A stretch of 64,000 nucleotides of DNA. Origin: Flavobacteriales bacterium. GTDB taxonomy: Bacteria > Bacteroidota > Bacteroidia > Flavobacteriales > Flavobacteriaceae. Under the pieces are notes generated by a model, which had not been told where the DNA came from, did not search any database, and saw only the letters and a list, made by a program, of their open reading frames with translations. The stretch is from positions 48,769 through 112,768 of the forward strand of contig SGZG01000001.1 in NCBI GenBank assembly GCA_004214185.1, given 5' to 3'. A program made the position numbers and the translations under genes. Below, one piece after another: positions 1-64,000 of the stretch (within the stretch, counting starts at the first letter, position 1; each line of letters starts with the position of its first letter).

Positions 1-102
1 AAAAATAAATTGTCGTTAATTATCAAATTTCCCATTAATTATCTAATGCTTACTTTTATACAACTTTGCAAAGATAATAAAAATACATTTTAGTGTTTTT
101 CA

Positions 103-762
103 ATGAAATCTGAAAAAGAAATACATGTATACTTCATGCCTGGAATGTCTGCAAATTCCTTAATATTTGAACGTATAAAACTTCAGCATGAATTCAAATT
201 ACATTTTTTAGAGTGGATTCAACCTGAAAAAGATGAGAGTTTAAATAGTTATGCTAAAAGATTATCTCTAAAAATTGTTCATGATAATCCAATTTTAGTC
301 GGAGTGTCGTTTGGTGGAGTAATAATTCAAGAAATTTCTAAAATAATTGATGTTAGAAAATTAATAATAATTTCAAGTATTAAGTCAAAAAAGGAGATGT
401 CTAACTCAATGAAATTTGCTAAAAAAACTAAAAGTTACAAGCTTTTACCTGTTTCTTGGCTTGATGACTTTGAGAGTTTGATGGCATTTGTTTTTGGTCC
501 AAAAATAAAAAGACGAGTAGACCTGTACAGAAAATATCTTTCAGTAAGAAATAAACATTATTTAGAGTGGTCAATCGAAAAAATAATCAATTGGGATCAA
601 GAAAAAAGTTTAGAAAATATTATACACATTCACGGTACCAAAGACTCAATTTTTCCTGTTAGTAATATAAAAAATTATATACCTGTTAAAAATGGTGGTC
701 ACGCAATAATATTAAAAAATGCGGATTGGTTAAATGATTATTTTTCAGAAAATCTTATTTAA
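103..762 (+). CDS. alpha/beta-hydrolase fold protein
   Basis: This is a small 219-residue protein with the layout of a minimal alpha/beta hydrolase. A nucleophile elbow GVSFGG puts the likely catalytic Ser near residue 69. An acid candidate lies in GTKDSIFP and a His in the C-terminal GGHAII. No signal peptide or membrane segment is visible, so it is probably cytoplasmic. The substrate cannot be read from the sequence; esterase or thioesterase activity would fit. The gene stands alone on the plus strand and its stop overlaps by 4 nt the end of the convergent TPR gene. I am sure of the fold but not of the function. Confidence 0.75.
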   Translation: MKSEKEIHVYFMPGMSANSLIFERIKLQHEFKLHFLEWIQPEKDESLNSYAKRLSLKIVHDNPILVGVSFGGVIIQEISKIIDVRKLIIISSIKSKKEMSNSMKFAKKTKSYKLLPVSWLDDFESLMAFVFGPKIKRRVDLYRKYLSVRNKHYLEWSIEKIINWDQEKSLENIIHIHGTKDSIFPVSNIKNYIPVKNGGHAIILKNADWLNDYFSENLI

Positions 763-1274
763 ATTCTCTTCATTTGCTGTTGCATCATTTTAATTTGATC
801 AGAAAGCATTTTCTGTTTGTCTAGCTTTTTAGCTTCATTTAAAAGTGTAGTTGCTTCTCTTTTTCTTCTTTTTTGTATTAAAATTCCTGCTAGACTTAAT
901 TTAGCCATAGCCAAATCATGATCCATTGACAAACCTATTGAAATGGCCTTTTTAAAAAATTTTTCAGCTTGAGTTAGGTTAGTCTGAGATGAAACTATTC
1001 CCCATAGATAATTGTAATATCCAACTTGTTTTGTTGTTAGAGAACTTTCAGGATTTTTAATTTTTTTTAACCATTTTTCAGTTCCAACAAAATCTTGTTT
1101 TCTCAATTTGAAAAAAATTATCAAAATAATTTCATTTTTATAATACAAAAAAATGAAGATGATTGATAAAAAAATTAAAGCAATTCCATTACCAATATTA
1201 TTTTCATAAAATTGAAAAATTGAGTAAAGTAGACTCAAAATTGCAAGAATAAGTTTTATTATTTTTGGATACAT
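759..1274 (-). CDS. membrane-anchored TPR-like protein
   Basis: The protein has 171 residues. Two hydrophobic segments at about residues 5-22 and 29-55 (rich in Ile, Leu and Phe) form an N-terminal membrane anchor. The C-terminal 100 residues are helical with TPR-like spacing: YYNYLWGIVSSQTNLTQAEK is followed by AKLSLAGILIQKRRKREA. The Met/Gln-rich, basic tail (KMMQQQMKRI) is unusual. Small proteins of this layout are common and uncharacterised in Flavobacteria. It is divergent from rpmH across a 119-nt spacer. The function is unknown; a scaffold role in the membrane is only a guess from the TPR-like repeats. Confidence 0.6.
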   Translation of the reverse strand: MYPKIIKLILAILSLLYSIFQFYENNIGNGIALIFLSIIFIFLYYKNEIILIIFFKLRKQDFVGTEKWLKKIKNPESSLTTKQVGYYNYLWGIVSSQTNLTQAEKFFKKAISIGLSMDHDLAMAKLSLAGILIQKRRKREATTLLNEAKKLDKQKMLSDQIKMMQQQMKRI

Positions 1275-1327
1275 TTATAATCAGATTAGTAATTAGTTTA
1301 AACATTAAAGATTTTTTGAACAATACA

Positions 1328-1357
1328 TTTGAGTTAATTAAACTTATTGTATATTTG
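1328..1357 (+). promoter_or_regulatory. promoter of rpmH (Bacteroidota type)
   Basis: TTTG at 1328-1331 and TATATTTG at 1350-1357 are separated by 18 nt. This matches the Bacteroidota housekeeping sigma pattern, TTTG about 19 nt before TAnnTTTG. A start about 7 nt further on leaves a leader of roughly 30 nt before rpmH. Confidence 0.75.
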
Positions 1358-1393
1358 GCGTCAAATTTTAGTAAAAATAGTTAATTAATTCTA

Positions 1394-1552
1394 ATGAAAA
1401 GAACTTTTCAACCATCAAAAAGAAAAAGACGTAACAAACACGGATTCAGAGAAAGAATGTCTACGCCCAGTGGCAGAAAAGTCTTAGCTAGTAGAAGAGC
1501 TAAAGGAAGAAATAAAATTTCTGTTTCATCTGAACCAAGACATAAAAAATAA
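1394..1552 (+). CDS. rpmH: 50S ribosomal protein L34
   Basis: This 52-residue gene is too short for the ORF track. The product begins [19 protein letters not shown] and continues with [19 protein letters not shown], the L34 signature; the family is 44-54 residues long. L34 is a very basic protein of the large ribosomal subunit. The gene is monocistronic here: it has its own TTTG/TATATTTG promoter upstream and a clear hairpin terminator 23 nt after the stop. In many bacteria rpmH sits next to dnaA and rnpA, but here dnaA is about 60 kb away and rnpA is not adjacent. The identification is certain. Confidence 0.97.
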
Positions 1553-1575
1553 GTGAATAAAAAGTTAAAAAAAAT

Positions 1576-1607
1576 AAGGTGTTACTTTTTTAGTAACACC
1601 TTTTTTT
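1576..1607 (+). terminator. intrinsic terminator of rpmH
   Basis: An inverted repeat, AAGGTGTTACT and AGTAACACCTT, has a T5 loop and is followed by a run of seven T overlapping the end of the stem. It separates rpmH from carB, so carB must have its own promoter in the short spacer, although none matches the consensus well. Confidence 0.9.
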
Positions 1608-1641
1608 ATATATATTCATATCCCGAAAATAACATCAACAA

Positions 1642-4491
1642 ATGCCATTAAGAAAAGATTTAAAAAGTATTTTGATAATAGGTTCTGGACCTATTGTAAT
1701 TGGACAAGCCTGTGAGTTTGATTATTCTGGATCTCAAGCTTTGAGATCCTTAAGAGAGGATGGGATTCAAACGATTTTAATTAATTCCAATCCTGCTACA
1801 ATAATGACTGATCCTGTCATGGCGGATCATATTTATTTAAAACCGTTAACAACAAATTCTATTAAGGAAATTTTATCAATTCACAAGGTAGATGCAGTTT
1901 TACCAACCATGGGTGGACAAAGTGCTTTAAATCTCTGTATTGAGGCAGATGAAAAGGGAATTTGGAAAGATAATGATGTTGAAATAATTGGAGTTGATAT
2001 CGATGCAATCAATATCTGTGAGGATAGAGAACAGTTTAAACAGTTATTAAAAACTATTGAAATTCCAGTGGCTCCCGCAAAAACTGCAACTTCTTTTTTA
2101 AAAGGTAAAGAAATTGCACAAGAATTTGGTTTCCCACTTGTTATTAGACCTTCTTTTACACTTGGTGGAAGCGGTGCCTCCCTTGTATATAAAGCAGAAG
2201 ATTTTGACGAATTACTTACTCGTGGTTTAGAAGCATCTCCCATTCATGAGGTTTTGATAGATAAGGCTTTAATGGGTTGGAAAGAATATGAATTAGAGCT
2301 TTTGAGAGATAAAAACGATAATGTAGTTATTATATGTACAATTGAAAATATGGATCCAATGGGAATTCATACAGGAGATTCAATAACTGTAGCTCCTGCA
2401 ATGACATTATCAGACTCCGCATACCAGCGAATGCGAGATATGGCTATCAAGATGATGAGAAGTATTGGAGATTTTGCTGGAGGTTGTAATGTTCAATTTG
2501 CTGTAAGTCCTGATGAAAATGAAGATATTATTGCAATTGAAATTAACCCAAGAGTATCAAGATCCTCAGCTCTAGCATCAAAGGCATCAGGTTATCCTAT
2601 CGCTAAGGTTGCCAGTAAACTAGCTATTGGATACACATTAGACGAATTAAACAATCAAATTACTAAGTCTACTTCGGCATTATTTGAGCCAACTTTGGAT
2701 TATGTAATTGTCAAAATTCCACGCTGGAATTTTGATAAGTTTGAGGGCTCTGAAAGAACTCTTGGTTTACAAATGAAATCAGTTGGAGAGGTAATGGGTA
2801 TAGGAAGGTCATTTATTGAAGCCTTGCACAAAGCAACTCAATCTCTCGAAATTAAAAGAAATGGAATAGGTGCAGACGGAAAAGGATATACTAATTATCA
2901 GCAAGTGATTGATAAATTAACTAATGCAAGTTGGGATAGAGTTTTTGTAATATATGATGCTATAAAGATGGGTATTTCTCTTGATAGAGTTCATGAAATT
3001 ACTAAAATAGATATGTGGTATTTAAGACAATATGAATCTCTTATTAACCTTGAAAATGAAATTTCTACATATTCTCTAGAAACAATCACAAAAGATCTTA
3101 TACTAGATGCAAAACAAAAAGGTTTTGCAGATCGACAGATTGCGCACATGCTCGGTTGTTTGGAAAGTGAAGTTTACAAGAAAAGAAAAAGTATGAATAT
3201 TAATAGAGTTTATAAGCTTGTTGATACTTGTGCTGCTGAATTTAAAGCTCTAACTCCATACTATTATTCAACCTTTGAAGAAGAAATTAAATTAGCTGAT
3301 GGAACTGTTTACACTGAAAATGAAAGCCATTCGTCTGATAGAAAAAAAATAATTGTATTAGGATCTGGCCCTAACAGAATTGGACAGGGTATCGAATTTG
3401 ATTATTGTTGTGTTCATGGAGTTCTTGCTTCGGCTGAATGTGGTTATGAAACAATTATGATTAATTGTAACCCTGAAACTGTTTCAACAGATTTTGATAC
3501 TGCTGACAAACTTTACTTCGAGCCCGTTTTTTGGGAGCATATATACGACATAATCCAGCACGAGAAACCTGAGGGAGTAATTGTTCAACTTGGAGGTCAA
3601 ACTGCGCTTAAGTTAGCAGAAAAACTCGATAGATATGGTATAAAAATCATGGGAACAACTTACCAGGCTCTTGATTTAGCTGAAGACAGAGGAAGCTTTT
3701 CAACTTTATTAAAAGAAAACAATATTCCTTATCCTGAATTCGGTGTTGCTGAAACCGCTGATCAAGCACTATCTCTTGCTGATAAACTAAATTTTCCAAT
3801 ACTTGTTAGACCCTCATATGTTCTTGGGGGCCAAGGGATGAAAATAGTTATAAATAAAGAAGAATTAGAGGCTCATGTAGTTGATCTTCTTCAAAAAATT
3901 CCTAATAACAAACTATTGTTAGACCATTATCTCGATGGGGCTATAGAAGCTGAAGCAGATGCAATATGTGATGGTAAGGACGTTTTGATTATTGGAATCA
4001 TGGAACACATTGAACCATGCGGTGTTCACTCAGGAGATTCTAACGCTACCCTTCCTCCATTTAATCTTGGTAAATTAGTAATGCAGCAAATAATAGATCA
4101 TACTAAAAAAATTGCTATATCGTTAAAAACCGTTGGACTCATTAACATACAATTTGCAATTAAGGATGAGGTAGTTTATATAATTGAGGCAAATCCTAGA
4201 GCTTCAAGAACAGTTCCTTTTATAGCAAAAGCATATAAACAGCCTTATGTAAATTATGCGACCAAGGTAATGTTAGGTAACTTAAAGGTCTCGGATATTG
4301 AATATAAACCAGACTTAAATGGATTTGCAATAAAACAACCAGTTTTCTCTTTTAACAAATTTCCTAATGTTAACAAAAGTTTGGGTCCAGAGATGAAAAG
4401 TACTGGAGAGAGTATATTATTTATTGATGATTTAAAAGACGATCAATTTTATGAGTTATACTCAAGAAGAAAAATGTATTTAACTCAATAA
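1642..4491 (+). CDS. carB: carbamoyl-phosphate synthase large chain
   Basis: CarB makes carbamoyl phosphate from bicarbonate, ATP and glutamine-derived ammonia for pyrimidine and arginine synthesis. The two homologous halves are both visible. Each starts with a pre-ATP-grasp motif (GSGPIVIGQACEFDYSG near residue 12 and GSGPNRIGQGIEFDYC near residue 570). Each also carries the ATP-grasp signature, EINPRVSRSSALASKASGYP in the first half and EANPRASRTVPFIAKAYKQP in the second. The protein is 949 residues against about 1073 in E. coli. It stops right after the second ATP-grasp domain, so the C-terminal MGS-like allosteric domain that binds UMP and ornithine is missing. carA is not in the window. 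Short CarB is, as I recall, usual in Flavobacteria, so this is unlikely to be damage. Confidence 0.97.
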   Translation: MPLRKDLKSILIIGSGPIVIGQACEFDYSGSQALRSLREDGIQTILINSNPATIMTDPVMADHIYLKPLTTNSIKEILSIHKVDAVLPTMGGQSALNLCIEADEKGIWKDNDVEIIGVDIDAINICEDREQFKQLLKTIEIPVAPAKTATSFLKGKEIAQEFGFPLVIRPSFTLGGSGASLVYKAEDFDELLTRGLEASPIHEVLIDKALMGWKEYELELLRDKNDNVVIICTIENMDPMGIHTGDSITVAPAMTLSDSAYQRMRDMAIKMMRSIGDFAGGCNVQFAVSPDENEDIIAIEINPRVSRSSALASKASGYPIAKVASKLAIGYTLDELNNQITKSTSALFEPTLDYVIVKIPRWNFDKFEGSERTLGLQMKSVGEVMGIGRSFIEALHKATQSLEIKRNGIGADGKGYTNYQQVIDKLTNASWDRVFVIYDAIKMGISLDRVHEITKIDMWYLRQYESLINLENEISTYSLETITKDLILDAKQKGFADRQIAHMLGCLESEVYKKRKSMNINRVYKLVDTCAAEFKALTPYYYSTFEEEIKLADGTVYTENESHSSDRKKIIVLGSGPNRIGQGIEFDYCCVHGVLASAECGYETIMINCNPETVSTDFDTADKLYFEPVFWEHIYDIIQHEKPEGVIVQLGGQTALKLAEKLDRYGIKIMGTTYQALDLAEDRGSFSTLLKENNIPYPEFGVAETADQALSLADKLNFPILVRPSYVLGGQGMKIVINKEELEAHVVDLLQKIPNNKLLLDHYLDGAIEAEADAICDGKDVLIIGIMEHIEPCGVHSGDSNATLPPFNLGKLVMQQIIDHTKKIAISLKTVGLINIQFAIKDEVVYIIEANPRASRTVPFIAKAYKQPYVNYATKVMLGNLKVSDIEYKPDLNGFAIKQPVFSFNKFPNVNKSLGPEMKSTGESILFIDDLKDDQFYELYSRRKMYLTQ

Positions 4492-4515
4492 TAATAATAT
4501 TTCTATATTAGAGAT

Positions 4516-5622
4516 ATGGATAATATAATTCTAATATTATTATTAATTCTTTTAGTTTTTGTTGTTTACACTCTTAAAAGTAAAAAGGATTCAGGTTCCA
4601 ACGAATTACTTGTTCAGTTGACTAATAATTTGAGTAATGAAATTCAAAATATTAGAAAAGAGGTAAGTGAAAATTCAGAAAAAAATAGACTTGAGCTTGA
4701 ATCTAAGCTAATATCAATTAATAAAGAGATTAATGATTTTCATAAAACATCTAAAGAAGATATACAGAAGCAGTTTTCTGATTCTAATAAAGTAATTAAA
4801 GATGTAACTGTTGAATTAGAAAAAATAAAAGGAACTAATAAGCAGGTTTTAAATTTTGCAAATCAAATGAAATCTTTGGAGAAAATTCTTGGAAATCAGA
4901 AACAAAGAGGAATTTTTGGTGAAATACAACTAGAAAATTTACTAACGAACGTTCTTCCACCTGAAATATTTCAAATGCAATATTCCTTTAATAGTGGTGA
5001 AATTGTAGATGCTATTGTTAAAGTTAATGATCATATTATTCCGATTGATGCTAAATTTTCTTTGGATAATTACAATAAAATGATTGAAAGCTCTGATAAT
5101 TTAGAAATTGAAACTCTTGAGAAAAAATTTAGAATAGACATAAAATCAAGAATTGATGAAACATCTAAATACATTCGTCCCACTGAAAAAACTTTAGACT
5201 ATGCATTTATGTTTATCCCAGCTGATGGATTATATCAAGATTTACTCAACAACAGGGTTGGATCACTGCAAATTAATTCAAAAGATTTAGTCTCTTACGC
5301 ATATGATAAAAAAGTAATGATAGTTTCTCCAATGAGTTTGTTTCCAATGCTCCAAATTACGATGAAAGCATTAAACAACTTAAAATTTGAGAAATCAGTT
5401 GATGAAGTGATTAAAAACGTTGAAAAACTTCGAAATCATTTAAATTCTTACCAAAACTCTCATAATAGACTTGGTAAATCATTAAGTGCTGCAGTTAATC
5501 ATTATAATGACACAAATAAAGAATTTAATAAAATTGATAAAGATGTAACTAAAATTTCTAATGGAAGTTTCAATATTGGTTTAGATACTAGTCCTGTAGA
5601 AAGACCTTATATCGAAGAATGA
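4516..5622 (+). CDS. rmuC: RmuC family DNA recombination protein
   Basis: An N-terminal membrane anchor (residues 3-20, ILILLLILLVFVVYTL) is followed by a coiled coil to about residue 120. The RmuC domain comes next, with KQRGIFGEIQLENLL, IPIDAKFSLDNY, and a stretch ending in AFMFIPADGLY. RmuC is a predicted nuclease-like protein that limits recombination at inverted repeats in E. coli; the biochemical activity is not settled. The 368-residue length is at the short end for the family. The gene lies 24 nt after carB on the same strand, so the two may be co-transcribed. It is convergent with purB, with only 2 nt between the stops. Confidence 0.9.
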   Translation: MDNIILILLLILLVFVVYTLKSKKDSGSNELLVQLTNNLSNEIQNIRKEVSENSEKNRLELESKLISINKEINDFHKTSKEDIQKQFSDSNKVIKDVTVELEKIKGTNKQVLNFANQMKSLEKILGNQKQRGIFGEIQLENLLTNVLPPEIFQMQYSFNSGEIVDAIVKVNDHIIPIDAKFSLDNYNKMIESSDNLEIETLEKKFRIDIKSRIDETSKYIRPTEKTLDYAFMFIPADGLYQDLLNNRVGSLQINSKDLVSYAYDKKVMIVSPMSLFPMLQITMKALNNLKFEKSVDEVIKNVEKLRNHLNSYQNSHNRLGKSLSAAVNHYNDTNKEFNKIDKDVTKISNGSFNIGLDTSPVERPYIEE

Positions 5623-5624
5623 TT

Positions 5625-6965
5625 TTAAATTCCTGTATAGTTGGTTGGTGAGATATTCTTTAATTCTACCTTAATTTCTGATTTAACATTTAACGAATCA
5701 ATAAACTCATGAATAGTCTTTTTATTTATTTCAGAATTTATTCTAGTTAAGTTTTTAAGTGCCTCGTATGGGTTTGGATAGCCTTCTCTTCTTAGAATAG
5801 TTTGTATCGCCTCCGCAATTACTGCCCAATTGTTTTCAAGATCTTCTTCAATTTTTTCTTTATTTACTATTAATTTATTGATTCCTTTAATAGTCGATTT
5901 AAATGCAATTGATGTATGACTAAAAGGAACACCAACGTTTCTAAGAACTGTGCTATCAGTTAAATCTCTTTGAAGTCTTGAAATAGGCAATTTTGATGAT
6001 AAATGCTCTAAAATTGAATTAGCAATTCCTAAATTTCCCTCAGAATTTTCAAAATCTATAGGATTAACTTTATGAGGCATCGCAGAAGATCCAACTTCGT
6101 TTTTTTGAATTTTTTGTTTGAAATAATCCATTGAAATATATGTCCACATATCTCTATTGAAGTCAATGAGAATAGTATTTATTCTTTTCATGCAATCAAA
6201 TAGAGATGCTAAATGATCATAATGTTCAATTTGGGTTGTAGGAAAAGAATGTTTTAAACCTAAATCATTTAATAAAGAACTTGCAAACTTTTTCCAATCA
6301 ATATTTGGAAATGCAACTTTATGAGCATTAAAATTTCCAGTGGCTCCTCCAAATTTTGCCGCAAATGGAATAGAATTTAAAAAGTTAAGCTGTTCAATTA
6401 TTCTGGTTTTAAAAACATCAAATTCTTTTCCTAATCTTGTGGGTGAAGCTGCTTGACCATGTGTTCTAGCTAACATTGGTAAGTTGAAGTATTCCTTTGT
6501 CTTTTCGTCTAATAGTGTAATAATTTCATTTATCTCCGGAATGTATACTGTTGAAATAGCTTCTTTTATTGAAAGTGGAACAGCAGTATTGTTTATATCC
6601 TGTGAAGTCAAGCCAAAGTGTATAAACTCTGAATACTTCTCTAATTTTAGTTTTTTAAATTTATTTTTTATGAAATATTCTACTGCTTTAACATCATGAT
6701 TAGTTTCTTTTTCAATGTTTTTGATTTCAAGGGCATCATTTTCATTGAATTCATTGTAAATCTTTTTTATGTCTGGGATAATTTCTTTGGGAAAATTTTT
6801 AAAAGTTGTTATTTCTGATTTGGTTAAAGCAATAAAATATTCGATTTCAACCAAAACACGATATTTAATCAGTGCATATTCTGAAAAGAAATTTGAATAG
6901 CTTAAAGTTTTGCTATGGTATCTACCATCAATTGGGCTAATTGCATTAAGTGAGTTGAGTTTCAT
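5625..6965 (-). CDS. purB: adenylosuccinate lyase
   Basis: PurB cleaves adenylosuccinate to AMP and also the SAICAR intermediate in IMP synthesis, releasing fumarate in both cases. The N-terminus NAISPIDGRYHSKT and the fumarase/lyase signature GSSAMPHKVNPIDFENSEGN identify it. It belongs to the E. coli-like class of about 450 residues. The ORF track begins two codons earlier (MYMKL). I prefer the second Met because family members begin close to this point, but the first ATG at 6971 is possible. It is the last gene of a minus-strand run that begins with rlmH, though a TACATTTG element upstream may give it a promoter of its own. Confidence 0.95.
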   Translation of the reverse strand: MKLNSLNAISPIDGRYHSKTLSYSNFFSEYALIKYRVLVEIEYFIALTKSEITTFKNFPKEIIPDIKKIYNEFNENDALEIKNIEKETNHDVKAVEYFIKNKFKKLKLEKYSEFIHFGLTSQDINNTAVPLSIKEAISTVYIPEINEIITLLDEKTKEYFNLPMLARTHGQAASPTRLGKEFDVFKTRIIEQLNFLNSIPFAAKFGGATGNFNAHKVAFPNIDWKKFASSLLNDLGLKHSFPTTQIEHYDHLASLFDCMKRINTILIDFNRDMWTYISMDYFKQKIQKNEVGSSAMPHKVNPIDFENSEGNLGIANSILEHLSSKLPISRLQRDLTDSTVLRNVGVPFSHTSIAFKSTIKGINKLIVNKEKIEEDLENNWAVIAEAIQTILRREGYPNPYEALKNLTRINSEINKKTIHEFIDSLNVKSEIKVELKNISPTNYTGI

Positions 6966-6990
6966 ATACATTTGCTTTGAAAAACAAGCA

Positions 6991-6998
6991 CAAATGTA
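6991..6998 (-). promoter_or_regulatory. possible -7 element upstream of purB
   Basis: Read on the minus strand, TACATTTG matches TAnnTTTG. It lies about 20-27 nt ahead of the purB start codons. No good TTG element is found at the right distance upstream, so this is a weak call. Confidence 0.35.
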
Positions 6999-7012
6999 AG
7001 CTTTTTTGAAAA

Positions 7013-7780
7013 TTATTTACGATTTAAAACCTTAAATTCCTCGTAACATCCACTTATAGCATCCAAAATTTGAAGATCATTAGCTGTTTCTATAAAACTA
7101 TCTGAAAAGTTACAATTCCTTAAAATTTCATCAATATCAATTCTTTCGATTTGTAAAAGTTCTTCAAGAGTTTCTCGATCGAATTTTGATGATAGAAGTT
7201 CACGAATTCTGTAATCTTCTTTCATCTGTTTTAGTTTCTTTAGTTGTCTAGGATTTTTTCCAAATAAGTTATATAGAAAGTCTGTAGGATTAAAAATTGC
7301 ATTAATAACCTTAGAAAAAGCTCCTGAATTCCTTGAACCTCCTTCGTATCCTCTGGTTGGAAGGCCAGGAATACTATATCTATATGATTTACTAACAGGA
7401 ACATTTTTTGCATCTATTTCTAGATATCCAGTTAGCTGATATGGTTTAACTATAACTTCTTCTAATGCATATGCCAATTCTGTTAATTGAATTTTTGAAT
7501 TTTCAAATTTTAGTAAATCGTTTGTGACTCTAACTTTGATGGATTTGTACCCTAAATATGAAAGGTATAGTGTATCATTAAGTTTTGCTGGTATTTCAAA
7601 TTTTCCTTTACTATCAGTAATTACTCCAATAACTTGATTTAAGTTTATTACATGAACACTTGGAATAGGTTTATTATCAGAAGAATTTTCTACAAATGCA
7701 ATTAGATTTTTGTTTTGTGAAAAGATAATTCCATTAGAAAAAATAAAAAAAAACAATAATAAGAAGTGAAATTTTTTCAT
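7013..7780 (-). CDS. secreted carboxypeptidase-regulatory-like domain protein
   Basis: A signal peptide (KKFHFLLLFFFIFSNGIIFS) is followed by a CarboxypepD_reg-like beta domain (residues 25-105, including GVITDSKGKFEIP and DTLYLSYLGYKSIKV). The C-terminal 130 residues are helical and charged, and I do not recognise them. The N-terminal domain also opens many TonB-dependent receptors, but no receptor barrel follows here, so this is a free-standing periplasmic or outer-membrane-associated protein. The ORF-track start is a TTG lying in a possible -7 element (TACTTTTG, 7787-7794). The ATG three codons later gives a cleaner signal peptide and is used here. The role is unknown. Confidence 0.7.
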   Translation of the reverse strand: MKKFHFLLLFFFIFSNGIIFSQNKNLIAFVENSSDNKPIPSVHVINLNQVIGVITDSKGKFEIPAKLNDTLYLSYLGYKSIKVRVTNDLLKFENSKIQLTELAYALEEVIVKPYQLTGYLEIDAKNVPVSKSYRYSIPGLPTRGYEGGSRNSGAFSKVINAIFNPTDFLYNLFGKNPRQLKKLKQMKEDYRIRELLSSKFDRETLEELLQIERIDIDEILRNCNFSDSFIETANDLQILDAISGCYEEFKVLNRK

Positions 7781-7802
7781 CAAATTCAAAAGTACAAGTT
7801 AA

Positions 7803-8381
7803 TTATGAAATAAAATCAATTAATTTATTCATGGCCAAAGATCTGTGACTAATTGAATTTTTCTCTTCTAAAGACAATTCTCCAAATGTTTTAGTGTACC
7901 CGCGAGGAATAAATACCGGATCATAACCAAATCCATTTTCTCCTTTTGATTTTTTAGTAATAATACCCTCAACTACACCTTCAAAAGTGTAAATTTTACT
8001 ATTAAGAATCAGAGCTATAACAGTTTTAAATCTAGCTTTTCTATTTTTTTTATTTTTTAATTTTTTGAGTAATTTATTTATATTATCTGTTGAATTTTTG
8101 GATATTCCAGCATACCTAGCAGAATGAACCCCTGGCTTTCCATTCAGTGAATCAACTTCAAGACCTGTGTCATCAGCGAAAACATTTAAATTATATTTTT
8201 TATACATGTAATTGGCTTTAAAAATAGCATTTCCTTCAATTGTATTTTCGTTTTCTGGAATTTCCTCACATAATCCAATATCATCCAAGCTTTTAATATT
8301 AAATTCTTTAGGCAATACTTTTTTGATTTCGAGTACTTTATTTTTGTTGCTTGTAGCAAATAACAAATCAATTTTAGTCAT
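7803..8381 (-). CDS. rdgB: non-canonical purine NTP pyrophosphatase (RdgB/HAM1)
   Basis: This enzyme hydrolyses dITP, dXTP and ITP to monophosphates, keeping deaminated purines out of DNA and RNA. The family motifs are plain: ATSNKNKVLEIKKVL at the N-terminus, then FADDTGLEVDSLNGKPGVHS with the metal-binding acids, FEGVVEG, and GFGYDPVFIP. The final SHRSLAMNKL substrate-lid motif is also present. The length of 192 residues is normal. Its start overlaps the end of rlmH by 8 nt, so the two are translationally coupled. A second house-cleaning pyrophosphatase of another family (Maf) lies at about 27 kb. Confidence 0.95.
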   Translation of the reverse strand: MTKIDLLFATSNKNKVLEIKKVLPKEFNIKSLDDIGLCEEIPENENTIEGNAIFKANYMYKKYNLNVFADDTGLEVDSLNGKPGVHSARYAGISKNSTDNINKLLKKLKNKKNRKARFKTVIALILNSKIYTFEGVVEGIITKKSKGENGFGYDPVFIPRGYTKTFGELSLEEKNSISHRSLAMNKLIDFIS

Positions 8382-8841
8382 TGTGATAAGGATGATTATT
8401 TATAATTGTAAAAGCTCTATACAATTGCTCAGTAAAAAACAATCTTATAATTTGATGGGAAAAAGTCATACTTGATAGTGAAACTAAATCATTTGATTTT
8501 TCGTAAATGCTGTTTGAAAATCCAAATGCTCCACCAATTACAAATATTAAATTTTTATTTGTTTGAGTTTTTGATGATATAAACTCTGAAAATTTTCTTG
8601 AACCATATGATTTACCTCTTTCATCAAGGAGAATAAGTATATCATTTTTGTTTAAATTTTTTAAAATATTATCACCTTCTACTTTTTTAATTTCTTCTTC
8701 TGATATTTTTTTTGACTTTGCGCTGTTTATTTCAATAATTTTAAACCTACAATAAAAATTTATCCTTTTAATATATTCATCAATTAGTTTACTTAATTCA
8801 GTTCTTTTAGTTTTTCCAACAACAATTAATTTAATTTCCAT
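8374..8841 (-). CDS. rlmH: 23S rRNA (pseudouridine1915-N3)-methyltransferase
   Basis: RlmH is a SPOUT-class methyltransferase that modifies pseudouridine 1915 of 23S rRNA on assembled ribosomes. The 155-residue length is typical. The C-terminal trefoil-knot SAM site is clear: FVIGGAFGFS, followed by SLSSMTFSHQIIRLFFTEQL with the end AFTIINNHPYH. It is the first gene of the minus-strand run rlmH-rdgB and is divergent from priA across about 107 nt. Confidence 0.95.
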   Translation of the reverse strand: MEIKLIVVGKTKRTELSKLIDEYIKRINFYCRFKIIEINSAKSKKISEEEIKKVEGDNILKNLNKNDILILLDERGKSYGSRKFSEFISSKTQTNKNLIFVIGGAFGFSNSIYEKSNDLVSLSSMTFSHQIIRLFFTEQLYRAFTIINNHPYHND

Positions 8842-8948
8842 ATAATTAAGAAATGATAAATTTTAATTTATATTAGAACGTAAATATATGGTATAGATTA
8901 AAATTAATTTAATTGAAATAACTAATTAATTGTTAAAATACAATCAAG

Positions 8949-11375
8949 ATGAATTTTATTGATGTAGTCGTTCCACTTCCAATTCGAACAACTTTTACTT
9001 ATTTAGTTAGTCAAAAAGAATATGATTTTCTTGATTTAGGGTTCAGAGTAATGGTCCCTTTTGGTAAATCTAAATATATCACTGGAATAGTCATTTCTAA
9101 GCATAAAAAAATTCCTAGTAAATATCAAGCCAAAGAGATTGAATATATTATTGATAAAGAACAAATAGTTACTAATAATCAGTTAACTTTTTTTAAATGG
9201 ATATCAGATTATTATATGTGTCCGCTAGGATTAGTTATTAAAGTTGCTATGCCTAAACTTCTTTTACTTAAAAGTGAAAGTGAGATAATTTTACTAAGTA
9301 GAAAATTTTCCAAAACTAAAATTTCTAAAAATTCACAAAAAATTCTTGAAACTCTAATTAATAATGAAAAATTATCATTAAATGACATTAGTTTAATTTT
9401 AAAGAAAAAAAACGTTGGATCTGAAATAAATGAACTTTTAGGTAAATCTATAATTTCAGTCAAAGAAGAAGTTTATGATTATTTCAAACCAAAAATATTA
9501 AACACTGTATCGATTAACTCTAAAAAAAAAACAGAGGATGTTGTAAAATCTCTTAAAAAAAAGAAATCTCAACTCAAAGTTTTTCTTTGGTTTAATCATC
9601 AAAAAAATGGTATTTCTTTTACAGTAAATGAAATAAAAGAAAAATGTAACGTTTCAAGACAAACAATTAATAATTTAATTAATTCAAATTATTTATTAAA
9701 AGTTGATAGAATTATAAATCGTTCTCAATTTTTAGTTGAAGATCTTGTTTCTCCAAAAGATTTAAGCAAAGATCAAAATTTAGCTTTTAATGAAATAAAA
9801 TCAAGTTTTAAAGAAAGAAATGTATCTCTTCTTCATGGTGTCACATCTTCTGGAAAAACTGAAATTTATGTTAAACTAATTCATGAACAAATTAAAAATA
9901 ATAATCAAGTTTTATATTTAGTTCCTGAGATAGCTTTAACTACTCAACTAATAATTCGATTAAAAAAATATTTTGGAGATAAGTTGCTGGTTTATCACTC
10001 CAAATATACACTGGACCAAAGAACAGAAGTTTGGAAAAGAGTTCTCAGTGAATCAGGTAAAATTATTTTGGGAGCTAGGTCATCAATTTTTCTTCCTTTT
10101 AAAAATCTTAATTTGATAATTATAGACGAGGAACACGAAAATGCATACAAACAATTTAATCCAGCTCCAAGATATCATGCAAGAGATTCTGCAATATATT
10201 TAGCAAAAATTCATAACGCCAAAACTTTATTGGGATCTGCAACCCCAAGTGTTGAGTCTTATTTTAATGCCGTTTCTAATAAGTATGGTCTAATAAATCT
10301 TACAAAAAGGTACAATAACGTTGAACTACCTGAAATAATTTTAAAAGATCTAAAAGAATCGATTTCTAACAATAAAATGAAGGGAAGTTTTTCAGATTTT
10401 TTATTAAAAAACATCAAATCAACTTTAGAAAAAGGTAAACAGGTAATTATTTTTCAAAATAGAAGAGGTTACTCTCCTTATCAAGAATGTGAATCTTGTG
10501 GTTATGTTTTTTATTGTAAAAATTGTGATGTTTCTTTAACATATCATAGTATATCCAATGAGCTTAAGTGTCATCATTGTGGATATAAACTAAAAAATGA
10601 TAATAAGTGTATAAAATGTTCCTCTAATTCTTTAATAAAAAAAGGTTTAGGAACACAGCAAATAACAGAGGAAATAAAAGCCTATTTTCCCAATTATAAG
10701 GTTGAAAGAATGGATCAGGATTCAACAAAAACTAAAAATTCTTTTTTGAAATTAATAAATGATTTTGAGGAAAATAAGTTTCAGATTTTGGTTGGTACTC
10801 AGATGTTAAGTAAGGGATTAGATTTTAAAAATGTTGATCTTGTTGGAGTTATTAATGCTGATAGTTTAATATATTTTCCAGATTTTAGATCCCAGGAAAA
10901 ATGTTTTCAGTTGATAAAACAGGTGGCTGGAAGGTCAGGAAGATCAAAAAATAAAGGGAAAGTGATTGTTCAAACCTATAATCCTAATCACAATTTGATG
11001 TTAAAAATTAAAAAAGGTGATTTTAAAGGTATGTTTAATGATCAACTTAATGAAAGACATACTTTTGATTATCCGCCATATACAAGAATAATTAAGCTTG
11101 TTCTTAAAAATAAGAATATTGAGGATTTAAAGTTAGGTGCAAATTGGCTTTTTGAAAGTTTAAAAACAAATTTTGATAATTTTATATACGGTCCTGAATT
11201 TCCTATAATCCCTAGACTTCAAAATAAATATATAAATCAAATTCAAATTAAAATTCCACTTGATTATAATCTAAATAAAAGCAAAAAAATTATTTTAAAA
11301 ACCATAACCAAATTTGAATCTATTTCAAATTTTAGATCAACTCAAATTTTTATAGATGTAGACCCATTTAATTAA
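8949..11375 (+). CDS. priA: primosomal replication restart helicase PriA
   Basis: PriA is the DNA helicase that recognises stalled or abandoned forks and reloads the replisome. The order of parts is a 3'BD domain (residues 1-110), a winged-helix-like segment, helicase lobe 1 with Walker A GVTSSGKTEIY near residue 297 and DEEH near 392, and a Zn-binding insert. The insert carries all eight cysteines, as the pairs CESC, CKNC, CHHC and CIKC, between about residues 512 and 560. Lobe 2 contains QMLSKGLDFKNV and QVAGRSGRS. At 808 residues it has the usual flavobacterial length. The gene is monocistronic; the rpsF promoter follows 13 nt after the stop. Confidence 0.97.
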   Translation: MNFIDVVVPLPIRTTFTYLVSQKEYDFLDLGFRVMVPFGKSKYITGIVISKHKKIPSKYQAKEIEYIIDKEQIVTNNQLTFFKWISDYYMCPLGLVIKVAMPKLLLLKSESEIILLSRKFSKTKISKNSQKILETLINNEKLSLNDISLILKKKNVGSEINELLGKSIISVKEEVYDYFKPKILNTVSINSKKKTEDVVKSLKKKKSQLKVFLWFNHQKNGISFTVNEIKEKCNVSRQTINNLINSNYLLKVDRIINRSQFLVEDLVSPKDLSKDQNLAFNEIKSSFKERNVSLLHGVTSSGKTEIYVKLIHEQIKNNNQVLYLVPEIALTTQLIIRLKKYFGDKLLVYHSKYTLDQRTEVWKRVLSESGKIILGARSSIFLPFKNLNLIIIDEEHENAYKQFNPAPRYHARDSAIYLAKIHNAKTLLGSATPSVESYFNAVSNKYGLINLTKRYNNVELPEIILKDLKESISNNKMKGSFSDFLLKNIKSTLEKGKQVIIFQNRRGYSPYQECESCGYVFYCKNCDVSLTYHSISNELKCHHCGYKLKNDNKCIKCSSNSLIKKGLGTQQITEEIKAYFPNYKVERMDQDSTKTKNSFLKLINDFEENKFQILVGTQMLSKGLDFKNVDLVGVINADSLIYFPDFRSQEKCFQLIKQVAGRSGRSKNKGKVIVQTYNPNHNLMLKIKKGDFKGMFNDQLNERHTFDYPPYTRIIKLVLKNKNIEDLKLGANWLFESLKTNFDNFIYGPEFPIIPRLQNKYINQIQIKIPLDYNLNKSKKIILKTITKFESISNFRSTQIFIDVDPFN

Positions 11376-11388
11376 TTCCTATTAATAT

Positions 11389-11419
11389 TTTGTTAGTGAG
11401 TATTAAAAATGTATTTTTG
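11389..11419 (+). promoter_or_regulatory. promoter of the rpsF-rpsR-rplI operon
   Basis: TTTG (11389-11392), 19 nt, then TATTTTTG (11412-11419) is an exact match to TTTG-N19-TAnnTTTG. It overlaps the ATG at 11409 that the ORF track uses for rpsF, so that ATG should lie upstream of the transcript start. This decides for the ATG at 11442. Confidence 0.85.
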
Positions 11420-11441
11420 CGACCAATTTTTAATAAAAAAT

Positions 11442-11780
11442 ATGAATCATTACGAAGCTGTTTTCATTTTAAATCCCGTTTTATCTGAAGATCAGGTAAA
11501 GGAGACAGTAAAAAAATTTGAAGACTATTTAATTAGCGAAGGGTCAGAAATTATCTCAGTTGAACACTGGGGTTTAAAAAAATTAGCTTACCCAATCCAA
11601 AACAAGCAAAGTGGTTTTTATAATCTTATCGATTTTAAAGCTGCTAATACTACAGTTAATTTATTTGAAACTGAGTTGAAAAGAGATGAAAGAGTCATGC
11701 GATATCTCAATGTAAAGCTAGATAAACATGCTGACGCTTGGTCTGTAAAGAGAAGAGAACGTAACACTAAAAAAGCTTAA
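11442..11780 (+). CDS. rpsF: 30S ribosomal protein S6
   Basis: S6 binds S18 and the central domain of 16S rRNA in the small subunit. The product starts [19 protein letters not shown] and includes [18 protein letters not shown], both characteristic; 112 residues is normal. The track start at 11409 adds 11 residues absent from the family and lies inside the promoter, so I set the start at 11442. The usual order rpsF-rpsR-rplI is kept with gaps of 2 and 5 nt. No ssb lies between rpsF and rpsR, unlike in Firmicutes. Confidence 0.95.
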
Positions 11781-11782
11781 TC

Positions 11783-12076
11783 ATGTCAACATTAGAAAAA
11801 GCAGGTAAAGCAAATCAGGGAGAAATAAGATATTTAACTCCTTTAGATATTGCTACAAAAAACAACAAGAAATATTGTATGTTTAAACGATCTGGTATTA
11901 AGTATGTTGATTACAAGGATCCAGATTTCCTTTTAAGATTTATTAACGAACAAGGTAAAATATTGCCAAGAAGGTTAACAGGAACTTCTTTAAAATATCA
12001 AAGAAAAGTTTCTGTAGCTATAAAAAGAGCTAGACATTTGGCACTTCTACCTTATCAAGCAGACATGTTAAAATAA
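11783..12076 (+). CDS. rpsR: 30S ribosomal protein S18
   Basis: S18 forms a dimer with S6 on the platform of the small subunit. The core [20 protein letters not shown], followed by [20 protein letters not shown] and the ending [10 protein letters not shown], is the S18 signature. The first 20 residues ([17 protein letters not shown]) form the extended N-terminus seen in Bacteroidota. It starts 2 nt after the rpsF stop and is surely co-transcribed with it. Confidence 0.97.
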
Positions 12077-12081
12077 TTATT

Positions 12082-12534
12082 ATGGAATTAATTTTAAAAA
12101 GTGATGTACCTAATCTAGGCTTCAAAGATGACGTAGTTATAGTCAAAAACGGATATGGAAGAAATTATTTAATTCCTCAAGGTTTTGCTATTCTTGCTAC
12201 ATCCTCTGCTAAGAAAGTTTTAGCAGAGAATATTAAGCAAAGAGAATTTAAAGAAAAGAAAGAAATTGATGAGGCTAATAAAATCGCAAAAAAATTAGCC
12301 AAACTTGAGATTAAAATTAGTGCAAAATCAGGTACTGGAGGTAAACTTTTTGGTTCCATTTCAAATTCTGATTTAAGTGCTGAATTATCTAATTTAGGAT
12401 TTGACTTTGATAAAAAAATCATCAAAATTCAAGGTGGAACTGTGAAAAGATTAGGAACATATAGTGCTTCTTTAAGGTTACATAGAAATGTAATCCAAGA
12501 GCTTAGTTTCGAAGTTATTAAAGCAGAAGACTAG
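12082..12534 (+). CDS. rplI: 50S ribosomal protein L9
   Basis: L9 is an elongated two-domain protein at the base of the L1 stalk. The N-terminal domain has LGFKDDVVIVKNGYGRNYLI, and a long connecting helix (residues 45-75) leads to the C-terminal rRNA-binding domain with GGKLFGSISNSDL. The length of 150 residues is typical. It is the last gene of the rpsF operon; only an imperfect A/T hairpin is seen before hisS, so some read-through into hisS is possible. Confidence 0.97.
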   Translation: MELILKSDVPNLGFKDDVVIVKNGYGRNYLIPQGFAILATSSAKKVLAENIKQREFKEKKEIDEANKIAKKLAKLEIKISAKSGTGGKLFGSISNSDLSAELSNLGFDFDKKIIKIQGGTVKRLGTYSASLRLHRNVIQELSFEVIKAED

Positions 12535-12608
12535 TTTTATTTATTTATATAATTCTTTTTTATCTGATTTTCTCAAAAAAATTAGATATTTGTTATATAT
12601 AATTATTT

Positions 12609-13970
12609 ATGTCAAAGTCACCTTCAAATCCAAAAGGAACTAGGGATTTTCTCCCATTGGAGCTCTCCAAACGAAATTATATAATAAATATTTTAAGAAA
12701 AAATTTTAAAAATTTTGGTTTTTCTGAAATAGAGACTCCTGCCTTGGAGAAAAGTTCAACTCTTCTTGGTAAATATGGTAATGAGGGCGATAGACTTGTA
12801 TTTAAAATTTTAAATTCAGGTGACAAAGTAAAAAAAGCTGATATTTCTTCACTTCAGTCTGGTGATTTAAATTCTTTTATCAGATCTATCTCAGAAAAAG
12901 GATTAAAATACGATTTGACTGTTCCTTTAGCCAGGTTTGTATCTCAGCATCAAAATGAGATTACATTTCCTTTTAAACGGTTTCAAATACAAAATGTATG
13001 GAGAGCAGATCGTCCTCAACATGGACGATTCCAAGAATTTACACAATGTGATGCAGATGTTGTTGGAAGTAATTCTGTATTACAAGAAATTGAGTTAATT
13101 AAACTATATGATACTGTTTTTAACCAATTAGGATTTTCTGATCTGGTTATAAAAATTAATCATAGAAGAATTTTAAAAGAATTAGCTTGTTATTTTGGTG
13201 CAGGTGAAAATATAGTAGAGTTTATTACAGCTTTAGATAAGATTGATAAAATTGGTGTAGATAAAGTATTGGAGGAAATTAAATTACTTACCCTAGATTT
13301 TTCTGAAAAAGAATTGAGAAACCTTTTGTCTGCCAAAGAATTTGATTTAGGATATCTAAAAAAAATATTTTCAAAAAATTCAGATTCATTTTATGCTCTT
13401 GATGAACTCAATCAGATATTAAGTTATTTCTCAGTTAATAATTTGGTAAATGAAATTAAATTTGATCTTACATTAGCCCGAGGTTTAAACTATTACACAG
13501 GAACTATTATTGAGGTATTATCCAAAACTAATCAAAGAATTGGGTCAATTGGAGGTGGTGGAAGATATGATGATCTAACATCAATGTTCAACTTAAAGAA
13601 CATGAGCGGGGTTGGTATTTCTTTTGGACTCGACAGAATCTACTTATTGATGGAAGAAAGTAAATTATTCCCAGATTATCTCGATAAAAGTTTTGAATTT
13701 ATGGTAGCAAATTTTGGTATCAGTAACCTAGAATCTTTAGCGCCATATGTTGATGAAATTAGAAATAAAAACAGGGAAGTTTTTATTTATCCTGATAATG
13801 TTAAACTAACAAAACAATTTAGTTTTGCAAATAAACACAATGCATCGGTAGTAATCATCTATGGTGAAAATGAAAGAAAAGAGGGGATTGTTACATTAAA
13901 AAATATGTTAACAGGAGATCAATCTAGTTGCCAGCTCAACGAATTAGTTCAAACTCTAACTAATTCGTAA
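12609..13970 (+). CDS. hisS: histidyl-tRNA synthetase
   Basis: HisS charges tRNA-His. It is a class II synthetase. Motif 1 lies near the start (PKGTRDFLP, then FGFSEIETPALEKSSTL). Motif 2 spans FQIQNVWRADRPQHGRFQEF. The His-A/His-B region is LARGLNYYTGTIIEV and GGGGRYDDL, and motif 3 is GVGISFGLDRI. A C-terminal anticodon-binding domain begins near residue 345. The 453-residue length is normal. The gene is convergent with tRNA-Met, and the hairpin between them may end both transcripts. Confidence 0.97.
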   Translation: MSKSPSNPKGTRDFLPLELSKRNYIINILRKNFKNFGFSEIETPALEKSSTLLGKYGNEGDRLVFKILNSGDKVKKADISSLQSGDLNSFIRSISEKGLKYDLTVPLARFVSQHQNEITFPFKRFQIQNVWRADRPQHGRFQEFTQCDADVVGSNSVLQEIELIKLYDTVFNQLGFSDLVIKINHRRILKELACYFGAGENIVEFITALDKIDKIGVDKVLEEIKLLTLDFSEKELRNLLSAKEFDLGYLKKIFSKNSDSFYALDELNQILSYFSVNNLVNEIKFDLTLARGLNYYTGTIIEVLSKTNQRIGSIGGGGRYDDLTSMFNLKNMSGVGISFGLDRIYLLMEESKLFPDYLDKSFEFMVANFGISNLESLAPYVDEIRNKNREVFIYPDNVKLTKQFSFANKHNASVVIIYGENERKEGIVTLKNMLTGDQSSCQLNELVQTLTNS

Positions 13971-14005
13971 TTAAAATAGGAGATAAGAAGTATTTAATAT
14001 TAATT

Positions 14006-14044
14006 AAGAAAAAACGGACTAATAATTTTTTTATTAGTCCGTTT
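14006..14044 (-). terminator. terminator of tRNA-Met, possibly shared with hisS
   Basis: A 14-bp perfect stem (AAACGGACTAATAA against TTATTAGTCCGTTT) encloses a T5 loop. On the minus strand the stem runs into TTT-C-TT, giving a U-rich tail that suits the tRNA transcript. On the plus strand the 3' flank is mixed, so termination of hisS there would be weaker. Confidence 0.85.
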
Positions 14045-14051
14045 GCTTTAG

Positions 14052-14125
14052 TAGCGAGAGGGAGACTTGAACTCCCGACCTCCGGGTTATGAATCCGACG
14101 CTCTGACCGACTGAGCTATCTCGCC
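14052..14125 (-). tRNA. tRNA-Met (anticodon CAT)
   Basis: The 74-nt sequence folds as a cloverleaf: acceptor GGCGAGA/TCTCGCT, D arm GCTC/GAGC, anticodon loop TTCATAA, and T arm GGGAG-TTCAAGT-CTCCC. The anticodon is CAT. The C1-A72 mismatch of initiators is absent (position 1-72 is G-U), so it is an elongator Met; a lysidine-modified tRNA-Ile2 is the alternative. The anticodon stem closes with an A31-C39 mismatch, which is unusual. The 3' CCA is not encoded. A clear promoter and terminator flank the gene. Confidence 0.93.
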
Positions 14126-14136
14126 TTAAATGCGCG

Positions 14137-14167
14137 TAAATATATAAACAAATTAAATAGACTCAAA
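14137..14167 (-). promoter_or_regulatory. promoter of tRNA-Met
   Basis: On the minus strand TTTG (14164-14167), then exactly 19 nt, then TATATTTA (14137-14144) gives a near-consensus promoter. The start would fall about 5 nt before the mature tRNA 5' end. Confidence 0.75.
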
Positions 14168-14230
14168 CTAAGAATAAAAAATATTTAAAATTCTTTTTTA
14201 GAACTAATTTAATCTATATATTGCCGCCAT

Positions 14231-14623
14231 ATGGAATTAAAAGAAAAGTTTGAAATAGAGTTTCCGATTCATGCATCTCCTCATATGCTTTTTCAATATA
14301 TATCTTCAGCATCTGGTTTGTGTGAATGGTTTGCTGACGATGTAAATTCAAGAGGAAAAACGTTCTCATTTATTTGGGATGGTTCCGAAGAAATTGCAGA
14401 ACTCATTTCATCTAAATCTAATACTTTTGTAAAATACAGATGGTTAGATGAATCAGAAGATCACAATAAGTATTTTTTTGAGATAAGAATTGTTGTAGAT
14501 GAAATTACTAAGGATGTCTCTCTAGTTGTTACTGATTTTGCATATGAAGATGAAGTCGATGAATCTAAAATGCTTTGGGAAAGTCAAATAGCTGATTTAA
14601 AAAAATTAGTTGGTTCTTCATAG
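14231..14623 (+). CDS. START-like domain protein
   Basis: This 130-residue protein has the START/Bet v1-like (AHSA1-related) pattern: FPIHASPHMLFQYISSASGL, CEWFADDVNSRGKTFSFIWD, then an amphipathic C-terminal helix (SKMLWESQIADLKKLVGS). The fold makes a hydrophobic pocket, but the ligand is unknown. Very similar small proteins are conserved single-copy genes in Bacteroidota. It lies 6 nt upstream of the class IV aminotransferase gene, so the two are probably one operon. The ATG follows a TATATATTG stretch that may be its -7 element. Confidence 0.8.
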   Translation: MELKEKFEIEFPIHASPHMLFQYISSASGLCEWFADDVNSRGKTFSFIWDGSEEIAELISSKSNTFVKYRWLDESEDHNKYFFEIRIVVDEITKDVSLVVTDFAYEDEVDESKMLWESQIADLKKLVGSS

Positions 14624-14629
14624 AAATTC

Positions 14630-15466
14630 ATGATAAATTATAACGGAAATCTTAATAATAAATCTAGTATAGATTTAATTAACAGAGCATTCTTATTTGG
14701 TGACTCTGTTTTTGAAACTATTAAAATTGTAAATAATAAAATATGTTTTTGGGAGGATCACTATTTGAGATTGATGTCATCCCTAAGGATAATAAGAATT
14801 GAAATTCCAATACTATATACTTCAGAATATTTTGAAGATCAAATATTGAAAACAATTTCAAGAGTAAATAAAAATTTTTCAGGGAGAGTTAGGCTTTCAA
14901 TATTTAGAAGTGGAAAAGGATTGTATACTCCAAAATCAATGGAACCAATCTTTATTATCCATTGCTCTGAACAGGATAAATTATTTTTTGAAATTGAAAG
15001 TAGTAGTTACAAAGTTGATTTATTCAAGGACTATTATGTTAACGACAATTTATTATCTAACCTTAAAACCAATAACAAAATAATTAATGTTTTAGCTGGA
15101 ATTTATTCCAAAGAAAATGAAATCGATAATTGTATAATTCTTAACTCAAAAAAAAATGTTGTGGAATTTTTAAATGGAAATTTATTTTTAATTAAAGATA
15201 ATATAATTAAAACACCTCCTTTAAGTTCTGGTTGTTTGAGAGGAGTTATGAGAAAAAAAATTATTGACTATATTAAATTTTTTGATAAACTTTCTTTAAA
15301 AGAAATAGATATTTCTCCTTTTGAATTACTTTCAGCAGATGAAATTTGGGTAACTAATTCAATAAAGGGAATAATTCCAGTAACAGACTACAGAAAAAAG
15401 TCTTTATCAAATACTATTGCTGCTGAGTTTGTAAATTTTTTAAATAAAAAAATTTTTGAAAATTAA
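14630..15466 (+). CDS. class IV PLP-dependent aminotransferase or aminodeoxychorismate lyase
   Basis: The fold-type IV PLP pattern is present: NRAFLFGDSVFETIKI near the start, the probable PLP Lys in SNLKTNNKI, and ending motifs NCIILNSKKNVVEFLNGNLF and LSSGCLRGVMR. The family holds branched-chain aminotransferases, D-amino-acid transaminase and PabC. At 278 residues and with the LKTNNK Lys context it looks closer to the PabC/D-AAT side than to IlvE, which is usually longer. Substrate cannot be decided here. It follows the START-like gene by 6 nt and its end overlaps yqgE by 4 nt. Confidence 0.8.
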   Translation: MINYNGNLNNKSSIDLINRAFLFGDSVFETIKIVNNKICFWEDHYLRLMSSLRIIRIEIPILYTSEYFEDQILKTISRVNKNFSGRVRLSIFRSGKGLYTPKSMEPIFIIHCSEQDKLFFEIESSSYKVDLFKDYYVNDNLLSNLKTNNKIINVLAGIYSKENEIDNCIILNSKKNVVEFLNGNLFLIKDNIIKTPPLSSGCLRGVMRKKIIDYIKFFDKLSLKEIDISPFELLSADEIWVTNSIKGIIPVTDYRKKSLSNTIAAEFVNFLNKKIFEN

Positions 15467-16008
15467 TTGTGTTGAGGGTTTTCTGGTGAATTTGACCATA
15501 TCAGATATTCTCCTCCCAAGCTAATAAGTTTATTTTTCCAAATATTTTTCTTTGTGTTTAGAGCCAAGTTTTCAATTTCATTTGCGTTGTCAATAATCCA
15601 AGCTTTTTCCTCAATTTCTTCATTTAGTTGATTTGAATTCCAGCCTGAGTAACCTAAAAAAAATTTTATTTGAGATTTATCAATTTTTTTTTCATTAATC
15701 AGTCTAACTACCGAACTAAAATCACCACCCCAGTAAAGTGTATCTGTAATTTTTATGGAATTATTAATAAGCTCTGGTATATTGTGTATAAAATATAAAT
15801 TATCTTTTTCAACAGGACCACCATTGTATATTATGAAATTTTGATTTAGTTCGGGGACAAGATCTAATGTGGAATACACAGTTTTTTTATTTAGAATAAA
15901 TCCAACAGTTCCAAGTTTATTCTCTTCCACAAGTAGAACAACTGATCTATTAAAATTAATGTCATTGTTCAAAGTTGGTTCAGCGTAAAGAAGTTTCCCT
16001 ATTTTCAA
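15463..16008 (-). CDS. YqgE/AlgH family protein
   Basis: The 181-residue protein fits the YqgE/AlgH family (UPF0301): KIGKLLYAEPTLNNDINFNRSV at the N-terminus, VGFILNKKT, NGGPVEKDNLYFIH, and FFLGYSGWNSNQLNEEI. It is a cytoplasmic protein of unknown molecular role; AlgH was linked to alginate regulation in Pseudomonas, but that is not a safe guide here. Its start overlaps the fmt stop by 4 nt, so it is coupled to fmt. Confidence 0.92.
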   Translation of the reverse strand: MKIGKLLYAEPTLNNDINFNRSVVLLVEENKLGTVGFILNKKTVYSTLDLVPELNQNFIIYNGGPVEKDNLYFIHNIPELINNSIKITDTLYWGGDFSSVVRLINEKKIDKSQIKFFLGYSGWNSNQLNEEIEEKAWIIDNANEIENLALNTKKNIWKNKLISLGGEYLIWSNSPENPQHN

Positions 16009-16955
16009 ATTAATTTTTCTTTATTTAAATTCTTGTATCCATTTATGAATTCATGACTTGTCATTTTTCTTTTACCTTCTAATTGAAGTTCAATAATTTC
16101 TAGTAATCCATCTTTTGTGGAAATAAATATTTTGTTTTTATTGATAATAATTTCACCTGGATTGTGGCGGTCATTGAATGAATTATTAATGCTTGATTTA
16201 TATATTTTCAAAATTTTATTATTACTTTTTATAGTTGACCAGGCAACAGGAAAGGGAGATAATCCTCTTATCTGGTTTGAGATTTCTATAGAGTTATTAT
16301 TCCAATTTATTCTAGTATTTTTCTTGTTTAGTTTTGGTGCAAGTAAATAGTCGGTACTATTATTTTGAACTTTACTTTTAAAAGATTTTTCTTGAATTAA
16401 ATCAATTGAATTTATTAATAGCTCTGATCCAATTTTTTTTAATTTATTATATAATTCACCAGTATTTTCGTTGTCATTAATTTTCACCTTGCTTTGTTCA
16501 ATAATATTACCACAATCTATTTTATCATTAATATAAAATGTAGTTAATCCTGTTTCTTTTAAGCCATTTATTATTGCCCAATGAATCGGAGCAGCTCCTC
16601 TTAAATTGGGAAGAAGAGATGCATGTAGATTTATAGTTCCAAGTTTAGGAATTTTCCATAAAATTTTTGGTAGCATTCTAAAAGCAACAACAATTATTAA
16701 GTCAGGGTTTAATTTTATTATTTCATTAATAAAATTAATGTCAGTTAATTTATTTGGTTGAAATATTTTTAAACTCTTTTCTATACAGTATTGCTTAACA
16801 TCAGAGATTTTAATTTTTTTTCCTCTTCCAGCTTTTTTATCTTCAGACGTAACAACTCCTACAATATTGTGTTTTGATTTCAACAATTTATCCAAACACT
16901 CAACTGCAAAATCTGGTGTCCCCATAAATATTATATTTAACTTTTTGGTAGACAT
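16005..16955 (-). CDS. fmt: methionyl-tRNA formyltransferase
   Basis: Fmt puts the formyl group on initiator Met-tRNA using 10-formyl-tetrahydrofolate. The N-terminal IIFMGTPDFAVECLDKLL, the formyl-transfer signature LHASLLPNLRGAAPIHWAI with its conserved His, and the C-terminal OB-like domain starting near residue 205 (RINWNNNSIEISNQIRGLSP) are all present; 316 residues is normal. It lies between a P-loop ATPase gene (4 nt upstream) and yqgE (4 nt overlap), so the three make one minus-strand operon. Confidence 0.97.
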   Translation of the reverse strand: MSTKKLNIIFMGTPDFAVECLDKLLKSKHNIVGVVTSEDKKAGRGKKIKISDVKQYCIEKSLKIFQPNKLTDINFINEIIKLNPDLIIVVAFRMLPKILWKIPKLGTINLHASLLPNLRGAAPIHWAIINGLKETGLTTFYINDKIDCGNIIEQSKVKINDNENTGELYNKLKKIGSELLINSIDLIQEKSFKSKVQNNSTDYLLAPKLNKKNTRINWNNNSIEISNQIRGLSPFPVAWSTIKSNNKILKIYKSSINNSFNDRHNPGEIIINKNKIFISTKDGLLEIIELQLEGKRKMTSHEFINGYKNLNKEKLI

Positions 16956-16959
16956 AGTT

Positions 16960-17487
16960 TTATTTGATTGTATTTATTATACTATCAATCCTTCGATCAA
17001 CTGAGTTTTTTTCTAATTCTATCAAATTAATATTTAACAGTTTATAAATAGCTAAAATTTCCTCATAAATTTTTATTGATTGATCGTATGTTTCATATCT
17101 AGCTTTATCATTTACATAAATTTCTCTCCATGGAGGTAGAATAAATACGTAATCATAAACTATTTTTCTTGTTTTGTTAAAAAATTCAGCGTCGTAGTCA
17201 GTTTTTAAAAAGTTTAAATATGCTATAATTTCATGAACACCTCTATCAAAAAAGGTATATTTAGTTGTTTGAATTTTATAATATTGTTCGAGTCTTAAAT
17301 CCATCAGTCTTTCACTAAATTTTATTGGGTTATCCAAAAAAAACTGCTTGATCCCTTTCTTTTGTCCCTCCTCAGTAATTTTTCTAACTATTTCATGTTC
17401 ACAAGAGTAGCCCCTAAGTTCTAAACCTTTTATAAGTTCTGTTTTTCCAGTTCCTGGACCACCTGTTATTAAAATCTTTTTATTCAT
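16960..17487 (-). CDS. P-loop NTPase (AAA_28-like)
   Basis: The 175-residue protein begins with a perfect Walker A (ILITGGPGTGKTELI) and has YTFFDRGVHEIIAYL as the probable Walker B/LID region, then VFILPPWREIYVNDKARYE. This is the AAA_28 layout, a small kinase-like ATPase family related to the ATPase domain of NadR. The WREIYVNDKARYET motif is typical of the family. No substrate is known. It opens the minus-strand operon with fmt and yqgE, and diverges from the DUF493 gene over 53 nt. Confidence 0.8.
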   Translation of the reverse strand: MNKKILITGGPGTGKTELIKGLELRGYSCEHEIVRKITEEGQKKGIKQFFLDNPIKFSERLMDLRLEQYYKIQTTKYTFFDRGVHEIIAYLNFLKTDYDAEFFNKTRKIVYDYVFILPPWREIYVNDKARYETYDQSIKIYEEILAIYKLLNINLIELEKNSVDRRIDSIINTIK

Positions 17488-17540
17488 ATTATTTCATTTG
17501 CAAAATAATCAATTAATAGTACTTTCTGTATATTTGAATA

Positions 17541-17825
17541 GTGAATAATAGTGAAGATTTTTATATTAGATTGGAAGAGCAATTATCGAATACTTCTAAA
17601 TGGCCAAATAAATATAGATTTAAATTCATTTTAAAATCTAATGAAAAAGATATCCAAGAACTAAAGTCTATTTTCAACGATATTAATGGAGCTTTATTTT
17701 CATTAAGAAAATCTTCAAACAACAAATTTACTAGTGTTTCAATTAATGCAGTAATGAAAAATCCTATCTCAATAATCAACAAGTATAAATTGGCTTCAAA
17801 AATTGAAGGTATAATTTCATTATAA
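17541..17825 (+). CDS. DUF493 family protein
   Basis: This 94-residue ferredoxin-like-fold protein has the DUF493/YbeD pattern: WPNKYRFKFILKSNEKDIQEL and KFTSVSINAVMKNPISIINKYK. The E. coli member sits near lipA/lipB, but its function is unknown. The start is a GTG; no in-frame ATG precedes it, and the encoded N-terminus aligns with the family. It is followed by the DUF4290 gene after 48 nt. Confidence 0.85.
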   Translation: MNNSEDFYIRLEEQLSNTSKWPNKYRFKFILKSNEKDIQELKSIFNDINGALFSLRKSSNNKFTSVSINAVMKNPISIINKYKLASKIEGIISL

Positions 17826-17873
17826 ATTAATTTTAGTAAATTTGTATTACTTCATAATTTAATTACCCAAACA

Positions 17874-18527
17874 TTGATAGATAATTTACAATACAATACC
17901 GAACGCACTAAACTTATAATTCCTGAATATGGTAGACATCTTCATAAAATGATTGATCAAGCTTTAGAGTGTGAAGATCGAGAAAAGAGAAATAATTTAG
18001 CCAAAGCCATAATTGGAGTAATGGGAAACATGAATCCTCATTTAAGAGATGTTCCTGATTTTCAACATAAATTATGGGATCAACTTTATATTATGTCTAA
18101 TTTTGAATTAGACATTGATTCGCCTTATCCACTTCCCTCGAAGGAAGTTTATGAAGGAAGACCTGATAAGTTGAATTATCCTCAAAATTTTCCCAAATAC
18201 AGGTTTTATGGAAATAATATAAAAAGAATGATTGACGTCGCAATTAGTTGGGAGGATGGGGAAATGAAAAAACAACTTGTTTATGTGATTGCAAATCACA
18301 TGAAAAAATGCTTTTTAAATTGGAACAAAGATACTGTTGAAGATGATGTAATTTTTAATCATTTAAATGAGCTTTCAGACGGAAAAATCAATTATAGCTC
18401 AAATGATAAACCTCTTTCAGAATCACAAAATCTTATCAAATTAACTAATAAAAAGTTTGGAAAGTCTCCTGCTAATAAAAACAACAAAAAGCACTACAGG
18501 AATTTTAAAAAGCGAAATAATAACTAA
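17874..18527 (+). CDS. DUF4290 family protein
   Basis: The 217-residue protein opens with YNTERTKLIIPEYGRHLHKM, then REKRNNLAKAIIGVMGNMNP, a pattern I recognise as the Bacteroidota-specific DUF4290. It is largely helical, and the last 30 residues are Lys/Asn-rich and probably disordered (KKHYRNFKKRNNN), which hints at nucleic-acid contact. The start codon is TTG, with no in-frame ATG nearby. It sits 6 nt before murA, an arrangement seen in many Flavobacteria, but no function is known. Confidence 0.85.
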   Translation: MIDNLQYNTERTKLIIPEYGRHLHKMIDQALECEDREKRNNLAKAIIGVMGNMNPHLRDVPDFQHKLWDQLYIMSNFELDIDSPYPLPSKEVYEGRPDKLNYPQNFPKYRFYGNNIKRMIDVAISWEDGEMKKQLVYVIANHMKKCFLNWNKDTVEDDVIFNHLNELSDGKINYSSNDKPLSESQNLIKLTNKKFGKSPANKNNKKHYRNFKKRNNN

Positions 18528-18533
18528 TTTCAA

Positions 18534-19841
18534 ATGAGTACTTTTTCTATTAAAGGCGGTGTAAAATTAAAAGGAGAAGTCATTCCTCAGGGAGCTAAAA
18601 ATGAAGCACTTCAAGTCATATGTGCCTGTTTGTTAACAGATAAAGAAATAATCATTGATAATATTCCAGAAATTATTGATGTACTTAAATTAATTGATTT
18701 ACTTAAATCCCTTGGAGTTCAAGTTAAAAAAATAGAAAAAAATAAATATTCTTTTAAAGCAAATAAAATTAATATTGAATATTTACAGTCTGATGATTTT
18801 AAATTGAAGGGTAGTAGTTTAAGAGGGTCAATAATGATTGTTGGACCTCTTTTAGCTAGGTTTGGTAAGGGGTTTATTCCTAAGCCAGGTGGTGATAAAA
18901 TTGGAAGACGACGCTTAGACACTCATTTTATTGGCTTAATTAAACTTGGAGCATCTTTTAGGTATAATAAAGAAGAACATTTTTATGGTGTTGAAGCTGA
19001 TAAATTAAAGGGTAGTTATATATTGCTTGATCAAGCTTCAGTTACTGGAACCGCTAACGTATTAATGGCAGCCGTACTTGCTGAAGGTAAAACAGAGATA
19101 TATAATGCTGCCTGTGAACCATATATTCAACAATTGTGTAAATTATTGATTTCAATGGGTGCCAACATCCAAGGAGTAGGATCAAATTTATTAACAGTTT
19201 TAGGTGTTTCTTCCTTAAATGGAGCTACTCACAAGGTTCTCCCTGATATGATTGAAATTGGGAGTTGGATTGGTTTGGCTGCTATGACAAAAAGTGAGTT
19301 GACTATTAAAAATGTAAGCTGGGAAAATTTAGGTCAGATTCCTAATGTTTTTAAAAAATTAGGAATTAAGTTAAATAAAATTGGGGATGATATCCATATC
19401 CCAGAACATAACAATGGTTACGAAATTCAAAACTATATTGACGGATCTGTATTAACTGTTTCTGATGCTCCATGGCCAGGATTTACACCTGATTTGTTAA
19501 GTATAGTTTTAGTCGTTGCTACTCAGGCAAGGGGTAGTGTTTTAATTCATCAAAAAATGTTTGAGAGTAGGTTATTTTTTGTTGATAAATTAATTGATAT
19601 GGGGGCTAAAATTATTTTATGTGATCCTCACAGAGCTAATGTAATAGGACATGATTTTAAATCACAACTAAAATCTACTACAATGGTTTCACCCGATATT
19701 AGAGCGGGAATTTCTTTATTAATTGCAGCTCTATCTGCTAAAGGAGAAAGTATAATTCACAATATCGAACAAATCGATAGGGGGTATGAGAATATAGATG
19801 AGCGCTTAAGAAAACTTGGAGCTGTTATTAAAAGAATTTAA
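18534..19841 (+). CDS. murA: UDP-N-acetylglucosamine 1-carboxyvinyltransferase
   Basis: MurA transfers enolpyruvate from PEP to UDP-GlcNAc, the first committed step of peptidoglycan synthesis. The family features are present: IPQGAKNEALQ with the conserved Lys-Asn pair, GSSLRGSIMIVGPLLARFG, VTGTANVLMAAVLAEG, and SDAPWPGFTPDL. The 435-residue length is normal. In the active-site loop the sequence is PGGDKIGRRRLDTH, so residue 121 is Asp where E. coli has Cys115. That Cys is the residue alkylated by fosfomycin, and Cys-to-Asp is known to give resistance while keeping activity. It is likely co-transcribed with DUF4290, and convergent with the TIGR03643 gene (4 nt overlap). Confidence 0.97.
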   Translation: MSTFSIKGGVKLKGEVIPQGAKNEALQVICACLLTDKEIIIDNIPEIIDVLKLIDLLKSLGVQVKKIEKNKYSFKANKINIEYLQSDDFKLKGSSLRGSIMIVGPLLARFGKGFIPKPGGDKIGRRRLDTHFIGLIKLGASFRYNKEEHFYGVEADKLKGSYILLDQASVTGTANVLMAAVLAEGKTEIYNAACEPYIQQLCKLLISMGANIQGVGSNLLTVLGVSSLNGATHKVLPDMIEIGSWIGLAAMTKSELTIKNVSWENLGQIPNVFKKLGIKLNKIGDDIHIPEHNNGYEIQNYIDGSVLTVSDAPWPGFTPDLLSIVLVVATQARGSVLIHQKMFESRLFFVDKLIDMGAKIILCDPHRANVIGHDFKSQLKSTTMVSPDIRAGISLLIAALSAKGESIIHNIEQIDRGYENIDERLRKLGAVIKRI

Positions 19842-20113
19842 TTCCTTTTTGAGATTTTATTTCCTGTTAATCTCTGTCTTGAACATTTAAATCTATTAAC
19901 TGTTCCGTCTCTAAGTCTAGCATGTTTGGTTTTTCTTCCTTGAACTCTTTTTCGCCATAAGGTGAAGCTTTTTGATTTCATCTCCTTTCTCATGAGGTTG
20001 ATTACATCTTGTTCTTTCAATCCAAATTGGAATTTTATTGCTTCAAAAGGAGTTCTATCCTCCCAAGCCATTTCTATAACTCTGTCAATTTGAATTTGAT
20101 CAAGTTTATTCAT
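19838..20113 (-). CDS. TIGR03643/DUF2805 family protein
   Basis: The 91-residue basic protein reads RVIEMAWEDRTPFEAIKFQF, then GLKEQDVINLMRKEMKSKSF and WRKRVQGRKTKHARLR, which is the TIGR03643 family. The family is nearly always found beside cryptochrome/photolyase genes in marine bacteria. The N-terminal half resembles a small helix-turn-helix and the C-terminal half is very basic, so DNA or RNA binding is plausible but unproven. It is the last gene of the five-gene light/repair block and overlaps the cryptochrome stop by 8 nt. Confidence 0.85.
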   Translation of the reverse strand: MNKLDQIQIDRVIEMAWEDRTPFEAIKFQFGLKEQDVINLMRKEMKSKSFTLWRKRVQGRKTKHARLRDGTVNRFKCSRQRLTGNKISKRN

Positions 20114-21590
20114 TATCTAAGTGATTTAAAAAATTATCTGCATCAACAAGTAGTTTTTCTTTTTTCATGGGATTCATCTTATCAAAACTACTTATTAGCA
20201 TCCTCATTCTAGGATTTGTTTTAAAAAACTCTCTTTGCTTATCCATGAATGTCCAAAAAAGACCATCCCAAATTTCGCTCCAGCTACCTTTTTTGTAATC
20301 ACTCATTTTTATGATATAGTTACTACTGCTTATGTATGGTTTAGTGGACATCAACCCTCCATCTGCAAATTGACTCATTCCGTAAACATTAGGAACCATT
20401 ACCCAATCGTATGAATCTATAAAAACTTCCATAAACCATCTGTAAACTTCATCTGGATCAAATTCACATAAAAGCATAAAATTTCCTAAAATCATTAATC
20501 TCTCGATATGATTTCCGTATCCTGTATTTTTAACTTTTATAATTGTGTCATCGACAGGATCAATTCCAGTTGAACCATCGTAAAATGATTTTGGTATTTT
20601 TCTTTTAAAATTCCAATAATTTTTATTTCTTTCTTCGGTTCCTTTACAAACATAAACACCTCTAATGAACTCTCTCCAACCAATTATTTGTCTAATAAAT
20701 CCCTCAACAGAGTTTAATGGAGTGTTAAATTTTTTATAGTAGTTTAAAGAACATTTTACAATATGTTCAGGATTTATTAGGCCTGAGTTTACAAGTGGAG
20801 ATAAAACACTATGATTTATAATAGATTCATTTACAAGTACAGCATCCTCATAAATTCCAAACTCCTCAAATCTTGTTTCTAGAAAATTATTAAACCAAAT
20901 TTTAGAAGATTCAAAATCTGTTGGATACAATTGAGAATCATGTTCTATTTCTCCAAAATTGTCGGGAAAATTTATTTGAACATATTTAACAGATTCAGAA
21001 TAATTTTCGCTTTTTAATTTTGAATAATCAATTTTTGGTGTTGATTTGTTTTTTGGAAATTTTTTTCTGTTCATATCATCATATGTCCATTTTCCGCCTT
21101 CAGGATTAGATTCAGAATCTATTAAAATATTTAATTTTTTTCTTTGATTTTTATAAAAGGATGTTTGAAATAATTTCTTTTTTTCTCTACTGAAAAATGG
21201 TAGTAAATCATTTCTTGAGTTTATAAACAATGGGTTTTCAATTATTGATAATTCTATATTGTTTTTAATACATTTTGATTTGATTCTCTTTTCAAGCCAA
21301 TTATCCTCGGGATTATAAATATTAATTTTTTTTTCTTCGGTAAAATCTAAGAAATTTCTTATATCAGAATTATTATTATTTGATTCAATATAAATAGTCT
21401 CAATACCTTTTTTGTTTAAATAAATCTCATAGTTTTTCATTGAGCTTCGATGAAAAACTAATTTCTGCTTATGAAAATTATACTGTTTAAAAAATAAATA
21501 TTCTTCAATTAAATAAGTTTTGTTATTGTTTTGAATCAAAAGACTATCTTCAAATAGTTGATTAGGAAAGATTATGTTTATGGATTTCAA
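20106..21590 (-). CDS. cryptochrome/photolyase-related flavoprotein, FeS-BCP/CryPro type without cluster cysteines
   Basis: This 494-residue protein has the architecture of the FeS-BCP/CryPro branch of photolyases (E. coli-unrelated 'photolyase-like'): N-terminal antenna domain starting SINIIFPNQLFEDS, then the FAD-binding half with GWREFIRGVYVCKG, GNHIERLMILGNFML, and WVMVPNVYGMSQFADGGLMS followed by TKPYISSSNYIIKMSDY. Members of this branch normally hold a 4Fe-4S cluster through four Cys; after KMSDY one expects CxxC and a further Cys. Here the sequence is KMSDYKKGSWSEIWDGLFW, and no Cys remains in the last 110 residues. It may repair (6-4) lesions or act as a sensor; this cannot be decided by reading. 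The gene overlaps both neighbours (4 and 8 nt). Confidence 0.88.
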   Translation of the reverse strand: MKSINIIFPNQLFEDSLLIQNNNKTYLIEEYLFFKQYNFHKQKLVFHRSSMKNYEIYLNKKGIETIYIESNNNNSDIRNFLDFTEEKKINIYNPEDNWLEKRIKSKCIKNNIELSIIENPLFINSRNDLLPFFSREKKKLFQTSFYKNQRKKLNILIDSESNPEGGKWTYDDMNRKKFPKNKSTPKIDYSKLKSENYSESVKYVQINFPDNFGEIEHDSQLYPTDFESSKIWFNNFLETRFEEFGIYEDAVLVNESIINHSVLSPLVNSGLINPEHIVKCSLNYYKKFNTPLNSVEGFIRQIIGWREFIRGVYVCKGTEERNKNYWNFKRKIPKSFYDGSTGIDPVDDTIIKVKNTGYGNHIERLMILGNFMLLCEFDPDEVYRWFMEVFIDSYDWVMVPNVYGMSQFADGGLMSTKPYISSSNYIIKMSDYKKGSWSEIWDGLFWTFMDKQREFFKTNPRMRMLISSFDKMNPMKKEKLLVDADNFLNHLDNE

Positions 21591-22882
21591 TTTTCTAAAG
21601 CCTTTTTATAAACATTAAGACATCGCTCTCTTGCGAATTTATGTTCAATTATTTCATTTGTGTAATCACTAGTACCAAATTCTGGAACCCATTTTTTTAT
21701 ATAATTCAGGTTTTTATCGAATTTTTTTAACTGTTCATGTGGGTTAAAAATTCTAAAATAAGGTGAAGCGTCAACACCACATCCTGCTACCCATTGCCAA
21801 TTTCCTATATTACTAGCTGTTTCATAATCATATAACTTTTCTCTAAAGTAAGCTTCACCCCATCTCCAATCTATTAGTAAATGTTTACATAAAAAACTAC
21901 CTACTAACATTCTAACTCTGTTATGCATAAAACCTGTGTTATTTAATTCTCTCATCCCAGCATCTACCAAAGGATAACCTGTTTCACCGTTGCACCATTT
22001 TTTAAATTTATCTTCATTATTTATCCATTCAATTCTATCATATTTTGGCTTAAAACTTTTTGAAATTGTTTTTGGAAAATGATAAAGAATCTGTTGAAAA
22101 AATTCCCTCCAAATCAATTCTTTTAAATAAGTTTTATTTGATGATCTATTTGCTCTTTTAATTAATTTTCTTGTACTGATTGTGCCAAATCTTAGTTTTA
22201 CACCTACTTTTGATGTTGCATCTAGCGAAGGAAAGTTTCGGATTTCTTCATAATCATCTATAATTTTTTTAGAAATATTTGTTTTTAAAAAACACATAGT
22301 TTTGTCTTCTAAAATCAAATTATGAGACTTTATATCACTCACATTTACCAAATTGTTTGTAAGCTTTTCAGAGCAGTATTCTTTAATTCCAATTTTTGAC
22401 ATTTTTGAAATCCATTTTCTTGAGTATGGAGTGTAAACTTTATAGGGATTACCATCATCCTTTACAACCTCATTTTTTTCAAACAAAACGTGATCTTTAA
22501 AGTCCATAAATTCAATATTGTGCTTTGTTAAAAACTTTTTAATTGAAAGGTCTCTGCTTATTGAATAGGGTGTGTAATCTCTGTTTGTAAAAACTTTTTT
22601 TATTTTAAATTTTGATACTAAGTCATTAAATATTTTTAGTGGTTTACCCCTGTAGCAAATAATTCTTTTTTTTGATTTTGATAATGTTAAATTTAAATTA
22701 TCAATAGATTCTTTAATGAAGTGTAATCTGTGATCATTGACATTTAATTTGGAAAGTATATTGTCATCATATATAAAGATTGGTAATACTTCATTTTTGT
22801 GACTTAATGCATGAAATAGAGCTATATTATCATCAAGTCTTAAGTCTCTTCTAAACCAAAAAATATTTATTTCTTTATTCAA
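21587..22882 (-). CDS. phrB: deoxyribodipyrimidine photolyase (class I CPD)
   Basis: Photolyase uses blue light and FADH- to split cyclobutane pyrimidine dimers. The N-terminal antenna-binding domain begins INIFWFRRDLRLDDN. The FAD domain has LKELIWREFFQQILYHFP, TGYPLVDAGMRELNNTGFMH, NRVRMLVGSFLCKHLLIDWR, and the C-terminal GNWQWVAGCGVDASPYFRIF. The 431-residue length is at the short end but complete. It lies 0 nt after the SDR stop and overlaps the cryptochrome start by 4 nt, so all are one transcript. CPD specificity is inferred from the family; a cryptochrome role is less likely. Confidence 0.93.
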   Translation of the reverse strand: MNKEINIFWFRRDLRLDDNIALFHALSHKNEVLPIFIYDDNILSKLNVNDHRLHFIKESIDNLNLTLSKSKKRIICYRGKPLKIFNDLVSKFKIKKVFTNRDYTPYSISRDLSIKKFLTKHNIEFMDFKDHVLFEKNEVVKDDGNPYKVYTPYSRKWISKMSKIGIKEYCSEKLTNNLVNVSDIKSHNLILEDKTMCFLKTNISKKIIDDYEEIRNFPSLDATSKVGVKLRFGTISTRKLIKRANRSSNKTYLKELIWREFFQQILYHFPKTISKSFKPKYDRIEWINNEDKFKKWCNGETGYPLVDAGMRELNNTGFMHNRVRMLVGSFLCKHLLIDWRWGEAYFREKLYDYETASNIGNWQWVAGCGVDASPYFRIFNPHEQLKKFDKNLNYIKKWVPEFGTSDYTNEIIEHKFARERCLNVYKKALEN

Positions 22883-23599
22883 CTATGATAAGTTTATTGT
22901 TGACATACCACCATCTATTCCAAGAGTTTGCCCCGTAATCCAAGAGCTTTTGTCACTTAGTAAAAAAGCTGTGTAGTTTGCTATATCAATTGATTCTCCA
23001 CATCTTTTTAAAGGATGTCTATTACCTACTTTTTCCTTTTTTATTTCATTATTTAGGAATCTTTCTGCCATTGGGGTATTTGTGAGAGATGGAGCTATTA
23101 CATTGACTCTGATTCCTGGTGCATATTCAGCTGATAATGATCTAGCAAACCCCTCAATTGCACCTTTTGAAGCTGAAACACTAGTATGAAAAGGCATACC
23201 AATTTTTACAGCAACTGTACTGTAAAGCACAATGCTGGAATTTCCTGACTTTTTTAGGTTATTTATTACTTTTTGTAAAGTTTTTACCATACTAATAAAA
23301 TTTAAGTTAAGATCTTCTTCAAAAGTTGATATTTTTAAACTTCTAAAAGGTCTAAGGTTTATGGATCCAGGACAATAAACAAAACCATGTAATTCTTCAG
23401 GAACTAATTCACTGTTGAATTCATCCACACCTGAATCAAATTTTATGTATTCAATGTTAAAGTTTTTAAGGTTTTCATTTGATCTTGAAGCTACGAAGAT
23501 ATTACATTCATTTTGTAATAGTTTGATTGTTTCTAGTCCAATCCCTGTTGATCCTCCAATAAATAATATATTTTTTCTCATTGTTTTAGATTTTTCCAA
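22883..23599 (-). CDS. SDR-family protein lacking the catalytic tyrosine
   Basis: The Rossmann motif FIGGSTGIGLETIKLL binds a nicotinamide cofactor, and the C-terminal NVIAPSLTNTPMAERFL and SSWITGQTLGIDGGMS are standard for short-chain dehydrogenases. At the active site the expected YxxxK is VSASK (Val141, Lys145), so the catalytic Tyr is missing while Lys and a nearby Ser remain. This form seems usual for SDR proteins encoded beside photolyases. It may bind NAD(P) without classical oxidoreductase chemistry, or use another proton donor. The ORF-track start overlaps the SRPBCC gene by 14 nt; the Met seven codons in (MRKNILFIGG) is an equally good start. Confidence 0.85.
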   Translation of the reverse strand: MEKSKTMRKNILFIGGSTGIGLETIKLLQNECNIFVASRSNENLKNFNIEYIKFDSGVDEFNSELVPEELHGFVYCPGSINLRPFRSLKISTFEEDLNLNFISMVKTLQKVINNLKKSGNSSIVLYSTVAVKIGMPFHTSVSASKGAIEGFARSLSAEYAPGIRVNVIAPSLTNTPMAERFLNNEIKKEKVGNRHPLKRCGESIDIANYTAFLLSDKSSWITGQTLGIDGGMSTINLS

Positions 23600-24047
23600 A
23601 TATTTGGTTTAGTTTTTCTTCTCTGTACTTAAAAATTTGTTCAAGTTTTTTTTTTACAATTAATGGATGAGCAATTCTACCGAAAATTCCAAAAGGAATT
23701 TTATAATCTACAACATCTTCCATCTCAACACCCCCTTCAATTTTTTTAATAAAATGTTTGTGGTGCCAAAGGGAATAGGGTCCAAATCTTTGCTCATCTA
23801 CAAAATATTTTTTATCAATTACGTGCGTTATTTCTGTAACCCACTTTAAAGTAATTCCGAATAATGGTGTTACCTCGTACTGAATTAATTGTCCAGGGTA
23901 AATAGATTTATCTGCACCACTTAATATTTTGAAATTCATATAATCGGGTGTTATTTCTGAAAGATTTTTTGGATCACTTAAAAAATTCCACGCCTGCTTA
24001 ACGGTTATGGGTAGTTTTTGTTTAGTTTTAATTTGATAAATTTTCAA
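23586..24047 (-). CDS. SRPBCC (START/Bet v1-like) ligand-binding protein
   Basis: The 153-residue protein begins IYQIKTKQKLPITVKQAWNF and contains LSEITPDYMNFKILSG, YEVTPLFGITLKWVTEI, and YSLWHHKHFIKKIEGGVEME, the pattern of the polyketide-cyclase-like SRPBCC family. It has a hydrophobic pocket of unknown ligand. The start is TTG; no in-frame ATG precedes the conserved N-terminus. It is the first gene of the light/repair block. The 50-nt spacer to the divergent DUF2911 gene has no TAnnTTTG element, so the block may use another sigma factor. Confidence 0.82.
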   Translation of the reverse strand: MKIYQIKTKQKLPITVKQAWNFLSDPKNLSEITPDYMNFKILSGADKSIYPGQLIQYEVTPLFGITLKWVTEITHVIDKKYFVDEQRFGPYSLWHHKHFIKKIEGGVEMEDVVDYKIPFGIFGRIAHPLIVKKKLEQIFKYREEKLNQIFGKI

Positions 24048-24097
24048 TTTATTATTTTTATTTTCATAATTTCAAAGACCATACCAACCTTAAAATC

Positions 24098-24949
24098 ATG
24101 AAAAAAAATATAATTTTATTATTACTTGCAACATTCGTTATTTTTCCTGCATATTCTCAATTAAAGTCACCAGCTGCTAGCCCAAAATCGAAAATTTACC
24201 AAGAAGTTGGTTTAGTAGAAATTAGAATTGATTATTCAAGACCATCTAAAAAGGGTCGGGAAATTTTTGGCGATTTGGTTCCTTTAAATAAAATTTGGAG
24301 AACTGGAGCAAACAGCCCTACCACAATATTTTTTTCAGAAGATGTTAAAATAAACAACAAGCTTGTAAAGGCTGGAGAATATCATATTTATTCTGTACCA
24401 TCAGAATCTAAATTAGATTTAGTTGTTTATGAAAAAACTGATGCCTGGGGATCTTTACCATCTTTTGACGAGTCTTTAATCAAAGCAAGATTAAAAAGTG
24501 ATTTTATCAAATTAAATAATAATGTCGAAACATTTACAATTTCAATTTCAAATATTTCCAATAACGGTGCTTCGTTAAATATTATGTGGGATAATAAGTT
24601 AGCAGTTTATTATATAGACGTCATGACAAGAAAAAAAATGTTGGATACTATAACAGAAACTATTTCTAATAATCCAAGTCTTTCAGATTACAGAAAAGCA
24701 GCTATTTATTATTTTGAGGAGAATATTGATATAAACAAAGCAGTAAAATGGATAGATATCGCATTTAAAGATTCAGATGATCTGAAGTATTGGCAGTTGA
24801 GATACAAAGCCCTTATTTATGAAAAGGCTGGTAGGTTAGATAAAGCTATAAATTATGCTAAAACAGGTTATGAAAAAGCAAAGTTAAATAATGCTGTTGA
24901 TGGAATTAATAGCTTAGAAAATATATACAATAGATTAAAGAATAATTAA
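24098..24949 (+). CDS. DUF2911 domain protein, exported
   Basis: A signal peptide (KKNIILLLLATFVIFPAYSQ) is followed by the DUF2911 domain, residues 25-170: VEIRIDYSRPSKKGREIFG, PLNKIWRTGANSPTTIFFSE, and KAGEYHIYSVPSESKLDLVV. The C-terminal third is helical and TPR-like (AVKWIDIAFKDSDDLKYWQL, LDKAINYAKTGYEKAK). DUF2911 proteins are periplasmic and common in Bacteroidota, without a known activity. The gene is alone, divergent from the SRPBCC gene and convergent with the symporter gene. Confidence 0.85.
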   Translation: MKKNIILLLLATFVIFPAYSQLKSPAASPKSKIYQEVGLVEIRIDYSRPSKKGREIFGDLVPLNKIWRTGANSPTTIFFSEDVKINNKLVKAGEYHIYSVPSESKLDLVVYEKTDAWGSLPSFDESLIKARLKSDFIKLNNNVETFTISISNISNNGASLNIMWDNKLAVYYIDVMTRKKMLDTITETISNNPSLSDYRKAAIYYFEENIDINKAVKWIDIAFKDSDDLKYWQLRYKALIYEKAGRLDKAINYAKTGYEKAKLNNAVDGINSLENIYNRLKNN

Positions 24950-24950
24950 A

Positions 24951-26612
24951 TTATTTTTTGAAAATATTTGATAACAAGATTGTTATAATTGCTCCAATAA
25001 AATTTAACCATAAGTAGCCTATCTCATAAGAAGCATATATAATAAATATTAAAATTTGTGATATACAAGCTGCATAAAAAACATGATTCCCTTTTATCTG
25101 TTTAAAAAAGAATGCAACAATAAAAATACCTAAAATTGTTCCATAAAAAATCGAACCTATCAAATTTACTAACTCAATTAAATTTTCGAACAAAGATCCA
25201 AAACTTGCAAAAATTATTGCAATTAACCCCCACATTACAGTAAACCATTTGGAAGCTTTTAGATAGTGTTTTTCTGATTTTTTTGTTTTGTGATTTCTTT
25301 TATAAATATCAATCACTGTTGTTGTTGATAAAGCATTGAGTTCTGATGCTGTGGATGACATAGCTGCACTCAAAATTACAGCAAGCAATAAACCTATAAT
25401 TCCATGTGGGAGATAATTAAGGATAAAGAAGATAAATATATAATCTAAATCGTTGGATTCAATAGAACTTGGTCCAACTTCATTTGAAATATCTTTTACA
25501 TTTTGTCTTATTTTTTTTTCTTTTTTATGAAGTTCAATTATTTCTGATTCTAATTTTTTTGAATTTGCTCCATCTATACTTTCTAAAAACTGATTTTGTT
25601 TTATAATTTTATTTTCTCTGGTTATTGAAAATTCTCTTTTTTGTTGTAAATATTCAGCGTTTTGTACTTTTTCTAAATAATTTATTACTTGAGGATTGTA
25701 ATTCACAGGTGCAGAGTTGAATTCAAAAAAGACAAATACCATTACACCAGTGAGAAGAATGAAAAATTGCATTGGAATTTTTAAGACCGCATTGAACATT
25801 AATCCCAATTGACTTTCCTTAACAGATTTTCCAGAAAGATATCTTTGTACTTGGCTTTGGTCAGTTCCAAAATATGAAAGGGCTAAAAAGAATCCACCTG
25901 TGATACCACTCCAAAAAGTGTATTTTTTTTCAACATCAAATGAAAAATCAATGATTTCCATTTTTCCACCAACTCCAGCTATTTTTAATGCATCTATAAT
26001 ATCTATATTTGATGGAAAAGAATTTACAATGATCATAAAAGCTACTATCATACCACTCAAAATAACGAACATTTGTTGTTTTTGAGTAATACTCACAGCT
26101 TTTGTGCCTCCACTTACTGTATAAATTATTACAATTAATCCAATTGAAAGATTTAAAAGCTTTAAATCCCATCCTAGAATAGTTGATAATATTATCGCAG
26201 GAGCAAATATTGTTATTCCGGCAGCTAATCCCCTTTGTACTAAAAACAAAATAGCAGCAAGTGTTCTTGTTTTTCTATCAAACCTTTGCTCCAAATATTC
26301 GTAAGCTGTATAAACTTTGAGTTTGTGATAAATTGGTATAAAAACCATACAGATCACAATTATCGCCAACGGAAGTCCAAAATAAAATTGAACAAACCCC
26401 ATACCCTCGTCATATGCTTGTCCAGGTGTTGATAAAAATGTAATGGCGCTGGCTTGTGTAGCCATTACTGAAAGACCAACCGTCAGCCAATTGGCTGATC
26501 CTCCTCCTTTCAGATGATCTTTAATTGTATTAAATTTTTTTGTTTTTTGAATTCCGTAAAAAACAATAAAAGAAATTGTAACAATTAATACAATCCAATC
26601 TATTGAAGACAT
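24951..26612 (-). CDS. sodium/solute symporter (SSS family) with coiled-coil insertion
   Basis: The 553-residue membrane protein has the SSS core: MATQASAITFLSTPGQAYDE in TM2, YEYLEQRFDRKTRTLAAILF, SGGTKAVSITQKQQMFVI, and SAAMSSTASELNALSTTTVI near residue 420. About 13 transmembrane segments are expected. Between TM segments near residues 300 and 390 lies a charged, Glu/Lys-rich segment predicted to be coiled coil (EYLQQKREFSITRENKIIKQ, KLESEIIELHKKEKK). Related flavobacterial transporters also have long loops here. The substrate is unknown; the group includes sugar, sialic-acid and amino-acid carriers. It is preceded by an 87-nt spacer and is monocistronic. Confidence 0.88.
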   Translation of the reverse strand: MSSIDWIVLIVTISFIVFYGIQKTKKFNTIKDHLKGGGSANWLTVGLSVMATQASAITFLSTPGQAYDEGMGFVQFYFGLPLAIIVICMVFIPIYHKLKVYTAYEYLEQRFDRKTRTLAAILFLVQRGLAAGITIFAPAIILSTILGWDLKLLNLSIGLIVIIYTVSGGTKAVSITQKQQMFVILSGMIVAFMIIVNSFPSNIDIIDALKIAGVGGKMEIIDFSFDVEKKYTFWSGITGGFFLALSYFGTDQSQVQRYLSGKSVKESQLGLMFNAVLKIPMQFFILLTGVMVFVFFEFNSAPVNYNPQVINYLEKVQNAEYLQQKREFSITRENKIIKQNQFLESIDGANSKKLESEIIELHKKEKKIRQNVKDISNEVGPSSIESNDLDYIFIFFILNYLPHGIIGLLLAVILSAAMSSTASELNALSTTTVIDIYKRNHKTKKSEKHYLKASKWFTVMWGLIAIIFASFGSLFENLIELVNLIGSIFYGTILGIFIVAFFFKQIKGNHVFYAACISQILIFIIYASYEIGYLWLNFIGAIITILLSNIFKK

Positions 26613-26699
26613 ACTAATTATATTTATTAGTTAATATTACAAATATTAAAACGTAAATGATATTTAAAATTAATATTGTGCTGTAGGATTTAAGCCATT

Positions 26700-27287
26700 T
26701 CATAAATTCATTGAATTAATTGTTTTAACAAATAATTGAGTTGGAAATCCTAAAACGTTACTGTAAGAACCTTCAATTTTTTTTATGCTAATGTGGCCAA
26801 TATAATCTTGTATACCATAACTTCCAGCTCTATCAAGAACATCATAATTTTCCGTGTAGTAAGTCAGATCATCATAGTTTATTTTGTCAAAATAAACTTT
26901 GGTTTTGTCACTTATGACAATTTGACTCTTATTCGTTGAAATACAAATTGATGTAATCACCGAGTGCGAACAATTTTCAAGAGATTTCAACATGTTAAAT
27001 GCTTCATTTCTTGTTTTTGGTTTACCTAATGCAGAATTATTATGCCAAACAATTGTATCGGAAGTAATAAGTAAGTCATTATCTTCCAATCTATTAATTA
27101 AATTTGATGATTTTTTTATGGCTAAATGTTCTGTTATTTCTTTTTTCTTGAGAGATTTTGGATAAGATTCATCAATGTTTTGATCTATGATTTTAAACTT
27201 AATGCCTAATTCATTCAAAAGTTCATGTCTTCTCTTAGATCTAGATGCCAATAAAACATTATAATTTTTTAGTTTTTTAAAAAACAT
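26700..27287 (-). CDS. maf: Maf-like nucleoside triphosphate pyrophosphatase
   Basis: Maf proteins hydrolyse dTTP, UTP or modified nucleotides to monophosphates. The features are VLLASRSKRRHELLNELGI at the N-terminus, ITSDTIVWHNNSALGKPKT around the catalytic Asp, and AGSYGIQDYIGHISIKKIEG with FPTQLF near the end. The 195-residue length is normal. The ITSDT motif matches the YhdE/Maf group. It follows kdsC by 3 nt and ends the operon DUF2520-kdsC-maf, an order I recall from many Flavobacteria. Confidence 0.94.
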   Translation of the reverse strand: MFFKKLKNYNVLLASRSKRRHELLNELGIKFKIIDQNIDESYPKSLKKKEITEHLAIKKSSNLINRLEDNDLLITSDTIVWHNNSALGKPKTRNEAFNMLKSLENCSHSVITSICISTNKSQIVISDKTKVYFDKINYDDLTYYTENYDVLDRAGSYGIQDYIGHISIKKIEGSYSNVLGFPTQLFVKTINSMNL

Positions 27288-27290
27288 AAA

Positions 27291-27812
27291 TTATATGTTT
27301 TGGCTATTTTCATTAATTGCCCATTTTTGTTGAACTCTTAAAGTTTGTTCAATAATATCTCTTACACATCCTTTTCCTCCATTTTTACTTGAAATATAAT
27401 CTGAAATATTTCTTACTTCTGGTGAGGCATCATGTGGACATGCTTTTAGATAAACTTTTTTCATTGGTGCAATATCTGGTAAATCATCTCCCATATAAAC
27501 AGTTTTTTGTAAGTCAATATTATTGCTTTGTTTGTATTTAAGTAAATCTTTAACCTTATCACCAGAATTTATGAATACATTTTTTACACCAAGTCTGTTT
27601 AACCTTGCTTCAATTCCTCTATTATTTGCTCCTGTAATAATTGCTATGTTATAGCCTAATTCAGTAGCTAATTTTACAGCAATTCCATCTTTTGTATTAA
27701 AATATCTTGATTCATTTCCGTCACTATCAACCACAATTGTACCATCTGTAAACACCCCATCAACATCGAAAATAAAAGTATTTATTGTATTAAGTTTTTC
27801 TTTATAATTCAT
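27291..27812 (-). CDS. kdsC: KdsC-like HAD phosphatase (KDO-8-phosphate phosphatase)
   Basis: The 173-residue HAD-type protein has motif I FIFDVDGVFTDGTIVV, motif II near IAIITGANNRGIEARL, and motif III/IV in VYMGDDLPDIAPMKKV, followed by CPHDASPEVRNISDYISSK. This is the tetrameric C0-type HAD group that includes KdsC, which removes phosphate from KDO-8-P in lipid-A core synthesis. Other KDO genes are not in the window, so the exact substrate is inferred from family. It overlaps the DUF2520 gene by 11 nt. Confidence 0.88.
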   Translation of the reverse strand: MNYKEKLNTINTFIFDVDGVFTDGTIVVDSDGNESRYFNTKDGIAVKLATELGYNIAIITGANNRGIEARLNRLGVKNVFINSGDKVKDLLKYKQSNNIDLQKTVYMGDDLPDIAPMKKVYLKACPHDASPEVRNISDYISSKNGGKGCVRDIIEQTLRVQQKWAINENSQNI

Positions 27813-28566
27813 AATTAATTTTTTTTATTTCATTTGAAATGGTTTCATAAATTTTATGGTAACTAGATCCCTTCAATAAATTTAGGTGTTTTTTCAATGT
27901 GTTTATATCTTTCCTTAATGCTGGTCCTGTTTGTGCTTCTTTTGAATTTAAATATTTTAATTTATCAGAAGTTTCAAATGTCAATGGGTTTAATATTTCA
28001 GGATCAATGTCGTTTGACTTTAAAATTTCATCTGCAACAACCCTCATGTAATTTGTAAAATTATTAGCAAACACCGCAGAAACATGTATTGCTAGCCTTT
28101 GTTTACTAGAAGCTTTTAGTACATTTTCTGATAATTTACTTGCAAGGTTTTCAATTTTATTTAAACTATCTTTTGAGTTTCCCTCAATGATGATAGGTAT
28201 TTTTTTAAAATTTATATTTTTTTCTACACTAAAAGTTTGAAGCGGATAAAGAACACCATAATTACAATAATTAGATAATGCTTTCATATCGGTTGACCCA
28301 GAACAATGAAGTATTAATGATTTTGAACTAGCTTTTATTTTATTTGATATTATTTCAATTTGGTCATCAGAAACACAAATCATATAGATGTCAGACTTTG
28401 AAATTTTTGATACATCATCACAATAATTAACTCTTGAACTAAAATATGAGGGTATATTTTTTCTTCTACCGCAAACCTCAATTAAATTAATATTATGGTG
28501 CTTTAAAAAAACATTACTAAAATGATAAGCTATATTACCTGTGCCTATTATTGATACATTTATCAT
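27802..28566 (-). CDS. Rossmann-fold and DUF2520 protein
   Basis: An N-terminal Rossmann motif (VSIIGTGNIAYHFSNVF) and a helical C-terminal DUF2520 domain (SAVFANNFTNYMRVVADEIL, then GPALRKDINTLKKHLNLLKG) give the architecture of 6-phosphogluconate/ketopantoate-reductase-like proteins. Between them is VDQIEI-like CVSDDQIEIISNKI and HCSGSTDMKAL. It is probably an NAD(P)-binding oxidoreductase of unknown substrate. It is the first gene of the operon with kdsC and maf, divergent from ndk across 69 nt. Confidence 0.88.
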   Translation of the reverse strand: MINVSIIGTGNIAYHFSNVFLKHHNINLIEVCGRRKNIPSYFSSRVNYCDDVSKISKSDIYMICVSDDQIEIISNKIKASSKSLILHCSGSTDMKALSNYCNYGVLYPLQTFSVEKNINFKKIPIIIEGNSKDSLNKIENLASKLSENVLKASSKQRLAIHVSAVFANNFTNYMRVVADEILKSNDIDPEILNPLTFETSDKLKYLNSKEAQTGPALRKDINTLKKHLNLLKGSSYHKIYETISNEIKKINYEL

Positions 28567-28614
28567 TTCCTAAAAATACAAATTATGTACTTTTAATTAA
28601 ATTCATTTTTTTAT

Positions 28615-28622
28615 TAGGTTTG
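28615..28622 (+). promoter_or_regulatory. likely -7 element of ndk
   Basis: TAGGTTTG matches TAnnTTTG and lies 13 nt before the ndk ATG, which would leave a very short leader of about 6-7 nt. No clear TTG is seen about 20 nt upstream. Confidence 0.5.
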
Positions 28623-28635
28623 CAAAAAAAAATAT

Positions 28636-29055
28636 ATGAGCAATAGAACTTTTACAATGATCAAACCAGATGCTGTCGAAAATGGACACATTGGTGCAAT
28701 TTTAGAGAAAATCAATGCTGCTGGTTTTAAGATAGTAGCCATGAAACTAACTAAACTTAGTAAAGAAAGGGCTGAAAAGTTTTATCAAGTTCATAGCGAA
28801 CGTCCTTTTTATGGTGAGCTTGTTGCATTTATGAGCCGAGGTCCGATTGTTGCAGCAATCCTTGAAAAAGAAAATGCTGTTGAAGAATTTAGGACTTTAA
28901 TAGGATCAACAAATCCTGCGGATGCTGATGAAGGTACTATAAGAAATCTCTACGCAACTTCAATGGGTGAGAATGCTGTTCATGGGTCAGACAGCGATGA
29001 AAATGCTTCTATAGAGGGAGTTTTTCATTTTAGTAAGGAAGAAATATTATCTTAA
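28636..29055 (+). CDS. ndk: nucleoside-diphosphate kinase
   Basis: Ndk balances nucleoside triphosphate pools by moving the gamma-phosphate through a phospho-His. The start [20 protein letters not shown] and the active-site segment [15 protein letters not shown] with the catalytic His are both unmistakable. The 139-residue length is normal. The gene is monocistronic on the plus strand; its 3' end overlaps by 9 nt the end of the convergent DUF721 gene. Confidence 0.97.
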
Positions 29056-29343
29056 AACAATTTTTTTAATAATTTTTTTTCCTAACTCTTCGTTTAAAAG
29101 ATCAATTATTTTTTGTTTACCAAAACTTAATTCTTGTCTTAAAACTGATGAATTTAAATTTACATATAAAGTGCTGTTTTTTAAGGTTATCTCATTTGTG
29201 TAGGAATTAACATTATTTCCCATAACGTCTTTCCATAAACTCTGAACTTTTACATTATTTAAACCAGAATTTAATTTACTAGAATTGTCTATTAAACTTC
29301 CAATAACTTTCTTTAAACTTTTAGATTCGAAGTTTCTTTTCAT
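29047..29343 (-). CDS. DUF721 (DciA-like) protein
   Basis: The 98-residue protein has the DUF721 pattern: [20 protein letters not shown], then [20 protein letters not shown] and [20 protein letters not shown]. The domain is a KH-like fold. Proteins of this family (DciA) load or recruit the replicative helicase DnaB in bacteria that lack DnaC; that role is inferred here from family. It sits directly behind recF with a 4-nt overlap, and dnaB, dnaA and priA are also in the window. I would call it a candidate helicase-loader protein. Confidence 0.85.
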
Positions 29344-30428
29344 AGTTTAAAAATTTTATTGCTAGAGTCAATTTCTTGAATAATTTTTTTTGTCCTTTCA
29401 TAGTCAGTGTCAGAAATAAATATTTGACCAAATAAATTTTTATTAACTAACTGAATTAATTGTTTCACTCTGTTGTTGTCAAGTTTATCAAAAATATCAT
29501 CTAAAATAAGAATGGGAGATGAATTGTTTTCAGTTTTTAAATATTCAAATTGTGCAAGTTTAAGAGCTATAAGAAATGATTTCTGCTGACCTTGACTTCC
29601 AAATTTTTTTATAGGATGATTGTTTATTTCCATGATTAAATCATCTTTGTGAATACCACAACTTGTAAACTGGATTGTTCTGTCTTTTTGTATACTGTTT
29701 TTTAGAAGATGTTCGGGAGATTCAGATTCAAGTTGACTTTGGTAAGAAATACTAATTATTTCTTTATTTTGACTAATTGAATCATAATGCTTCAAAAAAA
29801 CCGGATGAAAGTTTTCAAAAAACTTCTTTCTTGTTTTGAAAATAGGATAACTTAATTTTACAAGTTGATCATCATAAATTGATAGATTTTCGACATCGAA
29901 AGTATTAGATTTATAAAAAAATTTCAATAATGCATTTCTTTGGTTTAAAACTTTATTGTAATCAATTAAGTTATTTAAATAAGTTTTATTGTTTTGAGAA
30001 ATTATACTATCTATAAATTTTCTTCTTAAAGAACTTCCTTCTTGAATTAAATCTCGGTCATATGGTGAAATCATTACAACAGGTATTAAACCAATATGTT
30101 CAGAGAACTTTTTATAAACTTTTCCATTTCGTTTAATTGTTTTCTTTTTTCCTCTTTTTAGACTACAAATTATATTTTCTTTTTGATCATTTTTGTTAAA
30201 ATTACCTTCAATAAACATAAAATTTTCTTCATGTTTTATGTTTTGTGAGCTTATAGAATTAAAATAGCTTTTTGCAGCTGATAAATGGTACACAGAGTCT
30301 AGTATATTTGTTTTTCCAACTCCGTTATCTCCAATAAAGCAATTTATTTTCTTGTCTAGCTCATAGTTGCTATCCTGAATATTTTTATAGTTTACAATTG
30401 TAATATTTTCAAGAAAAAGTGAATTCAT
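29340..30428 (-). CDS. recF: DNA replication and repair protein RecF
   Basis: RecF is an SMC/ABC-type ATPase that helps load RecA at gaps through RecOR. Walker A is IGDNGVGKTNILDSVYHLSA near residues 32-50. The LIPVVMISPYDRDLIQEGSS and RRKFIDSIISQNN region, the signature KFGSQGQQKSFLIALKLAQF, and Walker B SPILILDDIFDKLDN are present. The 362-residue length is normal. It is upstream of DUF721 with a 4-nt overlap, as in many Bacteroidota, and diverges from the TPR gene across 112 nt. It is not next to dnaA-dnaN here. Confidence 0.96.
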   Translation of the reverse strand: MNSLFLENITIVNYKNIQDSNYELDKKINCFIGDNGVGKTNILDSVYHLSAAKSYFNSISSQNIKHEENFMFIEGNFNKNDQKENIICSLKRGKKKTIKRNGKVYKKFSEHIGLIPVVMISPYDRDLIQEGSSLRRKFIDSIISQNNKTYLNNLIDYNKVLNQRNALLKFFYKSNTFDVENLSIYDDQLVKLSYPIFKTRKKFFENFHPVFLKHYDSISQNKEIISISYQSQLESESPEHLLKNSIQKDRTIQFTSCGIHKDDLIMEINNHPIKKFGSQGQQKSFLIALKLAQFEYLKTENNSSPILILDDIFDKLDNNRVKQLIQLVNKNLFGQIFISDTDYERTKKIIQEIDSSNKIFKL

Positions 30429-30540
30429 CTAATATTTAATATAATTTATTCTATAGAATGCAAATTATATAAAAATAATTAGTTTTTATCCTTAAATCAT
30501 TGGAATAAAATTTTATTTTTACGCATTATTATAATCTATC

Positions 30541-31293
30541 ATGGCAACATATAAGAAAAAAGGATTTAAACGTAAAACTAAAGACCTAGATAAAAATAAA
30601 AGTACTACAGCAGAAGTTTTTGACACATTAGATCAAAGTGCATCAAGTACAGAAAAGATCGTGGCTTCTTATCAAAATTATATTATTGGAGCTGTTTTAA
30701 CTATTGTTTTTATTGTTTTAGGTTATTTGGGTTATTCAAGTTTAATTTTGGAACCTAAATCTGAGGAGGCCAATAATGAATTGTTTACTGCTCAAAATTT
30801 TTTCAGTCAAGCTTTGATTGATAGTGAAAATAGTGATTCTTTGTTTTCTTTATCATTAAATGGAGGTGAAGGTAAATACGGATTTTTAGATATCATTGAA
30901 AATTATGATGGAACAAATGCCTCAAATTTAGCATATTACAGTGCAGGAATGGCTTATTATAATCTAAATGATTATGAAAATGCGATTCAACATTTGAATA
31001 ACTTTGAAAGTGATGATGTTATTCTCAGTTCTTTAGCTCTTGGAGGTATTGGAGATTCTTTTGCAGAACTTGAGCAATTAGATGATGCATTAGATTACTA
31101 CGAATCTGCTTTGAGTGTTTCAGATAATAATTTTACTGCTCCGCGTTTCCTTTTAAAAGCTGCTAACGTTGCTTCAATTTTAGAAAAATTTGATTTAGCC
31201 ACAAAATATTACACTCGAATTAAAGAAGATTTTCCAAAATCTAATGAAGCTAATTTGGTTGATATTCAAATTCAGAAAAATTCTTTAAAATAA
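30541..31293 (+). CDS. membrane-anchored TPR protein (YfgM-like)
   Basis: A basic, polar N-terminus (about 45 residues, Lys-rich) leads to one transmembrane segment at about residues 48-68 (IIGAVLTIVFIVLGYLGYSS). A periplasmic-facing TPR domain follows (YYSAGMAYYNLNDYENAIQH, LDDALDYYESALSVS, FDLATKYYTRIKEDFPKS). The architecture resembles YfgM-type ancillary proteins, which in E. coli associate with the SecYEG translocon. The role here is inferred by layout only. It is likely co-transcribed with ribH, 5 nt downstream. Confidence 0.8.
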   Translation: MATYKKKGFKRKTKDLDKNKSTTAEVFDTLDQSASSTEKIVASYQNYIIGAVLTIVFIVLGYLGYSSLILEPKSEEANNELFTAQNFFSQALIDSENSDSLFSLSLNGGEGKYGFLDIIENYDGTNASNLAYYSAGMAYYNLNDYENAIQHLNNFESDDVILSSLALGGIGDSFAELEQLDDALDYYESALSVSDNNFTAPRFLLKAANVASILEKFDLATKYYTRIKEDFPKSNEANLVDIQIQKNSLK

Positions 31294-31298
31294 AATTA

Positions 31299-31772
31299 AT
31301 GTCTTCATCAAACAATAACCTTGTTGATTTGGATTTGAGTGAAATACCCTCTGCAAAAAATTTAAAATTTGGTATTACAGTGTCCAAATGGAATAGTGAG
31401 ATAACTAATAGCTTATTAAACGGTTGTCTTGATATGTTGCAATCAAAAGGTGTTAATAAAAACGATATTGAGGTTTTATATGTTCCTGGAAGTTTTGAGC
31501 TAGTATATGGATCTAAATATTTACAAAATAAAAATTATGATGCTGTTATAGCAATTGGCAGTGTCATCAGAGGAGAAACCAAGCACTTTGATTTTATTTG
31601 TAATGCTACTTCACAAGGAATAAAAGACTTAAATATTTCTGGAAATTGTCCAGTAATTTTTTGTGTTTTAACAGATGACAATGTTCAACAGTCAATTGAT
31701 AGGAGTGGAGGTAAATATGGAAATAAAGGTACTGAAGCAGCTATTGCTGCAATAGAGATGGCTCTTATTTGA
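31299..31772 (+). CDS. ribH: 6,7-dimethyl-8-ribityllumazine synthase
   Basis: RibH condenses 5-amino-6-ribitylaminouracil with dihydroxybutanone phosphate, the penultimate step to riboflavin. The features are FGITVSKWNSEITNSLLNGC, VPGSFELVYGSKYL, AVIAIGSVIRGETKHFDFIC with the conserved His, and the ending GNKGTEAAIAAIEMA. The 157-residue length is normal. It follows the TPR gene on the same strand and overlaps crtZ by 8 nt at the 3' ends. RibD, the earlier step, is at about 62.5 kb in this window. Confidence 0.97.
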   Translation: MSSSNNNLVDLDLSEIPSAKNLKFGITVSKWNSEITNSLLNGCLDMLQSKGVNKNDIEVLYVPGSFELVYGSKYLQNKNYDAVIAIGSVIRGETKHFDFICNATSQGIKDLNISGNCPVIFCVLTDDNVQQSIDRSGGKYGNKGTEAAIAAIEMALI

Positions 31773-32211
31773 AATATTTTTTAGGAACAATTAACATTCC
31801 AAAACATTCACCATCTTCTTTCCCTAAATGTTTATGATGTATCTTATGTGCTCTTCTTACTCCACGTGCATATTTATTATTAATATTTCTAAAAATTTTA
31901 AAACGCTGGTGAATAAATATATCATGGACTATGAAATATGCCAATCCGTACAAGAAAATTCCAATAGCAATTGGTAGTCCTAACCAAAAATTATATTCAC
32001 CCCAGAGGACAGTGAAAAATATACTAATAGCAGCATATTGTAAGAAAAACATATCGTTTCTTTCAAACCATGAGTTGTGGTCTTTTTTATGATGGTCTTT
32101 ATGCAAAAACCATAAAAATCCATGCATTATATACTTGTGAGAAAACCAGGCAATAAATTCCATGAAAAAGAAAGTGAATACAAGTGTAAAAATCCAAATA
32201 GCTGTGTACAT
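31765..32211 (-). CDS. crtZ: beta-carotene hydroxylase
   Basis: CrtZ hydroxylates the beta-rings of carotene, giving cryptoxanthin and zeaxanthin. The di-iron His motifs are clear: HKYIMHGFLWFLHKDHHKK, HDIFIHQRF, and RAHKIHHKHLG. The 148 residues include four hydrophobic stretches, consistent with a small integral-membrane hydroxylase. It is the last of crtI-crtB-crtZ; the start abuts the crtB stop with a 1-nt overlap. The lycopene cyclase needed before this step (CrtY) is not in the window. Confidence 0.93.
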   Translation of the reverse strand: MYTAIWIFTLVFTFFFMEFIAWFSHKYIMHGFLWFLHKDHHKKDHNSWFERNDMFFLQYAAISIFFTVLWGEYNFWLGLPIAIGIFLYGLAYFIVHDIFIHQRFKIFRNINNKYARGVRRAHKIHHKHLGKEDGECFGMLIVPKKYFK

Positions 32212-33050
32212 TATAAAATATTTAATCTATATCTAACATAAGATCTAGCTAGAACATTGACTTTTTGATAGTTTGGAACCCTTATTCTTGAGGATTTTAT
32301 TTTAATTGGTGGAGTTTTTCTTAGTTTATTCAACAGTTTTAAGTAATATTTGTATGCAGTGTATACTCCAAACCTAGCAGAACTAGGTAATCTAAAAATT
32401 CCTTTCAGGGCATGAGAAAAATCCTTGTCAATTTCATTTAAAATTAATTCCTTTGATTCTTCATCAAACTTTTCAATATTAAGGTTTGGAAAATAACTTC
32501 TATTTAGACCATCATGATCAGCTTTCAAATCTCTTAAAAAATTGACCTTTTGAAATGCACTTCCTAAAGACATTGCATAAGGCTTTAAATTATTATATTG
32601 TAGTTTATCACCTTTAACAAAAACTTTTAAACACATTAAACCAACAACATCAGCTGAACCATAAACATAAAGATCAAACTCTTTTTTATTTAAATATTTT
32701 TTCTTGTCTAAATCTAATTTCATGCTCTTTAAAAAACTATCCACTAATTCGTAATCAATCTCATACTTATGCAGGGTTTTTTGAAAAGAATTAAGTATTG
32801 GATTTAAACTAATTTTATCATTCATAGATCTTTTTAAATCTTTTTCAAACAAGTCTAAGAGTTCTTTTTTCTTAAATTCATGAAAACTATCTACAATTTC
32901 ATCTGCAAAACGAACAAATCCGTAAATGTTATAAATGTCTTGTCTAATTGATGAATCTAGCATTTTTGTTGCTAAGGTAAATGAGGTACTGTAAGACTCG
33001 GTAACAATCTTAGAACATCTTTCACTTACTTTATCAAATAGTTGTTTCAT
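32211..33050 (-). CDS. crtB: phytoene synthase
   Basis: CrtB joins two geranylgeranyl diphosphates to make phytoene. The two Asp-rich prenyl-binding motifs are FVRFADEIVDSFHEF and NFLRDLKADHDGLNRSYFPN. The N-terminal SYSTSFTLATKMLDSSIR and the 279-residue length fit the family. Its start overlaps the crtI stop by 17 nt, showing translational coupling. It lies between crtI and crtZ in the same orientation. Confidence 0.95.
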   Translation of the reverse strand: MKQLFDKVSERCSKIVTESYSTSFTLATKMLDSSIRQDIYNIYGFVRFADEIVDSFHEFKKKELLDLFEKDLKRSMNDKISLNPILNSFQKTLHKYEIDYELVDSFLKSMKLDLDKKKYLNKKEFDLYVYGSADVVGLMCLKVFVKGDKLQYNNLKPYAMSLGSAFQKVNFLRDLKADHDGLNRSYFPNLNIEKFDEESKELILNEIDKDFSHALKGIFRLPSSARFGVYTAYKYYLKLLNKLRKTPPIKIKSSRIRVPNYQKVNVLARSYVRYRLNIL

Positions 33051-34506
33051 TGTTTAAAATTAAGTCGCTAACTAACTTTCCAGACACAATTGCTGGTGGA
33101 ACACCAGGCCCTGGAACAGTCAGTTGACCACTAAAGTACAAATTTTTAAGTTTTTTACTTTTAATTTTTGGTCTTAAAAAAGCAGTTTGAAATAAAGTGT
33201 TAGCTAATCCATATGCATTTCCACCATAAGAATTGTAATCGTTTTTAAAATCGTTAACACAATAACTTGTTTTAAAAATGATATTTTTCTTGAGCTTTTG
33301 ACCAGTTAAATTTTCTAATCTATTAATAATAATTTCAAAATACTTTTCTCTCACATCATTTGTATCATTTAGATTGGTTGCAATCGGAACTAAAAAAAAT
33401 GCATTTTCACAGCCTTTTGGTGCTGTTTTTGGGTTTGTAATCGAGGTAAAATTAGCATAAAACAAAGGATCTTTTGGCCAATTTGGTGTATCATAAATAT
33501 TCTTTGCATGATTATCAAAATCAGTATCGAAAAATAGATTATGGTGAGATACGTTTTTGAGTTTTTTGTCGAAACCTACATAAAATAACAGTGAGGAAGG
33601 GGCCCATGTTTTTTTAGTCCAGTACTTATTTGAATATTGTCGATATTTTGGATCTAGTAAACTTTCGGTGTGAACATAATCCGCTCCTGAAATTACTATA
33701 TCACTGTAAAATAATTTATTATTTATTGTTATTGATTCAACTTTTTTATTATTAGTATTTAGAGAGGATACATCATGATTAGTGTAATATTTTACACCTA
33801 AAGATTTACCTAAATTTACCATAGCATTTACAACATCATAAAATCCATTTTCTGGCTGCCAAGTTCCCAATCCAAAATCAGCATGGTTCATAAAGCTGTA
33901 GAAGGCTGGTGTATTTGATGCTTTAGCTCCTAGAAATAAGACTGGAAATTCAAGAATTGATCTCAGTTTTTTATTCTTAAACCTTTTTCCTACTTCTTTT
34001 CTTATATTACTTAAAAATGAACCTGCTTTTAACACAGTGTCTCTTGTTATTAATTCAAGAGGACTTATTCCTGGCATTTTATACAAAAGATTAGTTACAG
34101 CTATAGAGTAATTTTTTTTTGCATTTGCCATGAATCTATCTAAGGCTATTGAACTTCCTTTTTCGTGTTTTTCAAAAACTTTTTTGATTTTTTCTAAGGA
34201 ATCTTCAATCTCTATAAAATCATTTTTTCCAAAATACACCCTGTATGCAGGGTTAAGTTTTTTCAAATTGTAAAAATCACTAGTTTTTTTACCAAAGTCA
34301 TTAAAAAATTTATCAAAAACATCAGGCATCCAATACCAGCTAGGTCCCATATCAAATGTAAAACCATCCTTTTTGAATTGTCTTGCTCTGCCACCAAGTG
34401 AACTGTTTTTTTCAAAAACGGAAACATCATATCCTTGCTTGGCCAGATAACAAGCTGAAGTTAGGGATGAAAAACCTGATCCAATTATTGAAATTTTTTT
34501 ACTCAT
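33034..34506 (-). CDS. crtI: phytoene desaturase
   Basis: CrtI converts phytoene to lycopene with FAD. The FAD-binding dinucleotide fold is at the N-terminus (ISIIGSGFSSLTSACYLAKQ, then GYDVSVFEKNSSLGGRARQ), and the end is GQLTVPGPGVPPAIVSGKLV, the family signature. The 490-residue length is normal. The start lies only 13 nt after the 3' end of tRNA-Leu (leader CAAAAGTTTCTTT), so there is no room for a promoter or terminator. The three crt genes are therefore probably transcribed with the tRNA cluster or from a promoter inside it. Confidence 0.96.
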   Translation of the reverse strand: MSKKISIIGSGFSSLTSACYLAKQGYDVSVFEKNSSLGGRARQFKKDGFTFDMGPSWYWMPDVFDKFFNDFGKKTSDFYNLKKLNPAYRVYFGKNDFIEIEDSLEKIKKVFEKHEKGSSIALDRFMANAKKNYSIAVTNLLYKMPGISPLELITRDTVLKAGSFLSNIRKEVGKRFKNKKLRSILEFPVLFLGAKASNTPAFYSFMNHADFGLGTWQPENGFYDVVNAMVNLGKSLGVKYYTNHDVSSLNTNNKKVESITINNKLFYSDIVISGADYVHTESLLDPKYRQYSNKYWTKKTWAPSSLLFYVGFDKKLKNVSHHNLFFDTDFDNHAKNIYDTPNWPKDPLFYANFTSITNPKTAPKGCENAFFLVPIATNLNDTNDVREKYFEIIINRLENLTGQKLKKNIIFKTSYCVNDFKNDYNSYGGNAYGLANTLFQTAFLRPKIKSKKLKNLYFSGQLTVPGPGVPPAIVSGKLVSDLILNNETTI

Positions 34507-34519
34507 AAAGAAACTTTTG

Positions 34520-34604
34520 TGCGCACGAGAGGATTTGAACCTCCACGGGATTTACTCCCACTAGGCCCTCAACCTAGCGCGTCTACCAATTCCGCCACGT
34601 GCGC
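34520..34604 (-). tRNA. tRNA-Leu (anticodon GAG)
   Basis: An 85-nt class II tRNA with acceptor GCGCACG/CGTGCGC, anticodon stem CTAGG/CCTAG with loop TTGAGGG, a long variable arm (TGGGAGTAAATCCCG), and T arm GGAGG-TTCAAAT-CCTCT. The anticodon reads CUC and CUU. CCA is not encoded; the sequence after A73 is CAAAAG. It is the last tRNA of a three-tRNA cluster, 12 nt behind the first tRNA-Lys. Confidence 0.96.
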
Positions 34605-34616
34605 AAAATCGAGAAG

Positions 34617-34689
34617 TGACCTGGCTGGGGTTCGAACCCAGGACCCTCTCCTTAAAAGGGAGATGCTCTACCAGCTGAGCTACCAGGTC
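34617..34689 (-). tRNA. tRNA-Lys (anticodon TTT), downstream copy
   Basis: A 73-nt cloverleaf with acceptor GACCTGG/CCAGGTC, anticodon loop CTTTTAA, and T arm CTGGG-TTCGAAC-CCCAG. It is identical to the neighbouring copy except for position 4-69, which is C-G here and T-A there. CCA is not encoded. The ORF-track entries at 34519-34770 (+) and 34561-34815 (-) are translations of this tRNA cluster, not genes. Confidence 0.97.
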
Positions 34690-34694
34690 ATATG

Positions 34695-34767
34695 TGACTT
34701 GGCTGGGGTTCGAACCCAGGACCCTCTCCTTAAAAGGGAGATGCTCTACCAGCTGAGCTACCAAGTC
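34695..34767 (-). tRNA. tRNA-Lys (anticodon TTT), upstream copy
   Basis: A 73-nt cloverleaf, acceptor GACTTGG/CCAAGTC, otherwise identical to the copy 5 nt downstream. The base-pair change at 4-69 keeps pairing. It is the first gene of the tRNA cluster and lies behind a consensus promoter. Confidence 0.97.
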
Positions 34768-34784
34768 TAAATTGTTTGAGGCTG

Positions 34785-34816
34785 CAAATATAGGTGCAAT
34801 AAATTTATTAATCAAA
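34785..34816 (-). promoter_or_regulatory. promoter of the tRNA-Lys-Lys-Leu (crt) transcript
   Basis: On the minus strand TTTG (34813-34816), 20 nt, then TATATTTG (34785-34792) is a full consensus match. Transcription would begin about 10 nt before tRNA-Lys. No other promoter-like site is possible in the gap before crtI. Confidence 0.85.
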
Positions 34817-34871
34817 GAGAATTTCTTATAAATTTGTGCAAATCTTATGATATATTCAATCTAAAATCTAA

Positions 34872-35399
34872 ATGTCAAACACTCACATTATTATTCTTGG
34901 TTATATGGGTTGTGGAAAATCTACAATTGCAAAAAAATTGACTTCAGTTCTAGGATTTTCTCATGTCGATTTAGATAAACAGATTGAATTAAGTATTAAA
35001 ATGTCAATTTCTGATTTTTTCAATATTAATGGAGAAATTGAATTTAGAAAAATTGAAAAAAAAATTTTAGAAAAATCACTCAAAAGTAAAACACAAACAA
35101 TTATTTCCTTGGGAGGAGGAACTCCATGTTATTACGATAACATGGATTTTATTTTAAAAGTTTCTAATAATGTTTTTTTTATAAACACATCTTTGGATGA
35201 ATTGACAGATCGTCTATTTAAAGAAAAAGACTCAAGACCATTGATTAAATCATTTCAATCTAAGGATAGTTTAAAAGAGTTTGTGGCAAAACATCTTTTT
35301 GAAAGAATCGTTTATTACAAGCGTTCAAATCATACAATTAAAGATGAAAATAAATCATTAGAAGATTTGTGTAATGAAATTATTTCTAAAATTATTTAA
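34872..35399 (+). CDS. aroK: shikimate kinase
   Basis: AroK phosphorylates shikimate on the path to chorismate. Walker A is GYMGCGKSTIAKKL, followed by DLDKQIEL, GEIEFRKIEKKIL and ISLGGGTPCY, which bind shikimate. The lid region has KDSRPLI and ERIVYYKRSNHTI. The 175-residue length is normal. The gene stands alone on the plus strand and its stop overlaps the convergent phosphoribosyltransferase gene by 8 nt. Confidence 0.96.
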   Translation: MSNTHIIILGYMGCGKSTIAKKLTSVLGFSHVDLDKQIELSIKMSISDFFNINGEIEFRKIEKKILEKSLKSKTQTIISLGGGTPCYYDNMDFILKVSNNVFFINTSLDELTDRLFKEKDSRPLIKSFQSKDSLKEFVAKHLFERIVYYKRSNHTIKDENKSLEDLCNEIISKII

Positions 35400-35886
35400 T
35401 AATTGCATAAGTATCATTATCGTCAAGAATTAACTCAACATGATCTGCAATTGAGGTTGAAAGTGAAATACCTTTAAAATCAACCTTAACAGGGTACTTT
35501 TTATGATTTCTGTCAATCAATACAACTGTTTTAAAAGAACATAACTCAACATCTAATAGACTTTTTACACAATAAATTAAGGTTTTACCTGTGTTTAAAA
35601 CATCGTCTATTAGAACAATTGATTTATTTTTTAAGGATTCTTTTTTACACTCAAAAATTAAATTTTCAATTGGATTTTTTTTATTGATCTTTATAAAAAA
35701 TATGTCAATTTTTTTTTTGGAAATATTTTTTAATTCTTCAAAAATTCTCTGTGCAAGAAAATAACCGTTTTGATAAACACCAATCAAAACAATCTCTTTA
35801 GAATTCAAATTGCTTTCCAAAATTTGATATGCCAATCTTTTGACAATTTTATCAATTTTGCTCTTATTTAATATTATGTTTTTCAA
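35392..35886 (-). CDS. PRPP-binding phosphoribosyltransferase (PyrR/Hpt-like)
   Basis: The 164-residue protein has the type I PRTase PRPP-binding motif VLIDDVLNTGKTLIY. This form (DDVLxTGKT) is close to PyrR and Hpt proteins. The N-terminus has LAYQILESNLNSKEIVLIGV. The substrate base cannot be assigned by reading; PyrR-like regulation is possible but no pyrimidine-binding RNA element is visible here. It follows the S4 gene by 17 nt on the same strand, so the two may form an operon. Confidence 0.85.
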   Translation of the reverse strand: MKNIILNKSKIDKIVKRLAYQILESNLNSKEIVLIGVYQNGYFLAQRIFEELKNISKKKIDIFFIKINKKNPIENLIFECKKESLKNKSIVLIDDVLNTGKTLIYCVKSLLDVELCSFKTVVLIDRNHKKYPVKVDFKGISLSTSIADHVELILDDNDTYAIIK

Positions 35887-35903
35887 AACTTATTTAAATA
35901 TAA

Positions 35904-36263
35904 TTATTCATTAAGAAAGTTGTTGATATCTCTTCTTTCTTTTTTATTAGGTTTACCCTTAAATTTAAAGTTATCTTTTGAATTTGACAAAATCTCTTTT
36001 TTTTCGTTTTCTGATTTTGGAGTTATGTCTTTCAAATACAAATTTAAAATTTTAGCTCCAACTCTAGAATTAGGTAAACCTAATATTTTAAATTTATTTA
36101 AAATTTGATTTTTTTTTACAGTAAAAATTGTGCCAATAAAAATATCATGTGATGGTTTAACAGATTTAGAATTTATCTTTACATGACCTTTTTTACATGC
36201 ATTACTGGAAATAGTTCTAGATTTATAAATTCTTGAATACCATAAAAAAAGATCTATTCTCAT
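35904..36263 (-). CDS. S4-domain RNA-binding protein (HslR-like)
   Basis: The N-terminal 60 residues form an S4 domain (RIDLFLWYSRIYKSRTISSN, ACKKGHVKINSKSVKPSHDI). The last 50 residues are Lys-rich and charged, ending with NKKERRDINNFLNE. This matches HslR/YrfH proteins, which in E. coli bind free 50S subunits carrying nascent chains; whether that holds here is inference. It is the first gene of a minus-strand pair with the phosphoribosyltransferase gene. Confidence 0.88.
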   Translation of the reverse strand: MRIDLFLWYSRIYKSRTISSNACKKGHVKINSKSVKPSHDIFIGTIFTVKKNQILNKFKILGLPNSRVGAKILNLYLKDITPKSENEKKEILSNSKDNFKFKGKPNKKERRDINNFLNE

Positions 36264-36331
36264 TTTACAAATTTAATGTTTTAATTTACCAGAAATATAA
36301 GAAAATTGTATCTTGCGCGATATTTATTTTA

Positions 36332-37234
36332 ATGATTAGAATACTAAAAAAATCGGTCCTTTTAATTTCAACTTTTTTATTTATTAGTTCTTGTTCTAAT
36401 GACGATAACAACGTTAACACAATTATTGATCTCGAACCTGTATTAGATCAGTATATTTTAGAAAATGATTCAATAGTGACTTATATGAAAACTCATTTTT
36501 ATAATTATGAAGATTTTCAAAATTTAGCATCAAATAGTTCTGTTGATTTAGTCATTGATACTATTGCCGGTGATAATTCTAATAAAGTTTCAATTTTTGA
36601 TCAAATAACTACCTTTACCGTAGATATAGTTGATGAAAATGAAGAGATTGTTCCTCACAATATGTATTATGTAATTAATCGTGAAGGTAATGGTCAAAAT
36701 CCAAGTGTTGCAGACTCTGTGTTTGTTTCTTACAAAGGTTTTAGACCTTACAGTGATGATGTTTTTGATAGTAAACCTTTTCCTGTTTGGTTAGATAATG
36801 TATTTAACATTAGAGGTTTTAAAGAATTTACATCATTTCTAAAACGTGGAGATGTTATCATAAATAACGATGGAACTTATGATTTTGAAAATTTTGGAAT
36901 TGGTTTTGTTATAATGCCATCAAAACTTGGCTATTATGATAATAGCACTTCAAAAATTCCAGCATATTCCCCATTGATTTTCCAGGTGAATCTACATACT
37001 TTAAATGTTACTGACCACGATTTGGATACAATTAACTCAATTGAAGAGGATTTAAATGGGGATAACGATCTTTTTAATGATGATACAGACGAGGATGGAA
37101 TACCAAACTTTCAAGATATTGATGATGATAATGATGGAATTTTAACCAAAGATGAATACGATCAAAACGGTGATAATGTCCCTGATGACTCAGATAACGA
37201 TGGTATTCCCGATTACTTAGATAGTGATAATTAA
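36332..37234 (+). CDS. FKBP-type peptidyl-prolyl isomerase lipoprotein with calcium-binding tail
   Basis: A lipoprotein signal (KKSVLLISTFLFISSCSNDD, lipobox Cys) starts the protein. A FKBP-like domain follows (residues 115-225: DSVFVSYKGFRPYSDDVFDS, KRGDVIINN, IPAYSPLIFQVNLHTLNV). The last 65 residues are Asp-rich with thrombospondin-type-3/EF-hand-like repeats (DTDEDGIPNFQDIDDDNDG, DSDNDGIPDYLDSDN). The ORF-track start at 36233 is rejected: it overlaps the divergent S4 gene, and the ATG at 36332 gives a proper lipoprotein signal. It probably acts on outer-membrane or periplasmic folding; calcium binding is inferred from the repeats. Confidence 0.85.
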   Translation: MIRILKKSVLLISTFLFISSCSNDDNNVNTIIDLEPVLDQYILENDSIVTYMKTHFYNYEDFQNLASNSSVDLVIDTIAGDNSNKVSIFDQITTFTVDIVDENEEIVPHNMYYVINREGNGQNPSVADSVFVSYKGFRPYSDDVFDSKPFPVWLDNVFNIRGFKEFTSFLKRGDVIINNDGTYDFENFGIGFVIMPSKLGYYDNSTSKIPAYSPLIFQVNLHTLNVTDHDLDTINSIEEDLNGDNDLFNDDTDEDGIPNFQDIDDDNDGILTKDEYDQNGDNVPDDSDNDGIPDYLDSDN

Positions 37235-37848
37235 AAATAATAAGAAAATCCAACCAGATACATCTTACCTTTAGTAGAAATAAACTGATTATTTAACTCA
37301 GCATCATTTTTCATAAAATTGATTTCATTTTTATTAAAACCTCTTTCAACTCTCAAATCAAGCTCAATTTTACCTAGTTTAAAACCTAATCCGTAATGTA
37401 AACCGGTTTTGAATTTATCCTCTAAATCATCAATATTTAAATCATTGAAATTAACTTTACCTATGTATTCAAATCTAGGACCAGCAAATAAATTAATCAT
37501 ATTAAAAAATTTATAACCAATTAATACTGGAAAATCAATTTTACTTTGTTTAAAGTCACTAATAATATTTTCCTGTTGTGAAAGAGTTATTGGTAGATCA
37601 TATGAGTTATTGATTTTTGAGTATGTAAACTCAGGTCTAATGTAAATTTTTCCAATATTTAATTTTAAAAACCCTCCTACATGAAAACCATTTCTGGATT
37701 CGAAGATATTGACAACCTCATCGAGTGATTCAATATTAGCCTTAATATTTAGGTTATTATTAAAATTTAAACCAGCTTTTATTCCATATTCAAATTGGCT
37801 AAATATATTTGTTTGAACTAATAATAAGATTAAGAATATTTTCTTCAA
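37231..37848 (-). CDS. PorT-like outer-membrane beta-barrel protein
   Basis: A signal peptide (KKIFLILLLVQTNIFS) precedes a series of amphipathic strands with alternating residues and aromatic ends (FEYGIKAGLNFNNN, GGFLKLNIGKIYIRPEFTYS, FNMINLFAGPRFEYIGKV, GLHYGLGFKLGKIELDLRVE, YLVGFSYYF). This fits a small eight-stranded barrel of the PorT/OmpA-like group. The terminal F is the usual barrel ending. Its start overlaps the transketolase C-terminal gene by 4 nt, so it is last in that operon. The function is unknown. Confidence 0.82.
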   Translation of the reverse strand: MKKIFLILLLVQTNIFSQFEYGIKAGLNFNNNLNIKANIESLDEVVNIFESRNGFHVGGFLKLNIGKIYIRPEFTYSKINNSYDLPITLSQQENIISDFKQSKIDFPVLIGYKFFNMINLFAGPRFEYIGKVNFNDLNIDDLEDKFKTGLHYGLGFKLGKIELDLRVERGFNKNEINFMKNDAELNNQFISTKGKMYLVGFSYYF

Positions 37849-38804
37849 TTTTTCTTCCTATTTATAACCTTCAAACATGATTTGACTATAGCCTTGGAAT
37901 CAATTCCATATTTTTCCATCAATTGGCTAGGTGTTCCAGATTCACCAAAGGTATCATTTGTAGCAACAAATTCTTGGGGAACAGGGTTGTTTTCTACTAA
38001 AACTCTAGAAATACTTTCGCCTAATCCACCTAAAAAATTATGTTCCTCAGCTGAAACAATGCACCCCGTTTTGTTTATGGATTTTAGAATTGAATCTTTA
38101 TCAAGAGGTTTGATTGTATGTATGTTTATAACCTCTGCTGAAATACCTTTCTCATTTAAAACTTTTGATGCTTCTAGAGCCTCCCAAACTAGGTGACCAG
38201 TAGCAACAATTGTTACATCATTTCCATCGACTAAATTTATTGCTTTTCCAATTTCAAAAATTTGATTTTCATCAGTGAAAACTGGAACAGAAGGTCTTCC
38301 AAACCTCAAATAAACTGGTCCATAGTAATCGGCAATAGCAATTGTTGCAGCTTTTGTTTGATTATAATCACATGGATTAATTACTACCATTCCAGGAAGC
38401 ATTTTCATTAGTCCAATATCCTCTAATATTTGATGTGTTGCTCCATCTTCTCCTAATGTTAAACCAGCATGAGAAGCACAAATTTTTACATTTTTACCTG
38501 AATATACAATTGACTGACGAATTTGATCGTAAACTCTTCCAGTGGAAAAATTTGCAAAAGTTCCCGTAAATGGTATTTTACCACCAATGGTTAATCCAGC
38601 AGCAATTCCCATCATGTTGGCTTCAGCAATTCCTACTTGAAAAAATCGATCAGGATTTTCATCTATAAATGTATTCATCTTAAGAGATCCAATAAGATCT
38701 GCGCAAAGAGCAACAACATTTGGGTTAGTTCGTCCAAGTTCTGCTAATCCTGCACCAAAACCACTTCTTGTATCTTTTTTTTCTGTATATGTATATTTTT
38801 TCAT
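37845..38804 (-). CDS. transketolase, C-terminal section
   Basis: The pyrimidine-binding and C-terminal domains of a split transketolase: KKDTRSGFGAGLAELGRTNP, FFQVGIAEANMMGIAAGLTI, HAGLTLGEDGATHQILEDIG, and AEEHNFLGGLGESISRVLVE. The 319-residue length is normal for this half. The N-terminal half is encoded 9 nt upstream on the same strand, and both must join to form the thiamine-diphosphate enzyme. The split form is regular in Flavobacteria. Confidence 0.95.
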   Translation of the reverse strand: MKKYTYTEKKDTRSGFGAGLAELGRTNPNVVALCADLIGSLKMNTFIDENPDRFFQVGIAEANMMGIAAGLTIGGKIPFTGTFANFSTGRVYDQIRQSIVYSGKNVKICASHAGLTLGEDGATHQILEDIGLMKMLPGMVVINPCDYNQTKAATIAIADYYGPVYLRFGRPSVPVFTDENQIFEIGKAINLVDGNDVTIVATGHLVWEALEASKVLNEKGISAEVINIHTIKPLDKDSILKSINKTGCIVSAEEHNFLGGLGESISRVLVENNPVPQEFVATNDTFGESGTPSQLMEKYGIDSKAIVKSCLKVINRKKN

Positions 38805-38813
38805 TTTAGTGAT

Positions 38814-39653
38814 TTAGTAGTCTCCAATTGTTTCTTTATTTTGAGATAGAGCAGAAGCTAATTGTTCATCATTGGGTGCTTTTCCATGCCAAGCGTGAGT
38901 ATGCATCATAAAGTCAACTCCATTACCCATCATAGTTTTGAGTAAAACACAAACAGGTTTGCCTTTGCCAGACAGTTTTTTAGCTTTTTCCATTCCGGTA
39001 ATTATTTCATCAATATCGTTTCCATTATCGATTTCAACAACTAGCCAATCAAATGCCTCAAACTTACTTTTTAAACTACCCATTGCTAGAACATCATCTG
39101 TTGAACCATCAATTTGTTTCCCATTCAAATCTACAGTTGCAATTAGATTGTCAATTTTTCTTGCAGATGCATACATAATTGCCTCCCAATTTTGACCCTC
39201 TTGAAGTTCACCATCACCAAGTAAAGAAAAAACAAGATTCTGATCTTTATTAATTTTCTTAGCTTCTGCAGCTCCAATTGCAACAGAAAGACCTTGGCCT
39301 AATGAACCTGATGCAATTCTAACACCTGGCAAACCTTCATGGGTAGTTGGATGGCCTTGTAATCTTGAATTTAATAATCTAAAGGTACTTAGTTCTTCAA
39401 CTGGAAAGTATCCAGTTCTGGAAAGAACACTGTAGAATACTGGCGAAATATGGCCATTTGATAGAAAGAAAAGGTCTTCATCAATTCCATTCATATCAAA
39501 TCCAGGCTTTCTTTTCATGATTTTAGTGTAAAGAGCAACAAAGAACTCTGTACAACCTAAGGAACCTCCTGGATGTCCAGAATTGACCTTGTGAACCATT
39601 CTTAAAATGTCTCTTCTAACTTGAATTGTCAGTTCATTTAGCGTGTAATTCAT
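38814..39653 (-). CDS. transketolase, N-terminal section
   Basis: The thiamine-diphosphate-binding half: HKVNSGHPGGSLGCTEFFVA, LFFLSNGHISPVFYSVLSRT, GHPTTHEGLPGVRIASGSLG, and the ThDP motif SLLGDGELQEGQNWEAIMYA. The 279-residue length is normal. Together with the C-terminal section it transfers two-carbon units between sugar phosphates in the pentose phosphate pathway. A TATATTTA element with TTTG 17 nt upstream lies ahead of the start. Confidence 0.95.
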   Translation of the reverse strand: MNYTLNELTIQVRRDILRMVHKVNSGHPGGSLGCTEFFVALYTKIMKRKPGFDMNGIDEDLFFLSNGHISPVFYSVLSRTGYFPVEELSTFRLLNSRLQGHPTTHEGLPGVRIASGSLGQGLSVAIGAAEAKKINKDQNLVFSLLGDGELQEGQNWEAIMYASARKIDNLIATVDLNGKQIDGSTDDVLAMGSLKSKFEAFDWLVVEIDNGNDIDEIITGMEKAKKLSGKGKPVCVLLKTMMGNGVDFMMHTHAWHGKAPNDEQLASALSQNKETIGDY

Positions 39654-39676
39654 GGTTAATTTTTATAAAATAAATT

Positions 39677-39705
39677 TAAATATATACACAACTAATACAA
39701 ACAAA
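39677..39705 (-). promoter_or_regulatory. possible promoter of the transketolase operon
   Basis: On the minus strand TTTG (39702-39705), 17 nt, and TATATTTA (39677-39684). The -7 is one base off consensus and the spacer is short; the region is very AT-rich, so chance is possible. Confidence 0.4.
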
Positions 39706-39771
39706 ATAAAATATTTAAATACATTTTTAATTAACAATTTTTAATAAATAATTTTAATAACTCGATATGAC

Positions 39772-39779
39772 TATCTTTG
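39772..39779 (+). promoter_or_regulatory. -7 element of tgt
   Basis: TATCTTTG matches TAnnTTTG. It covers the TTG at 39777 that the ORF track uses as start, and lies 13 nt before the ATG at 39792. No good TTG lies about 20 nt upstream. Confidence 0.5.
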
Positions 39780-39791
39780 AATAATTTTTTT

Positions 39792-40922
39792 ATGAAATTC
39801 ACTCTTGAACATAAGGACCCGGAAACTAAAGCAAGAGCTTGTTCAATTCAAACTGATCATGGAATTATACAAACACCAATTTTTATGCCTGTTGGAACTG
39901 CAGCCTCTGTAAAAGGTGTTGATCAAAGGACTCTAAAAAATGAAATAAATCCTGATGTAATTTTAGCTAACAATTATCATTTGTATTTAAGACCAGGTCC
40001 TGAAATTATTCTAAATGCAGGTGGAATTCATAAGTTTATGAACTGGAATGCTCCGATATTAACTGATAGTGGTGGATATCAAGTTTATTCTTTGTCAGCA
40101 AACAGAAAAATTAAAGAAGAAGGAGTTAAATTTAAATCTCATATAGATGGTTCATATCATTTTTTCAGTCCTGAAAAGGCTATTGAAATTCAACAATCAA
40201 TTGGTGCTGATATAATAATGGCTTTCGATGAGTGTACTCCATATCCATGTGACTATAATTATGCAAAAAAATCTATGCACATGACTCACAGATGGCTCAA
40301 AAGATGTTTTAAACAGTTCAACAACACAAAACCATTATACAATTATTCTCAGACTCTTTTTCCAATTGTTCAGGGAAGTGTTTATAAGGATTTGAGATTA
40401 CAATCAGCCGAATTTATATCAGAATCTAATGCTTTTGGTAATGCAATTGGAGGTTTATCAGTTGGTGAGCCGGCAGAAGAAATGTATGCAATGACTGAAG
40501 TTGTTTGCAATGTATTACCATCCGAAAAACCAAGATATTTGATGGGTGTAGGTACTCCAATTAACCTGTTAGAAAATATTTCTTTAGGTGTAGATATGTT
40601 TGATTGTGTAATGCCAACAAGAAATGCTAGAAATGGAATGCTATTTACTTCCAAAGGTAAAATGAATATTAAAAACGAAAAGTGGAAAAGAGATTTTAGT
40701 GCTATTGATAGTGATAACCATTCCTATGTTGATACATATTACTCTAAAGCTTATTTAAGACATCTATTTACAGTAAAAGAATCTGTTGGAAGACAAATTG
40801 CAACTATTCATAACTTAGCATTTTATATGTGGCTAGTGAGAGAAGCAAGAAAACATATAATTTCTGGAGATTTTTTGAGTTGGAAGAATAAAATGGTTAA
40901 ACAAATGAATAATAAATTATAA
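39792..40922 (+). CDS. tgt: queuine/preQ1 tRNA-guanine transglycosylase
   Basis: Tgt exchanges guanine-34 for preQ1 in tRNAs with GUN anticodons. The features are TDSGGYQVYSLSANRKI with the catalytic Asp, GGLSVGEPAEEMYAMTEVVC, and FDCVMPTRNARNGMLFTSKG. The 376-residue length is normal. At the zinc site E. coli has a CxCxxC motif shortly before YSRAYLRHL; here the corresponding stretch is DNHSYVDTYYSKAYLRHLF, with no Cys, though the His remains. The enzyme may be zinc-free. The ORF-track TTG start lies in the -7 element, so the ATG at 39792 is used. Confidence 0.95.
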   Translation: MKFTLEHKDPETKARACSIQTDHGIIQTPIFMPVGTAASVKGVDQRTLKNEINPDVILANNYHLYLRPGPEIILNAGGIHKFMNWNAPILTDSGGYQVYSLSANRKIKEEGVKFKSHIDGSYHFFSPEKAIEIQQSIGADIIMAFDECTPYPCDYNYAKKSMHMTHRWLKRCFKQFNNTKPLYNYSQTLFPIVQGSVYKDLRLQSAEFISESNAFGNAIGGLSVGEPAEEMYAMTEVVCNVLPSEKPRYLMGVGTPINLLENISLGVDMFDCVMPTRNARNGMLFTSKGKMNIKNEKWKRDFSAIDSDNHSYVDTYYSKAYLRHLFTVKESVGRQIATIHNLAFYMWLVREARKHIISGDFLSWKNKMVKQMNNKL

Positions 40923-40924
40923 AG

Positions 40925-42001
40925 TTGAAAATTCTTGATAAATATATAATTAGCAAATATTTAGTCACTTTTTTTGTGATGCTATTGTTGTTTATTCCAA
41001 TAGGTATTTTAGTAGATCTTTCAGAAAAAATTGATAAATTAAAAGAATATGATGTTCCTTTCAATGAAATTTTTGATTACTACACAAGCTTTGTGTGGTA
41101 TTTTGGAAATACTTTATATCCAATTTTTGTTTTTTTAGCTGTAATATGGTTTACATCAAAAATTGCTAATAACACAGAAATTGTTGCAATATTAAGCTCT
41201 GGAATTTCTTTTAACCGATTTTTGAAACCTTATATAGTTGCAGCATCAATTATTTGTTCATTTGCTCTATTTTCTGGAATGTTTGTTGTTCCTGAAAAAA
41301 ATAAAAAATACAATGAGTTTCAATATAAATATTTAAAGAAGAATAAGAAATCTAGAGAAACTTCAAAAGTATATAAACAAGTTAATGAAAGTGATTTTGT
41401 TTACGTAAGTAGCTACAATCCTACAAGACAAATGGCATATGATTTTTCTTATGAACATTTTTTTGAGGGCTCCTTAAATTATAAAATAACTGCAAGGAAT
41501 ATAAGATGGATAGAGGAGGAAAACACATATAGATTAACTGACTATTTTAAAAGAAGTTTTATAGATAGTATGCAAGTAATTGAATCCAAAAGAATTAAAG
41601 ACACAATTTTTTCTTTTAAAATCAATGAACTTACTAGTTTAAATTATATGGCTGAAACTCAAAATTATTTTGAACTCAATGATTTTATTAAAAAAGAAAC
41701 AGAAAGTGGATCTCCTCTACTGAGTGACCACTTGTTAGTCAGACATAAAAGATGGAGTGTTCCATTTTCAACATTAATTTTAACTCTTTTAGCTGTATCT
41801 GTTTCATCATTCAAAAGAAGAGAGGGTATGGGTATTAATTTGGCTTTTGGAATAATAACAGCATTTACTTTTGTTTTTTTTGATAAATTTTTTGCTGTCA
41901 TGGTGAGTAAATCAAATTTATCTCCAATGTTGGGTGCATGGATTCCAAATTTTATTTTTCTTTTGTTGGCAATATACTTTTTAAATAATGCAAAAAAATA
42001 A
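40925..42001 (+). CDS. LptF/LptG family permease
   Basis: The 358-residue membrane protein has the YjgP/YjgQ layout: KILDKYIISKYLVTFFVMLL with TM1, TM2-3 (residues 58-110, FVFLAVIWFTSKIANNTEIV and ILSSGISFNRFLKPYIVAA), a periplasmic domain from about 120 to 265, and three C-terminal TM segments. This family makes the inner-membrane part of the LPS exporter with LptB. Which of LptF or LptG it is cannot be told. The start is TTG, 2 nt after the tgt stop, so it is probably in the same transcript. Confidence 0.9.
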   Translation: MKILDKYIISKYLVTFFVMLLLFIPIGILVDLSEKIDKLKEYDVPFNEIFDYYTSFVWYFGNTLYPIFVFLAVIWFTSKIANNTEIVAILSSGISFNRFLKPYIVAASIICSFALFSGMFVVPEKNKKYNEFQYKYLKKNKKSRETSKVYKQVNESDFVYVSSYNPTRQMAYDFSYEHFFEGSLNYKITARNIRWIEEENTYRLTDYFKRSFIDSMQVIESKRIKDTIFSFKINELTSLNYMAETQNYFELNDFIKKETESGSPLLSDHLLVRHKRWSVPFSTLILTLLAVSVSSFKRREGMGINLAFGIITAFTFVFFDKFFAVMVSKSNLSPMLGAWIPNFIFLLLAIYFLNNAKK

Positions 42002-42863
42002 ATTAAAAAGTCTTCTACATTTTCATCTCATAGTATTTATTTTTGGATTTACGGCGATCTTAGGCTCTCTAATTTCAATTGATTCTATATCTCTTGTCTG
42101 GTATAGAATGGTAATTGCATTTTTAATCTTACTTTTTCTTTCAATCCTTTTAAAAAAGAATATTATTCTCAATAGATTTCTGATATTAAAAATGATTTTC
42201 GCAGGCGTTTTAATAGCCTTGCACTGGATAACATTTTTTAAAGCAATTAAGCTGTCTAATGTTTCTGTAACACTTTCAGTGCTTTCTTTGGGAGCTTTTT
42301 TAACATCTTTTTTAGAACCATTATTTTATAAAAGAAAAATAATTAAATATGAAGTGATCTTAGGTATTTTGGTAGTGATTGGAATGAGTTTAATTTTCAA
42401 ATCTCAATATCATTTTTTTGAAGGAATTATATATGCTTTTATATCAGTAGTATTAAGCGTTGTTTTTGCTTTATTAAACGGTAAATTAATCTCAAAATCA
42501 TCAGCTTTGGTTATTTCTATATATGAACTATTTGGCGGTGTTATTTTAATTTCACTAATTCTTTTATTTCAAGGTAAATTTCAATTAAACTTTTTTGAAA
42601 TCTCAACTTCAGATGCATTATGGCTAATTATCTTAGGTACTATTTGTACAGCTTATGCTTACGTTGTCTCAGTTGATGTTTTAAAACATTTGACTCCTTA
42701 TTCTACGATGATTTCAATAAACATGGAACCCATATATGGAATAATTTTAGCGATCATTATTTTAAATGAAAATAAATATTTGTCAATTGATTTTTACATT
42801 GGTTTTGCCTTTATTTTTATCTCTGTTATTTTAAATGGATATTATAAGCTTAATAATAAATAA
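41988..42863 (+). CDS. EamA/DMT family permease
   Basis: The 291-residue protein has about ten hydrophobic segments in two repeated halves, as in the drug/metabolite transporter superfamily: FIFGFTAILGSLISIDSISL, LHWITFFKAIKLSNVSVTLS, LGTICTAYAYVVSVDVLKHL, and MISINMEPIYGIILAIIILN. It starts inside the end of the LptF/G gene (14-nt overlap), so the two are coupled. The substrate is unknown; amino-acid or metabolite export is typical of the family. Confidence 0.9.
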   Translation: MQKNKLKSLLHFHLIVFIFGFTAILGSLISIDSISLVWYRMVIAFLILLFLSILLKKNIILNRFLILKMIFAGVLIALHWITFFKAIKLSNVSVTLSVLSLGAFLTSFLEPLFYKRKIIKYEVILGILVVIGMSLIFKSQYHFFEGIIYAFISVVLSVVFALLNGKLISKSSALVISIYELFGGVILISLILLFQGKFQLNFFEISTSDALWLIILGTICTAYAYVVSVDVLKHLTPYSTMISINMEPIYGIILAIIILNENKYLSIDFYIGFAFIFISVILNGYYKLNNK

Positions 42864-42889
42864 TTAAATATTTTTCTACTAATTATTTA

Positions 42890-42897
42890 TATATTTG
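42890..42897 (+). promoter_or_regulatory. -7 element of accA
   Basis: TATATTTG matches TAnnTTTG exactly and lies 15 nt before the ATG of accA. It contains the TTG used as start in the ORF track (42895), so the ATG at 42913 is preferred. The -33 region has no clear TTG. Confidence 0.55.
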
Positions 42898-42912
42898 ACT
42901 ACATTTTTTTCT

Positions 42913-43866
42913 ATGGAATATTTAGATTTTGAAATTCCTTTAAAGGAACTACAAGAACAACTTAACGAATGTAGATTAATAGGAGATAAAAGCGAAGTTG
43001 ATGTTTCAGAAACATGTGAAAAACTATTAAAAAAAATAGAATCTACAAAAAAAGAAATTTATAAAAATATTACTCCATGGCAAAGAGTTCAGCTTTCTAG
43101 GCATCCGTCAAGACCCTACACTTTAGATTATATAAATGCTTTAACAAACGGCTCTTTTTTAGAATTACATGGTGATAGAAACATTAGTGATGACAAGGCA
43201 ATGATTGGAGGCTTTGGTAAAATAGATGATCAATCTTTTTTATTTATTGGACAACAAAAGGGTTTTAATACCAAAACAAGACAGTATAGAAATTTTGGAA
43301 TGGCTAACCCAGAGGGATACAGAAAAGCTTTGAGATTAATGAAATCTGCTGAAAAATTTAATATTCCTATTGTTACTTTAATTGATACACCAGGTGCTTT
43401 TCCGGGATTAGAGGCTGAGGAAAGGGGACAAGGAGAAGCTATTGCAAGAAATATTTTTGAAATGTTTAATCTAAAAACCCAGATAATTTCAATTGTAATT
43501 GGAGAGGGTGCTTCGGGTGGTGCACTAGGAATTGCTATTGGTGACCATGTTATGATGCTTGAAAACACATGGTATTCAGTTATTTCACCTGAATCATGTT
43601 CCTCAATTTTATGGAGAAGTTGGGATTATAAAGAGCAAGCTGCTGAATCTTTAAAACTGACCCCAACCGACATGAAAAAAAATCGTTTAATTGATAAAAT
43701 TATAAACGAACCTTTGGGAGGAGCACATAGCGATAGAGATAAAACTTTTAAATCAGTTAAAAAGGCAATACTTAATTCATATTTTTTACTATCTCAAAAA
43801 AGTATTGAGGAATTACTTAATGAAAGGATGAATAAGTTTACTTCAATGGGTGTTTTTGATGATTGA
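42913..43866 (+). CDS. accA: acetyl-CoA carboxylase, carboxyltransferase alpha subunit
   Basis: AccA with AccD transfers the carboxyl group from biotin to acetyl-CoA, making malonyl-CoA for fatty acids. The features are [59 protein letters not shown], and [20 protein letters not shown]. The 317-residue length is normal. The six codons before this ATG in the ORF track run through the promoter element and are not part of the gene. accD is not in the window. Confidence 0.97.
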
Positions 43867-43970
43867 TTTTTAGATATTAACATTTTAATATCACTTATTA
43901 ACAAATATATGTTCGCTTTAAAGTTACTTTAAATAGTAATTTAATTTCAAGTTTTATTTAGATTAGTTGT

Positions 43971-45488
43971 ATGGAAAAAATCAAACCTTCATTTGAAAGA
44001 TCATTAAATTCTCCCTTGGTAGTTCCAATTGAAAAAGGAAAGCTACCTCCTCAAGCTATTGATCTTGAAGAAGTTGTTTTGGGCGCAATGATGATTGATA
44101 AAAAAGGTGTAGATGCTGTAATCGATATATTACATCATGAAGCTTTTTATAAAGAGTCTCATCAATACATTTTTCAAAGTATAGTTAAGTTATTTGAAAA
44201 TACCGAGCCAATTGATTTACTAACAGTATCTGCTAAATTGAAATCTGATGCTAAACTTGAAAAGGCTGGAGGTGAGTATTATTTGGTTCAACTCACTCAA
44301 AAAGTCTCTTCTTCAGCGCATATTGAATATCATGCAAGAATTATTCTGCAAAAGTATATTCAAAGAAGTTTGATTAGAATTTCAACTGAAATTATTGAGG
44401 ATTCTTACGACGAAACAAAAGATGTTTTTAATTTATTAGATAAAGCTGAATCAAAGCTATACGATGTTACTCAGGGAAACATTAAAAAATCAACTGAAAC
44501 TGCACAAAGTTTAGTGATTCAAGCTAAGAAAAAAATAGAAGAAATTTCGAATAAAGATGGCTTAAGTGGTATACCCTCGGGATTTACAGATTTAGATAAA
44601 TTAACCTCTGGATGGCAACCCAGTGATTTGATTATAATTGCTGCAAGACCTGGTATGGGTAAAACTGCTTTAACATTGTCTATGGCAAGAAATATAGCAG
44701 TTGCTCAAAATATTCCTATTGCATTTTTTTCTCTAGAAATGTCATCTATTCAGTTGATTACAAGACTAATTTCATCAGAAACTGGATTATCTTCGGAAAA
44801 ACTTAGAACAGGAAATCTAGAAAAATTTGAGTGGGAACAACTGAATGTAAAAGTTTCTGCCTTAGAAAATGCACCTCTTTACATTGATGATACTCCATCT
44901 TTATCAATATTTGATTTAAGAGCAAAAGCAAGAAGGTTATCATCTCAGCATGACATTAAGTTAATTGTAATTGATTATTTACAATTAATGACCGCAGGTG
45001 GATCAAATAAAAATGGGAATAGAGAACAAGAAATTTCAACTATTTCAAGAAACTTAAAGGCTTTAGCAAAAGAATTGGATGTACCAGTTATAGCATTATC
45101 ACAATTGTCCAGGGCTGTTGAAACAAGAGGTGGTAGTAAAAGACCAATTCTTTCTGACTTAAGAGAATCTGGTGCCATTGAGCAAGATGCTGATATTGTA
45201 TCATTTATTTATAGACCTGAATATTATAAGATCGATGAGTGGGATGATGAGGAGAGAACTCCCTCAGCAGGTCAAGCAGAGTTCATTGTAGCAAAACATA
45301 GAAATGGTGGTTTAAATAATATTAAACTTAAATTCATATCTAATCTTGGTAAATTCGATAATCTTGAAAATTTTGAGACTCCTTTCGAGTATCAATCAAA
45401 AATAAATAAGGATAATTTGAGAGTTAATCCTGATCAAGCTTTTGAAAGTGGAGGCTATAGAGAAGACAATGAGGATATGCCGTTTTAG
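43971..45488 (+). CDS. dnaB: replicative DNA helicase
   Basis: DnaB is the hexameric fork helicase. The N-terminal domain (residues 20-125) starts LPPQAIDLEEVVLGAMMIDK. The RecA-like domain has SGFTDLDKLTSGWQPSDLII, Walker A AARPGMGKTALTLS, SLEMSSIQLITRLISSE, Walker B KLIVIDYLQLMT, and LSQLSRAVETRGGSKRPILS. The 505-residue length is normal and there is no intein. It is alone on the plus strand; 104 nt upstream separate it from accA, and it is convergent with rplT. Confidence 0.97.
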   Translation: MEKIKPSFERSLNSPLVVPIEKGKLPPQAIDLEEVVLGAMMIDKKGVDAVIDILHHEAFYKESHQYIFQSIVKLFENTEPIDLLTVSAKLKSDAKLEKAGGEYYLVQLTQKVSSSAHIEYHARIILQKYIQRSLIRISTEIIEDSYDETKDVFNLLDKAESKLYDVTQGNIKKSTETAQSLVIQAKKKIEEISNKDGLSGIPSGFTDLDKLTSGWQPSDLIIIAARPGMGKTALTLSMARNIAVAQNIPIAFFSLEMSSIQLITRLISSETGLSSEKLRTGNLEKFEWEQLNVKVSALENAPLYIDDTPSLSIFDLRAKARRLSSQHDIKLIVIDYLQLMTAGGSNKNGNREQEISTISRNLKALAKELDVPVIALSQLSRAVETRGGSKRPILSDLRESGAIEQDADIVSFIYRPEYYKIDEWDDEERTPSAGQAEFIVAKHRNGGLNNIKLKFISNLGKFDNLENFETPFEYQSKINKDNLRVNPDQAFESGGYREDNEDMPF

Positions 45489-45490
45489 TA

Positions 45491-45835
45491 CTATTTTACT
45501 TTCTTTACTATATCCGCAAATGCTTCCGCATTGTTCATTGCCAAATCAGCCAAAACTTTTCTGTTGATATCTATATTGTTTGCTTTTAATTTACCCATTA
45601 ATTCTGAGTAAGTGAGTCCGTGTAATCTTGCACCTGCATTTATTCGTGTTATCCATAGTGCACGAAAAGTTCTTTTTTTGTTTTTTCTATCTCTGTAAGC
45701 GTATGTAAGACCTTTTTCTACTGCATTTTTTGCTACTGTCCATACATTTTTTCTTCTACCAAAATATCCTTTGGCTTGTTTTAAAATCTTTTTTCTTCTT
45801 TGTCTTGAAGCTACTGAATTTACTGATCTAGGCAT
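45491..45835 (-). CDS. rplT: 50S ribosomal protein L20
   Basis: L20 binds 23S rRNA early in assembly and in many bacteria represses its own operon. The product begins [20 protein letters not shown] and has [19 protein letters not shown] and [20 protein letters not shown]. The 114-residue length is normal. It is the last gene of thrS-infC-rpmI-rplT. The 74-nt spacer before it contains repeated complementary segments that could form alternative hairpins. Confidence 0.97.
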
Positions 45836-45872
45836 TATATTTAATTTTTTGGATTAGGTGTCATAAATGAAC

Positions 45873-45908
45873 TTTAAACCTTTTTCCTGGTTAAACGTAT
45901 TTTAAACC
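45873..45908 (-). other. possible alternative hairpins in rpmI-rplT spacer
   Basis: TTTAAACC occurs at 45873-45880 and again at 45901-45908, with GGTTAAA between them at 45889-45895. The middle segment can pair, with one bulge, with either outer copy, so the two hairpins exclude each other. The place is where L20 acts in other bacteria. A/T-rich sequence gives such repeats by chance, so this is weak. Confidence 0.3.
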
Positions 45909-45909
45909 G

Positions 45910-46107
45910 TTATTTCAAACGTAATTGTCTTTTTATGTTATCACTATCACTGTCATCAACTAGTGTAGAGTGAGTTAATTTAAGCTTTCTTTTTTTAGAT
46001 TTCTTAGTCAAAATATGACTTTTGAAAGCATGTTTTCTTTTAATTTTACCTGTTCCAGTAACTTTAAATCTTTTTTTAGCACTGGATTTAGTTTTCATTT
46101 TAGGCAT
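45910..46107 (-). CDS. rpmI: 50S ribosomal protein L35
   Basis: L35 is a small basic large-subunit protein. The sequence begins [20 protein letters not shown] and continues with [19 protein letters not shown], which is typical; 65 residues is normal. It follows infC by 21 nt in the classic infC-rpmI-rplT order. Confidence 0.97.
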
Positions 46108-46128
46108 AACTTATCAATTCTAATATTT

Positions 46129-46680
46129 TTATTTCTTTGGGGCCACAAACATAATCATTTTTTTTCCTTCCATAGTAGGTAATGACTCAACTTTTCCATA
46201 TTCTTCTAATTCTTGAGCTAATTTTAACAATAAAATTTGGCCTTTATCTTTAAAAATTATTGATCTTCCCTTAAAAAAGACATATGCTTTTAATTTTGCT
46301 CCCTCCTTTAAAAATTTAATACCGTGTTTCTTTTTAAACTCATAATCATGCTCATCAGTATTGGGTCCAAATCTTATTTCTTTTACTACAACTTTGGTGG
46401 ATTTTGCTTTTAAAACCTTTTCTCTTTTTTTCTGCTCGTATAAGAATTTTTTATAATCTATAATTTTACATACAGGTGGAACTGCTTTTGGTGATATTTC
46501 AACCAAGTCTAGCTCTAATTCCTTTGCTTTATTTAAACCAATTTGTAAAGGATAAACACCTACATCAACGTTATCACCAACTAATCTAATTTCATTAGCT
46601 CTGATATCCTCATTTATTTTATGAGGATTTTCTTTAATTACGCGAGCAGGTCTTCTGCTTCTTTTTCTTCTAATTGCTAT
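46129..46680 (-). CDS. infC: translation initiation factor IF-3, non-canonical start
   Basis: IF-3 keeps ribosomal subunits apart and checks the start codon. The ORF track begins at residue 59 ([18 protein letters not shown]) because no ATG, GTG or TTG lies upstream in frame. The frame remains open to the thrS stop, and reads [20 protein letters not shown], then [20 protein letters not shown], the conserved IF-3 N-terminal domain. I place the start at ATA (46680), with ATT at 46674 as alternative; this gives 183 residues, a normal length. Rare AUU, AUC or AUA starts are known for infC and let IF-3 limit its own synthesis. thrS ends 15 nt upstream in the same frame. Confidence 0.92.
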
Positions 46681-46695
46681 AGCTTTATTTTTAAA

Positions 46696-48639
46696 TTATT
46701 TAAAATCTTTAATTGTTTCTTTTGATTTTTTCAAAATGAATTTAATAAAATCATCTAATTTCATTTTTCCTAAATCTTCACCCCCATGAGCTCTTACAGG
46801 AAATATATCAGAATTAATTTCATCGTCTCCTATGATCAACATATATGGAATTTTATTAATCTCTGATTCTCTAATTTTTTTTCCAACAGTTTCATTTCTT
46901 CCATCTGTAGTGGCGCGAATTTCGTTATTTTCTAGTAATTCTGAAACTTTTTCACAGTATTTTTTGTGTTTTTCACCAACTGGAATTAAAGATACTTGAT
47001 TTGTTGTTAACCATAACGGGAAATTACCACCAGTATGCTCTATTAAAATTGCAATAAATCTTTCCATACTACCAAAAGGAGCTCTATGTATCATTACTGG
47101 TCTTTTAAGTTCGTTATTATTATCAACATAGTTAAGATTAAATCTTTCAGGAAGGTTGTAATCAACTTGAATAGTTCCCAGTTGCCACTGTCTTCCAAGA
47201 GCATCTTTAACCATAAAATCTAATTTTGGACCATAGAAAGCAGCTTCTCCATATTCAATATTATAGGTTAATCCTTTCTCTTTAGTTGCATTTATTATTG
47301 CATTTTCAGCTTGTTTCCAACTGTCGTCATTGCCAATATATTTTTCTTTATTGTTTTTGTCTCTTAAAGAAACTTGTGCTGTGAAATTGTCAAAACCTAA
47401 TGACCCGAAAACGTATAAAACTAAATCAATTACATTTTTAAATTCTTCATTTAATTGATCTTCTGAACAAAAAATATGAGCATCATCTTGAGTAAATCCC
47501 CTAACTCTTGTTAATCCGTGTAGTTCACCACTTTGTTCGTATCTGTAAACTGTACCAAACTCAGCATATCTAACAGGCAATTCTTTATAGCTCCATTGTT
47601 TAGAATTATACATTTCGCAATGGTGGGGACAGTTCATGGGTTTCAATAAAAATTCTTCCCCATCAGCAGGAGTTGAAATTGGCTGAAAACTGTCTTCGCC
47701 ATACTTTTGGTAATGACCAGATGTTGTATATAATTCCTTATTTCCAATGTGAGGAGATATTACTTGTTGGTAGCCAGCTTTTTTTTGAGCCTTTTTTAAA
47801 AAGGATTCTAACCTATCTCTAAGTTCTGCTCCCTTTGGCAGCCATAGTGGTAGTCCTTGACCAACTTTACTAGAAAATGTGAACAATTCAAGTTCTTTAC
47901 CAAGTTTTCTATGATCTCTTTTTTTTGCTTCCTCTAATAAATTTAAATATTCACTTAATTGTTTTTGCTTAGGGAAAGATATTCCATAAACTCTGGTAAG
48001 TTGAGTATTATTTTGGTCTGCTCTCCAATAAGCTCCTGCAACACTCATTAATTTTACAGCTTTTATTAATCCTGTATGTGGAATATGGCCTCCTTTACAG
48101 AGGTCAGTAAAATTATCATGATCACAAAATGTTATTTCTCCATCATTTAAACTCTCTATTAATTCAACTTTGTATTGGTTATTGTTTGTTTTATAATGGT
48201 TTAAAGCCTCACTTTTTGAAACAGATTTTAATTTAAACTCATGTTTTTCTCTAGCAATTTCTATCATCCTTTTCTCAATTTTTGGAAAATCTTTCTCAGA
48301 CATTTGATTCTTTCCAAAATCAATATCATAGTAAAAACCGTTTGAGATTGCTGGTCCTATAGTTAACTTTATTTGATCATAAAATTCTTCTAAAACTTGA
48401 GCCAAAAGATGTGCAGATGAATGCCAAAAAGCTTCCTTTCCTTCCTTATCTTCCCAGGTGTAAAACCTCAATTCTCCATCTTCAGCTAGTTCAGTAGAAG
48501 TTTCAATTTTTTTTCCATTAAATTCAGCAGACAAGATATTTCTAGCTAACCCATGACTTATAGTTGAGGCAATTTGGAATGGAGTTGATTTCGAATCAAA
48601 AGATTTTATTGCTCCATCTGGAAATTTGATTTTTATCAT
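46696..48639 (-). CDS. thrS: threonyl-tRNA synthetase
   Basis: ThrS charges tRNA-Thr and edits misacylated Ser. The order is TGS domain (residues 1-60), editing domain with HSSAHLLAQVLEEFY and its HxxxH, catalytic core with LKPMNCPHHCEMYNSKQWSY holding the zinc Cys, and ELHGLTRVRGFTQDDAHIFC. A C-terminal anticodon-binding domain follows (NQVSLIPVGEKHKKYCEKVS). The 647-residue length is normal. It opens the operon thrS-infC-rpmI-rplT behind a consensus promoter; no T-box or clear tRNA-like operator is seen in the short leader. Confidence 0.97.
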   Translation of the reverse strand: MIKIKFPDGAIKSFDSKSTPFQIASTISHGLARNILSAEFNGKKIETSTELAEDGELRFYTWEDKEGKEAFWHSSAHLLAQVLEEFYDQIKLTIGPAISNGFYYDIDFGKNQMSEKDFPKIEKRMIEIAREKHEFKLKSVSKSEALNHYKTNNNQYKVELIESLNDGEITFCDHDNFTDLCKGGHIPHTGLIKAVKLMSVAGAYWRADQNNTQLTRVYGISFPKQKQLSEYLNLLEEAKKRDHRKLGKELELFTFSSKVGQGLPLWLPKGAELRDRLESFLKKAQKKAGYQQVISPHIGNKELYTTSGHYQKYGEDSFQPISTPADGEEFLLKPMNCPHHCEMYNSKQWSYKELPVRYAEFGTVYRYEQSGELHGLTRVRGFTQDDAHIFCSEDQLNEEFKNVIDLVLYVFGSLGFDNFTAQVSLRDKNNKEKYIGNDDSWKQAENAIINATKEKGLTYNIEYGEAAFYGPKLDFMVKDALGRQWQLGTIQVDYNLPERFNLNYVDNNNELKRPVMIHRAPFGSMERFIAILIEHTGGNFPLWLTTNQVSLIPVGEKHKKYCEKVSELLENNEIRATTDGRNETVGKKIRESEINKIPYMLIIGDDEINSDIFPVRAHGGEDLGKMKLDDFIKFILKKSKETIKDFK

Positions 48640-48659
48640 TTATTTGAAAAAACTTTTGA

Positions 48660-48689
48660 CAAAGATACATTCATTGTTTTAGATAACAA
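48660..48689 (-). promoter_or_regulatory. promoter of thrS-infC-rpmI-rplT
   Basis: On the minus strand TTG (48687-48689), 19 nt, then TATCTTTG (48660-48667) is a full match. The transcript would begin about 14 nt before the thrS ATG, leaving no space for a leader operator. Confidence 0.75.
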
Positions 48690-48696
48690 CTTAACT

Positions 48697-48921
48697 CTAC
48701 TTTTTTTTAAAAATTGAATTCATTATGTTTCTTAATCCTTTTACTCCCTTGTATATAGCAAATAAACAAGTTACAATACTTAAAATAAAAACAAATAAAA
48801 ACCAAGGATGTTCTTTATTGTTCAAAGATTGAAACATTAATGTTGGACCTAAAAACATAAAAAATATAGATTGAGCAATATTTTTTATACCGATTTTAAA
48901 GTAGTTTTTTTTATTTGTCAT
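48697..48921 (-). CDS. DUF6095-like small membrane protein
   Basis: The 74-residue protein has two transmembrane segments (about residues 12-30, GIKNIAQSIFFMFLGPTLMF, and 39-58, PWFLFVFILSIVTCLFAIYK) and a basic C-terminus. The pattern KIGIKNIAQSIFFMFLGPTL is what I recall for DUF6095, a Flavobacteriaceae family. The function is unknown. It overlaps the murQ stop by 11 nt, so it is translated with murQ. Confidence 0.7.
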   Translation of the reverse strand: MTNKKNYFKIGIKNIAQSIFFMFLGPTLMFQSLNNKEHPWFLFVFILSIVTCLFAIYKGVKGLRNIMNSIFKKK

Positions 48922-49723
48922 TATTACTTATTGCTAACCTAACGCTTTTGTAAGTTTTTAATAGATCTTTAGCCTTAGCTTCATCAACACCTAGTTTGTT
49001 CATAACTATTTTAGTAGCTCTTTTAGAAAGTTTGTAATTGGTTAATTGCATGTCTATCATTTTATTACCCTCTACTTTTCCAATCATAATCATTGAAGTT
49101 GTAGAAATCATATTTAAGACCATTTTTTGAGCTGTACCGGCTTTCATCCTGGAGCTTCCAGTAACAACCTCTGGTCCAACATTAACAACAACAGGAAATT
49201 TTGATAATTCTGAAAGAGGACTTCCAGGGTTACAAGTTATGCATCCAGTAGGAATTTTCTGAGAGTTACATTTTTCAATTGCACCAAGCACGTACGGTGT
49301 AGTTCCTGATGCTGCAATTCCAATAACAAAATCATTTTTATTTATATCATACTTTTTTAAATCTTCCCATCCCTGATGAAAATCATCTTCTGCATTTTCT
49401 ATACTTTTTTTAATAGCCTTATCTCCACCTGCAATGATTCCTATAACTAAATTGTAGTCAACCCCAAATGTAGGTGGGCATTCTGAAGCATCTACTACAC
49501 CTAATCGACCACTTGTACCTGAACCAATGTAAAATAGTCTCCCTTTTTTATTTAACTGTTTAACAATATTTTTTACCAATTTATTAATGTCAGGAATAGC
49601 TTTCCTAACATTATTAGCTACAGATTGATCTTCTTTGTTAATTATTTTCAATAAGCTAATTGAAGATTTCTTTTCTAAATTATCATAATTAGAATCAGAT
49701 TCGGTAATTTTTTTAAAAGTCAT
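48911..49723 (-). CDS. murQ: N-acetylmuramic acid 6-phosphate etherase
   Basis: MurQ removes the lactyl ether from MurNAc-6-phosphate to give GlcNAc-6-phosphate, a step of peptidoglycan recycling. The SIS-domain features are LFYIGSGTSGRLGVVDASEC, PPTFGVDYNLVIGIIAGGD, and SSRMKAGTAQKMVLNMISTT. The 270-residue length is slightly short (E. coli 298) and lacks part of the C-terminal helical tail. No PTS gene for MurNAc or AnmK kinase is nearby. It is the first gene of the pair with DUF6095. Confidence 0.95.
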   Translation of the reverse strand: MTFKKITESDSNYDNLEKKSSISLLKIINKEDQSVANNVRKAIPDINKLVKNIVKQLNKKGRLFYIGSGTSGRLGVVDASECPPTFGVDYNLVIGIIAGGDKAIKKSIENAEDDFHQGWEDLKKYDINKNDFVIGIAASGTTPYVLGAIEKCNSQKIPTGCITCNPGSPLSELSKFPVVVNVGPEVVTGSSRMKAGTAQKMVLNMISTTSMIMIGKVEGNKMIDMQLTNYKLSKRATKIVMNKLGVDEAKAKDLLKTYKSVRLAISNNDK

Positions 49724-49731
49724 AAACTAAA

Positions 49732-50574
49732 TTAATCAAAATACCCATCAGGAGCATCTTCTTTAGGTAATCTAAAATAATCAAATTCATAAACTCTGAA
49801 ATAACCAAGTGGAAAGTTTTCTACATTTGTATCATTAATGACATTTCCTTTAATAACTGAACTAGAGGTTGAGAAAGGTCTTCCGTTTTGAGCACCTGCT
49901 TGACTAGTTAAAATGTTTAGGTAATTGAAATAATCTTCAGTTATACCATTTATTTCAATATTAATATAATCTGCATTTTGTAGATACTCATTTTTATCAA
50001 TAAAAAAAGAAAAAGTAAATTTATTTCCATTAATATACTTATCAAGGGCTGGTAAATAATCAAATTTTCCCGATTTCTTTGGTCCAAATTTCCACAAATA
50101 ATAATTTCCTTCTTCGGGTGGATCTGTGAATGTTACTTTTAATTCAACTTCGTCTTTATTTAATGATTTTCTTTCCCCAAAAACTACAGATTCAATTTTG
50201 GGAGTTTTAATAAGCCTAGAATTGGAAGTGTAGTTATTATTGTTATGCTTAACATTTAATACAAACTCATCATTATCATCAATAAAGTTAATATCACTTA
50301 TGTATTCCTTTTTTTGACTATCGTAATTTAGAACTTGAATTTTTTGGTTAATCTCAATTGAAACAACTGCATTATCTACAATACTTTCTTCATTTGAAAA
50401 ATACGGGATTGTTTCGCTAATTTTTACAAATGCTTTTTTATTTATACTATCTTTATGTTTAGAAATATTTGCATCGATAACAAGTCGTTTGTCATTAAAA
50501 TCAGTTTCTAATTCAATTACTTTTTCGCATCCCGACAAAATAAAAATATATAATATGTATATTAATTTTTTCAT
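49732..50574 (-). CDS. DUF4249 lipoprotein
   Basis: A lipoprotein signal (KKLIYILYIFILSGC, lipobox Cys at about 16) starts a 280-residue protein with EKVIELETDFNDKRLVIDAN and NIEINGITEDYFNYLNILTS, the DUF4249 pattern. The family is periplasmic, beta-rich, and nearly always paired with a TonB receptor. Here it overlaps the receptor stop by 1 nt. It probably assists capture of the ligand that the receptor transports, but it is not a SusD homologue. The ligand is unknown. Confidence 0.87.
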   Translation of the reverse strand: MKKLIYILYIFILSGCEKVIELETDFNDKRLVIDANISKHKDSINKKAFVKISETIPYFSNEESIVDNAVVSIEINQKIQVLNYDSQKKEYISDINFIDDNDEFVLNVKHNNNNYTSNSRLIKTPKIESVVFGERKSLNKDEVELKVTFTDPPEEGNYYLWKFGPKKSGKFDYLPALDKYINGNKFTFSFFIDKNEYLQNADYINIEINGITEDYFNYLNILTSQAGAQNGRPFSTSSSVIKGNVINDTNVENFPLGYFRVYEFDYFRLPKEDAPDGYFD

Positions 50575-52931
50575 TAAAAGTTAAAGTTATAAGTTACACT
50601 TGGAACAATTCCAAAAATTGAAAGTTGTATTGCTTCATTTTTTAATGTTTCACTATTTTCTCTAAAAAATATAGAATTTGCATTATCTCTGTTGTAAACA
50701 TTATACAAACCAAAAATCCATTCACTTTTATATTTTTTTCTTTTTATTGGCTTTAAAGAAACTGATACATCAAGCCTGTGGTAATTAGGAAGTCTTTCAG
50801 AGTTTCTAATACCATAGTTTGGAATGTTTAAATCCATAAAAGTATATTGTCCTACAGGGTAATTAGTTGGTTGTCCAGTTTGAAAAATCAAATTTGTATT
50901 AAGTGTTAGTTTTTTTGAAAGCTTATAATTTGAAACAAAACTAATATCATGAGTTTTATCGTGTGGTGTATAATACCACTTACCATTATTTATTCCACTT
51001 TCAAATTTAGTTCTTCCCTCTGTTTTTTGTTGAGATTTCGAATAAGTGTAAGCAATCCAATAATTATGATTGCCAGTATTTTTTTTAAATAATATTTCCA
51101 AGCCATATGCTCTAGATTTTCCTGCTAATAAAATTCTTTCTACCGCTTCATTTGCTACTAAGTCAGCTCCATCAATATAATCTAGTCGATTTTTTATTTT
51201 TTTATAGAAAACCTCTGTTTCCAAGTTAAATTTATTTTTAATTTTTGATTGATAACCAATAGCCCATTGATCAAGCCTTTGAGGTTTTAGGTATGGTCCG
51301 CTAGGTGTCCAAACATCTAAAGGTGCGGGTGCATTTGTATTAGAAATTAAATGTATATACTGATTAAGTTTATTGTAGCTTAACTTTAAAGAACTGTTTT
51401 TGAAGTTATAAGCTAAATTAATTCTCGGTTCGATATTTCCATATGCTTTTATAGTAGTTTTATCTTTACTAAATTCACCAATAGGGTCAGCTCCTTTGTA
51501 TATGCCAAGATTACTATCAAAAAAAACTGGATTAGATTCTAGATATATGTTTAAACCATTTTGCTTAAATCTTAAAAATTGATTGAATCTTAGGCCGTAC
51601 CTAAGTGATATTTTTGGAGATATCTTTTGGATCACATCTAAATATGCAGAATTTTCAAGAGCATATTTCTTGTTTAAATTTTTATAATTAATTCCTGAAT
51701 TTTCAATTGGTTTAATTTCTCCTGGATTGAATTCATAATAAATAGAATTTAATCCATAATTAAATTGAATATTATCATTATAGTAATTTTTTAAATCGAA
51801 TTTTATATTTAAATTTTTAATGCCAGAATTCCAATTAAATCCGATAAAATCTAAAGTTAAACCGTAATAATAATCACTGTAAATTAATGAGGTATTAGAA
51901 AATGTTTTATCATTAATCAAATGATTCCATCTGAGATTAAACGTAGAATTTCCATAGGTATTAGAAAATGTATTGTTTAAACTGAACTTATCTCTTCCGA
52001 AATATCCTGATAAAAAAAGTATATTTTTTTCATCAATTTTAAAGTTGGATTTAGTATTTAAATCGTAAAAATAGGCTACATTTTCAATATCAGTAAATTT
52101 TAAAAATAAGTGTGCATATGAACCTCTGCCAGCAATTAAAAAAGAACTTTTTTCTTTTTGAATAGGGCCTTCAAACAATAATCTGCTAGAGATTAACCCA
52201 ATGCCACCACTCAATTTATTTTGTTTACTATTTCCATCTTTCTGATAAACATCAAGTACAGATGATAATCTTCCTCCGTATGATGATGGTATACCTCCTT
52301 TATATAATTTGAGTTCTTTAATAGCGTCTGAATTAAAAACAGAAAATAAACCAAATAAATGTGATGAATTATACATAATGGCTTCATCAAATAATATTAA
52401 ATTTTGATCTCCAGCTCCACCTCTTACATTAAATCCACCAGTTCCTTCTCCAGCATTAGAAATACCGGGAAGTAATTGTATAGATTTTAATAGATCTGAT
52501 TCACCAAATAAAACTGGAGTTTGTTTTATTGTTTTATTAGAAAGAATATTTAGGCTCAATATTGGTTTTTTGATATCAATTTCTTCAACATTTTTTGTTA
52601 CGATAACTTCCTCTAAATTCTCAATATTTTCTTTTAAATAATAATTGACTTTTTGATTTCTCTCCAAGTCTATCGTTTCATTAACTGTTTTAAATCCTAT
52701 GGAACTTATTTCGATTTTAAAAATTCCACTTGGAAGTGTTATTGAATAGAATCCATAACTGTTAGTTGTTGTTCCAGTCCCTATTTCAGGAAAAACAATA
52801 TTAGCTCCAATTATTAATTCGTTGCTGTCCAGAGACATTATATAACCACTCAGAGTGTGAGACTTGTCTTGAGAGAATATGTTAGAGTAAAATGTTAAAA
52901 AAAATATGAAGAAAAGGTTTTTCTTTAACAT
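50574..52931 (-). CDS. TonB-dependent outer-membrane receptor
   Basis: A signal peptide is followed by a CarboxypepD_reg-like domain (residues 25-110, LSGYIMSLDSNELIIGANIV), a plug (residues 120-240 with LPGISNAGEGTGGFNVRGGA, GDQNLILFDEAIMYNSSHLF, PSSYGGRLSSVLDVYQKDG), and a C-terminal barrel ending in Phe (VPSVTYNFNF). The 785-residue length is normal. It transports an unknown ligand by energy from TonB/ExbBD, none of which is encoded here. It is upstream of DUF4249 in the same operon. Confidence 0.92.
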   Translation of the reverse strand: MLKKNLFFIFFLTFYSNIFSQDKSHTLSGYIMSLDSNELIIGANIVFPEIGTGTTTNSYGFYSITLPSGIFKIEISSIGFKTVNETIDLERNQKVNYYLKENIENLEEVIVTKNVEEIDIKKPILSLNILSNKTIKQTPVLFGESDLLKSIQLLPGISNAGEGTGGFNVRGGAGDQNLILFDEAIMYNSSHLFGLFSVFNSDAIKELKLYKGGIPSSYGGRLSSVLDVYQKDGNSKQNKLSGGIGLISSRLLFEGPIQKEKSSFLIAGRGSYAHLFLKFTDIENVAYFYDLNTKSNFKIDEKNILFLSGYFGRDKFSLNNTFSNTYGNSTFNLRWNHLINDKTFSNTSLIYSDYYYGLTLDFIGFNWNSGIKNLNIKFDLKNYYNDNIQFNYGLNSIYYEFNPGEIKPIENSGINYKNLNKKYALENSAYLDVIQKISPKISLRYGLRFNQFLRFKQNGLNIYLESNPVFFDSNLGIYKGADPIGEFSKDKTTIKAYGNIEPRINLAYNFKNSSLKLSYNKLNQYIHLISNTNAPAPLDVWTPSGPYLKPQRLDQWAIGYQSKIKNKFNLETEVFYKKIKNRLDYIDGADLVANEAVERILLAGKSRAYGLEILFKKNTGNHNYWIAYTYSKSQQKTEGRTKFESGINNGKWYYTPHDKTHDISFVSNYKLSKKLTLNTNLIFQTGQPTNYPVGQYTFMDLNIPNYGIRNSERLPNYHRLDVSVSLKPIKRKKYKSEWIFGLYNVYNRDNANSIFFRENSETLKNEAIQLSIFGIVPSVTYNFNF

Positions 52932-52988
52932 TTAATTGAATCATTAGATTAACAATTGATTACAAACAAATAATATGCCAATGATAAT

Positions 52989-54218
52989 TTAACTACTTAA
53001 TTTAGATTCCAGGCTATTTTTGATGCAATCTAAAAACTCTTGAGTGTTAAGGTAATGAGATCTGTTTAAATTTTTTCCGTGAATTAAAAGGGCCAAATCC
53101 TTAGTCATTTTACCGTTTTCAACAGTTTTTATACAAACATCTTCAAGGGTTGAGCAGAAATTAATCAAATCTTTATTATTATCTAATTTACCTCTGTGGG
53201 CTAAGCCTCTGGTCCAAGCAAAAATTGAAGCAATAGGATTAGTTGATGTTTCATTTCCTTTTTGATGTTCTCTGTAGTGTCTAGTTACTGTTCCATGTGC
53301 TGCTTCTGCTTCCATAGTCTTTCCATCAGGGGTTACTAACGTTGAGGTCATTAGTCCTAATGATCCAAACCCTTGAGCAACTGTATCGGATTGAACGTCT
53401 CCGTCATAGTTTTTACAAGCCCATACAAATCCGCCATCCCACTTCATTGCAGCAGCTACCATATCGTCAATTAATCTATGTTCGTAAGTAATTCCAATTT
53501 CCTCAAATTTTTCTTTGAACTCGTTGGTGTAAACCTCATGAAAGATATCTTTAAACCTTCCATCATATGCTTTTAATATGGTATTCTTAGTAGAAAGATA
53601 TAAAGGCCATTTTTTAGTTAGAGCTTGATTCATGCATGATCTTGCAAATCCATAAATAGATGAATCTATATTGTACATACTCATAGCAACTCCATTTTCT
53701 TGAAAGTTGTAAACTTCCCAGGTCAATGGTTTTTCACCATTTTCTGGTGTAAATGTCATCGTTAATTTTCCTTTTCCATGAGTTACAATATCAGTTGCTT
53801 TGTATTGATCACCAAAAGCATGTCTTCCAATGCATATAGGCTTTGTCCAGCCTTGAACATATCTTGGAACATTACCCATTATTATAGGTTCTCTAAAAAC
53901 AGTTCCTCCAACAATGTTTCTAATCGTACCATTGGGAGATCTCCACATTTTTTTCAATGTGTATTCTACCACTCTTTCTTCATCTGGAGTTATAGTTGCA
54001 CATTTAATTCCAACATTATATTTTTTTATTGCTTCTGCAGAATCAATAGTAATTTGATCATTAGTAAAGTCTCTGTGTTTTATACTTAAATCAAAATATT
54101 TAATATCAAGATCTAAGTATGGAAGAATAAGTTTCGTTTTAATAAAATCCCATATTATCCTTGTCATTTCATCTCCGTCCAATTCTACGACTGGATTAGC
54201 AACTTTAACTTTTTTCAT
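52989..54218 (-). CDS. icd: NADP-dependent isocitrate dehydrogenase (eukaryote-like type)
   Basis: This enzyme oxidises isocitrate to 2-oxoglutarate with NADP. The sequence [20 protein letters not shown], then [19 protein letters not shown], and the later [20 protein letters not shown] and [19 protein letters not shown] match the homodimeric eukaryotic/type II group rather than E. coli Icd. The 409-residue length is normal for it. It lies 12 nt downstream of rplS on the same strand, so it may be read from the trmD-rplS transcript. Confidence 0.95.
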
Positions 54219-54230
54219 TAAATTTTGGGT

Positions 54231-54581
54231 TTATCTTTTAATTTCCTTTATTCTAGCCTTTTTACCTCTAAGCTCTCTAAAATAGTATATTCTAGATCTT
54301 CTAACTCTTCCTCTTTTGTTGATTTCAATTTTTTGAATTGCAGGTAGATTAAATGGAAATATTCTTTCAATTCCAATAGTACCAGACATTTTTCTGATCG
54401 TGAAAGTTTTTGTTAATCCAGTTCCTTTTATTTGAATTACAACACCCTTGAAAAACTGAGTACGTACTTTTTCACCTTCGCGAATTTCATAATAAACAGT
54501 TATAGTATCACCTGATTTGAAAGAAGGGATTTCTTTTTTTGTTACAAATTCGTCTTGAACGAATTTAATTAAAGATTCCAT
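54231..54581 (-). CDS. rplS: 50S ribosomal protein L19
   Basis: L19 lies at the 30S-50S interface. The sequence contains IPSFKSGDTITVYYEIREGE, FFKGVVIQIKGTGLTKTFTI, and IGIERIFPFNLPAIQKIEIN; 116 residues is normal. It follows trmD after 105 nt, and icd comes 12 nt after it. The usual rpsP-rimM-trmD-rplS operon is broken up here: rpsP and rimM are not adjacent. Confidence 0.97.
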   Translation of the reverse strand: MESLIKFVQDEFVTKKEIPSFKSGDTITVYYEIREGEKVRTQFFKGVVIQIKGTGLTKTFTIRKMSGTIGIERIFPFNLPAIQKIEINKRGRVRRSRIYYFRELRGKKARIKEIKR

Positions 54582-54686
54582 TTTGTAAGATTTTAAGTTA
54601 ATTTAATACAACATTCACGATTATCGTCAGCGGTTATAATAAAATGGAATGCGAAATTACATTTTTTTTTAAATTATTGAAAGTAA

Positions 54687-55361
54687 TCAATCAAAAATAT
54701 CAGGTCTTAAATTTTTAGTTCTTTCAATAGCTTTTTTTTCTCTCCATTCTTCAATCTTTTTTTGATCTCCAGACAAAAGTATTTCAGGAACAATCATATC
54801 TTGAAAATTTGAAGGTCTAGTGTAAACTGGAGGAGCTAATAGGTTATCTTGAAATGAATCAGTTAAAGCAGAAGTTTCGTTACCCAGAACGCCTGGAATT
54901 AATCTAATTATAGAATCACACAAAACAGCAGCTGGAAGTTCGCCACCAGACAATACATAATCACCAATAGATATTTCCATTGTAATTAAGCTGTCTCTAA
55001 CTCTTTGATCAACACCTTTGTAATGACCACATAATATGATCAAATTTTTTTTTAAAGAAAGTTTGTTTGAAATCTTTTGATCTAACATTCTGCCATCTGG
55101 TGACATGTAAATAATTTCATCATATGTTCTTTGACTTTTTAAAAAGTCAATACATTTTTTTATTGGTTCAATCATTAAAACCATTCCCGATCCCCCTCCA
55201 AACTGATAGTCATCAACCTGTCTTCTTTTACTTGAAGAATAGTCCTTTAGGTCATGAAAAAAAACTTCAATTAGATTTTTATCAATTGCTCTTCTTAAAA
55301 TAGAAGCATCAAATGGACTTTTTATGAGTTCAGGAAGAACACTGATTATATCAATTCTCAT
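54687..55361 (-). CDS. trmD: tRNA (guanine37-N1)-methyltransferase
   Basis: TrmD methylates G37 of tRNAs with a purine at that site, preventing frameshifts. The trefoil-knot features are ILRRAIDKNLIEVFFHDLKD, FGGGSGMVLMIEPIKK, LCGHYKGVDQRVRDSLITME, ISIGDYVLSGGELPAAVLCD, and FQDNLLAPPVYTRPSNFQDM. The 224-residue length is normal. The gene is 2 nt downstream of the HtrA protease gene, so they are co-transcribed. Confidence 0.97.
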   Translation of the reverse strand: MRIDIISVLPELIKSPFDASILRRAIDKNLIEVFFHDLKDYSSSKRRQVDDYQFGGGSGMVLMIEPIKKCIDFLKSQRTYDEIIYMSPDGRMLDQKISNKLSLKKNLIILCGHYKGVDQRVRDSLITMEISIGDYVLSGGELPAAVLCDSIIRLIPGVLGNETSALTDSFQDNLLAPPVYTRPSNFQDMIVPEILLSGDQKKIEEWREKKAIERTKNLRPDIFD

Positions 55362-55363
55362 TT

Positions 55364-56740
55364 CTACTCAAAGATAAGCCTTTCTTTTTCTCCATCAGGA
55401 GTGTAGAAAATCATTTGGTTAATTTTTGTATTTGAAGTTATCGATTTTAAGTCATCGGTATTTTTAATAGGAGAGGAGTTAATTTCGCTCAATATATATC
55501 CTTCTCTAATACCCATTCTGTATAAAGAACCATTTCTATTATTTAATATTTTAACTCCATGGGTTAAATCAAGGTTGTCTAATTCTTCTTGAGTTGTATT
55601 GTTTATTTGCATTCCTAAAAAACTAACATTAGTATTTTTTTCTAAAATCACATTCAAATTAATCTTTTTATTATTTCTTAATAATCCAACAGAGATCTGA
55701 TCACCAGGTCTTTTAGAACTTAAGTAACCAGATAAATCAGCAAATTTTCCAATTTTAATGTTATCTAAACTAATAATTACATCACCTTTTTTAATTCCTG
55801 CTTTCTTGGCTCCCATGTTTGATTGGACTTCATTTACGTAAAATCCCTCAGTTATGTCAATATTAAATTCATCAGCAGATGAAGAATTCAACCCAAAACC
55901 AGTGACACCAAGTAAACCTTTTTGAACATTGCCGTACTCAATAATGTCCTCAAAAACTTTTCTTGCGATATTACTAGGAACAGCAAATGAATACCCAACA
56001 AAACTTCCTGTTCCACTTGTTATTGCAGTATTAATTCCAATTAAATCACCATCTGTGTTAACCAATGCACCTCCACTATTTCCAGAATTTACTGCAGCAT
56101 CTGTTTGAATAAATGATTGATTTTTAGAATCATAATCATTTAAATCTCTTGATTTTGCACTGATAATTCCTGCAGTTACTGTTGATGTTAAATTAAAAGG
56201 ATTTCCAACAGCAAGTACCCATTCTCCAATTTTTGTTTGATTAGAATCAGCAAATCTTATGTAAGGAAATGATTCTTTACCAATTATTTTCAAAACTGCA
56301 ATATCAGAAACTTCATCTCCACCAAGTAGTTCAGCTTCATATGTTTTGTTTTCGTTTGTTGTAACCTCAATTGTTGTAGCATTTTCAATAACGTGGTAAT
56401 TGGTAATGATATATCCATCTTGAGAGACTATAACCCCAGAACCCATTCCAACTCTTTTTCTTTCTCCTTCATTATTAAAGTAGTCCCAAAGTGACGAGCT
56501 AGATCTGGATATACTTGTATTTTTTACATGTACAACTGAGTGGATTGTTTTTTCAGCAGCATCAACAAAATCAATAGTCTTTGAAGATGTTTTATTGTAA
56601 GGACTATAGGAAATATTAACCATTTTGTCTTCAATAATTTCCTTTGATTCGCTAGGATGATCAATGTAAAAATTATATATAACTAATGCTGTAACAGCTC
56701 CAAATGCTGATATCAAGAAAGTTGATAATAGTTTTTTCAT
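55364..56740 (-). CDS. HtrA/Deg-family periplasmic serine protease
   Basis: Deg proteases degrade misfolded envelope proteins. An N-terminal signal anchor (KKLLSTFLISAFGAVTALVI) is followed by a trypsin-like domain with the triad His in VSQDGYIITNYHVIENATTI, Asp in DEVSDIAVLKI and Ser in AAVNSGNSGGALVNTDGDL. Two PDZ domains follow (from about residues 270 and 375; AGIKKGDVIISLDNIKIG, MGIREGYILSEINSSPI). The 458 residues are typical of DegQ/DegP. The ORF track begins seven codons earlier; MKKLLSTFL is a better signal-peptide start. Confidence 0.94.
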   Translation of the reverse strand: MKKLLSTFLISAFGAVTALVIYNFYIDHPSESKEIIEDKMVNISYSPYNKTSSKTIDFVDAAEKTIHSVVHVKNTSISRSSSSLWDYFNNEGERKRVGMGSGVIVSQDGYIITNYHVIENATTIEVTTNENKTYEAELLGGDEVSDIAVLKIIGKESFPYIRFADSNQTKIGEWVLAVGNPFNLTSTVTAGIISAKSRDLNDYDSKNQSFIQTDAAVNSGNSGGALVNTDGDLIGINTAITSGTGSFVGYSFAVPSNIARKVFEDIIEYGNVQKGLLGVTGFGLNSSSADEFNIDITEGFYVNEVQSNMGAKKAGIKKGDVIISLDNIKIGKFADLSGYLSSKRPGDQISVGLLRNNKKINLNVILEKNTNVSFLGMQINNTTQEELDNLDLTHGVKILNNRNGSLYRMGIREGYILSEINSSPIKNTDDLKSITSNTKINQMIFYTPDGEKERLIFE

Positions 56741-56783
56741 TCTTTGTGAGTTTTGATTCAAAATTAATTTTTTTAAATATTAG

Positions 56784-56811
56784 AAAATATATTTTAACTA
56801 CTTTTTAACAA
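56784..56811 (-). promoter_or_regulatory. possible promoter of htrA-trmD
   Basis: On the minus strand TTG (56809-56811), 17 nt, then TATATTTT (56784-56791). The last base of the -7 differs from consensus and the region is very AT-rich. Confidence 0.4.
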
Positions 56812-56844
56812 CTTTTTCTTTTTATATATTCGTCAAATAATTGT

Positions 56845-57627
56845 ATGAAAATAAAATTTCAAAAATTTCAAGGGACTGGCAATGATTTTATTATAATCAA
56901 TAATATGGAAATGTTATTTCCATCAAATAATAATCAACTTATAAAAAAACTATGTGATAGAAAGTTTGGAATTGGTTGTGATGGTTTAATATTAATTAAT
57001 CCCTCTGATGATTCTGATTTTGAAATGATTTATTATAATTCTGATGGCTTCATAGGATCAATGTGTGGAAATGGTGCGAGATGTTCTATTCAGTTTGCAA
57101 AAAACAACAAGATTATAATTTCCGAAACAACTTCATTTAAAGCTTATGATGGTTGTCATTACGGAAGTATCAATCAAAACATGATTTCACTTTCAATGAA
57201 TCCTGTTAATGAAATAAAAACCTTTGATGAAGATTTGTTTTTAGATACAGGATCACCACATTATGTAAAAATGGTTCATAATTTAAGGGATTATAGAGTA
57301 TTTGAAAATGGTAAGAAAATAAGAAACAGTTCATTATTTGCAAAAAATGGAGTTAATGTAAATTTTGTTGAAAAAATTTCTGAGCATGAGTTTTCTGTGA
57401 GAACTTACGAAAGAGGGGTAGAGAATGAAACATTATCGTGTGGAACAGGTGTAACAGCTGTAGCAATTTCAATGTTTCATCTTGGAAAAACAAAGTCTAA
57501 AAATATTAAAATATTAACGAAAGGGGGAGTACTGAGTGTAGAATTTGATAATAATAAGCTAGGCTATTCAAACATAAAGTTAATTGGAAAAGTAGAAATG
57601 ATTTTTTCAGGTGAAATTGAGGTATAA
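56845..57627 (+). CDS. dapF: diaminopimelate epimerase
   Basis: DapF converts LL- to meso-diaminopimelate, needed for lysine and peptidoglycan. The two catalytic cysteines are in SMCGNGARCSIQFA and ETLSCGTGVTAVAISMF; the N-terminus KFQKFQGTGNDFIIINNMEM is typical. The 260-residue length is normal. The stop is immediately followed by the mltG start, so dapF and mltG form an operon for cell-wall synthesis. Confidence 0.97.
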   Translation: MKIKFQKFQGTGNDFIIINNMEMLFPSNNNQLIKKLCDRKFGIGCDGLILINPSDDSDFEMIYYNSDGFIGSMCGNGARCSIQFAKNNKIIISETTSFKAYDGCHYGSINQNMISLSMNPVNEIKTFDEDLFLDTGSPHYVKMVHNLRDYRVFENGKKIRNSSLFAKNGVNVNFVEKISEHEFSVRTYERGVENETLSCGTGVTAVAISMFHLGKTKSKNIKILTKGGVLSVEFDNNKLGYSNIKLIGKVEMIFSGEIEV

Positions 57628-58680
57628 ATGGTAAATAAAAAATTATATAACATCGTACTATCGTTAGGGATCTTAAGCTTTTTAATTATCCTTTCATTAT
57701 TTGTTTTTGATTATTATAAGACCTATTATTTGGAAAATACAAATTTTAAAGAGGAGTCAGTTTTTGTTTATATTGAATCTGGTTCAGGATTAAAAAGTTT
57801 TAAAAATCAAATAGGTCCACTTGTCAAAGATTCTACAACTTTTTTTAATGCTGCTTATAAAACTAAATATCTTCTAAATATTAAGGCAGGAAAGTATAAG
57901 ATTAAAAAAGGTTTTAATAATAAAGAAATTATAAATTCTTTGAGATTCAATAATATTCCTGTTAGGGTTACTTTTAACAATTTAGAAAGAATAGAAAATC
58001 TTGCATCAAGGGTATCGAAATTTATTGAAGCAGATAGTTTAAGTTTAATGAATTCTTTTTTTGACCCTTATTTTTTGACTGAAAATAATCTAAATTCAGA
58101 ATCTATTTTTTCTATTTTTCTTCCAAACACTTATGAATTTTATTGGAATACGGCTGCAAATGAATTTAGAGACAAAATGTTAAGTCAATATAACTCATAT
58201 TGGACAGAATCCAAGAAAGAGAAAGCCAGATTATTGAATCTTTCTCCGATTGAAGTTTCGGTTTTAGCTTCAATTGTTCAGCGCGAAACACCTAAAGTTG
58301 ATGAAAGACCCACCATTTCAGGAGTTTATTACAACAGATTAAAAAAGAATATGAAGCTACAAGCTGATCCTACTGTTGTATATACAATCAAACAAAAAAA
58401 AGGTTTCGATACTAAAATTAGAAGAGTATTGTATAAAGACTTAAAAATAAAATCCCCATATAATACCTATCTTAATCGTGGTTTACCTCCTGGACCAATA
58501 TACATGCCGGACTTTTCTTCCATTGAGGCTGTATTGAATCTTGAAAACCATAATTTTCTTTTTTTTGTTGCAGATGTAAAAAGACCTGGTTATCATATTT
58601 TTGCAAAAACCAATAGGGAGCACAATAGGAATAAACGTCAGTACACGAATTGGTTAAGAAAAAACAATATAAGAAGATAA
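57628..58680 (+). CDS. mltG: endolytic murein transglycosylase MltG
   Basis: MltG cuts nascent glycan strands and sets their length. One transmembrane segment (residues 10-30, LSLGILSFLIILSLFVFDYY) anchors the protein. A LysM-like middle region is followed by the YceG-like domain with FLPNTYEFYWNTAANEF, VSVLASIVQRETPKVDERPT (with the catalytic Glu), ISGVYYNRLKKNMKLQADPT and LNRGLPPGPIYMPDFSSIEA. The 350-residue length is normal. It directly follows dapF with no gap; a weak hairpin at 58682-58697 comes after the stop. Confidence 0.95.
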   Translation: MVNKKLYNIVLSLGILSFLIILSLFVFDYYKTYYLENTNFKEESVFVYIESGSGLKSFKNQIGPLVKDSTTFFNAAYKTKYLLNIKAGKYKIKKGFNNKEIINSLRFNNIPVRVTFNNLERIENLASRVSKFIEADSLSLMNSFFDPYFLTENNLNSESIFSIFLPNTYEFYWNTAANEFRDKMLSQYNSYWTESKKEKARLLNLSPIEVSVLASIVQRETPKVDERPTISGVYYNRLKKNMKLQADPTVVYTIKQKKGFDTKIRRVLYKDLKIKSPYNTYLNRGLPPGPIYMPDFSSIEAVLNLENHNFLFFVADVKRPGYHIFAKTNREHNRNKRQYTNWLRKNNIRR

Positions 58681-58712
58681 CTATCTGATTTACAGATAAT
58701 TAAAATTTTATG

Positions 58713-58720
58713 TATGTTTG
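58713..58720 (+). promoter_or_regulatory. -7 element of the lysozyme-like gene
   Basis: TATGTTTG matches TAnnTTTG and lies 14 nt before the ATG at 58735. A weak TTTA stands at the -33 place, 20 nt upstream. Confidence 0.45.
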
Positions 58721-58734
58721 CCGAATCATTTTAA

Positions 58735-59376
58735 ATGATTTTATCTTATTCAGGTATGATTTTTAATGTTTTAAAAAACAATTCATTACTGATAATAATT
58801 TTTTTATTCTCAACCTCATTTTATTCGTATAATGATTTAGACTTTGATACTGAGTCTGAAGAAACTGATCTTAATTTTGAAGTATTAAATTACTTTGATA
58901 TAGAAATACCGAACTATGTTTTTTTGCAGAGAGACTTTAATGGATTTAAAGAACTATTAGCCTTTAAAGAATCTACAGGAAACTACAAAAGGATTAACAA
59001 ATTTGGGTATATGGGTAAATTTCAATTTAATTTAAATACTCTTAAAATGTATAGAGTATTTAATGCTAAAAAATTTATAAATAATCCTAAACTTCAAGAA
59101 AGAGTCTTCCTTATTAATGTTCAAAGAAATAAATGGATCTTGAGAAAAGATATCAAATGGTTTGTTGGAACAAAAATTAATAACATTGTTGTTACTGAGT
59201 CTGGAATTATAGCCGCTGCTCATCTAGCTGGTCCAGGAAATGTAAAGAAATACCTAAGATCTGGAGGTGCATTTAATTCAAAAGATGCATTTGGGACATC
59301 AATTTCAATGTACATGGAATATTTTAAAAATTATGATTTATCCATGATTGAAGCGGTAAGAAAACCCAAGATATAA
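58735..59376 (+). CDS. lysozyme-like (lytic transglycosylase-type) exported protein
   Basis: A hydrophobic N-terminal segment (NNSLLIIIFLFSTSFYSY) is a likely signal peptide. The following domain has LLAFKESTGNYKRINKFGYM and GKFQFNLNTLKMYRV, then SGIIAAAHLAGPGNVKKYLR, resembling the lysozyme-like fold of transglycosylases, where the Glu in FKEST would be catalytic. The 213-residue protein has no LysM or SH3. The second Met at 58756 is a possible start too. Next to dapF-mltG, it fits a cell-wall role, but activity is inferred from motif only. Confidence 0.65.
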   Translation: MILSYSGMIFNVLKNNSLLIIIFLFSTSFYSYNDLDFDTESEETDLNFEVLNYFDIEIPNYVFLQRDFNGFKELLAFKESTGNYKRINKFGYMGKFQFNLNTLKMYRVFNAKKFINNPKLQERVFLINVQRNKWILRKDIKWFVGTKINNIVVTESGIIAAAHLAGPGNVKKYLRSGGAFNSKDAFGTSISMYMEYFKNYDLSMIEAVRKPKI

Positions 59377-59378
59377 GT

Positions 59379-60080
59379 TTAATCTGACTCAATTAAAAAT
59401 ATTGTAGGTCTTTTATTTAAGTCTGGAATTCTTTTTTTCCAATCATTAATGGATTTAGTTTTTATGTATTCTGATTTGTGAGTTATGTCACAGGCAACAC
59501 AAAGTTTAGTTGAAGAATTTAAAATTTTTAATAATTCAGAAAATAATTTGTTGTTTCTATACGGAGTTTCCATAAAAATTTGGGTGGTTGTGATAGAATT
59601 TTTTTCTAGTTTTTTAATAATACTTTTTCTTTCGTTTTTATTTATTGGAAGGTATCCATTAAATTTGAATGATTGACCGTTCATACCAGAGCTCATTAAA
59701 GCCATAAAAATGGAGGAGGGGCCTACGAAAGGAACTACTCTAATTCCAAGACTATGAGCTTTTTTAACTATTTCTGATCCAGGGTCAGCAATAGCAGGAC
59801 AGCCAGCATCAGAAATTAATCCCATGTTAATTCCATTTAAACATGGTTTTAAAAGATTATTTTTTTCCTCTTTTAATGAATGTTTATTTAATGTATAAAC
59901 CTCTAATTTTGATTGTTCTTTACTTGGTAAAATATTTTTTATTAGAGCTCTTCCTGGTTTTTCATTTTCAAAAATGAAGTGATCAATGTTTTCAATTACT
60001 GAAATCTGAGATTCAATACTAAAATTAGTACTTAAATTTCCTAGGTTGTTAGGAATTAAATATAGTTTACCATAAACCAT
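59379..60080 (-). CDS. RsmI-like SAM-dependent methyltransferase
   Basis: The 233-residue protein has the tetrapyrrole-methylase fold: GKLYLIPNNLGNLSTNFSIE, GLISDAGCPAIADPGSEIVK, VVPFVGPSSIFMALMSSGMN, and IFMETPYRNNKLFSELLKIL. It is related to RsmI, which 2'-O-methylates C1402 of 16S rRNA. It lacks the standard RsmI start (PTPIGNLxD) and is closer to a second Bacteroidota group with unknown target. It follows dnaA by 13 nt on the same strand and is probably co-transcribed. Confidence 0.85.
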   Translation of the reverse strand: MVYGKLYLIPNNLGNLSTNFSIESQISVIENIDHFIFENEKPGRALIKNILPSKEQSKLEVYTLNKHSLKEEKNNLLKPCLNGINMGLISDAGCPAIADPGSEIVKKAHSLGIRVVPFVGPSSIFMALMSSGMNGQSFKFNGYLPINKNERKSIIKKLEKNSITTTQIFMETPYRNNKLFSELLKILNSSTKLCVACDITHKSEYIKTKSINDWKKRIPDLNKRPTIFLIESD

Positions 60081-60093
60081 ATTTTAGATTTTG

Positions 60094-61518
60094 TTATACA
60101 GTAAACTTTTTCGATAAATCTTCAACGTATTTTCTGAACTGTTTATCAGTAAAAGAAAGGTTATCGACAGTTTTACAAGCATGCAGTACTGTTGCATGGT
60201 CTCTATGGCCTATTTGTGATCCAATACTAGCTAGAGAGGCCTTAGTATATTTTTTTGCAAAAAACATTGCTAATTGACGAGCTTGAACAATGTGTCTTTT
60301 TCTTGTTTTGGATTGAAGTGTAGAAACGTCCATTTGGAAATATTCGGAAACTATTTTCTGAATGTATTCGATAGAAACTTCTCTTTTGGTGTTTTTAACA
60401 AACTTTTCAACTACACTTTTAGCAAGTTCCAGATTGATTTCTTTTTTATTGAAAGAAGATTGTGCAATTAATGATATAACAGCACCTTCAAGCTCCCTTA
60501 CATTAACCTTTACATTTTTTGCAACAAAGTCAATAACTTCATCAGAAATTTCTAGACCATCACGATATAATTTATTTTTTAATATTGAAACTCTTGTTTC
60601 GTAGTCTGGTCTTTGTAATTCAGCAGAAAGTCCCCACTTAAATCTTGAAAGCAGTCTTTGCTCAATATCTTGCATGTCAACTGGAGCCTTGTCCGAGGTT
60701 AAAATAACTTGTTTGCCATTTTGATGTAGATGATTAAAAATATGGAAAAATACATCTTGCGTTCCAGTTTTTCCTGAGAAAAATTGAACATCGTCAATAA
60801 TTAAAACATCAATTATTTGATAGAAATGAATAAAGTCGTTTCTGTTATTTTTCTTTACGGAGTCAATATACTGTTGAGTGAATTTTTCAGCAGAAATATA
60901 TAAAACAGTCTTTTCAGGAAATTTCTCTTTGACATTAACACCAATTGCATGAGCTAAGTGAGTTTTACCAAGGCCAACCCCACCAAAAATTAATAATGGA
61001 TTGAATGAAGTTCCACCGGGCTTGTTTGATACTGCCAAACCTGCAGATCTTGCTAATCTGTTGGCATCACCTTCTAGAAAATTTTCAAAAGTATAATTTG
61101 GGTTAAGTTGTGATTCAATTTTTAGATTTTTTATTCCTGGAATAATAAAAGGATTCTTTAATTCTGTTTGGATATTACTTAAAGAAAAATCAACTTTTTG
61201 AGATGGTAAATCTGTTTTGTATTGGCTTGGTATTTTCTCCGTAAATGGATTTAAATTGCCAAAAGTATTTTCCATCTTAATAACGTAAATAAGTCTAGCG
61301 TTTTCTCCTAACTCCTTGTTTAATGCAAGCTTCAATAGTTTTACATAATGTTCTTCTAGCCATTCATAGAAAAATTTACTTGGAACTTGAACACTTAAAA
61401 CGTTATTCTCAAATTTTATTGGCTTTATTGGCTCGAACCAAGTTTTATATGCTTGAATTTGAATGTTGTCTTTTATAAACTTGAGACAATTATTCCAAAC
61501 AGATTCAGCTGTAGCCAT
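60094..61518 (-). CDS. dnaA: chromosomal replication initiator protein DnaA
   Basis: DnaA opens the origin. Domain I (residues 1-75) begins ESVWNNCLKFIKDNIQIQAY. A linker follows. The AAA+ domain has Walker A FGGVGLGKTHLAHAIG near residues 179-187 and Walker B IDVLIIDDVQFFSGKTGTQD. The DNA-binding domain IV has ARQLAMFFAKKYTKASLASI and GSQIGHRDHATVLHACKTVD. The 474-residue length is normal. dnaN, recF and gyrB do not follow; recF is 30 kb away. I see no convincing DnaA-box cluster in the 179-nt upstream spacer. Confidence 0.97.
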   Translation of the reverse strand: MATAESVWNNCLKFIKDNIQIQAYKTWFEPIKPIKFENNVLSVQVPSKFFYEWLEEHYVKLLKLALNKELGENARLIYVIKMENTFGNLNPFTEKIPSQYKTDLPSQKVDFSLSNIQTELKNPFIIPGIKNLKIESQLNPNYTFENFLEGDANRLARSAGLAVSNKPGGTSFNPLLIFGGVGLGKTHLAHAIGVNVKEKFPEKTVLYISAEKFTQQYIDSVKKNNRNDFIHFYQIIDVLIIDDVQFFSGKTGTQDVFFHIFNHLHQNGKQVILTSDKAPVDMQDIEQRLLSRFKWGLSAELQRPDYETRVSILKNKLYRDGLEISDEVIDFVAKNVKVNVRELEGAVISLIAQSSFNKKEINLELAKSVVEKFVKNTKREVSIEYIQKIVSEYFQMDVSTLQSKTRKRHIVQARQLAMFFAKKYTKASLASIGSQIGHRDHATVLHACKTVDNLSFTDKQFRKYVEDLSKKFTV

Positions 61519-61697
61519 TTTAAATTTCTTGTTTTATTTGTTGTTGAAAATTACAAAAGTTTGAGAAACGTTTGCAATAATTATTATGTAACAAATATGT
61601 GCAAATTTTTATTAAAAAAAAATGATTTTGCTATTGAATATTAATTTTTTTTTATGCATATTAATAATCTTTAAAATTTACACTCATTTCTTTTTTT

Positions 61698-62093
61698 TTG
61701 GAACATAAAATTCAAATAAAGGTTAGATATTGTGAAACAGATCAAATGTCTTTTGTTCACCACAGTAATTATGTTAAATATTTTGAAATGGGACGAATTT
61801 CATTACTTAAAAAAATTGGTATTTCTTACAGGAATATCGAAGCACAAGGGATTATAAACCCTGTTATTGATGTCAAAATAAATTTCAGAAAACCAGCTTT
61901 GTTTGATGACGATTTGATTTTAACAACTACTTTAAAAGAGTTGCCATCTTACATGATTGAATTCAATTATTTAATTCACCGAAAAAAAGAGCTATTGACT
62001 AAAGGATATACTAAATTAATTTTTTTAAATTCAAAAAATAATAAGCCGATTCGATGTCCTAAATATTTACTTGATAAATTTAGTTTGGTTTAA
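61698..62093 (+). CDS. acyl-CoA thioesterase (4HBT family)
   Basis: A single hot-dog domain of 131 residues: KIQIKVRYCETDQMSFVHHS, NYVKYFEMGRISLLKKIGIS, with Asp in ETDQM the expected catalytic residue. The family hydrolyses acyl-CoA or 4-hydroxybenzoyl-CoA. The start codon is TTG, as no ATG precedes the conserved N-terminus. It is divergent from dnaA and overlaps the end of ribD by 14 nt. Confidence 0.88.
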   Translation: MEHKIQIKVRYCETDQMSFVHHSNYVKYFEMGRISLLKKIGISYRNIEAQGIINPVIDVKINFRKPALFDDDLILTTTLKELPSYMIEFNYLIHRKKELLTKGYTKLIFLNSKNNKPIRCPKYLLDKFSLV

Positions 62094-63093
62094 ATATTTT
62101 TAGCATATCATCACCAACTTTTTGTTTAATTAAAATTTTCCCGTTTAGTTTTGGGCTTTTGATCCCAGAATTAATAATTGTATTACTTTCAAACACTCTA
62201 GCTTCGTCCCATAAATTTTCATTTATAAATAAATCCAAAGTTTTTTTTCCTCCTTCAATAATCACAGATTGTATATTTCTTTCAAAAAGTTTTTTGCAAA
62301 TAAATTTTGCAGGATTTTTATTTTTTAAATAATAGTTTATTGATATTGTTTTTGAAATATCATTAAAGACATTGAAATCATTCTTTAATGATTTTTTATC
62401 GTCTAATACGATTCTAATAGGATTGTTTCCATTAACATGTCTGACGTCCAGAACTGGATTATCATCAATTACAGTATTGTAGCCAACTAAAATAGAATGC
62501 TCTTCCGATCTCCATTTGTGAACTAATTGTCTGCTTTTATTTGAGCTAATTAAAAATGGTGTATTGTCATTTTTTTTGAGGGGAGCTATAAATTGATCTT
62601 TACTTTTAGCCCATTTTAAAATTATATAAGGTCTTTTATGTTTGTTATAGTGTAAGAAATTTTTATGTAATTGATTACATTTATCTTGGCATATACCTGA
62701 AATAACATTGATTCCTTTTGTTTTTAAATAAGAAATTCCTTTTCCGTTTACTTTTGAACTAATATCTAAAGTTCCAATTATGACATTTTTAATTCCACTT
62801 TTGTATATAAGCTCTGTACATGGTGGAGTTTTACCATGGTGCGAACACGGCTCTAAAGTGACATATAAAATAGCGTTAGATAAGTCTGTTTTACTTTGTA
62901 ATGGTTTAATGGCATTTACTTCAGCGTGATTACTTCCATAATCACTAGTAACTCCTTCAGAAATTATAATATCATTTTTTAAAACTAATGCCCCTACAGA
63001 GGGATTTGGATAATGTTTTGAACTGTTTCTTTTCGCAATTTCAATACATCTTAACATGTATTTTTTATGCTTCTTAACTTCATTTTCATTCAT
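62080..63093 (-). CDS. ribD: riboflavin biosynthesis deaminase/reductase
   Basis: RibD does two steps of riboflavin synthesis, deamination and side-chain reduction. The deaminase half (residues 1-145) has YPNPSVGALVLKNDIIISEG, NHAEVNAIKPL and the zinc site VTLEPCSHHGKTPPCTELIY. The reductase half has KWRSEEHSILVGYNTVIDDN, NPVLDVRHVNGNNPIRIVLD, and IEGGKKTLDLFINENLWDEA. The 337-residue length is slightly short. It is divergent from the GNAT and prmC genes, an order common in Flavobacteria. ribH is at 31 kb. Confidence 0.96.
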   Translation of the reverse strand: MNENEVKKHKKYMLRCIEIAKRNSSKHYPNPSVGALVLKNDIIISEGVTSDYGSNHAEVNAIKPLQSKTDLSNAILYVTLEPCSHHGKTPPCTELIYKSGIKNVIIGTLDISSKVNGKGISYLKTKGINVISGICQDKCNQLHKNFLHYNKHKRPYIILKWAKSKDQFIAPLKKNDNTPFLISSNKSRQLVHKWRSEEHSILVGYNTVIDDNPVLDVRHVNGNNPIRIVLDDKKSLKNDFNVFNDISKTISINYYLKNKNPAKFICKKLFERNIQSVIIEGGKKTLDLFINENLWDEARVFESNTIINSGIKSPKLNGKILIKQKVGDDMLKIFKPN

Positions 63094-63155
63094 TTAACAT
63101 ATTTTAATTATAGTTATTATAATGTATATTCACTTTACAAAAATAGCTTTATTAT

Positions 63156-63653
63156 ATGAATGTTGGTTATGGTTTCGTAATTAGAAAAGTTAAGAAAAAT
63201 GACAATAAATCTCTTGAGATTGTCTTGTCAAAAGTGATGAGAGAATTTAATGTTCCTGAAACGGGGACTGCTTTGGCTGATCCTGAATTAAAATGCATTT
63301 TTGAAACATACAATTTTGAAAAAAGTCAATACTACATTCTTGAAAAGAACAACATTATCTATGGAGGAGCAGGTATTTCTAAATTAAAAGATTCTAAAGA
63401 AAATATATGTGAACTTCAAAAAATGTATTTTTTAGAAGAAGCCAGGGGAAAGGGACTCGGTGAAATCATGATTGATTTGTGTATTTCTAAAGCTATCGAA
63501 TTTGGATTTGATTATTGTTACATTGAAACAATGTTTAATATGTCTGGTGCTCAGAAACTTTATAAGAAAAAAGGTTTCAAACACATTAATAATCCACTTG
63601 GGAAAACAGGACACACCTCTTGTCCTGTTTGGATGATAAAAGATTTAAAATGA
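63156..63653 (+). CDS. GNAT family N-acetyltransferase
   Basis: The 165-residue protein has the acetyl-CoA pyrophosphate loop in MYFLEEARGKGLGEIMIDLC and the ending YIETMFNMSGAQKLYKKKGF, typical for GNAT. It is a single domain without extra parts. The acceptor substrate is unknown. Its stop overlaps the prmC start (ATGA), so the two are coupled. Confidence 0.88.
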   Translation: MNVGYGFVIRKVKKNDNKSLEIVLSKVMREFNVPETGTALADPELKCIFETYNFEKSQYYILEKNNIIYGGAGISKLKDSKENICELQKMYFLEEARGKGLGEIMIDLCISKAIEFGFDYCYIETMFNMSGAQKLYKKKGFKHINNPLGKTGHTSCPVWMIKDLK

Positions 63654-64000
63654 CATTAAAAGAATTTCATAAACTATTTTTTGAAAAATTATCATTAAAG
63701 TTTGAAAAAAATGAATTGGATAGTTTTTTTTTCATACTAATTAAGCATTCTTGTAATCTTGAAAGAATTAATTTTATTTTAAATCCCAAAGTTGATCTTT
63801 TAAAAGATCAAGAAAATTTTTTGATTAATTCAATTTTATTGTTGCAAAAAGAAACACCAGTTCAATACATTGTGCGTCAAACAGAATTTATGAATTTAAA
63901 TTTTACAGTAAATAAAAATGTTTTGATTCCAAGACCAGAAACTGAAGAATTAGTTAAGTGGATCATTCAAGATTCTGAAAAGGGTAAAAATATTTTAGAT
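63650..64000 (+). CDS. prmC: release factor glutamine methyltransferase (N-terminal part, cut by window end)
   Basis: PrmC methylates the Gln of the GGQ motif in release factors. The visible 117 codons encode an N-terminal helical domain (TLKEFHKLFFEKLSLKFEKN), QKETPVQYIVRQTEFMNLNF and the conserved VLIPRPETEELVKWI; the SAM-binding and NPPY motifs would lie past the window. The frame is open to the edge. The ATG overlaps the GNAT stop by 4 nt, and there is no sign of damage. Confidence 0.93.
   Translation, partial: MTLKEFHKLFFEKLSLKFEKNELDSFFFILIKHSCNLERINFILNPKVDLLKDQENFLINSILLLQKETPVQYIVRQTEFMNLNFTVNKNVLIPRPETEELVKWIIQDSEKGKNILD

Follow-up and report, generated by a model that had tools for sequence, protein, structure and literature searches.

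A five-gene photolyase block in a small-genome flavobacterium and a candidate CarH-linked operator at the corresponding loci of its relatives

The five-gene block and its products

Five open reading frames, all on the minus strand, form a compact block in the window, the 64,000-nucleotide stretch of Flavobacteriales DNA analysed here. From the first gene to the last they encode an SRPBCC-fold protein, an SDR, a CPD-type photolyase, a DPRP-family photolyase and a TIGR03643/DUF2805 protein. An earlier note, made from the sequence, had described five minus-strand genes joined by overlaps or zero gaps; its coordinates and families hold, and the junctions between successive genes as called are -14, 0, -4 and -8 nt. 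The first of these requires correction, since the SDR homologue in locus L097 begins MKKNILFIGG, which places the start of the window SDR at the ATG at 23581 rather than at 23599, where the called reading frame begins, and turns the SRPBCC/SDR overlap into a 4-nt gap. TTG starts were called for the SRPBCC gene and for both photolyases. The DUF2805 gene overlaps a convergent EPSP-synthase/MurA-like gene by 4 nt at its 3' end, and at the other end of the block a 50-nt leader (24048..24097, minus strand) lies between the SRPBCC gene and a divergent DUF2911 gene. This layout suggests that the five genes form one short transcription unit and are probably co-transcribed.

The SRPBCC-fold protein (23586..24047, minus strand; 153 aa), whose TTG start is backed by homologue N-termini, matches Polyketide_cyc/SRPBCC (PF03364) at 25.3 bits against a cut-off of 23.4; a PDB search returned no useful solved-structure relative, and in relatives its homologues adjoin the CPD photolyase. 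The SDR (22883..23581, minus strand) matches adh_short_C2 (PF13561) at 125 bits, carries the Gly-rich cofactor motif GGSTGIG and is modelled by AlphaFold with a classical SDR fold (pLDDT 92), its best Foldseek matches being classical SDRs (E = 1e-21). It had been called atypical in the earlier note, a description borne out by the loss of the catalytic Tyr of YxxxK, replaced by V or I in 52/52 homologues, with Ser and Lys retained, so that the family falls outside the classical SDRs as defined by that motif. It had also been proposed that these two proteins supply or sense a chromophore or an oxidised lipid, a role that their neighbourhood suggests they may have.

The CPD-type photolyase (21587..22882, minus strand; 431 aa) contains both domains expected of a CPD photolyase of the class I type, PF00875 (DNA_photolyase; 137.9 bits) and PF03441 (FAD_binding_7; 243.2 bits), and its best solved relatives are the CPD photolyases 4u63, 1tez and 1dnp. 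Its scores lie below the NCBIfam equivalog cut-offs for PRK10674 (302.5 against 506) and TIGR03556 (348.4 against 884.6), and it is a predicted repair enzyme. The DUF2805 protein (19838..20113, minus strand; 91 aa, basic) scores above the cut-offs of both PF10985 (126.4 bits; cut-off 22.5) and TIGR03643 (123.6 bits; cut-off 66.55). Its AlphaFold model has four helices, with pLDDT ~93 over residues 11-50 and a disordered basic tail; it has no sequence relative in the PDB, and structure searching gave weak helix-turn-helix matches (E > 1). DUF2805 also adjoins AlkB and is found in phages lacking photolyases; it was absent from the isolated-phage records searched. A literature search found no paper on DUF2805/TIGR03643 function; the model and neighbourhoods suggest a small, helix-turn-helix-like protein that may travel with direct-reversal DNA repair.

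Recurrence of the gene set beside photolyases

The earlier note had stated that this set recurs beside photolyases, and a comparison of neighbourhoods supports it. In 25 of 80 named Bacteroidota loci, picked through DUF2805, members of all five families are found within 10 kb, and in 53 DUF2805 has a photolyase or cryptochrome within that distance. The five-family loci usually sit in an island of ~15 genes, which includes Flavin_Reduct, DUF2867, a DASH cryptochrome, DPRP, a second photolyase-like protein, FolE, GPx, TspO, SRPBCC and the CPD photolyase. Across 396 Bacteroidota genomes, 92 encode both DUF2805 and DPRP, 21 DUF2805 only, 41 DPRP only and 242 neither, a co-occurrence beyond chance (Fisher p = 7e-37, uncorrected for phylogeny); in 17 genomes no more than 10 kb separates the two genes.

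The common purpose of the set, described in the earlier note as not established, appears less obscure than that, as in Proteobacteria regulons responding to light or singlet oxygen already bring phr, cry/DPRP, an SDR and folE together (PMC9758184, PMC4336711). The Pseudomonas clusters controlled by LitR/CarH (PmlR1/PmlR2, PplR; PMC9758184) likewise contain PhrB, a short-chain dehydrogenase, CryB (of the cryptochrome/photolyase family) and FolE, and are light-inducible under MerR-family control; they differ in relying on class II LitR regulators acting with a LOV protein and in including UfaM and folX/folM, and DUF2805, TspO and SRPBCC are not named there. The RpoE2-ChrR regulon of Shewanella oneidensis (PMC4336711) resembles the island in placing a DPRP photolyase (SO_4169), an SDR (SO_4170), phrB and a glutathione peroxidase together, here under photo-oxidative-stress control, whereas that control is exerted by an ECF sigma/anti-sigma pair of the singlet-oxygen type rather than a B12 light sensor, and its genes lie in separate operons.

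It could be argued that only the two photolyases matter and that SRPBCC, SDR and DUF2805 are neighbours packed against them by genome streamlining. The window genome is indeed small (1.38 Mb assembled, 83% complete), and close relatives conserve the flanking murA, DUF4290, DUF493 and DUF2911 genes as neighbours as well. The same families nevertheless recur across Flavobacteriaceae, in larger genomes and with changed order and spacing, and SRPBCC genes that in some genomes stand alone, away from photolyases, still carry the operator described below (L264, L287, L307, L311), which makes mere packing unlikely as an account of the block.

A (6-4)-photolyase-family protein without the iron-sulfur cysteines

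The fourth protein (20106..21590, minus strand; 494 aa) matches the DPRP family PF04244 at 167.9 bits (cut-off 22.1), and its best PDB relatives are structures of PhrB of Agrobacterium (4dja/5kcm), with which it shares its fold family. H366 and Y424 of PhrB are essential for repair (PMC4619345); both are conserved in the window protein, together with L370, M410, Y430, W390 and W399. The two proteins differ at H365, which is Asn in the window protein and in its homologue from L097, at W342 (Tyr), at Y391 and Y460 (both Phe) and at the four [4Fe-4S] cysteine positions, which are occupied in the window protein by P, a gap, a gap and E. It therefore lies outside the FeS-BCP subtype and, having both the DPRP domain and the PhrB repair residues, within the prokaryotic (6-4) photolyases as a whole. 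The earlier note had called it cryptochrome-like; given the preservation of the residues known to act in (6-4) repair, that name was dropped in favour of a prokaryotic (6-4)-photolyase-family protein lacking the Fe-S cysteines, which is likely to be a (6-4) photolyase form needing no iron.

The cluster-free proteins form a clade with a support of 100/100, and among relatives the Fe-S and cluster-free forms alternate in one operon slot, with at least six replacements. A cluster-free state is also found in subgroup M, represented by PromaPL of Prochlorococcus (PMC9178010), which is likened to the window protein by the loss of the four cysteines alone; here, unlike in subgroup M, the cluster-free form alternates with Fe-S homologues in a single slot. 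A patchy distribution of this kind can also arise if both forms were ancestral and differentially lost, with no replacement in place. This would be a surprising history, as two DPRP copies occur in only 1 of 133 DPRP-bearing genomes, that one being 13% contaminated, and as both forms occupy the same slot within one genus, Polaribacter, which forms a clade on the island genes (support 100) that is rejected on DPRP (p = 4e-14). Replacement within the slot is thus preferred.

The altered residues at H365, W342 and Y391, the regulatory effects of RsCryB, a member of the same family (PMC9178010), and the adjacent DUF2805 protein with its predicted helix-turn-helix-like fold would all suit a signalling cryptochrome that senses light for the operon with DUF2805 as its DNA-binding output. 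Retention of every residue essential for (6-4) repair in PhrB speaks against this, DUF2805 often occurs with no DPRP nearby, phages included, and the interaction of the two proteins is conjecture, so that such a role is considered improbable and the repair assignment is retained.

An inverted-repeat operator, CarH and the window leader

In relatives, the start of the operon carries a 28-nt inverted repeat, GTTTAAY-N14-RTTAAAC, which is also found at carotenoid genes, at fasciclin genes and, in one genome, at proteorhodopsin genes. Half-site pairs number 61 at one exact spacing and 0-5 at other spacings; 81 sites are intergenic, against 5.9 in shuffles, as are 67 of the 70 checked individually. 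In most of 56 sites the operator is followed downstream by a TAnnTTT element at a constant distance of 5-7 nt. Relatives also encode a CarH ortholog combining MerR (PF13411, 54.2) and B12-binding_2 (PF02607, 31.9) domains with the expected motifs (Wx9EH in 7/8, ExHxxG in 8/8); it scores 68.9 bits against the NCBIfam CarH equivalog NF052513, below the cut-off of 400. Across 151 genomes, the mean number of operator sites is 2.74 with CarH and 0.45 without (p = 2e-14, a value that overstates independence because the genomes are related), compared with 0.50 and 0.31, respectively, for a control pattern. The operator precedes SRPBCC in L045, L080, L110 and L116, all from CarH-positive genomes; L097, L120 and L094 are without CarH. 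In eight of nine cases, sites lie 21-32 nt after carH and before crtI.

These correlations point to CarH as the candidate reader of the operator. The CarH proteins of Thermus, Bacillus megaterium and Myxococcales (PMC9304148) share with it the MerR and B12-binding domains, Wx9EH, ExHxxG, sites at carotenoid genes and a core half-site, TnnACA, which TAAACA fits. Their known operators are tandem direct repeats of 11 bp, whereas the relatives have an inverted TAAACA repeat and a putative regulon that takes in genes for photolyases, SRPBCC and fasciclin proteins and, in a single genome, proteorhodopsin. A literature search, which did not extend to the light-response papers on Dokdonia and Polaribacter, found no paper connecting CarH with photolyase or rhodopsin genes in flavobacteria.

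A TetR_C_23 regulator at the head of the island, a second regulator present at many of the same loci, might instead read the repeat, the site lying ~30 nt upstream of the TetR gene in most islands, as autoregulation predicts; but the TetR gene is present in G376 and in G012 (close kin of G095) with no site in G376 or G095, while L045, L080, L110 and L116 have sites with no TetR in the locus, and since it is CarH that tracks the sites, is followed by them at close range and has a published core matching the half-site, TetR was set aside as having little chance of being the reader.

With CarH as the candidate regulator, it is plausible that the family is under the control of light. The earlier note had read the lack of the housekeeping TAnnTTTG element in the leader as a sign of special regulation, for example by light or singlet oxygen. 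The absence of TAnnTTTG from the 50-nt leader was confirmed, and a non-housekeeping element does occur in relatives, in the form of the repeat linked to a CarH-type gene; the extension to the window itself fared less well. The leader contains no operator (its best PWM score is 0.3, the lowest among the training sites being 21.3), and no CarH was found in the window genome, whose completeness of 83% leaves true absence unproven, or in a congener that is 93% complete. With as many as three mismatches tolerated, the operator pattern matched at 178 places where 176 were expected, a near-match at 52218 falls inside a gene for a 785-aa receptor-like protein and was taken as chance, and scans for sigma-70-type promoters and terminators remained at the shuffled level. 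The missing TAnnTTTG hence points to promoter loss or drift in this lineage, and the window appears to represent a loss of light control rather than a special signal.

Taken together, the block is probably a unit for sunlight survival, pared down from the larger photoprotection island of Flavobacteriaceae. Its two photolyases, the CPD-type enzyme and the cluster-free (6-4) form, would jointly reverse the two main UV lesions, with the SDR and SRPBCC proteins acting as accessory proteins in photo-oxidative stress. In relatives, a CarH-type adenosylcobalamin light sensor would control the operon start through the inverted TAAACA operator overlapping the promoter, repressing it in the dark and releasing it in the light; in the window lineage, where CarH and the operator would have been lost, the operon is probably expressed without a switch, that is, constitutively. 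We lean towards a broader reading, in which the B12 switch of Flavobacteriaceae, CarH, acting on a new operator of two inverted TAAACA half-sites in a 28-nt core, runs a photoprotection regulon joining the photolyase/cryptochrome island to carotenoid genes, to fasciclin proteins and, in some genomes, to proteorhodopsin, and in which small-genome ocean lineages dropped the switch and kept the five-gene core with its iron-free (6-4) photolyase.

An under-described gene set can thereby be put in testable terms: the 28-nt operator is defined, the candidate regulator has a name, and the few target genes listed indicate how light may be linked in flavobacteria to DNA repair, to pigments and possibly to proteorhodopsin. 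The Fe-S cluster of (6-4) photolyases is described as being of "yet unknown function" (PMC12082625), and the occurrence of forms with and without it in the same operon slot provides a natural comparison that bears on its role. The window further suggests that streamlined marine lineages can retain repair genes while the light switch that may govern them in relatives is lost.

A reduced form of a probable photoprotection island

The minus-strand block of the window, from 24047 to 19838, comprises five ORFs encoding, in order, an SRPBCC protein (153 aa), an SDR (238 aa as called), a CPD-type photolyase (431 aa), a photolyase of the prokaryotic (6-4) family DPRP (494 aa) and a DUF2805/TIGR03643 protein (91 aa). 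The called junctions are -14, 0, -4 and -8 nt; the SDR homologue at the related locus L097 begins MKKNILFIGG, and on this evidence the window SDR begins with the ATG at 23581, which leaves a 4-nt gap between SRPBCC and SDR. This tight packing suggests that the five genes would share one transcript. On one side of the block lies a divergent DUF2911 gene, on the other a convergent gene for a MurA-like protein; L045, L080 and L097, which are near relatives, share this arrangement. The window's genome (1.38 Mb, 83% complete) also encodes proteorhodopsin and blh together, as well as FolE. A second photolyase-like gene of island c5 type (L207, G000:C3) lies apart from the operon.

Among 396 Bacteroidota genomes, DUF2805 was found in 113 and DPRP in 133; they occur together in 92 genomes (odds ratio 26, p 7e-37, a statistic that ignores phylogeny) and lie within 10 kb of each other in 17. 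In 80 named loci, a biased sample picked via DUF2805 by similarity to the window protein, a photolyase or cryptochrome occurs within 10 kb of DUF2805 in 53 and all five families in 25; at 13 loci an AlkB-like 2OG-Fe(II) oxygenase stands in place of the photolyases, and at none of the 80 are oxygenase and photolyase found together. DUF2805 adjoins this oxygenase in Maribacter- and Flavobacterium-type genomes (L047, L050, L051, L060, L063 and others).

The commonest full form of the island, as in Polaribacter porphyrae (L049), runs from Flavin_Reduct through a DUF2867-SDR, DASH cryptochrome, DPRP, a second photolyase-like protein, a 144-aa protein, DUF2805, FolE, two small helical proteins, SDR, glutathione peroxidase, TspO and SRPBCC to CPD photolyase, and the window block is a five-gene reduced form of it. 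In many relatives a TetR_C_23 regulator and an ABC1 kinase lie upstream. Neither the 144-aa protein, which has its own operator (L049:9552-9986), nor the helical proteins of about 75 aa (L049:11031-11550) matched Pfam or NCBIfam. In function the window set is similar to regulons that respond to light or singlet oxygen in Pseudomonas (PMC9758184) and Shewanella (PMC4336711), both of which group phr, DPRP/cry and SDR, with folE included in the former.

Properties of the encoded proteins

The best solved relatives of the first photolyase are CPD photolyases, and the second, which the earlier note had called cryptochrome-like, aligns best with PhrB of Agrobacterium. At the PhrB positions tested, H366, L370, M410, Y424, Y430, W390 and W399 are unchanged, W342, Y391, Y460 and H365 are altered, and the four Fe-S cysteines correspond to P, gap, gap and E. 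The H366N and Y424F variants of PhrB have no repair activity, and its cysteine mutants either fail to be expressed or are insoluble (PMC4619345); prokaryotic 6-4 photolyases without the cluster, PromaPL among them, are already known as a subgroup (PMC9178010). Since the repair residues are kept, the Fe-S cysteines lost and such a subgroup known, the window DPRP is most likely a cluster-free (6-4) photolyase, with repair activity predicted from its sequence.

All four cysteines are present in 33 of 56 DPRP rows and none in the other 23, and the two forms fall into separate clades (support 100/100) on a DPRP tree built without the trait columns. The DPRP tree also groups the window with L097, L120 and L094 (99/94). 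Mapped on a tree built from the remaining island genes, this label requires seven changes, at least six of these being forced by well-supported branches, and a single cluster-free clade is rejected on that tree (p 0.001). Polaribacter forms one clade on island genes and is rejected as a clade on DPRP (p 4e-14). Two DPRP genes occur in only 1 of 133 genomes, a contaminated one. The pattern is best explained by repeated in-place replacement, and such exchange of Fe-S and iron-free DPRP in one operon slot is new as far as the literature searched shows. On Acinetobacter plasmids (L223:9001-9255), DUF2805 adjoins DUF2256 and a DPRP gene reading as two pieces.

The predicted SDR structure is a confident classical SDR (pLDDT 92; best structural match E 1e-21) in which the cofactor motif, Ser and Lys are kept. 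In all 52 orthologues V/I replaces the tyrosine of YxxxK, and an invariant His stands seven residues ahead of the Lys, the spacing of the FabI-type tyrosine. With Tyr absent and His so placed, this Tyr-less family, itself new as far as the literature searched shows, may have either a changed chemistry or a role in binding alone. For SRPBCC, no informative relative was found among solved structures.

DUF2805 is highly conserved, with 18 invariant columns across 52 sequences from Bacteroidota, Gammaproteobacteria, cyanobacteria and phage contigs, and is predicted to have four helices, two of them forming a helix-turn-helix-like pair, and a basic tail that is disordered; structural matches of the model are weak. 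Its neighbours vary between photolyases, AlkB and phage nucleotide-metabolism genes, and the common theme, if any, may be nucleic-acid maintenance. DUF2805 recurs in large phage-like IMG/VR contigs (L125-L203) with DNA polymerase, ribonucleotide reductase and ligase genes; a flavodoxin-like oxidoreductase is found close by in 29 cases, thymidylate synthase in 19. DUF2805 was not found among isolated-phage records.

Operator and probable CarH-type regulator

An inverted repeat, GTTTAAY-N14-RTTAAAC, occupies the leader position in L045, L080, L110 and L116; it was first spotted by eye in relatives, after which independent genomes served to test it. Across the 80 loci, its half-sites occur 61 times at one exact spacing and 0-5 times at others, with 81 intergenic matches vs 5.9 in shuffles. 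A TAnnTTT box lies 5-7 nt downstream in 45 of 56 sites, a near-fixed distance from which it follows that the operator overlaps the promoter. Of 70 checked sites (60 regions), 67 are intergenic, 19 adjoin fasciclin genes and 21 adjoin none of the genes searched. Island sites precede TetR, the 144-aa gene, FlavRed, SRPBCC, FolE, SDR or DUF2805; crtI is preceded by the operator in two genomes, and in one genome, G088, two copies 6 nt apart separate proteorhodopsin from blh (L254:2347-2408). Outside the photolyase island, fasciclin-domain genes are the commonest single neighbour (L253, L257, L265, L279, L291 and others), and an HtpG-like gene lies 119-195 nt downstream in several genomes (L289, L306, L308, L312).

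The earlier note had taken the lack of TAnnTTTG in the operon leader to suggest special regulation, for example by light. That element is indeed missing, and the leader also contains no operator (best PWM score 0.3 vs at least 21.3 for training sites); no palindromic site was found in the window's genome (83% complete), and neither that genome nor its congener G398 (93% complete) yielded a CarH orthologue. Because neither operator nor CarH orthologue was found, special light regulation is unsupported for the window organism.

In genomes G088 and G313, the operator and crtI come directly after a gene of the MerR family whose product has a B12-binding domain. Among its orthologues, the CarH signature Wx9EH occurs in 7 of 8 and the CarH signature ExHxxG in 8 of 8. 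Among 151 related Flavobacteriaceae genomes, the 111 with a strong CarH orthologue average 2.74 operator sites (control pattern 0.50), the 29 without one 0.45 (control 0.31) and the 11 with weak homologues 0.45; the association has p 2e-14, which overstates the evidence as the genomes are related. The operator lies 21-32 nt downstream of carH in 8 of 9 cases read. The source genomes of L045, L080, L110 and L116 are CarH-positive, those of L097, L120 and L094 not. TAAACA, present in both half-sites, agrees with the TnnACA core of CarH sites described elsewhere; known CarH operators are direct repeats (PMC9304148), whereas the flavobacterial one is inverted. Against the NCBIfam CarH equivalog model the protein falls well short of the cut-off and is therefore named CarH-type rather than CarH proper. 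It is likely to be the operator's regulator and, by analogy with known CarH proteins, would repress in the dark and be released by light. As far as the literature searched shows, a CarH-type operator of inverted design is new, as is the regulon that goes with it in flavobacteria. The family, as distinct from the window organism, is probably light-controlled.
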